A stretch of 20,606 nucleotides of DNA from a virus, in the IMG/VR virus record IMGVR_UViG_3300006072_000068, positions 1 through 20,606 of that record. One strand, given 5' to 3'. Within the stretch, counting starts at the first letter, position 1; every line of letters starts with the position of its first letter. This document shows, in pieces, positions 1 to 20,606 of the stretch. Both the position numbers and the translations under genes were made by a program. The notes below the pieces were generated by a model. The model made no database searches. It was given only the letters and a program-made list of their open reading frames with translations, and was not told where the DNA came from.

Positions 1-90
1 GGTGATGTTAAAGGTCAGGGAACGAGCCTCCACACTCACGTTCATTCTGGCGTTCAATCTGGTGGAAGCAATACGGGGCAACCAGTATGA
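1..90 (+). CDS. Baseplate spike tip protein, C-terminal end (Gp138-like), partial
   Basis: The window opens inside a gene whose last 29 codons are readable in frame 1, ending at TGA 88-90. The visible peptide holds an H-T-H-V-H run followed by SGVQSGGSNTG. Closely spaced HxH histidines near the C terminus are the iron-binding apex signature of contractile-tail spikes such as P2 gpV and phi92 Gp138, and the Gly/Ser-rich tail after them is usual for Gp138-type proteins. The spike would be the membrane-piercing tip of the tail. The stop overlaps the next start in an ATGA, so the two are translationally coupled, in the usual spike / gp25 / J order. The N-terminal domain lies outside the window, so the subfamily is inferred. 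Confidence 0.7.
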   Translation, partial: GDVKGQGTSLHTHVHSGVQSGGSNTGQPV

Positions 91-455
91 CGATCATTCA
101 CAATACGCTTTTACTCGATCAAACAGCTTGGGATTTAGTTCTCGATGCTAATGGAAACATTGCGCTTTCCGGGAATCCCTATGCTATCGCTCAAGATGTA
201 GCCTCGGCTACTCGAACCTTTCTCGGTGAATGCTGGTACAACACCAATTTAGGGCTTCCCTATTGGCAGGATATCCTTGGAGAATTTCCCCCCTTGTCTT
301 ACATTGCACAGCAAATGCAAACTGAAGCTTTGCTTGTTCCTGATGTTGCTGAAGTGCAGGTAAACTTTACAAAATTCCAGAACCGATCATTGGCGGGTCA
401 AATTGAATTCATTGATACGGATGGAGTGGCTAACAATGTCGCTTTCGGAGGCTAA
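87..455 (+). CDS. gp25-like (Mu gp46-type) baseplate wedge protein
   Basis: This 122-residue protein has the length and layout of the small wedge component (T4 gp25, P2 gpW, Mu gp46). Near its middle it carries the family pattern of an aromatic/acidic stretch, GECWYNTNLGLPYWQDIL, followed by helix-rich and beta-rich parts. The C-terminal half (LLVPDVAEVQV onward, residues about 82-115) looks like the beta strands that end this fold. It starts in an ATGA overlap with the spike gene and is followed 3 bp later by the J-like gene. Position between spike and J protein is the strongest argument. The protein would help staple wedges to the central hub and start sheath polymerisation. No enzymatic role is expected in spite of the 'lysozyme' name of this family. 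Confidence 0.8.
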   Translation: MTIIHNTLLLDQTAWDLVLDANGNIALSGNPYAIAQDVASATRTFLGECWYNTNLGLPYWQDILGEFPPLSYIAQQMQTEALLVPDVAEVQVNFTKFQNRSLAGQIEFIDTDGVANNVAFGG

Positions 456-458
456 TAA

Positions 459-1838
459 ATGACCACAAACGTTCCTGCTATTACATGGGTTAATGGAGCC
501 CCTGTTCTCCCTACAGAACAGGCCATCCTTACAGGAGTTCAAACAGACATTAACGTTGCCTTTGGTGGTGGCGTTAACTCGCAGCTTACAACCCCACAAG
601 GCCAACTTGCTCAATCTGAAACGGCTATCATTGGCGAGAAAAACAATGAAATTGCTTATATTGCCAATCAGGTAAATCCAGCCTTTGCCTCTGGCATTTG
701 GCAGGATGCTATTGGTTACATTTATTTCATGACTCGCATTCAGGCAGCGGGAACCGTTGTTCAGGCAACTTGCACAGGAGCGGTGGGAACCGTGATCCCT
801 GCTGGATCCATCGCTCAGGATACTAATGGATACCTTTACAGCCTCACGGCTTCAGTAACCATTCCAGCCAGCGGGAACATCGTTGGAACATTTCAGAATC
901 AAACCACTGGCGCGATTGCTTGCAACGTTGGAGCATTGATTAAAATTTATACCGCTGCATCTGGCTGGGATACGGTCTACAACTCAACGTCTGGAACGCT
1001 TGGAAATGCAGTAGAAAGTCGAGCAGCATTCGAAGCCAGAAGGCAAAACAGTGTGGCAGTGAATGCGGTTAACTCAATTCAGGCTATAGAAGCTGCAGTT
1101 CTTACTGTTCCTAACGTCTTACAGGCTGTTGTAGTTGACAACCCTAGCGGAACGGCAATTAGCTATGGATCAACGAGCTATTCAATCGCTGCTCATTCAA
1201 TGGTTGTTTCGGTTGGTGGTGGTTCCTCCTCTGCTATTGCACAGGCAATCTGGAACAAAAAGCCTCCGGGTTGCGGATATAACGGGAATACAACCGTTAC
1301 GGTTTATGATACGTCCTACGCAACCCCGATTGCCTATTCCGTCACTTATCTGACCCCAACTGCAACGAATTGCTATTTTGATATAGTCATTAAAAGCAAT
1401 TCTTTGCTTCCATCAAACATTACTCAGCTAGTCCAAAATGCGGTTGTTGCTTCATTTAACGGCCAAGACGGGGGGCAAGCTGCTTACATTGGGCAGACTA
1501 CTTATTCAGGGCGCTATTACGCCAACATCAACGCGATAAGCCCTTATGTAAATATCGAAGAAGTCTATCTTGCAGCCTACAATTCAGTAACCGCTGGATC
1601 TTTTGTTATTGGTCAGGTCTATCAAATTTTGACGCTTGGCTCGACTACGCAAACGCAGTGGAACACGATAGCAGGAACTTCCGGGGTCACTTATGCGGTG
1701 GGCTCAACATTCACCGCTGCAACTATTGGCGCAAGCTCAGGCAATGGCACAGCTCTGCAATTTGCGCTTTTGGTTGCATTCGGCATTGACCAGCTTCCAG
1801 TTCTTTCTGCTTCAAACGTAACAGTGACGCTGGTGTAA
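459..1838 (+). CDS. Baseplate J-like wedge protein
   Basis: The product has 459 residues. The central region, with ESRAAFEARRQNSVAVNAVN followed by a stretch on AVLTVPNVLQAVVVDN (about residues 186-225), is the hallmark of baseplate_J proteins (P2 gpJ, Mu gp47), and the C terminus (GIDQLPVLSASNVTVTLV) is the usual closing strand of the family. J forms the wedge scaffold together with the gp25-like protein upstream and the DUF2612 protein downstream. One oddity: residues about 374-434 form a Gly/Thr/Ser-rich stretch (GSFVIGQVYQILTLG, then WNTIAG, then VGSTFTAATIGASSGNGTA). It resembles a small beta module found in virion proteins of many environmental phages and appears to interrupt the normal C-terminal region. 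Start ATG 459 follows a GGAGG 11 bp upstream. Confidence 0.88.
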   Translation: MTTNVPAITWVNGAPVLPTEQAILTGVQTDINVAFGGGVNSQLTTPQGQLAQSETAIIGEKNNEIAYIANQVNPAFASGIWQDAIGYIYFMTRIQAAGTVVQATCTGAVGTVIPAGSIAQDTNGYLYSLTASVTIPASGNIVGTFQNQTTGAIACNVGALIKIYTAASGWDTVYNSTSGTLGNAVESRAAFEARRQNSVAVNAVNSIQAIEAAVLTVPNVLQAVVVDNPSGTAISYGSTSYSIAAHSMVVSVGGGSSSAIAQAIWNKKPPGCGYNGNTTVTVYDTSYATPIAYSVTYLTPTATNCYFDIVIKSNSLLPSNITQLVQNAVVASFNGQDGGQAAYIGQTTYSGRYYANINAISPYVNIEEVYLAAYNSVTAGSFVIGQVYQILTLGSTTQTQWNTIAGTSGVTYAVGSTFTAATIGASSGNGTALQFALLVAFGIDQLPVLSASNVTVTLV

Positions 1839-1840
1839 TT

Positions 1841-2440
1841 ATGCAAAACTGGGACGAGACGCTTCTTAGCCAATACTACAATTCTCCAACGATTTATTCG
1901 CTGTTGAAGTCATACAATGACGCTGTAGACCCAGCAAGTGACATCGCACAGTTTTATGCAAACATTTGGGACGTAAACACGGCTGTTGGAAGTGGTCTTG
2001 ATATTTGGGGGCAGATTGTTAACGTTTCGCGGTATCTGCAAATTCCGGGCTCTCCCAATTATTTAGGCTTTGATGAAGCCTATCTTGCTCCTTATGCCAG
2101 CACAGGACCGCAACCATTTAACCAAGCTTCCTTTTATTTGGGAACAGCTCAGACTACAACTTATTATTTGTCGGATGACGTTTATAGGCGTTTGATTATG
2201 GTTAAAGCTGCCGTAAACATTAGCAACTTAGCAATTCCCAACATCAATTCCTTCCTGCAGTATTTTTTTGGAACTTCTATCAGTGGAAGTCCTTATGGGG
2301 TGGCTTATGTTGTTGATGGGTTGAACATGAGTTTGACGTATCATTTCAACTTTATACCTAATGCTTGGCAGCTTGCTATTGTGCAAAATTCAGGCGTGTT
2401 TCCAAGACCCGCTGGTGTACTCGTCAACGTCACTTATTAA
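1841..2440 (+). CDS. DUF2612 baseplate protein (gpI / Mu gp48-like position)
   Basis: At 199 residues it matches the DUF2612 family: an N-terminal ISQYYNSP-like segment (LLSQYYNSPTIYSLLKSYND), a central GLDIWGQIVNVSRYLQIPG block (about residues 48-66), YLSDDVYRRLIMVKAAVNIS (about 109-128), and a C-terminal SGVFPRPAGVLV. These proteins occupy the slot of P2 gpI, between the J-like protein and the tail fibre, and are thought to connect the wedge to the fibre. ATG 1841 lies 2 bp after the upstream stop, so coupling is likely although no strong Shine-Dalgarno is seen apart from GGTG at 1833. The family call is strong; the molecular role is inferred from gene order. Confidence 0.85.
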   Translation: MQNWDETLLSQYYNSPTIYSLLKSYNDAVDPASDIAQFYANIWDVNTAVGSGLDIWGQIVNVSRYLQIPGSPNYLGFDEAYLAPYASTGPQPFNQASFYLGTAQTTTYYLSDDVYRRLIMVKAAVNISNLAIPNINSFLQYFFGTSISGSPYGVAYVVDGLNMSLTYHFNFIPNAWQLAIVQNSGVFPRPAGVLVNVTY

Positions 2441-2451
2441 CAGGATCAATC

Positions 2452-3633
2452 ATGCAAAGTACAAACATTCCTACAAAAATTCCTATTCCTTTTGCTAGTT
2501 CTGCTGGATCAAGTTACAAAAACACAATTCCAACAGCCTCCCAAATTGGAATTACTAACGGTAAAGCATCTTTGACGGATGGGTTTCCGCCTTTGACCTT
2601 TCAAGCTATTAGCTCAGGCGGTGTCCCCCCATTTGGTGCAGATTTCAACGGGATTCTTAATGAAATAACGGCAATCACACAATGGCAACAAGCCGGAGGA
2701 TTTTTTGCTTATGATTCATCTTTTTCGAGCACTATAAGCGGTTATCCAAAAGGATCTATCCTTCAATCCGCTAATCTTGCTGGTCTTTGGGTAAGTACGG
2801 CAGAAAATAATACAACAAATCCCGACACGGGCGGTGCTGGATGGACTTCTTTTGCATTTGAGGGTTCACAAGCGATAAGCATCACGACTGCTGACGTAAC
2901 GCTTACCCAGCTTCAATCTGCTTACCCTATTTTAATTGTTTCTGGGGCAATTACAGCTGCAAGGAACCTGATTTTCCCAGCAGTCGTTGGGGAATGGATT
3001 GTTCAGAACAATACGACCGGAGCATTTACTCTGACGGCAAAGACCGCTTCAGGTACTGGCGTGACATTGACTCAGGGTCAATCGACCTATATCTATGGTG
3101 ACGGTACAAATATCGTTTTTGCTGATTCTGCAAAAGTAGCAAGTTTCAATGGAAGAGTCGGAACGGTTTCATTGACTGCAACGGACGTGACTTCTGCACT
3201 CGGCTTTACGCCATACAACTCAAGCAATCCTGCAGGATATTTATCTTCTGCTGTAACAACCTTTAACACAAGATCGGGCGCAGTTACGCTTACCAGCTCA
3301 GATGTAACGACCGCTCTTACTTATACGCCATACAATTCATCAAATCCTTCTGGCTATACCCAGCTTATTCAGTTTGGTTCGTCTTTATCTGCCAGTGGAT
3401 ATCAATACTTGCCAAATGGTGAACTCACTCAATGGGGCGTAGCAACTATTTCAAGCGCAGGAACATTTTCTTTTCCCACGACTTTTCCTAATGCTTGCCT
3501 TAGCATTGTTGCTTGCGATATTGGTTATTCTCTATATCCAATGGGAATAAGTGCAGCTTCAACTTCTCAATATAACGCTTACACAAATCCTGGAACTGTA
3601 AAAACGTTCCATTGGATGGCTGTTGGATACTAA
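2452..3633 (+). CDS. Tail fibre protein with gp53-like C-terminal domain
   Basis: 393 residues from ATG 2452, chosen because AGGA precedes it at a workable spacing and the N terminus (STNIPTKIPIPFASSAGSSY) is the usual phage-proximal fibre start; an earlier in-frame codon at 2365 would overlap the previous gene by 76 bp. Residues about 30-140 form the conserved virion-attachment part (LTDGFPPLTFQAISSGG, VPPFGADFNGILNEIT, NTTNPDTGGAGW). Residues 229-267 and 268-306 are a 39-residue tandem repeat (S/TFNxRxGxVxLTxxDVTxAL..TPYNSSNPxGY), typical of fibre shafts. The last about 75 residues (YLPNGELTQWGVATIS, FPTTFPNACLSIV, WMAVGY) match the gp53-like receptor-binding tip domain. The tip is expected to decide host range. 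The chaperone gene follows 11 bp downstream. Confidence 0.88.
   Translation: MQSTNIPTKIPIPFASSAGSSYKNTIPTASQIGITNGKASLTDGFPPLTFQAISSGGVPPFGADFNGILNEITAITQWQQAGGFFAYDSSFSSTISGYPKGSILQSANLAGLWVSTAENNTTNPDTGGAGWTSFAFEGSQAISITTADVTLTQLQSAYPILIVSGAITAARNLIFPAVVGEWIVQNNTTGAFTLTAKTASGTGVTLTQGQSTYIYGDGTNIVFADSAKVASFNGRVGTVSLTATDVTSALGFTPYNSSNPAGYLSSAVTTFNTRSGAVTLTSSDVTTALTYTPYNSSNPSGYTQLIQFGSSLSASGYQYLPNGELTQWGVATISSAGTFSFPTTFPNACLSIVACDIGYSLYPMGISAASTSQYNAYTNPGTVKTFHWMAVGY
3136..3369 (+). repeat. Two tandem 39-codon shaft repeats in the tail fibre
   Basis: Unit 1 is 3136-3252 and unit 2 is 3253-3369, both 117 bp and in frame. The core NSSNP.GY and DVT.AL are conserved at protein level, while the DNA has diverged at many third positions. 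This argues for an old duplication held by selection on the folded shaft rather than recent slippage. Confidence 0.75.
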
Positions 3634-3644
3634 GGAGAACATTC

Positions 3645-4097
3645 ATGACAAAGTATTTCGACCCAAAAAGTTCTGGGTTTTATGATTCAGAAATTTATCC
3701 AAATATCCCATCAACAGCAATTGAGATTTCTAAAGCTGAATTTATTAGCTTAATGCAATCTCAATCGAATGGTGGAGTGATTTCCGTAAACTCTAACGGT
3801 GCAGTTGTTGTAACCAACAAAGTTTTTACAAATGAAGAACTTATAAGCATATACGAAGCTGCTGCTCAAGATAATTTGGATCTTGTGGCAAAATCATGGG
3901 GCTATGATTCGCTCATTTCAGCTTCATCTTATTTGTTTTCAACAAATGCCCAATACAAAGCAGATGCTGAAGCCTTAATTGCTTGGCGTGACAGCTATTG
4001 GGCTGAAGCGTACACTATTGAACAAGGCACTTTGCCTGATACTGCAGAAGCGTTTGTGGCTATGCTACCAACGCCTCCAAATAAACCAATTGTTTAA
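3645..4097 (+). CDS. Tail fibre assembly chaperone (DUF4376-like)
   Basis: 150 residues from ATG 3645, preceded by AAGGAGAAC. A longer frame opens at 3612 inside the fibre gene but would lack its own ribosome site. The N-terminal part (FDPKSSGFYDSEIYPNIPSTAIEIS) is the usual beginning of fibre assembly proteins. The C-terminal half contains NLDLVAKSWGYDSLISASSY and ALIAWRDSYWAEAY, the DUF4376-type signature of a helical domain. Such proteins help trimerise or fold the fibre and may stay on its tip. Location directly after the fibre gene supports this. The residues between about 40 and 60 (GGVISVNSNGAVVV) look like a short beta hairpin linking the two halves. Confidence 0.78.
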   Translation: MTKYFDPKSSGFYDSEIYPNIPSTAIEISKAEFISLMQSQSNGGVISVNSNGAVVVTNKVFTNEELISIYEAAAQDNLDLVAKSWGYDSLISASSYLFSTNAQYKADAEALIAWRDSYWAEAYTIEQGTLPDTAEAFVAMLPTPPNKPIV

Positions 4098-4106
4098 AAG
4101 GAAAAA

Positions 4107-4301
4107 ATGAGCATAACTTTAACGTTAGAAATACCAGAAGTAGAAGCAATCGTTGCCGGATTGCGTAAATTACCAATGGAACTTGTTGAAGAAACAGTTA
4201 TGAAGATTAAGATTCAAGCAATCCCACAAATTCAAGCTGAAAAAGTTTCTGCTGAGAATGAACAAAATTTTTCGGGTGCTGAAGATCCTGCAAACGTTTA
4301 G
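4107..4301 (+). CDS. Small conserved-type phage protein, unknown function
   Basis: 64 residues, preceded by AAAAGGAAAAA. The N-terminal half (TLTLEIPEVEAIVAGLRKLPMELVEETVMKIK) reads as one beta strand and two amphipathic helices, and the tail is acidic and Asn/Gln-rich. Proteins of this size and pattern (a strand, then a helix on a leucine-rich segment, then a short KIKxQA helix) are common next to phage tail-fibre and lysis genes, and I recognise the pattern but no function. No membrane segment or cysteine motif is present. It is cotranscribed with the fibre and lysis genes, with a 20-bp gap to the next gene. Confidence 0.6.
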   Translation: MSITLTLEIPEVEAIVAGLRKLPMELVEETVMKIKIQAIPQIQAEKVSAENEQNFSGAEDPANV

Positions 4302-4321
4302 ACTATTAAAAGAGGATAAAT

Positions 4322-4546
4322 ATGTCACTGAAGCAACTGGTTTTGGAATTAACCACTGAAGCTCGTAAGGAATTGAAAGAGCTTATTGAATGGGTCGAAG
4401 CTGAAGAAGCAAAGCTTGTTTCCGAAGTCGCTGCAGACCTTGCAGCAAAGGCCGATGAAATCGCCAAGGAAGAGGCTCCCGCGCCTGTTGAAGCTCCCGT
4501 AGCTGAAGCAGAGCCAGCAGGAGAAGAATCCGCTCCTGCTGAATAA
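4322..4546 (+). CDS. Small acidic Ala/Glu/Pro-rich protein
   Basis: 74 residues, AAAGAGGATAAAT before the ATG. Residues 1-45 should form one long charged helix (KELKELIEWVEAEEAKLVSE), and residues about 50-74 are a low-complexity EAPAPVEAPVAEAEPAGEE tail that is likely disordered. I do not recognise a family. The strongly acidic composition contrasts with the strongly basic gene at 4825-5043, just two genes downstream. It belongs to the run of small genes between the fibre chaperone and the lysozyme. No membrane segment. It could be a scaffold-like or decoy-like accessory protein, but nothing in the sequence decides this. Confidence 0.55.
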   Translation: MSLKQLVLELTTEARKELKELIEWVEAEEAKLVSEVAADLAAKADEIAKEEAPAPVEAPVAEAEPAGEESAPAE

Positions 4547-4555
4547 GGAGCAACT

Positions 4556-4822
4556 ATGAGCTGGGAGGCAACTATCGCTGCAGTATCTCTGTTCTACATG
4601 ATCGTCAGTGGTGTGATTGGATGGTGGACAAAAAGCATTTCTACCAGCCAACGGACGGTATCTGACAATCAAAGCCAGTTAGCTAGAGATATGAGAAATC
4701 TGGAGCTTTTGCTTCCCAACGAATACGTTAAAAAGACAGACCTAGACCAAAGGCTCTCAAGAATGGAGCACACGCTAGACCTCATAATTACCAAGCTAGA
4801 TCGGAAAGCCGACAAGGAGTAG
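4556..4822 (+). CDS. Small membrane protein with coiled-coil tail (lysis region)
   Basis: 88 residues. Residues about 5-25 (ATIAAVSLFYMIVSGVIGWW) form one clear membrane segment. Residues about 40-85 (ARDMRNLELLLPNEYVKKTD, then RLSRMEHTLDLIITKLDRKA) are a charged heptad-type helix with a YVKKTDL turn often seen in small phage proteins near holin genes. A Shine-Dalgarno GGAG lies 8 bp before ATG 4556. Possible roles are holin-associated protein, anti-holin or inner-membrane spanin: the single N-terminal anchor with a coiled coil is the i-spanin plan, but the helix is short and the gene lies well upstream of the lysozyme. I favour an unassigned lysis-region membrane protein. Confidence 0.6.
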   Translation: MSWEATIAAVSLFYMIVSGVIGWWTKSISTSQRTVSDNQSQLARDMRNLELLLPNEYVKKTDLDQRLSRMEHTLDLIITKLDRKADKE

Positions 4823-4824
4823 CG

Positions 4825-5043
4825 ATGTTCAAACGCTTATTGTCACTCTTCAAGCCCAAATCATTCGATGCTGAGCCAGTTATAGGTTCTTATTTCGACC
4901 GCCATCCAGAACACCATCCAGACAAAAAGCTCAAGGCCACCAAGCCAAAGGCAAAACTTAATCAACCAGTAGAAGCAATCAAAAAGGCAGCTCCAAAGAA
5001 AACTCCAATTAAGAAATCAACGATTAAAAAAGGTACAAAATGA
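4825..5043 (+). CDS. Small lysine-rich basic protein
   Basis: 72 residues, with Lys/Pro/Ala/Thr-rich low complexity from about residue 33 to the end (KKLKATKPKAKLN, KKAAPKKTPIKKSTIKKGTK), resembling histone-H1-like tails or other nucleic-acid-binding disordered segments. The first 30 residues (MFKRLLSLFKPKSF, then SYFDRHPEHHPDKK) contain an amphipathic start and a His-rich turn. It starts 2 bp after the previous stop, and its own stop overlaps the next start (ATGA at 5040-5043). No family recognised. Nucleic-acid or membrane-surface binding is inferred from charge only. Confidence 0.55.
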   Translation: MFKRLLSLFKPKSFDAEPVIGSYFDRHPEHHPDKKLKATKPKAKLNQPVEAIKKAAPKKTPIKKSTIKKGTK

Positions 5044-5285
5044 ACATCATAATTTCTACATCTATTAGTTTGATTGTTAAATGGCTGTCTGATAGCCAAC
5101 TTAGTATCCCTCAAATCACTCGAATCAAAAACCTGATTTCTGATTTAGAAGGACGTGCAATCGACTCTGTAATTAAACATCAATCCGCTGCAGATTTGGT
5201 GAAGTCTTTTGCAACCAGTCTCAGCAATACGGCGGTGGACACTATCGTTAAGCTTCTTCTTCTTGCGGTGCGAGCCAATGGCTAA
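5040..5285 (+). CDS. Small helical protein, unknown function
   Basis: 81 residues, translationally coupled to the basic protein upstream by an ATGA overlap, and overlapping the next gene by 8 bp. The sequence reads as several amphipathic helices (SISLIVKWLSDSQ, ITRIKNLISDLEGRAIDSVI, AADLVKSFATSLSNTAVDTI) ending in a leucine-rich VKLLLLAVRANG. None is a convincing transmembrane span because charged residues break them up. I do not recognise a family. Tight packing with the next gene, a two-span holin candidate, suggests a lysis or membrane-associated accessory role, but this is context only. Confidence 0.55.
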   Translation: MNIIISTSISLIVKWLSDSQLSIPQITRIKNLISDLEGRAIDSVIKHQSAADLVKSFATSLSNTAVDTIVKLLLLAVRANG

Positions 5286-5499
5286 CTTGAACACCAATCA
5301 AGGTTTCAATGCTTACGCCATTTTAGTTCCTGCAATCGGTATTGTTTCATCAATGCAAGATGGAACGTGGAAGTGGGTTCTTCTGACTATTATTAGCCTT
5401 GTCACGGGCATTGTTGGATTCAAGACCACGGGAGATAAGGTCGAGACAATTGATCCTTCTGAAGACCTTCAAGACGTTTTGAAGGACGGAAGAAAATGA
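5278..5499 (+). CDS. Holin candidate, two membrane spans
   Basis: 73 residues from ATG 5278, within the end of the previous gene. Residues about 11-27 (AYAILVPAIGIVSSMQDG) and about 30-48 (WKWVLLTIISLVTGIVGF) are two short hydrophobic segments separated by a tight DGTW turn, followed by a charged cytoplasmic-type tail (KTTGDKVETIDPSEDLQDVL). This is a class II holin plan. Its stop overlaps the lysozyme start (ATGA at 5496-5499), and the lysozyme has no export signal, so a holin is needed close by. The first in-frame start at 5209 would add residues inside the previous gene and is less likely. It could instead be an anti-holin or superinfection protein. Confidence 0.62.
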   Translation: MANLNTNQGFNAYAILVPAIGIVSSMQDGTWKWVLLTIISLVTGIVGFKTTGDKVETIDPSEDLQDVLKDGRK

Positions 5500-5930
5500 A
5501 AACCAGTCAAACTGGAATAAACCTTATTGCCGAGTTCGAAGGCTGTAGAACTACGGCATATTTTGATACGGGTGGAGTCCTAACGATTGGTTATGGGCAC
5601 ACGGGAAAAGAACTTAAAAAAGGCATGATTTGGACAAAAGAACATTGCGTCCAGCAGCTCAGCGCAGACCTCGCCTCTCGTGAAAGCATCCTCACTCATT
5701 TCCTTGATGGCATTCTAACGACTCAGAATCAGTTCGATGCTCTTATCTGTTTAGGCTTTAACATAGGCATGGGCGCGCTGCACACGTCTGACGCTTTCAA
5801 ATATCACTGCAGGGGCCAATACGACCGAGCAGCAAATGCTTTTATGAATTGGACCCACGATAACGGAAGCGTGGTTGTGGGCCTTGTCAGAAGGCGCAAG
5901 GCTGAGAAAACTCTATATGCTGCCTTATAG
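5496..5930 (+). CDS. Endolysin, T4/P22-type lysozyme (GH24)
   Basis: 144 residues, a normal length for GH24 endolysins. It hydrolyses the N-acetylmuramic acid / N-acetylglucosamine bond of peptidoglycan. The catalytic triad has the T4 spacing: Glu15 in AEFEGCR, Asp24 in YFDTGG and Thr30 in LTIGYGHTG (E-8-D-5-T). The C-terminal lobe shows QFDALICLGFNIGMGAL (about 78-94) and the closing VVGLVRRRKAEKTLY. There is no signal peptide or N-terminal anchor (it starts MKTSQTGINLIAEFEG), so export depends on a holin, most simply the product of the coupled gene upstream. The lipoprotein gene begins inside its 3' end. Confidence 0.93.
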   Translation: MKTSQTGINLIAEFEGCRTTAYFDTGGVLTIGYGHTGKELKKGMIWTKEHCVQQLSADLASRESILTHFLDGILTTQNQFDALICLGFNIGMGALHTSDAFKYHCRGQYDRAANAFMNWTHDNGSVVVGLVRRRKAEKTLYAAL

Positions 5931-6141
5931 AAGAGGACTAGCCGTTTTTTTGTTTTTGCTGCTTTCTGGGTGCGTAAGAGTGCAGCCAGAAATCAAACCA
6001 ACGGCCTCGTGCCCAAAACTGGAAATGCCTCCAGTTCCACAGAAAATGTATCTTTCTATCAACGGAGACAAAATAGAAAGCGATGCAGAAGGCGAATCAT
6101 TTTTTCGATATTATGTGCGTGGACGTCAACTTCTCAAATGA
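5917..6141 (+). CDS. Small lipoprotein, o-spanin (Rz1-like) candidate
   Basis: 74 residues from ATG 5917, nested over the end of the lysozyme gene in another frame. Residues 1-19 (MLPYRRGLAVFLFLLLSGC) are a signal peptide with lipobox L-S-G-C, so Cys19 should be lipidated and the protein sent to the outer membrane. The mature part has a proline-rich stretch (CPKLEMPPVPQKM, about 38-50) as in Rz1 proteins, then a DGxKI/ESDxEG pattern and FFRYYVRGRQLLK. Position immediately after the endolysin fits a spanin. No obvious inner-membrane partner overlaps it, which is unusual for a two-component spanin. Its stop forms an ATGA with the next small gene. Confidence 0.65.
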   Translation: MLPYRRGLAVFLFLLLSGCVRVQPEIKPTASCPKLEMPPVPQKMYLSINGDKIESDAEGESFFRYYVRGRQLLK

Positions 6142-6257
6142 GCTGTGCAAGTCATTATCTCAACTGCTACCCAACAGGGTCGGTGATCTATCTCAAATTT
6201 GATAAAGGCGCGATAGTTGGGGCTGAATGTGGTTATGACATTGAAGGGCGGTTATGA
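6138..6257 (+). CDS. 39-residue small protein, unknown function
   Basis: A short reading frame tied to both neighbours by ATGA overlaps (6138-6141 and 6254-6257), which is good evidence that it is translated. The product (MSCASHYLNCYPTGSVIYLK, then FDKGAIVGAECGYDIEGRL) has three cysteines, no membrane span and two likely beta hairpins. I do not recognise a family. It sits in the lysis cassette between the lipoprotein and the zinc-finger protein. Confidence 0.5.
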   Translation: MSCASHYLNCYPTGSVIYLKFDKGAIVGAECGYDIEGRL

Positions 6258-6454
6258 CAAAACCATTTGAAGACGGGCAGGATTACGATGAAGAAAAGCA
6301 TCGAGGCCCAAAATTAAAAAGGCAGCATCAAGATGGATACTGCCTAGCTTGTAACGCTCCTATAGAATTCGGATCTTTTTGTGATGATTGGTGCAAAGAA
6401 GATCACGAATTTGAACAGGAAATGAGGAAGATCATCGGAAAGCCTAAACGTTAA
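6254..6454 (+). CDS. Small zinc-finger protein, last gene of the rightward operon
   Basis: 66 residues, very polar. Cys30-x2-Cys33 (YCLACNAPIEFG) and Cys43-x3-Cys47 (FCDDWCKED) form a four-cysteine zinc site of the treble-clef kind, followed by a helix (HEFEQEMRKIIGKPKR). The pattern resembles the short FxxS-C-C-E zinc fingers with a helix rich in Asp/Glu that occur in ribosomal or ribosome-binding small proteins, but the function here is unknown. It begins in an ATGA overlap and ends 52 bp before the convergent leftward gene. It is the last gene in this orientation before the strand switch. Confidence 0.6.
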   Translation: MTKPFEDGQDYDEEKHRGPKLKRQHQDGYCLACNAPIEFGSFCDDWCKEDHEFEQEMRKIIGKPKR

Positions 6455-6505
6455 ACAATCAGCAATCCTATGCAATCATCTAACAAATCTGCTTCTGCCG
6501 AACAA

Positions 6506-6670
6506 TCATAAATAACCAAGTACGGAACCAAGAGGAAAGACAAAAATACCCACCGCCCTTAAAATTACCATGCCATTGATTGCATCGGCATGAGCTAATT
6601 CAACTATATTCATGATCCAACCGATCCCGGCTCCGATCAAAAACAGAAAATACCAAATTTCATCATTCAT
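6506..6670 (-). CDS. 54-residue membrane protein, last gene of the leftward early operon
   Basis: ATG at 6670 with AAAGGA at good spacing upstream, TGA at 6508-6506. The peptide contains two hydrophobic segments, WYFLFLIGAGIGWIMNIV (about 6-23) and MVILRAVGIFVFPLGSVLGY (about 34-53), joined by a polar ELAHADAING loop. The MVxLRxVGxFxxPLG pattern is one I associate with small uncharacterised phage inner-membrane proteins. It sits 11 bp downstream of the next leftward gene and would be cotranscribed. Possible roles are superinfection exclusion or a holin-like function. Only the reading frame, the ribosome site and the membrane topology are supported. Confidence 0.62.
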   Translation of the reverse strand: MNDEIWYFLFLIGAGIGWIMNIVELAHADAINGMVILRAVGIFVFPLGSVLGYL

Positions 6671-6681
6671 ATCCTTTCCTT

Positions 6682-6867
6682 TTAGTGCGCTAAAGGTGTT
6701 TTAAGCCTTTTGACGTGGTTTTTAGGATGGAGGATATACTTCTCCCCCATTTCTTCAATCATTCTTTCAGTTCGAGCTTGATGGTATTCAGGAAGCAAAT
6801 CTCTTATTGCGTCCATTTTCCCGGCTCGAATCATTTGTTGGATTAAATTTTGGTCATTGTTTGTCAT
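6682..6867 (-). CDS. Small early protein, unknown function
   Basis: 61 residues, entirely soluble and mostly helical: NDQNLIQQMIRAGKMDAIRD followed by LLPEYHQARTERMIEEMGEK and a basic tail. The start at 6867 overlaps the stop of the helix-turn-helix gene upstream (ATGA on the minus strand at 6867-6864), so translation is coupled. I do not recognise a family. Coupling to a DNA-binding protein could hint at a regulatory partner, but small early genes are packed this way throughout this region. Confidence 0.6.
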   Translation of the reverse strand: MTNNDQNLIQQMIRAGKMDAIRDLLPEYHQARTERMIEEMGEKYILHPKNHVKRLKTPLAH

Positions 6868-7109
6868 GATTTTTCCTTTTCTTCAATGCTATGGTTAGCA
6901 ATCAATTCATGCTTCCCCGGACACTTTTCATGATGAAGATCCAGAAGCTTCATGATGCTGATGTACGGCGGATAATAAACTTCAGATTCCATTTGTAGAA
7001 GTTCTCCAACTGAAAACCCAGTTTCCATTGCTACTGTCGCGTGAGTCAATCCGCTCCGGCGAAGGTTTCCAACAATCAATCTCCAGTTAATTTCATCTGG
7101 ATAGTTCAT
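6864..7109 (-). CDS. Helix-turn-helix DNA-binding protein (small phage regulator type)
   Basis: 81 residues. NWRLIVGNLRRSGLTHATVAMETGFSVGELLQME (about residues 8-41) reads as a Cro/XRE-like helix-turn-helix: the LTHATVAMETGFSVGELLQM portion has the small residue / Gly turn and hydrophobic spacing expected of recognition helices. The rest (ISIMKLLDLHHEKCPGKH) matches the common C-terminal helix of short phage HTH proteins. Its start overlaps the upstream gene's stop by 4 bp. It lies far from the operator-like sites at 8469, 11823 and 12834, so whether it binds them is unknown. It is the only classic regulator on the leftward strand in this window. Confidence 0.65.
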   Translation of the reverse strand: MNYPDEINWRLIVGNLRRSGLTHATVAMETGFSVGELLQMESEVYYPPYISIMKLLDLHHEKCPGKHELIANHSIEEKEKS

Positions 7110-7357
7110 TCCTTTCCTCCTATCCCGTGGTGCTGTTCTGCGAAACGGACGCCAGCCCTAAATCTTTTCATACCCGTTGTTGGTTCTGGCAAAAACCCCT
7201 TGGCAATCTCCCCCTCCGTCATCGGCTTCTTTTCTGGCTCGCAAATAAGGTAATTACGAATTTCTTCAAAGGCGTGATACAGCCTGTCAGAACAAGGGCT
7301 TGATGCAATGTCATAAGCATCAATTGCTTGTATCAACAGTTCTCGTTCTTTGTTCAT
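7106..7357 (-). CDS. Small early protein, unknown function
   Basis: 83 residues, ATGA-coupled both to the gene before (start 7357, stop of neighbour at 7354) and after. It is composed of an N-terminal helix (ERELLIQAIDAYDIASSPCSDR), a helix AFEEIRNYLICEP, and a segment MTEGEIAKGFLPEPTTGMKRFRAGVRFAEQHHG (about 46-78). The last resembles a module (MTxxEIxxG, FxxGVRFAExxHGI) repeatedly seen in small early proteins of phages of Burkholderia, Pseudomonas and their relatives. Function unknown. The 3' end coincides with a partial copy of the junction sequence (ACCACGGGATAGGAGG), which here is coding. Confidence 0.6.
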   Translation of the reverse strand: MNKERELLIQAIDAYDIASSPCSDRLYHAFEEIRNYLICEPEKKPMTEGEIAKGFLPEPTTGMKRFRAGVRFAEQHHGIGGKE

Positions 7358-7686
7358 TTCATCGCCATCCCAATCTCAATCGCCATCCCAATCTCAGCGG
7401 CGGCTTTTACTATCGCTCTGCGGGTTGCGGCATTGGCTTTACCGTCGTGATTCTCAAAAATTATTGGGGCCTTCCCTTTAATTCCTATCCGCGTCTGATC
7501 CGACTCCACACACACAGCCAGTTGCAACTTCACCGCCAGTCTTAGCGCATCACCGTCGTCTTCTAATGGATCAAACGTAAATCCTTCAGCGTCCCATAGG
7601 CATTTCAAACGCTCGTTCCAAAACAGCCCAAGGCCATCCATCCCCGCTGCCTTAGCTGCAAGTTCTAATAGTTCTTTGTCGTTCAT
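7354..7686 (-). CDS. Early protein with DDGDALRLAVKL motif, unknown function
   Basis: 110 residues. ELLELAAKAAGM at the N terminus and FDPLEDDGDALRLAVKLQLAV (about 38-58) are the recognisable blocks of a widespread small early protein family of proteobacterial phages and prophages. The C-terminal ATRRAIVKAAAEIGMA is also typical. Its function is unknown. The very end of the gene holds an exact 18-bp tandem duplication (7361-7396), so the peptide ends EIGMAIEIGMAMK instead of stopping after one copy. Coupled to both neighbours by 4-bp overlaps. Confidence 0.68.
   Translation of the reverse strand: MNDKELLELAAKAAGMDGLGLFWNERLKCLWDAEGFTFDPLEDDGDALRLAVKLQLAVCVESDQTRIGIKGKAPIIFENHDGKANAATRRAIVKAAAEIGMAIEIGMAMK
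7361..7396. repeat. Exact 18-bp tandem duplication in a coding 3' end
   Basis: 7361-7378 and 7379-7396 are identical copies of ATCGCCATCCCAATCTCA. On the minus strand they add one extra in-frame EIGMAI copy just before the stop of the gene at 7354-7686. Perfect identity points to a recent slippage event. Confidence 0.9.
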
Positions 7687-7940
7687 CTCTCCTCCTTAAT
7701 CTTAGCTAGTGCGGAGTGTGCTGTATCAATGATGTGCCATAGAGCGTCAGCCATCGCTTGTTCGTTTTGGTCTCTATTCCAATACTCCTCTATATGTTCC
7801 ATAGCCTCAACCAACCCATCAACTAGGTCGGCGCGGATGTATGGGGTGTCTTGTGGCATTACATTTTCTTCGCTTGAAGTCCATCCTATAAGCCTTGCGT
7901 CAGGCGGTGTAATCCAAATCTTCTTAGGTGGTTTGGTCAC
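7683..7940 (-). CDS. Early protein with IWITPPD motif, unknown function
   Basis: 85 residues from GTG 7940, chosen over an in-frame TTG at 7976. The GTG lies 1 bp after the stop of the membrane gene upstream, with a GGGGGC in front of it, and the peptide then starts VTKPPKKIWITPPDARLIGW, where the family similarity begins. Blocks IWITPPDARL and TPYIRADLVDGLVEAM (about 31-50) are common in small early proteins of proteobacterial phages, with the helical C terminus AMADALWHIIDTAHSALAKI. No function known. Coupled to the next gene by a 4-bp overlap at 7686-7683. Confidence 0.62.
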   Translation of the reverse strand: MTKPPKKIWITPPDARLIGWTSSEENVMPQDTPYIRADLVDGLVEAMEHIEEYWNRDQNEQAMADALWHIIDTAHSALAKIKEER

Positions 7941-7941
7941 A

Positions 7942-8097
7942 TTAGCCCCCAGTGACTGTGACAAGCCCGTAAGCAAACAAACCGCCCATAACCACCCCTA
8001 GTGCTATGAGGCTGGCGTATTCAACCCACAGCGGGGCTTTCTTTGGCTCAATGAAGTTTCCTTGATACATTCTGTTAGGGTTGTATTTATTTTTCAT
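7942..8097 (-). CDS. 51-residue single-span membrane protein
   Basis: ATG at 8097 with AAAGGAAAG upstream, TAA at 7944-7942. The N-terminal 22 residues are polar and basic (MKNKYNPNRMYQGNFIEPKK), followed by one clear membrane span (YASLIALGVVMGGLFAYGLV, about 27-46) and a very short VTVTGG end. By the positive-inside rule the basic N terminus should face the cytoplasm. It is followed 1 bp later by the GTG start of the next gene. No family recognised; small early membrane proteins of this form often act in superinfection exclusion or take-over, which remains inference. Confidence 0.6.
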   Translation of the reverse strand: MKNKYNPNRMYQGNFIEPKKAPLWVEYASLIALGVVMGGLFAYGLVTVTGG

Positions 8098-8146
8098 TTT
8101 CTTTCCTTTCGTGGTGCGCCGTCCTTGGCGCGGGTTTAATCTTCAT
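8087..8146 (-). CDS. 19-residue micro-ORF upstream of the membrane protein
   Basis: ATG at 8146 is preceded by AGGAG at 8 bp spacing, as good a ribosome site as any in the operon, and the frame (MKIKPAPRTAHHERKENEK) runs into the start of the membrane protein gene with an 11-bp overlap. The basic peptide could be a translation-coupling leader. The frame contains a copy of the ACCACGAAAGGA junction sequence, here coding for HHERK. Too short for any family call. Confidence 0.35.
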   Translation of the reverse strand: MKIKPAPRTAHHERKENEK

Positions 8147-8198
8147 TTGTTTGTCTCCTCTTATCTAAACCAATAATCATTCTCACCGGGGTGTTTCC

Positions 8199-8423
8199 TT
8201 AATAAGTTGTGATATCGTTTTCTGATAAAACCCATGAGCAAGTACAACCGTTTACCGAATGTAATGCTTTTATTTCAAGAATTGGGTCACATAATTCACT
8301 TAACGCAAATTCAACGTCTTTTGCGTATTCTTTTTCGCAAGCTCTTTGCGGGTTAACGTGATATTGATCGAGAATTTCTCTAATAAATTTAAGCCCGTTT
8401 TTGTTTACTTTTTTAGTGTTCAT
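8199..8423 (-). CDS. First gene of the distal early unit, unknown function
   Basis: 74 residues. The ATG at 8423 follows AGGAG inside the junction/leader sequence just downstream of the 8468-8496 promoter, so this is the first gene of a separate leftward transcript. The peptide has a basic N terminus (MNTKKVNKNGLKFIREILDQ), a helical middle with RACEKEYAKDVEFALSELCDP, and a cysteine-containing end (LHSVNGCTCSWVLSEN). Cys at about 44, 59 and 61 might bind metal but the spacing is not a known motif. I do not recognise a family. Confidence 0.58.
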   Translation of the reverse strand: MNTKKVNKNGLKFIREILDQYHVNPQRACEKEYAKDVEFALSELCDPILEIKALHSVNGCTCSWVLSENDITTY

Positions 8424-8431
8424 TTGTCTGT

Positions 8432-8476
8432 CTCCTTTCGTGGTCTAAAGATTTAAGGTACGATTGAAGTATGACA
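8432..8476 (-). repeat. 45-bp promoter/leader repeat, copy 1
   Basis: This stretch is repeated at 11787-11831 with 2 mismatches in 45 bp. It covers the -10 region, the start of the transcript and the AACCACGAAAGGAG-type ribosome site, so the first genes of both leftward transcripts share the same leader. Confidence 0.85.
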
Positions 8477-8496
8477 TATTGTCATACATTACGCAA
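8468..8496 (-). promoter_or_regulatory. Leftward sigma70-type promoter, distal early genes
   Basis: Minus strand -35 TTGCGT (8496-8491), 17-bp spacer, -10 CATACT (8473-8468). The spacer is occupied by a perfect inverted repeat, and the same layout is found at 11823-11851. The promoter sits just downstream of a terminator, as expected for a separately regulated transcript. Confidence 0.6.
8469..8487. promoter_or_regulatory. Palindromic operator candidate
   Basis: GTATGACATATTGTCATAC: two perfect 8-bp arms (GTATGACA / TGTCATAC) around a 3-bp centre, placed between and over the -10 and spacer of the promoter at 8468-8496. A bound repressor would block RNA polymerase. Half-site GTCATAC recurs twice at the 11823-11851 promoter. 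Confidence 0.65.
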
Positions 8497-8506
8497 TAGG
8501 GAAGAC

Positions 8507-8535
8507 AAAAAAAAGGCGAACCGTGAAGATTCGCC
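8507..8535 (-). terminator. Intrinsic terminator for leftward transcription
   Basis: Read on the minus strand: GGCGAA, 9-nt loop, TTCGCC, then eight T residues (complement of the A-run 8507-8514). It lies 49 bp past the stop of the HNH gene and ends the SSB-ERF-nuclease transcript before the promoter at 8468-8496. A second hairpin (GATGGA / TCCATC, 8539-8559) lies just before it. Confidence 0.8.
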
Positions 8536-8583
8536 AATGATGGACTTCTGAGATCCATCGGAGAGTAAGCAGGAAACACAATC

Positions 8584-9066
8584 TCATGAGGAGATCGAAG
8601 GCAACTTTACTACAGACAAAGATAGTTCTGCCAATCTTTCCTCATCAATTTCCTTGTGTCTTTGCTTATGGCAAATTTGACAAAGCCAGATGACCAGTAA
8701 CGGATAATCATAATCCTCATGATGGGCTAGTGATTTCTCATGGCCACAACGCTCACAGGGCTGCTTTTCGAGCGTACCGTTCTTTAGTGCTCTGCTAACT
8801 GCATTGTGCGCTGCTGCGCGTCTACAGTCGGCTTTACGCCATAGCCTGTTAGTCATGACGTTAAACGCTATACGTTCCGGGAGTTTTCCACGCTCCCGGT
8901 CGTAAGCTCTAATTCGCTCTATGTTGTTCAGTCGATGTTGAATAGAGTCTTCACGCTTGCATTGTTTGCAGACATTAAGATGACCATCGGCCATATTTGG
9001 ATGCCTGTAAAACTCATGCAGTGGCTCACTTTCCTTGCACTTCTTGCATATTTTGAAATTGACCAT
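8584..9066 (-). CDS. Putative HNH-type zinc protein / endonuclease
   Basis: 160 residues with two metal sites. Residues 7-36 carry Cys7-x2-Cys10 and Cys33-x2-Cys36 around EFYRHPNMADGHLNVC, the zinc ribbon found at the start of many phage HNH-family proteins. The C-terminal third (about 104-137) has CERCG, then HHEDYDYPLLVIWLC and ICHKQRH, a His/Cys-rich ββα-like arrangement in which HH-E-D and the closing C-H-x3-H could be an HNH nuclease core or a structural finger. The catalytic assignment is not certain. ATG 9066 has GGAGGATGCAGC upstream. Last gene of the SSB/Gp157/ERF unit, directly before a terminator. It may be a DNA-processing enzyme or a mobile nuclease. Confidence 0.6.
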   Translation of the reverse strand: MVNFKICKKCKESEPLHEFYRHPNMADGHLNVCKQCKREDSIQHRLNNIERIRAYDRERGKLPERIAFNVMTNRLWRKADCRRAAAHNAVSRALKNGTLEKQPCERCGHEKSLAHHEDYDYPLLVIWLCQICHKQRHKEIDEERLAELSLSVVKLPSISS

Positions 9067-9112
9067 GCTGCATCCTCCGATTAGAATGAATCCCTTTCAA
9101 ATCAACAACATA

Positions 9113-9526
9113 TCAGAAAGGCACGTCCGAATCAAAACCATCATCATCCATTTGACCTTGATGATTGCCGTTTTGTTGCCCTGAGTTGTTATCCCTGCCT
9201 CCCAGCATTTTCATCGAAGAGCCCACAATTTCAGTGGTGTACTTCTCGATTCCGTTGCCATCAGTATATTTACGGGTTCTCATTTGGCCCTCTACAAAGC
9301 AGACAGCTCCTTTTTTTAGGTACTCCCCTGCAATCTCGGCCAGTCGGTTGAAGAACACTACTCGATGCCATTCAGTGACTTCCTTTTGCTGGCCCGTTAG
9401 TTTGTCCTTGTACCGCTCAGTCGTTGCGATTGAGATATTAGTAACGGCTCCACCCGATTGACTGTATCGGACCTCTGGGTCCTTTCCAAGATTTCCGATC
9501 AACATGACTTTGTTCAGACTAGACAT
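9113..9526 (-). CDS. ssb: Single-stranded DNA-binding protein
   Basis: 137 residues. Residues 1-105 are a bacterial-type OB fold starting [19 protein letters not shown] with [20 protein letters not shown] and [15 protein letters not shown], all strongly conserved in SSB proteins. Residues 106-126 are a Gly/Asn/Gln-rich linker and the end is the acidic tip [11 protein letters not shown], close to the DDDIPF tip that binds recombination and repair proteins. It would coat ssDNA made during phage replication and hand it to the ERF annealing protein two genes upstream. Start codon at 9526 follows GGAG. Confidence 0.95.
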
Positions 9527-9534
9527 AAATGCTC

Positions 9535-10038
9535 CTATTTGATTTGTAATGACGTTCCAGCGGTAAGAATTGCCCCTTCGATTTCGACTCCAGCTTTCAA
9601 GTCATCCTTGAGTTTGGCCTTATCCAGAACCGGGGGCGGTGGCTCTGGGATCGTGAAATACTTGTCTGGAATCTTTGCCTCGTCCTCAACCTTCAGGGCT
9701 GGCGGGTTTTTCTTCACACTTATGACGAAGTACGGGCATTCAATCTTAGTTATCCCGGTCCGCTCCATGTTGACCTTCAAGTAGTCTTTGATTCGGTCTA
9801 TCCGGTTCTCTATGGCTTTTCGTCTTGCTGCCATGTCTTTCTCGGCTTCCTTGATAGCTGCAGCCGTGTTTTCAAGATTCCGCATAAACATGGCAACGTT
9901 GGTGGATTTAACCTCAAGGTCTCCAGCCATGCCCTCAAGAGTATCGGCCAGCGTTTGCTCATCTAGGTCCATATCCTTCAGCTTTTCCATGTCAGCAATG
10001 TAATTGTCGGCAATTTGATAAAGCGTTAAATCAGTCAT
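9535..10038 (-). CDS. Gp157-like protein (siphovirus Gp157 family)
   Basis: 167 residues, the family's normal length. N-terminal two thirds are a long antiparallel-type coiled coil ([19 protein letters not shown] through [20 protein letters not shown] and [13 protein letters not shown]), followed by the family's beta-rich end: [20 protein letters not shown], VPDxY-like [18 protein letters not shown], and the closing [18 protein letters not shown]. Gp157 proteins are found next to ssb and erf/recT genes in many phages and have been linked to resistance to phage, but their biochemical role is unknown. The start overlaps the ERF stop by 1 bp, so the two are coupled. Confidence 0.9.
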
Positions 10039-10682
10039 TATTGATTCTCCAGTTTTGATTTTGCTTGGTCTTTTGCTTCAGTGAATCGCTTAATAGCATC
10101 TTGGTCTTTTTTGCCTTGAGCCAGGCGATAAGCTGCGGTGTAATATTTTTTTATCTCTTCTTCATTGCTAGAAGATTCAATGGCCGATATAAAATCAATA
10201 ATCTGATTCTCTGGGATTTTCTCAGCCGTGGGTTGCCTGGTTGGTTCAGGCTGGATTTCGTGTGTCTGAGTCTCTGAATCGTTGTCTCCTTCCGTTGGAA
10301 TCGCAAAAGCCTGAAGTGCTGCATATTTATAAGCTGCACTCATGGCCTTGTTGGTTGCCTTATCTCCGCTATCCATAGCTTCCCCAAAAGTTTTGATGAT
10401 GTGTTTGCTGCCATCTTCAGAACTTACAAAGTCAAATTCAACCTCAACAGTGACATAAAACAGGGCCAAACCTCTCTGGCTGATACGCTCGACACAATCT
10501 CGCGCAATAACTCTAGGCAATATGCAAAGTTTATGCTCGGCTAACAGTGGGCTAATAGTGTTAAAAATGTCGTCAATGCCTCGAAATTTGTATCCAGCCC
10601 CTTGAGTATTAGTTCGGCTTTTGGTGATGCCAATTTTGGATAATTCAGTTTGCACTGAGTTAATTGCTTTATAAACTTTCAT
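10038..10682 (-). CDS. erf: ERF-family ssDNA annealing recombinase
   Basis: 214 residues from ATG 10682, preceded by AAAAAGGAAAATGAA; a TTG-type extension to 10736 would run through the intergenic junction and is unlikely. Core ERF blocks: INSVQTELSKIGITKSRTN, YKFRGIDDIFNTISPLLAEH (about 31-50), GEAMDSGDKATNKAMSAAYKYA (about 112-133) and LQAFAIPTEGDNDSE. ERF forms rings and anneals complementary ssDNA, promoting circularisation or recombination of phage DNA. A Glu/Pro/Thr-rich linker (about 146-166) precedes a helical C-terminal domain (ENQIIDFISAIESSSNEEEI). With SSB and Gp157 it makes the usual three-gene recombination set. Confidence 0.92.
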   Translation of the reverse strand: MKVYKAINSVQTELSKIGITKSRTNTQGAGYKFRGIDDIFNTISPLLAEHKLCILPRVIARDCVERISQRGLALFYVTVEVEFDFVSSEDGSKHIIKTFGEAMDSGDKATNKAMSAAYKYAALQAFAIPTEGDNDSETQTHEIQPEPTRQPTAEKIPENQIIDFISAIESSSNEEEIKKYYTAAYRLAQGKKDQDAIKRFTEAKDQAKSKLENQ

Positions 10683-10702
10683 TTCATTTTCCTTTTTCGT
10701 GG

Positions 10703-10915
10703 TTAATTTGGGATGCCGTCCCAAAAGTTTTCGCATTCAGGCTCCGAAAAACCGTAACGCTGGCATTCTTTGACATACTCCAACCTCTTCAAATCTTCAG
10801 CAGTTGGCTTCTGTCCTGCTTCCGCTTGCTGAACCGCTGTCACATTTGGGAATGGCAGGTGGTTAATGTACGGATACGCAATAAATCCTAAAAAAAAGCA
10901 GATAATATTAAGCAT
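10703..10915 (-). CDS. Small single-span membrane-anchored protein
   Basis: 70 residues. Residues 1-18 (MLNIICFFLGFIAYPYIN) are hydrophobic with no charged residue before them, so they act as a signal-anchor. The rest is polar: FPNVTAVQQAEAGQKPTAED, then LKRLEYVKECQRYGFSEPEC and FWDGIPN. Two cysteines (about 50 and 60) could form a disulfide if the domain is periplasmic. No lipobox. It lies 8 bp downstream of the lipoprotein gene, so two envelope-directed products are adjacent in the early operon. Its TAA is immediately followed by the junction variant CCACGAAAAAGG. Function unknown. Confidence 0.6.
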   Translation of the reverse strand: MLNIICFFLGFIAYPYINHLPFPNVTAVQQAEAGQKPTAEDLKRLEYVKECQRYGFSEPECENFWDGIPN

Positions 10916-10923
10916 GATTCACC

Positions 10924-11187
10924 TCAGAACGGTGAACAGATGACGCTGATCGGAACGGGCGCATTGCCATGATCCGTTTTAACGTATAGATAATTTACGT
11001 TTGGCCTCATCTTGTTCATGACGCACTCACGCGATTTGATAAACACTTCTTCGGCGCTCATGGCTTCTGGGCCATCGTAGTTCCTGAGCTTGTAGACAGG
11101 CTCAACAGGAAGAATTGTAGGCGGTGGGGCTTTAGACGCGCATCCAGCTATGCAGACTGGAAGCGCTAGGGTGACTAGCTTTAGCAT
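10924..11187 (-). CDS. Early-region lipoprotein, unknown function
   Basis: 87 residues. Residues 1-16 (MLKLVTLALPVCIAGC) are a signal peptide with a C-I-A-G-C lipobox, so Cys16 is predicted to be lipidated. The mature part starts ASKAPPPTILPVEPVYKLRN, and contains AMSAEEVFIKSRECVMNKMR and VNYLYVKTDHGNAPVPISVIC, with two cysteines that may pair. It is expressed from the early leftward operon, not the lysis cassette, so a spanin role is unlikely. Phage lipoproteins made early often mask a receptor or block DNA entry of related phages, which makes superinfection exclusion a reasonable but untested idea. ATG 11187 follows a CCACGAAAGGAG junction copy. Confidence 0.68.
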   Translation of the reverse strand: MLKLVTLALPVCIAGCASKAPPPTILPVEPVYKLRNYDGPEAMSAEEVFIKSRECVMNKMRPNVNYLYVKTDHGNAPVPISVICSPF

Positions 11188-11207
11188 TTGAAAAACTCCT
11201 TTCGTGG

Positions 11208-11510
11208 TTAATAATCATTCTTTCGGCTATTGTAATACACTTCTGGGGCCTTGTCTTGCGCTTGCTTCTCCCAGTACGCAAGAGAAATACACCAAAGCAT
11301 CCGACCGAGCTTTTCAAATTCGCCTCGCTCAAGCCAGTCTTCAATAGTCTCTATTTCGTCAGGGGTGGCTTCACCTATTGCCTCGGCAAAATTATCGTAG
11401 TGATTGGGGTTATATTCACCTTCAAGCAGCTCTTCCTCAATCGCTTCCAGCGCGTTATCTCTGTCGCACTGGTCTTGGTAAGGCTTTTCAAGCCAACGAT
11501 CATAGTCCAT
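11208..11510 (-). CDS. Small acidic early protein, unknown function
   Basis: 100 residues, rich in Glu/Asp. It begins DYDRWLEKPYQDQCDRDNAL, a WLxxPYxD start that I associate with small early proteins of enteric and other proteobacterial phages. Then come EAIEEELLEGEYNPNHYDNF, an acidic helix ATPDEIETIEDWLERGEFEK, and LGRMLWCISLAYWEKQAQDK. No membrane span or metal motif. The high negative charge would also suit a DNA-mimic or inhibitor, but nothing specific shows that. Start and stop are both joined to neighbours by the junction TAACCACGAAAGGAG. Confidence 0.58.
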   Translation of the reverse strand: MDYDRWLEKPYQDQCDRDNALEAIEEELLEGEYNPNHYDNFAEAIGEATPDEIETIEDWLERGEFEKLGRMLWCISLAYWEKQAQDKAPEVYYNSRKNDY

Positions 11511-11528
11511 GATTTTCTCCTTTCGTGG

Positions 11529-11780
11529 TTAGTTTGACAGGGTTTCGTAAGCTGCCCAGCACTCGTACCGAATGACTCCGGGGCCATCGTACATTGGGCC
11601 AGCAAGTTCAGAGAAAGTTGGCTTGCCCTTGATCTCATCTCTCAAGAACTTGTTTTGTGAAGGTCCGTTGTAGGAATACCCAAGGGCCTCCATCTTTTCA
11701 ACGAAATCGCCAACGTTTTCTTGCTGAAGGTCTATGGTTTTCCAGCCAGCTTCAGACTTGGTTACGATTCTGTAAAGCAT
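11529..11780 (-). CDS. First gene of the proximal early unit, unknown function
   Basis: 83 residues from ATG 11780, which follows GAAAGGAGATTGAA; an in-frame extension to 11804 would use the ribosome site itself as coding sequence. The peptide has a short beta/alpha pattern (MLYRIVTKSEAGWKTIDLQQ, then VGDFVEKMEALGYSYNG, KFLRDEIKGKPTFSELAG, YDGPGVIRYECWAAYETLSN). It could be a small single-domain alpha/beta fold but I do not recognise the family. As first gene after the 11823-11851 promoter it should be among the most strongly expressed early products. Confidence 0.58.
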   Translation of the reverse strand: MLYRIVTKSEAGWKTIDLQQENVGDFVEKMEALGYSYNGPSQNKFLRDEIKGKPTFSELAGPMYDGPGVIRYECWAAYETLSN

Positions 11781-11786
11781 TTCAAT

Positions 11787-11831
11787 CTCCTTTCGTGGTT
11801 TCAAGATTTAAGGTACGATTGAAGTATGACA
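11787..11831 (-). repeat. 45-bp promoter/leader repeat, copy 2
   Basis: Matches 8432-8476 with 2 mismatches. It includes the ribosome site of the gene starting at 11780, the leader, and the -10 element of the promoter at 11823-11851. The similarity stops at the -10, upstream of which only the -35 hexamer and spacing are alike. Confidence 0.85.
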
Positions 11832-11851
11832 GAAGAAGTATGACCATGCAA
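11823..11851 (-). promoter_or_regulatory. Leftward sigma70-type early promoter with direct-repeat half-sites
   Basis: Minus strand -35 TTGCAT (11851-11846), 17-bp spacer, -10 CATACT (11828-11823), same geometry as at 8468-8496. GTCATACTTC occurs twice on the minus strand, once in the spacer and once over the -10, about 15 bp apart in the same direction. In the 8469 site the half-sites are inverted instead. It starts only 9 bp after the stop of the endonuclease gene. Confidence 0.58.
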
Positions 11852-11859
11852 CAATTATT

Positions 11860-12735
11860 TCATTCCCAATCACAAATGAAAGATTTCATGGTTTTTTCTA
11901 AGGATCGGTAAGACTTTTTGTCAATTACAATAAGCTTGATTTTTGGAAAATATCGAGCCATTCGGGCTATTTTTGTTTTGCTTCTGTCATCCATCCACCC
12001 TTTGACTTCATGGTAAGACTCTGACTCGTCAATCTCTTGCACCAAAAAATCTGGCAAATAACTTACGCAACCTCTTTTTATTCCTTCGAACCAAAAAGTT
12101 TTGGGCTCATGGTCCCAGTCTTTTATCTTGTTGTGTGATTTTAGCCATTGAAGATAGCGAGCATAATTTGCTTCCCATGCCGACCTGAAGAAATGGTTTT
12201 TCCCGCCAATATCTCTCCATGCTCCTTTCCATGAAGCTTTTCTATGCACAACCTGATTCCCATTTTTTGCCCAAGTTCTCAATCGCTTTGAAATCAATTC
12301 GTCTTTTGCTTTTTCATCCATGTTTTTCCACATCAATTTAGACTTTTGAGACAAGATTTCTTTGGTTTCTTCTGAATGCTTAAGGCCGAGCGCACCTCTG
12401 GGATGGCCTTTATCTTGTATTCTTTCTTTTGCTTTTCTGGAAATTTCTTGTCCATTGTTTTTTACCCATTGAGTCATAGGGCAATTTTCAGAATAACGGT
12501 TTTTCATGACTTCAGAATGTTGTGGCCGTTTCCTTCCTTTTAATTTTTCTCCCATAAGTTTTTTGGACCGTTTCATGAACTCGGAATTTTGATTGATTCT
12601 GAGCCCTAATCGAGATGCCTTGTCTCTAACTTGACCTTCTGATTTTGAAAAGTGTTTCATGCACCATGCTTTGCCTTTTTCTGGGTAAAGCTCAATAAAT
12701 TCAACTATTTCAGCTTCTGTCCACGATGACCTCAT
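11860..12735 (-). CDS. Free-standing endonuclease: GcrA/Myb-like N terminus, NUMOD3-like linkers, PD-(D/E)XK domain
   Basis: 291 residues from ATG 12735, which follows TTGAGGG; a TTG at 12789 lacks a ribosome site. Residues 1-45 (SSWTEAEIVEFIELYPEKG, QVRDKASRLGLR) resemble a GcrA/SANT-type DNA-binding helix bundle. Residues about 60-145 are basic, with two HSE-type NUMOD3-like segments (GRKRPQHSEVMKNR, GLKHSEETKEILSQ), known as DNA-binding linkers of homing endonucleases. Residues about 182-260 fit PD-(D/E)XK: Glu188 (RSAWEANYARYL), Asp229 (SYLPDFLV), Glu243 and Lys245 (YHEVKGWMDDRSKTK). It would cut DNA at a long or structured target. It sits alone between divergent promoters and looks locally more AT-rich than neighbours, consistent with an acquired homing gene. 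A branched-DNA resolvase is the alternative. Confidence 0.75.
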   Translation of the reverse strand: MRSSWTEAEIVEFIELYPEKGKAWCMKHFSKSEGQVRDKASRLGLRINQNSEFMKRSKKLMGEKLKGRKRPQHSEVMKNRYSENCPMTQWVKNNGQEISRKAKERIQDKGHPRGALGLKHSEETKEILSQKSKLMWKNMDEKAKDELISKRLRTWAKNGNQVVHRKASWKGAWRDIGGKNHFFRSAWEANYARYLQWLKSHNKIKDWDHEPKTFWFEGIKRGCVSYLPDFLVQEIDESESYHEVKGWMDDRSKTKIARMARYFPKIKLIVIDKKSYRSLEKTMKSFICDWE

Positions 12736-12821
12736 ATAGCCCTCAACAAAATTTAATGGTTTAATCCGATTGAATTTATCACAAAACAAACCAAAGACAC
12801 GTCAAAATAAATGTATTACCT

Positions 12822-12850
12822 TTCCGTTTTGATGTATGATTGAATTATAC
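12822..12850 (+). promoter_or_regulatory. Rightward promoter for replication/packaging operon, with overlapping palindrome
   Basis: TTCCGT (12822-12827), 17-bp spacer, TTATAC (12845-12850). The imperfect palindrome GTATGATTGAATTATAC (12834-12850, one mismatch between 8-bp arms) covers spacer and -10, and is similar to GTACGATTGAAGTAT at 8458 and 11813. On the other strand the same site reads TATAAT (12849-12844), so a back-to-back leftward promoter for the endonuclease gene is possible. Confidence 0.5.
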
Positions 12851-12967
12851 GGGCCTTGGGTTCGTATGAAGTACAATGAAGTTAGGCTAGGGTAGCTCCC
12901 GAAAAGACGGTTCCTCATCGTTCTGCCTACTTTTTTTAATGAGGCTTAACCTTTTGAGGGAAGGACC
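12851..12967 (+). promoter_or_regulatory. 117-bp untranslated leader of the rightward operon, possible structured element
   Basis: No reading frame is seen between the promoter and ATG 12968. GGTTCCTCAT (12909-12918) can pair with ATGAGG-ctt-AACC (12939-12951, 3-nt bulge), its loop holding a T7 run (12931-12937). A weaker pairing TAGGC (12883-12887) with GCCTA would put that T-run after a stem. Two exclusive structures and a T-run just before the ribosome site GAGGGAAGG would suit attenuation or antitermination, but this is only a reading of base pairing by eye. Confidence 0.35.
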
Positions 12968-13165
12968 ATGACAAGAAAACGCAGAATTTTATTGCCCGCT
13001 TTGGAGACTGAAGTATTCGTTCATGATACTGATGGAACGTTACGGATAACTCAGGAAGACGGCGAATACGGGATTATCTTAACAAGAACACAAGCTGACG
13101 ACCTTTCAGCATTTATTGCAGAAAATCTCGTACACCTCCAAGACTTTTATGATCGGGAGGAATGA
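12968..13165 (+). CDS. First gene of rightward operon, small protein of unknown function
   Basis: 65 residues after a strong GAGGGAAGGACC ribosome site. The N terminus is basic (MTRKRRILLPALETEVFVHD), followed by a beta-hairpin-like DGTLRITQEDGEYGIILTRT and a helix QADDLSAFIAENLVHLQDFY. The pattern of a short beta sheet ('VxxxxDGxxxIxQ...IxLTxxQAxxLxxFI') is common in small phage proteins whose function is unknown. The end overlaps the DUF1376 gene by 4 bp (ATGA), and position first after the operator-controlled promoter would suit an early regulator, although no helix-turn-helix is seen. Confidence 0.62.
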   Translation: MTRKRRILLPALETEVFVHDTDGTLRITQEDGEYGIILTRTQADDLSAFIAENLVHLQDFYDREE

Positions 13166-13887
13166 TGCACTTTTACGCGCATAACATCGGAGATTATCGA
13201 AAGGACACTTCGCATCTTTCGCTTCTTGAGCATGGCATCTATCGACAACTCCTCGATTCTTACTATCTGAACGAGCTTCCTCTATCCGGCGATATTGCAA
13301 AACTTATGCGTTCGCATAGCGTTCGCACTGCGGAAGAACAGCAATCGCTTCAAAACGTATTAGATGATTTCTTTGAATTAACAGAAGAGGGATACGTTCA
13401 CAAGCGTTGCGATGAAGTTATTGCTGCTTATCACGGCAAATCTGAGAAAGCTAGAGAGTCAGCAAATGCCCGTTGGCAAAGGGAAGAGTCAAAGAAAAAT
13501 GCGAACGCATTGCAAACGCAATCCGAAGGCAATGCTAACCATAAACCAATAACCATAAACCATAAACCAATAACCAAAAAAGAAATACAGACCCCTGAAG
13601 GGGTTAGTGATGAAGTCTTCAAGGATTACATCAAGCTGAGGAAAGGATTAAAAGCCCCGGTTACTGAAACAGCGATTAAAGGACTTGAGCGCGAAGGTAT
13701 GAAAGCCGGAATGTCGTTGCAACAAGTCATGGAGATTTGTTGCCAGAACGGATGGAGAGGCTTCAAGGCAGACTGGATGAAAGAAAAAGAAGCAAAGAAT
13801 GCAGGAGACCGGAACAGAGAAGTATTATCGGGTTTAACTCGTGGACTTGTAGGAGGAGGGAAAAATGTTGGACTACTTGGAAAGTGA
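13162..13887 (+). CDS. DUF1376 (YdaU-like) replication initiation protein
   Basis: 241 residues. The first 90 residues are DUF1376: HFYAHNIGDYRKDTSHLSLL, EHGIYRQLLDSYYLNELPLS, and VLDDFFELTEEGYVHKRCDE. This winged-helix-like domain is found in phage replication initiators that take the place of lambda O. A Lys/Ala/Asn/Gln-rich linker (about 92-143) with short NHKPIT repeats separates it from a helical C-terminal part (DEVFKDYIKLRKGLKAPVTE, GWRGFKADWMKE) like that seen in the same proteins. It begins with two consecutive ATG codons after GGGAGGA, in an ATGA overlap. It pairs with the next gene, a likely helicase loader. The origin may lie in or near this gene, as in lambdoid phages. Confidence 0.82.
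   Translation: MMHFYAHNIGDYRKDTSHLSLLEHGIYRQLLDSYYLNELPLSGDIAKLMRSHSVRTAEEQQSLQNVLDDFFELTEEGYVHKRCDEVIAAYHGKSEKARESANARWQREESKKNANALQTQSEGNANHKPITINHKPITKKEIQTPEGVSDEVFKDYIKLRKGLKAPVTETAIKGLEREGMKAGMSLQQVMEICCQNGWRGFKADWMKEKEAKNAGDRNREVLSGLTRGLVGGGKNVGLLGK
13538..13578 (+). repeat. Short A/C-rich coding repeats in replication protein linker
   Basis: About 40 bp made of ACCATAAACCAATA-type units (AACCATAAACCAATA, AACCATAAACC, ATAAACCAATAACC) encoding the NHKPITINHKPITKK linker. Direct repeats inside the initiator gene recall the iterons in lambda O, so this is a possible origin, though it may just be slippage in a disordered linker. Confidence 0.5.
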
Positions 13888-14281
13888 TTTTTGCGAACCA
13901 TCCGAAGGGATGGATTACGTCTTTGGACGAATGGGCGCGATTTACGGCGCTGCATTTATGCGCCATTGGGAAGGAGTGGACGTAATGTTGGTTAGGCAGA
14001 CTTGGGAGGAAATGCTCGGAATCTTTTTGACGTACAGGCCCAAGCTTGATTATGCCCTGAAGCACATGGACCCTAAATTCCCTCCTTCGGTTTTGGCATT
14101 CAAGGAGCTTTGCAACGATGGGCCAGCGATACCGCCTAAGCCAGCCCCAAGAATTAAACATCAATCAAAGACCCCTGAGCAGATAGCCAAGGCTCAAAGA
14201 GACAAGGAAGAGGCTCTGGATAAGCTGCGAGAATGGAGTCAAAAGTTAAAGAATCGCCAACAAGTTATGAAGAGCAACTAA
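13865..14281 (+). CDS. Putative replicative helicase loader (lambda P-like role)
   Basis: 138 residues, overlapping the DUF1376 gene by 23 bp. Residues about 14-80 (EGMDYVFGRMGAIYGAAFMR, VDVMLVRQTWEEMLGIFLTY, YALKHMDPKFPPSVLAFKEL) follow a pattern (FxRMxxIYGxxFxxxW, xxxWxxxL, LxxxPPxxxxFxxLC) found in proteins that follow DUF1376/O-like initiators and are regarded as helicase loaders. The C-terminal third is a proline-rich stretch (IPPKPAPRIKHQSKTPEQIA) followed by a charged helix. Gene order gives as much support as sequence. No Walker motif is present, so it is not a DnaC-type AAA loader. Confidence 0.55.
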   Translation: MLDYLESDFCEPSEGMDYVFGRMGAIYGAAFMRHWEGVDVMLVRQTWEEMLGIFLTYRPKLDYALKHMDPKFPPSVLAFKELCNDGPAIPPKPAPRIKHQSKTPEQIAKAQRDKEEALDKLREWSQKLKNRQQVMKSN

Positions 14282-14529
14282 TGAATAACTCAAAGAATGC
14301 GCTTGTTAGAGTCCGAGAGACCTTCCTAAGCGCAGAAACATCACTAACCCTGCCGATGATACGAGAGAGAACTAATCTCTCAAACTCTGCCATTTCAATG
14401 GCCCTTTGCCATTTGTACAGAAACAGATATGTAAGCAGGGAATTGACCGAAAGAACGCATGAGAGGGCCAGAAAAACAATCTGGTCCTATAGATACCATC
14501 CTGAAAAACTACCAAAACAAGAAATCTAG
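14281..14529 (+). CDS. Winged helix-turn-helix small protein
   Basis: 82 residues from ATG 14281, overlapping the previous stop (TAATG); a frame opening at 14233 lies within the upstream gene. Residues about 12-55 (RETFLSAETSLTLPMIRERT, NLSNSAISMALCHLYRNRYV) match the layout of a winged helix: first helix, LTLPMIRERTNLSNSAISMALCHL as helix-turn-helix, then RNRYVSRELT as the wing. The C-terminal region is basic (RARKTIWSYRYHPEKLPKQ). Likely binds DNA. It may be the rightward operon's own regulator, or act in replication. It may recognise the GTATGA-type operators, but this is not shown. Confidence 0.65.
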   Translation: MNNSKNALVRVRETFLSAETSLTLPMIRERTNLSNSAISMALCHLYRNRYVSRELTERTHERARKTIWSYRYHPEKLPKQEI

Positions 14530-14537
14530 GAGAAACC

Positions 14538-14993
14538 ATGACCGAGAACACATTAACCGTAAAAGTTCAAAAGCTTGTTCAAGAAGCTCGACTTCCTGAA
14601 TACGCAACCGATGGATCAGGTTGTTTTGATATCTTTGCAGTGATGAAGGAAACGCAATCCATATATGCGGATATGCCAGTCGCTATTGCAACAGGATTAG
14701 CATTTGAAATTCCTGAAGGATACGTTATGTTGATTTATAGCAGGTCCGGGCATGGTTTCAAAAACTCGGTAAGGCTTGCAAATTGCGTGGGAGTCATTGA
14801 TTCGGACTATCGAGGAGAACTTAAAGTAAAGCTTGCAAAAGATTCTGAATATACACTTTCTCTCAACATCACGCATGGGGACCGTATCGCTCAGGGAATG
14901 ATCGTGCCTATCCCTAAAGTTGAATTTTTTGAAACGACAATGCTTTCTGATACCGACCGAGGAATAGGCGGTTTCGGTTCAACCGGGGCATGA
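14538..14993 (+). CDS. dut: dUTPase (deoxyuridine triphosphatase)
   Basis: 151 residues with all five trimeric-dUTPase motifs: I ATDGSGCFDI (23-32), II YSRSGHGFKN (67-76), III NCVGVIDSDYRGEL (82-95, catalytic Asp88), IV HGDRIAQGMI (near 119-128) and V RGIGGFGSTG (140-149). It hydrolyses dUTP to dUMP and pyrophosphate, keeping uracil out of phage DNA and feeding dTMP synthesis. Motif V, with its Phe that stacks on uracil, is complete. ATG 14538 follows TAGGAGAAACC. Its stop overlaps the next start in an ATGA. Confidence 0.95.
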   Translation: MTENTLTVKVQKLVQEARLPEYATDGSGCFDIFAVMKETQSIYADMPVAIATGLAFEIPEGYVMLIYSRSGHGFKNSVRLANCVGVIDSDYRGELKVKLAKDSEYTLSLNITHGDRIAQGMIVPIPKVEFFETTMLSDTDRGIGGFGSTGA

Positions 14994-15172
14994 CTATGAC
15001 TACTGTAAGCCAAAAAACTAGGGCCAATGGATCTTTTTTGGATGCTGCAGGAAGACTGGTTTCAATCAAAGGGAAACGCTTTTGTGAAAGCTGCAGGGAA
15101 TACAAACCAAAAGACAAAGCCCCGGCTGTAAAGGGCTGGCGCTGTCTGGACTGTAGAGTGGTGAAAAAATGA
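14990..15172 (+). CDS. Small zinc-ribbon protein
   Basis: 60 residues. Four cysteines, Cys32-x2-Cys35 and Cys52-x2-Cys55, frame the basic loop REYKPKDKAPAVKGWR and predict a zinc ribbon. The preceding part (TRANGSFLDAAGRLVSIKGK) is a beta hairpin. It is related in form to small zinc ribbons that bind DNA or polymerase subunits. The start in an ATGA overlap is 14990; ATG 14996 is a second option. It ends by overlapping the next gene start. Function unknown. Confidence 0.62.
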   Translation: MTMTTVSQKTRANGSFLDAAGRLVSIKGKRFCESCREYKPKDKAPAVKGWRCLDCRVVKK

Positions 15173-15393
15173 GCGAACACTTCTTCACATTATCGGCCAG
15201 TCAAGGTGGCCCCGGTTACGTCTCAATAACCGCTTATAGCTGGACTAGAGCGCGTGAAATCATGTTTGGGATATACAACGGGAAATGGGCTTTTCAATAT
15301 GACTCGATAGACCAAATTCATGCAAATGACCAGCTCTGCCTTTTGAAGATAGTTGAAAAGAGAAAGCCGAAAGATGGATCAAGAACAGCATAA
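15169..15393 (+). CDS. Small alpha/beta protein, unknown function
   Basis: 74 residues, coupled upstream by ATGA. SEHFFTLSASQGGPGYVSIT has the form of two beta strands, AYSWTRAREIMFGIYNGKWA a helix with an aromatic patch, and the remaining YDSIDQIHANDQLCLLKIVE another strand plus helix. A pattern of this type (a strand, a G-Y turn, then WxxARExMFxxxxxxWAFQY) is recurrent in small proteins of phage accessory regions. I cannot assign a role. The next gene begins 20 bp before this stop in another frame. Confidence 0.55.
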   Translation: MSEHFFTLSASQGGPGYVSITAYSWTRAREIMFGIYNGKWAFQYDSIDQIHANDQLCLLKIVEKRKPKDGSRTA

Positions 15394-15565
15394 ATATCGT
15401 TGTTTAATTAGGCAACTCTTAAAGTATCGCGCTGAGTGGGGGCTTGAGAAATATCGCTGTTATATCAACGGGCCAAAAGCTGCATGGATGAAAAAACTTA
15501 CTGAAGAGGATTTTGTAGATCAATGGAAAAAAGGAAATCGTGGTAAATCGGGGGATTGGCGATGA
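15374..15565 (+). CDS. Small basic protein in the nin-like region
   Basis: 63 residues from ATG 15374, overlapping the gene before by 20 bp; a TTG at 15353 is the alternative but its ribosome site is poorer. The peptide is basic, with DQEQHKYRCLIRQLLKYRAE, WGLEKYRCYINGPKAAWMKK and DFVDQWKKGNRGKSGDWR. Two cysteines are present but no metal motif is seen. It is coupled to ninB by an ATGA overlap. Its place before ninB is that of small nin-region genes in lambdoid phages, but I cannot match it to a particular one. Confidence 0.55.
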   Translation: MDQEQHKYRCLIRQLLKYRAEWGLEKYRCYINGPKAAWMKKLTEEDFVDQWKKGNRGKSGDWR

Positions 15566-15945
15566 GACGTTATTTTGTTCTGGCCCATGATGAAGCAAGG
15601 GCTAATGCCAAAAAAGCGGTTGAGGAGGCCCCAGACGGCTATGCAGTCGAAGTTAAGCCAATCAAGCGAACGTTGGCACAGAATGCCAAGCTTCACGCTC
15701 TATTGAGCGACATTGCAAGGTATCTTGAGTGGGCTGGTAAACGGCGCGATGTTGAAGTATGGAAGCGCTTACTTACCGCTGCATGGCTTCGTGCTCGTGG
15801 TGAACCGCTGGAAATACTCCCTGCTATTGATGGACATGGAGTAGACATTGTATTTCGAAGAACATCCGAGCTTACAAAGAACGAAATGATTGAGTTGATT
15901 GAATACATACAGGCTTGGGCCATAGATCAGGAAGTGGAAACATGA
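15562..15945 (+). CDS. ninB: NinB-like recombination protein
   Basis: 127 residues from ATG 15562, in an ATGA overlap. The signature KRTLAQNAKLHALLSDIARY (about 37-56) with WAGKRRDVEVWKRLLTAAWL (about 58-77) is NinB (lambda Orf family) and FRRTSELTKNEMIELIEYIQ (about 99-118) follows as the C-terminal helix. Lambda Orf/NinB binds ssDNA and SSB and supplies a RecFOR-like mediator function in phage recombination. It would thus work with the SSB and ERF made from the leftward transcript. Length is close to the family's usual 140 or so residues. Confidence 0.87.
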   Translation: MRRYFVLAHDEARANAKKAVEEAPDGYAVEVKPIKRTLAQNAKLHALLSDIARYLEWAGKRRDVEVWKRLLTAAWLRARGEPLEILPAIDGHGVDIVFRRTSELTKNEMIELIEYIQAWAIDQEVET

Positions 15946-16160
15946 GCATTATTGAAGATAAAGTTTGCAAGAAGATTCAGAAACGGGCTCAACACGGGCT
16001 CAAAAAGTACGGGGTAACGCTAGAACGCGACGACCTGACGGAAGAGCAATGGCTGGTTCATCTTCAGGAAGAGCTGATGGACGCTTGTGGATACATTGAG
16101 GCTTTGCTTTATCGTATGGCCATCATCAAGGCACAAATGAGGCACGATGAACTACCGTAG
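15942..16160 (+). CDS. Small MazG-like helical protein
   Basis: 72 residues from ATG 15942 (ATGA overlap with ninB; an upstream frame at 15915 lies inside ninB). The sequence KKIQKRAQHGLKKYGVTLER, then DDLTEEQWLVHLQEELMDAC and GYIEALLYRMAI follows the pattern of short phage proteins with a (N/H)GLxKYGxTxxRxDLxxxxWLxHLQEELxDAxxYxE core. The EEL-x2-A-x-Y-x-E arrangement recalls the metal-binding helices of MazG/dUTPase-like all-alpha pyrophosphohydrolases. This would complement the dUTPase encoded upstream, but the set of acidic residues is shorter than in true MazG, so activity is uncertain. Confidence 0.6.
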   Translation: MSIIEDKVCKKIQKRAQHGLKKYGVTLERDDLTEEQWLVHLQEELMDACGYIEALLYRMAIIKAQMRHDELP

Positions 16161-16437
16161 CAAGAAACTTCTCGAATCTGTCCGAGATTTCCCCTGTCAA
16201 ATATGCGGAGCTGAAGATGGAACGATTGTGGCTGCACATAGCAATCAAATCATTGATGGCAAGGGTAAAGGGATCAAAGCTCACGATTTTCGTATAGCTG
16301 CCCTCTGCTACCGTTGCCATTCAGAAGTTGACCAAGGAGCAAAATTAAACAGACAGGAAAAGCTCAACATTTGGGAGCTAGCTCACAGGAGGACAATTGG
16401 ACTACTGTTTGAGCGTGGAGTAGTAAAGATTGCCTGA
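16147..16437 (+). CDS. YbcO/DUF1364-like nuclease with zinc site
   Basis: 96 residues, overlapping the previous gene by 14 bp. Cys17-x2-Cys20 (FPCQICGAEDG), His31 (VAAHSNQ) and Cys54-x2-Cys57-His58 (LCYRCHSEVDQG, with Asp62) match the DUF1364/YbcO layout, in which a Cys-x2-Cys, a central AH and a C-x2-C-H-x3-D form a zinc-stabilised HNH-like active site. In lambdoid prophages such genes lie in the nin region, near or in place of rusA, and are thought to process branched DNA. This protein also lies just after a NinB homologue. The C-terminal 30 residues (EKLNIWELAHRRTIGLLFER) are helical. Confidence 0.78.
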   Translation: MNYRSKKLLESVRDFPCQICGAEDGTIVAAHSNQIIDGKGKGIKAHDFRIAALCYRCHSEVDQGAKLNRQEKLNIWELAHRRTIGLLFERGVVKIA

Positions 16438-16456
16438 CTTGAATGGATTGGATATG

Positions 16457-16480
16457 CTGACCGGAATCGGCCAGTTTTTT
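16457..16480 (+). terminator. Candidate intrinsic terminator after the nuclease gene
   Basis: CTGACCG (16457-16463), loop GAAT, CGGCCAG (16468-16474), then six T residues. One A-C mismatch lies in the 7-bp stem, so strength is uncertain. It would separate the replication/recombination genes from the ParB/ABC-GNAT and terminase genes, or work as a partial terminator overcome by antitermination. A further small hairpin (CCCTTCGGGG) lies at about 16511-16520. Confidence 0.55.
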
Positions 16481-16550
16481 CCTTTCTCTGGCGCTGGAAC
16501 CGTAACCAGACCCTTCGGGGATTAAACAAAAGGATAAAAAAGGAAAACTT

Positions 16551-17096
16551 ATGATTACCATCGAATATAGGCCCTTAGAAAGCCTTATCCCTTATGCTCG
16601 AAATTCACGAACTCATTCTGACGAGCAAATCGCGCAAATCGCTGCCAGCATTCAAGAATTTGGTTGGACCAATCCTGTCTTGGTTGATGGGGAAAATGGT
16701 CTTATAGCGGGCCACGGGCGCGTTATGGCTGCGCGTAAACTTGGAATACAAGAAATCCCGAGCATCCAGCTTGCTCATCTAACTGAAGCTCAAAAACGGG
16801 CACTTGTTTTAGCTGACAACAAATTGGCCATGAATGCTGGATGGGATGAATCGCTTTTAAAAATTGAACTTAAAGAACTTGCCAATTATGATTTTAATTT
16901 GGAAATCATAGGCTTTGATTTAATTGAATTAGCTAATTTATTTGATGAAATTCAAGAAGAAGAAAAAGAATTAAAAGAAGAATTGTATTCTGAAGTTTTT
17001 AACGTAATTGTTGAATGCAAAGACGAAGAAGAACAAGAAAAAATTTTTAATCGTTTGGACATCGAGGGATATAAATGCCGAGTTCAAAGTTTGTAA
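16551..17096 (+). CDS. ParB-like nuclease/CTPase domain protein
   Basis: 181 residues. Residues 1-90 are a ParB/sulfiredoxin-type domain: YRPLESLIPYARNSRTHSDE, IAASIQEFGWTNPVLVDGEN, and the key GHGR motif (IAGHGRVMAARKLG, 52-65). Residues about 70-105 (IQLAHLTEAQKRALVLADNK) match the helix found in phage ParB proteins that are fused to or sit by DNA methylases. The C terminus (about 147-181) is a separate small module, SEVFNVIVECKDEEEQ then IFNRLDIEGYKCRV, also seen after such domains. The expected role is DNA binding or CTP/phosphate-based action. No methylase domain follows; instead the ABC-GNAT gene starts 22 bp before this stop. Confidence 0.85.
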   Translation: MITIEYRPLESLIPYARNSRTHSDEQIAQIAASIQEFGWTNPVLVDGENGLIAGHGRVMAARKLGIQEIPSIQLAHLTEAQKRALVLADNKLAMNAGWDESLLKIELKELANYDFNLEIIGFDLIELANLFDEIQEEEKELKEELYSEVFNVIVECKDEEEQEKIFNRLDIEGYKCRVQSL

Positions 17097-18163
17097 TTGA
17101 AAGTCCCACATCAAATTCATTCAAAGCAAACAAAGTCAAATCAGCGTTCGATTTTGATGCCGATGTAGTCAGAAAAGAATTCGACGTTAAAATTCCGATT
17201 GAAGACAAGAAATGGAATGTAGGTCTAATTGTCGGAGCATCAGGAAGCGGTAAAACAACAATTGCTCGACGCCTGTTTAAAGATTTCCTTTTTTTTGAAG
17301 GCTATGAATGGACGGGGCAATCCATTATTGATGATTTTGGCGATCATTCAGCTAAAGACATTACGGAAACGCTGTGCAAAGTCGGGTTCGCTTCGCCTCC
17401 TGATTGGCTAAAACCATTTCAAGTCTTATCAAACGGTCAAAAGATGCGAGCAGAACTCGCCAAATTGATCCTAACAAGCGAAAAACCCTGCATTTATGAT
17501 GAGTTTACTTCTGTTGTGGATCGCCAAGTGGCTTGCGTAGGATCGTCAGCAATCCAAAAATTCATCAGGAAACAAGACAAACAATTCATCGCTGTTTCTT
17601 GTCATTATGACATTGAAAAATGGTTGGAACCTGATTGGGTTTACAACTGCGACAAAGCAGAATTTGTCTGGAGGGATCTTCGGCGTCCTGAAATTGTCTG
17701 CAACATCAGAAAAGCTGAGCAACGTGAATGGAAGCAATTCATGGAGTTTCATTATTTGAGCCACGATCACAATATGGCAGCGCACAAATACATTTGCGAA
17801 ATCAATGATCGACCTGTGGCGTGGTGTTCAGTTTTGCATTTTCCGCATCCTCACGTCAAAAACATGAAGCGTATTCATCGAATAGTAATCAAACCTGATT
17901 ATCAAGGTATTGGACTCGGCAAACAATTTTTGAATGAGATAGCCAAAAAATACAAAAAACAAGGATTTAGAGTGTCATTGGTTACAAGTTCACCTGCATT
18001 TGTTCATGGATTACAACATGACAAAGCATGGGCAATGGTAAGAAAACCGGGTCGTTTGAAAGATACGGCAAAAACAGGAATATTGGCTGGATCAACATCC
18101 GATGCTCGATTGACTGCAACGTTCGAATTCAAAAGCATTGAACAAGAAAAATCAAACCCATAA
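17075..18163 (+). CDS. ABC ATPase fused to GNAT acyltransferase domain
   Basis: 362 residues, overlapping the ParB-like gene by 22 bp. Residues about 45-200 form a soluble ABC ATPase: Walker A GASGSGKT (54-61), signature LSNGQ (118-122), Walker B PCIYDEF (138-144) with catalytic Glu143, D-loop VVD (147-149) and switch His177 (VSCHYD). No membrane domain is present. Residues about 206-345 are a GNAT fold: EFHYLSHDHNMAAHKYIC, then the acetyl-CoA motif A, HRIVIKPDYQGIGLGK with QGIGLG at 277-282. Nucleotide-driven conformational change may gate or load the acyltransferase. The phage Mu Mom DNA-modification enzyme is also a GNAT protein, so modification of phage DNA is an attractive reading. Antibiotic or protein acetylation is not excluded. 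Start ATG 17075 has GAGGGATATAA upstream. Confidence 0.82.
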   Translation: MPSSKFVIESPTSNSFKANKVKSAFDFDADVVRKEFDVKIPIEDKKWNVGLIVGASGSGKTTIARRLFKDFLFFEGYEWTGQSIIDDFGDHSAKDITETLCKVGFASPPDWLKPFQVLSNGQKMRAELAKLILTSEKPCIYDEFTSVVDRQVACVGSSAIQKFIRKQDKQFIAVSCHYDIEKWLEPDWVYNCDKAEFVWRDLRRPEIVCNIRKAEQREWKQFMEFHYLSHDHNMAAHKYICEINDRPVAWCSVLHFPHPHVKNMKRIHRIVIKPDYQGIGLGKQFLNEIAKKYKKQGFRVSLVTSSPAFVHGLQHDKAWAMVRKPGRLKDTAKTGILAGSTSDARLTATFEFKSIEQEKSNP

Positions 18164-18168
18164 ATGAC

Positions 18169-18693
18169 ATGGCATACACAAGATACGACTGGAATGTTGT
18201 TAAAGCATTCTATGAAAGTGGTCTATCTCTTTCAGAGATTACTGAAAGGGAGGAAGTTGCTATTAAAGACAGAAGTTCTATTAGTAAAAAGGCAAAGACA
18301 GAGGGATGGATAAAAGGTAAAATTCAACCCCTTGTTGAAAAAACTATCCATGTGAAACAACAGCTTGCTGAGATTTCGGAGCAAAAATCAACACTAAATT
18401 CAACAGAGCTTGAGGTTCATCAGACTCTAGTTGATGAGCGCACAAAAGATTTGCACTTCTTTCGGAAGGCCAGTTTGTTGATTGCACAAAGGGCAGTAAA
18501 GAAGGTTCAAGAGACTCCAATCATGGATATGAAGGAGTTAGAAATTGCCCAAAATGTCATTGGAAAAGGAAAAGAGAACATTTATGGAAAGTCTCCAGAC
18601 GTTGCCGTACAGGTCAATAACCAAATTGGTGCATCCCAGCTTAGAGAGATGACCGATGATGAGCTACTCGAAATCGCAATCGGACGCAGCTAG
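18169..18693 (+). CDS. Terminase small subunit
   Basis: 174 residues. The N-terminal part reads as a helix-turn-helix-like DNA-binding domain (RYDWNVVKAFYESGLSLSEI, TEREEVAIKDRSSISKKAKT, EGWIKGKIQP), as in small terminase subunits and homeodomain-like phage proteins. The middle is a long helical oligomerisation region (ERTKDLHFFRKASLLIAQRA, VKKVQETPIMDMKELEIAQN), and the tail VAVQVNNQIGASQLREMTDD, then ELLEIAIGR is typical of terminase small subunits and probably touches the large one. It overlaps the large-subunit gene by 38 bp. It would choose the pac or cos site. Confidence 0.8.
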   Translation: MAYTRYDWNVVKAFYESGLSLSEITEREEVAIKDRSSISKKAKTEGWIKGKIQPLVEKTIHVKQQLAEISEQKSTLNSTELEVHQTLVDERTKDLHFFRKASLLIAQRAVKKVQETPIMDMKELEIAQNVIGKGKENIYGKSPDVAVQVNNQIGASQLREMTDDELLEIAIGRS

Positions 18694-20119
18694 GGAAGTT
18701 TTAATCCGTAGGATGGCAAGAGAGGACATCCTGCACTATGCCAATGCCATTGATGTTCCGGGTAGACCCGGATCGGAAGATCCTGATACCGAATTTTTCT
18801 ATCCAGTCGAAACTACGATGGCTTTGCATCATCGTCTTCTTCTTTCCAAACTTCATCAAGTCTCAAGAACCAAGCATGGAAGAATGATGATCTTCATGCC
18901 TCCCGGTAGTGCGAAGTCAACTTATGCGTCAGTGGTGTTTCCATCTGACTATTTAGGGGCTATTCCCGGTAGCAAAATCATTCTTGCTAGTTATGGAGAC
19001 GACCTAGCCCGTAAATTAGGTAGACGCACTCGCTCTATCATCAAGCAGCCACGCTATAGGGGGATATGGAATGCAGTTCTGACCGCTGAATCTTCAGCAG
19101 CTCAGGAGTTCACTTTAACTAACGGTTCTGAATACATGGCTCGTGGAATCCTTGGAGGCGTTACTGGTAATAGAGCTAACGGAATCATCATTGATGACCC
19201 CATAAAAGGGCGCGATCAAGCAAACTCACCAATTATTAGAGATAGAACTTTTGCAGCGTATGAGGATGATCTAAAGACGCGACTCATTCCGGGTGGATGG
19301 ATTTGCATAATTCAAACACGATGGCACGAAGACGATTTATCGGGACGAATCCTTCCAGAAAACTGGAACGGTGAAAGTGGAAAGATTCTTTGCAAAGATG
19401 GCAACTATTGGGAAGTTATTTGTCTTGCAGCTAAATGCGAACAGGAGAATGACCCGCTTGGACGTGAAATTGGCGTATATCTCTGGCCAGAATGGTTCGA
19501 CCGTAAACACTGGGATCAGTTCGAGCAAAACCCAAGGACTTGGGCTGCACTCTTCCAGCAACGTCCCGCTCCGCTTGAGGGTGATCTATTTAAGCCTGAC
19601 CAAATTAAAGTAGTTGATGCAATACCCGCTGGAAACATCAAATGGTGTAGAGGATGGGATTTAGCCAGCTCACCGGAAGGTGACTATACGGCAGGAGGCA
19701 AACTCGGAAGGCTCGAAGATGGGCGGTACATTATCGCGGATATGGCCAGAATGCGTGTAGGCCCTGACCAGCGGGACGCTGCAATGATCAATATTGCCTC
19801 ACAGGATGGGCGAGGTATTCGAATAAGCATTCCCCAAGACCCCGGACAAGCTGGCAAAACCCAAGTCTTATACCTTACTCGTGCATTATCGGGATACAAT
19901 GTAAAAAGTTCGCCTGAGACGGGAGACAAAATAACGCGCGCAGAACCTTTTGCAGCTCAGGTGAACGTTGGCAACGTGCTTATGCTTCGAGGAGATTGGA
20001 ATCAAGCCCTCATCAATGAAATGCGAGTGTTCCCTAATGGAGCTCATGATGACCAAATCGACTCCCTGTCAAGAGCGTTTTCTGAAATAATGGTTGCTCG
20101 TAAGAGTTTCTTTGGATAG
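18656..20119 (+). CDS. terL: Terminase large subunit (DNA-packaging ATPase/nuclease)
   Basis: 487 residues. ATPase: Walker A-like FMPPGSAKST (about 80-89), Walker B IIIDDP (about 176-181), and a C-motif-like IIQTRWHEDDLSG (about 218-230). Nuclease (RNase H-like): GWDLASSPEGDYTAGG (about 332-347), and the closing acidic motif GAHDDQIDSL (about 461-470). The start at ATG 18656 overlaps the small-subunit gene and keeps the AAREVLIRRMAREDILHYAN helix that usually begins these proteins; ATG 18713 would remove it. TerL translocates DNA into the procapsid and cuts it. The protein starts the late morphogenesis block, which runs into the portal. Confidence 0.94.
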   Translation: MMSYSKSQSDAAREVLIRRMAREDILHYANAIDVPGRPGSEDPDTEFFYPVETTMALHHRLLLSKLHQVSRTKHGRMMIFMPPGSAKSTYASVVFPSDYLGAIPGSKIILASYGDDLARKLGRRTRSIIKQPRYRGIWNAVLTAESSAAQEFTLTNGSEYMARGILGGVTGNRANGIIIDDPIKGRDQANSPIIRDRTFAAYEDDLKTRLIPGGWICIIQTRWHEDDLSGRILPENWNGESGKILCKDGNYWEVICLAAKCEQENDPLGREIGVYLWPEWFDRKHWDQFEQNPRTWAALFQQRPAPLEGDLFKPDQIKVVDAIPAGNIKWCRGWDLASSPEGDYTAGGKLGRLEDGRYIIADMARMRVGPDQRDAAMINIASQDGRGIRISIPQDPGQAGKTQVLYLTRALSGYNVKSSPETGDKITRAEPFAAQVNVGNVLMLRGDWNQALINEMRVFPNGAHDDQIDSLSRAFSEIMVARKSFFG

Positions 20120-20126
20120 GGGTTTT

Positions 20127-20606
20127 ATGTTCAACTGTTTCAAAAAGAAAGCCAAGGCTCCCGAAGAGCCACAAACGCAAAAGGTTAAGAATAGCCTTTT
20201 TAGCACACATACCTTTGACGCTTTAGACCCAGACGCAGCAAAGTTTGCCTTAAACGATAGAATAGTTTCCCTTCAGAAAGAGCAGCCAGCCCTTCATGGC
20301 GAGTTTGCAATGGATGACTCCAGCAATGGAGTTGCTGCTTTCAAAATGTACTATCCCAACGGTGGAATCAATACCGTATCCGAGGCCGTTGTTGGATGGT
20401 ATGCAACCCAAGGGTTCATTGGGGCCCAACTTTGCGGAATCTTGGCTCAAAACTGGTTGGTCAATAAAGCTTGCGCAATGCCCGGAGATGATGCCATTCG
20501 TAAAGGCTACAACATAGCAACGGATAATGGAGACGAGCTGGACCCCGATGCTTACAAAATCCTCAAAGCTTACGACCGAGCGTTTAATGTCAAATTCAAA
20601 ATGCGG
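20127..20606 (+). CDS. Portal protein, DUF1073 family, N-terminal part (runs off the window)
   Basis: 160 codons are visible and the frame is open at the window edge. After a polar N terminus (FNCFKKKAKAPEEPQTQK) come FSTHTFDALDPDAAKFALND, VVGWYATQGFIGAQLCGILA (about 90-109) and NWLVNKACAMPGDDAIRKGY (about 111-130). This is the pattern of DUF1073 phage portals: FIGxQxxxxLAQxWLxxKACxxPxxDAxRxG. Location right after terL supports the role of dodecameric DNA portal at the capsid vertex. Related proteins have about 450 to 550 residues. ATG 20127 lies 7 bp after the terL stop with AGGGG before it. Confidence 0.85.
   Translation, partial: MFNCFKKKAKAPEEPQTQKVKNSLFSTHTFDALDPDAAKFALNDRIVSLQKEQPALHGEFAMDDSSNGVAAFKMYYPNGGINTVSEAVVGWYATQGFIGAQLCGILAQNWLVNKACAMPGDDAIRKGYNIATDNGDELDPDAYKILKAYDRAFNVKFKMR

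Follow-up and report, generated by a model that had tools for sequence, protein, structure and literature searches.

The stretch of viral DNA analysed here, hereafter the window, comprises the 20,606 bases of a single IMG/VR virus record. Directly upstream of its terminase genes, terS and terL, lies a pair of genes encoding a ParB-like protein and an ABC ATPase fused to a GNAT domain, and the question raised by this locus is what such a pair does for the phage. An earlier note on this DNA had proposed that the fusion stands in for a methylase and modifies bases before packaging. Judged from sequence comparison, the pair is indeed likely to be a phage DNA-modification module, lying in a slot that is held by a ParB-fused methylase in sister phages.

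All features of the locus lie on the + strand. The ParB-like gene (16551..17096, 181 aa, P0001) matches PHROG 620 with an E value of 6e-58. Its Pfam ParB_N score of 25.4 bits is just below the cut-off of 26.3, and a profile search matched Noc/Spo0J/ParB structures at E 1e-14. The PHROG and profile matches place its N-terminal domain in the ParB/Srx superfamily. This domain (residues 7-135 approximately, 16569..16955) carries a GHGR box and shares 66% identity with the corresponding ParB portion of a methylase fusion in the sister phage L169. The C-terminal module NVIVECKDEEEQ...GYKCRVQSL (residues 146-181, 16986..17093) corresponds to a separate 54-aa family, PHROG 28816, and is kept in most of the ParB proteins that partner an ABC-GNAT protein. 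Both parts are present in the product as the earlier note had described them. The ParB protein is acidic, unlike the basic GNAT part of its partner.

The ParB gene overlaps the ABC-GNAT gene (17075..18163, 362 aa, P0002) by 22 nt at 17075..17096, exactly as first noticed, and the two genes are probably translationally coupled through this overlap. The fixed right neighbour is the small terminase gene terS (18169..18693), assigned from its position before terL, since its product has no PHROG match; the TerS of L169 shares 98% aa identity with it. The large terminase gene terL (18656..20119) is 99% identical in aa to that of L169 over the 402 aa covered there. In the sister phages L012 (3029-5287) and L013 (6585-8843) the TerL frame is longer than that of the window by about 795 nt, inserted in frame, possibly as an intein or another insertion.

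The fusion protein scores above the Pfam cut-offs for both ABC_tran and Acetyltransf_1, and its whole length matches PHROG 11143 (E 1.5e-97), a family annotated as of unknown function. The ABC ATPase domain (residues 1-200, 17075..17674) contains a Walker A motif at G54-T61 (17234-17257), an LSNGQ signature at residues 118-122 (17426-17440), the Walker B pair D142-E143 (17498-17503) and a switch histidine, H177 (17603-17605), which together place it in the ABC ATPase superfamily. The GNAT domain (residues 203-352, 17681..18130) contains an HY motif (17750-17755) and the acyl-CoA loop QGIGLG at residues 277-282 (17903-17920). The first reading of a complete ABC ATPase joined to a GNAT domain with this loop was thus accurate for every motif. 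COG2401 is the class 'ABC-type ATPase fused to a predicted acetyltransferase', and a literature search on it found no paper. Membership of PADLOC defence proteins was also considered and rejected, the matches being partial and limited to the P-loop (mad3, 1e-8; mad8, 2e-4).

Across 16 divergent phage and 48 viral-contig homologues, residues G54, S56, G57, G59, K60, L118, S119, G121, D142, E143 and H177 of the ABC domain and Y227, R269, G278 and G280 of the GNAT domain are invariant. Walker A T61 is replaced by Ser in three homologues and G282 is changed in a few. Loss of catalytic residues, which the earlier note had named as a sign against its proposal, is therefore not seen in either domain. 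The dN/dS ratio is 0.05-0.08 across the whole gene for the sequence pairs where it could be estimated; the fusion is thus a genuine gene that purifying selection maintains. The GNAT part (residues 203-362) has a pI of 9.9, and its pI exceeds 8.5 in 48 of 48 relatives, with a median charge of +14.6.

The AlphaFold2 model of the fusion has a mean pLDDT of 86.7, and a separate model of the GNAT part reaches 88.5. Foldseek comparison of the whole model was dominated by ABC cassettes; TmcA ranked second with a TM-score of 0.29, a match used here solely as an architectural analogy. The best 50 PDB matches of the GNAT model are generic acetyltransferases with TM-scores of about 0.6 and mostly 10-15% identity. 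They include RimI, PaiA, YncA and other acetyltransferases of proteins or small molecules. Profile comparison of the same part gave only weak matches, spermidine and RNA cytidine acetyltransferases being among them. The earlier note had taken a closest match to an antibiotic, tRNA or protein acetyltransferase as evidence against a role on DNA. Formally such matches are the closest, but the folds are generic and silent on the substrate.

The pairing of the two genes extends well beyond the window. After dereplication at 90%, 67 viral-contig ABC-GNAT loci were retained, 66 of them with upstream DNA. A ParB gene stands beside the ABC-GNAT gene in 62 of these 66, a co-occurrence that the earlier note had suggested looking for, and the overlap is exactly 22 nt in 59, so that neither the pairing nor the overlap is due to chance. 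The 22-nt overlap is also found in Pseudoalteromonas SL25, Lactococcus P335, Streptococcus MismyG and Javan523, and Oenococcus Vinitor-27 phages; it measures 19 nt in Pasteurella Pmp13 and Leptospira LE3, and 4 nt in Arthrobacter and Gordonia phages. A minority of loci is without ParB: in L097, L112, L113 and L135, upstream DNA is available and no ParB gene lies nearby. The ABC-GNAT gene of L097 sits between primase/helicase-like and DNA polymerase-like genes.

The family, whose members are usually annotated as transporters or hypothetical proteins, comprises at least 595 matches on viral contigs and 432 in bacterial genomes. The bacterial relatives came from an alignment-based search of bacterial genomes; the single P0002 sequence used as query found no relative there. 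The bacterial loci (Planctomycetota, Nonomuraea, Endozoicomonas) occur mainly with terminase and portal genes and are therefore read as prophages. ParB is present at 51 of 66 of them, and no restriction-enzyme partner appears among the commonest neighbour clusters.

In the phages of Gram-positive hosts P335, MismyG, Javan523 and Vinitor-27, the ABC and GNAT domains are encoded by separate adjoining genes, so that the fused gene represents one form of a unit of two enzymes. ASCH-domain genes follow such split genes in Streptococcus and Oenococcus phages (L004:6117-6485, L042:5131-5508, L032:5070-5504). In an SSU5-type phage-plasmid (L041:2515-5935), two ParB genes are accompanied by an ABC gene and a GNAT-like gene; the last of these matches the profile in its GNAT half (E 3e-11). 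The ABC gene of this phage-plasmid has relatives on 872 plasmid records, mostly from Klebsiella, Escherichia and Acinetobacter.

The main evidence for a role in DNA modification comes from the exchange of this unit with DNA methylases. Among the 80 viral loci nearest to the ParB of the window, 55 have a ParB-fused methylase, in keeping with what the earlier note had stated of such ParB domains; the call rests on a DPPY-type motif, and Pfam N6_N4_Mtase was confirmed in the four cases checked. The other partners found in these 80 loci are ABC-GNAT (15), Mom (PF25680; 2), a C5-cytosine methylase (1) and a PAPS-reductase-like gene (1). In this last locus (L187:4078-5169), the ParB of the same clade stands beside the PAPS-reductase-domain gene and is followed by another ParB-like gene, possibly marking a further ParB-linked modification system.

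Sister phage L169 displays the exchange directly. It shares 98% DNA identity with the window at 15267-15920 and is nearly identical through the start of parB. Near-identity stops close to 16635, similarity persists to 16846, and homology returns exactly at the terS start codon (18169), with 95% DNA identity over 1.7 kb. Between these matching flanks, where the window has the stretch 16635..18168, L169 carries a ParB-fused N6/N4 methylase with a DPPY motif. A second swap is found between L024 and L223, which are 95% identical until within parB and 91% identical from the end of the enzyme gene. The replacement of a methylase by the ABC-GNAT fusion, conjectured in the earlier note, is thus supported by these two pairs and by others. 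A tree of the ParB sequences places the L169 fusion closest to the window protein; three or more switches of partner label fall on well supported branches, single forks being uncertain given the few columns. The L185 locus, with the C5-methylase, and the L217 locus, with Mom, have very similar genes straight downstream, at the terS position. Since a near-identical sister phage has a DNA methylase in its place, the module most likely modifies phage DNA. Exchange in the same slot is evidence of equivalent selection or of common recombination ends rather than of identical chemistry.

The generic GNAT fold leaves room for a protein or small-molecule substrate. The GNAT domain could act on a protein (host RNA polymerase, a nuclease or a ribosomal protein) or on tRNA or rRNA, with the ABC domain as a regulatory ATPase and ParB as a transcription or DNA-binding partner. 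The presence of RimI, PaiA and YncA among the best fold matches is compatible with this, GNAT enzymes of host takeover exist in phages (Rac, cited in PMC7824862), and TmcA, the closest ATPase-GNAT protein by architecture, modifies tRNA. However, fold likeness at 10-15% identity is uninformative, and the swapping with DNA methylases, which share both the slot and the ParB clade, speaks against such a target. We regard this explanation as unlikely.

Less probable still is a Mom-type system, in which the GNAT part would be a divergent Mom producing the Mom base, N6-carbamoylmethyl-adenine. Mu Mom (PF25680, PDB 8bv8) is likewise a phage-encoded member of the GNAT superfamily with an HY motif, and this motif falls in register with that of the window protein in a weak profile match. 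Mom genes also stand before terS beside the same ParB clade (L217, L238), the ParB and Mom genes of Microbacterium phage Antuna overlap, and in two Mu-like phages the ABC-GNAT gene ends the tail operon, the place of mom in Mu. A specific kinship to Mu Mom, towards which the earlier note leaned, nevertheless found no support. PF25680, which strongly matches Mu Mom itself and the L217 and L238 proteins, is absent from the 25 best families listed for the fusion (all with E≤0.15). Alignment of the GNAT part with Mom by hhalign was not significant (probability 0.5-2%, E 0.02-0.11), and 8bv8 is absent from the best 50 PDB matches of the GNAT model. Homology to Mom was rejected, as the Pfam, profile and fold levels were all negative. 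Moreover, the window protein has a fused ABC domain and retains the canonical QGxGxG acyl-CoA loop, which Mom lacks at the place aligned by eye, and Aeromonas PX29 holds both genes. The ABC-GNAT protein, which resembles Mom in position and partner, may act in a similar way although it is not a member of that family.

Folds of the ParB and soluble ABC types are characteristic of DNA machines, the gene pair precedes terS and terL, and SSU5-type phage-plasmids have a ParB-ParB-ABC arrangement. ParB and the ABC domain might accordingly form a DNA-handling machine for packaging start, segregation or protection against nucleases, with the GNAT domain as an accessory of unrelated function. We consider this very improbable, because the GNAT residues are as invariant as the ABC residues and under purifying selection, the GNAT gene stays beside the ABC gene where the two are split, a GNAT-like gene also follows in SSU5, and the sister phage has a methylase instead. 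Finally, the ATPase of a substrate-import transporter, as implied by the public annotation 'ABC iron siderophore transporter' in Streptococcus and Oenococcus phages, can be dismissed with near certainty, since no adjoining permease was found at any locus read, the neighbours are ParB and terminase genes and the ABC domain is fused to a GNAT domain.

Coming back to a DNA-modification module, a working scheme can be proposed, each step of which is less certain than the overall role. The ParB/Srx protein, its translation coupled to that of the enzyme through the gene overlap, would bind or slide on phage DNA, as its family suggests, and recruit the enzyme partner; that one ParB clade is shared among different partners is seen directly in the loci. 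The ABC domains would dimerise with ATP and open or present the target base, by analogy with the ATPase half of TmcA, which is described as delivering the tRNA base to the active centre (PMC4234376). The basic GNAT domain would then use acyl-CoA to acylate an exocyclic base amine, for example N6 of A or N4 of C. Finally, the position of the module and its exchange with methylases and Mom suggest that the modified DNA would be packaged and escape host restriction, so that the pair may serve in counter-defence. This order of ParB loading, base presentation and acylation is proposed because of the basic GNAT part and its acyl-CoA loop, and because of the precedents of TmcA and of DpdB, a ParB-like ATPase acting in DNA base modification (PMC12839542). 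Taken to its most specific form, the scheme depicts an ATP-driven DNA nucleobase acyltransferase that makes a novel acylated base (for example an acyl-cytosine or an acyl-adenine other than the Mom base) and is loaded by a ParB clamp serving as a shared, interchangeable adapter for methylases, Mom and ABC-GNAT. We put this forward tentatively, as plausible rather than probable.

Formyltransferase genes lie directly after ABC-GNAT in phages of Porphyromonas (L009:7107-7580), Pseudomonas (Komp_PAO1_1, L035:5077-5694) and Gordonia (NHagos, L034:1826-2473); Formyl_trans_N was matched in the first two, the third being assigned by similarity. Such a neighbour is possibly a donor or tailoring enzyme, a hint that the donor chemistry may vary. 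In a single case, the Gordonia-group phage Jace (L008:7098-7523), the following gene encodes a PanD aspartate 1-decarboxylase (E 2e-33), which by its predicted activity would supply beta-alanine or a CoA precursor. The formyltransferase and decarboxylase neighbours hint at a formyl or beta-alanyl group as the adduct.

Several known systems resemble the module in part. The phage ParB-fused N6/N4 methylase (PF02195 and PF01555, PHROG 498) has the same ParB domain and genomic slot, but in the window the enzyme is an ABC-GNAT protein on a separate overlapping gene and ParB carries the C-terminal module instead. TmcA/NAT10 also joins a P-loop ATPase to a GNAT domain, and it hydrolyses ATP in acetylating an exocyclic amine of a base. 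However, its ATPase is of RecD-helicase type and its substrate is RNA; the window protein is not a member, scoring 12.2 bits with GNAT_acetyltr_2 against a cut-off of 24.6 and having no helicase_RecD domain. The Dpd (DpdA with ParB-like DpdB) and DndB systems likewise combine a ParB-superfamily NTPase with an enzyme modifying DNA bases or the backbone (PMC12839542, PMC10853773), but enzyme and chemistry differ and they belong to hosts, not phages.

The suspicion that ABC-GNAT fusions had been noted before was justified. According to Iyer et al. 2021 (PMC7824862), the earlier study by Iyer et al. 2013 (NAR gkt573) had identified an ABC ATPase-coupled GNAT and predicted that it acylates a DNA base in a way not yet characterised. 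The 2021 text gives QAX98348.1 as an example of this family. That protein is row L036 of our homologue alignment A1, is 32-33% identical to the window protein over the full length and shares the invariant motifs, so the window protein belongs to the same family and the core of the present inference was already published as a prediction. QAX98348.1 (L036:3902-5080) belongs to the record of Aeromonas phage AsFcp_2; the 2021 passage names Tenacibaculum phage pT24. The idea of DNA acyl modification is thus not new, and protein family and predicted role are the same. What the present analysis adds is the conserved coupling to ParB through 22 nt, the methylase swaps, the split-gene forms and the formyltransferase neighbours; the word ParB does not occur in the searched text of Iyer et al. 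2021. As far as we could find, no activity or modified base has been reported for any ABC-GNAT member, and the LE3/LE4 paper gives no evidence of DNA modification and mentions neither restriction nor modification.

DNA modifications of phages drive the contest with host restriction and are a source of enzymes for biotechnology. The contextual evidence assembled here is stronger than that found in the literature searched, and the methylase swaps provide a sharp functional argument for the ABC-GNAT family. Cultured carriers (Lactococcus P335, Gordonia-group Jace, Leptospira biflexa LE3/LE4, Pasteurella Pmp13 and Pseudomonas Komp_PAO1_1) make the decade-old prediction of DNA modification directly testable. 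A ParB subunit serving chemically different modification enzymes would, in addition, point to a common loading mechanism.
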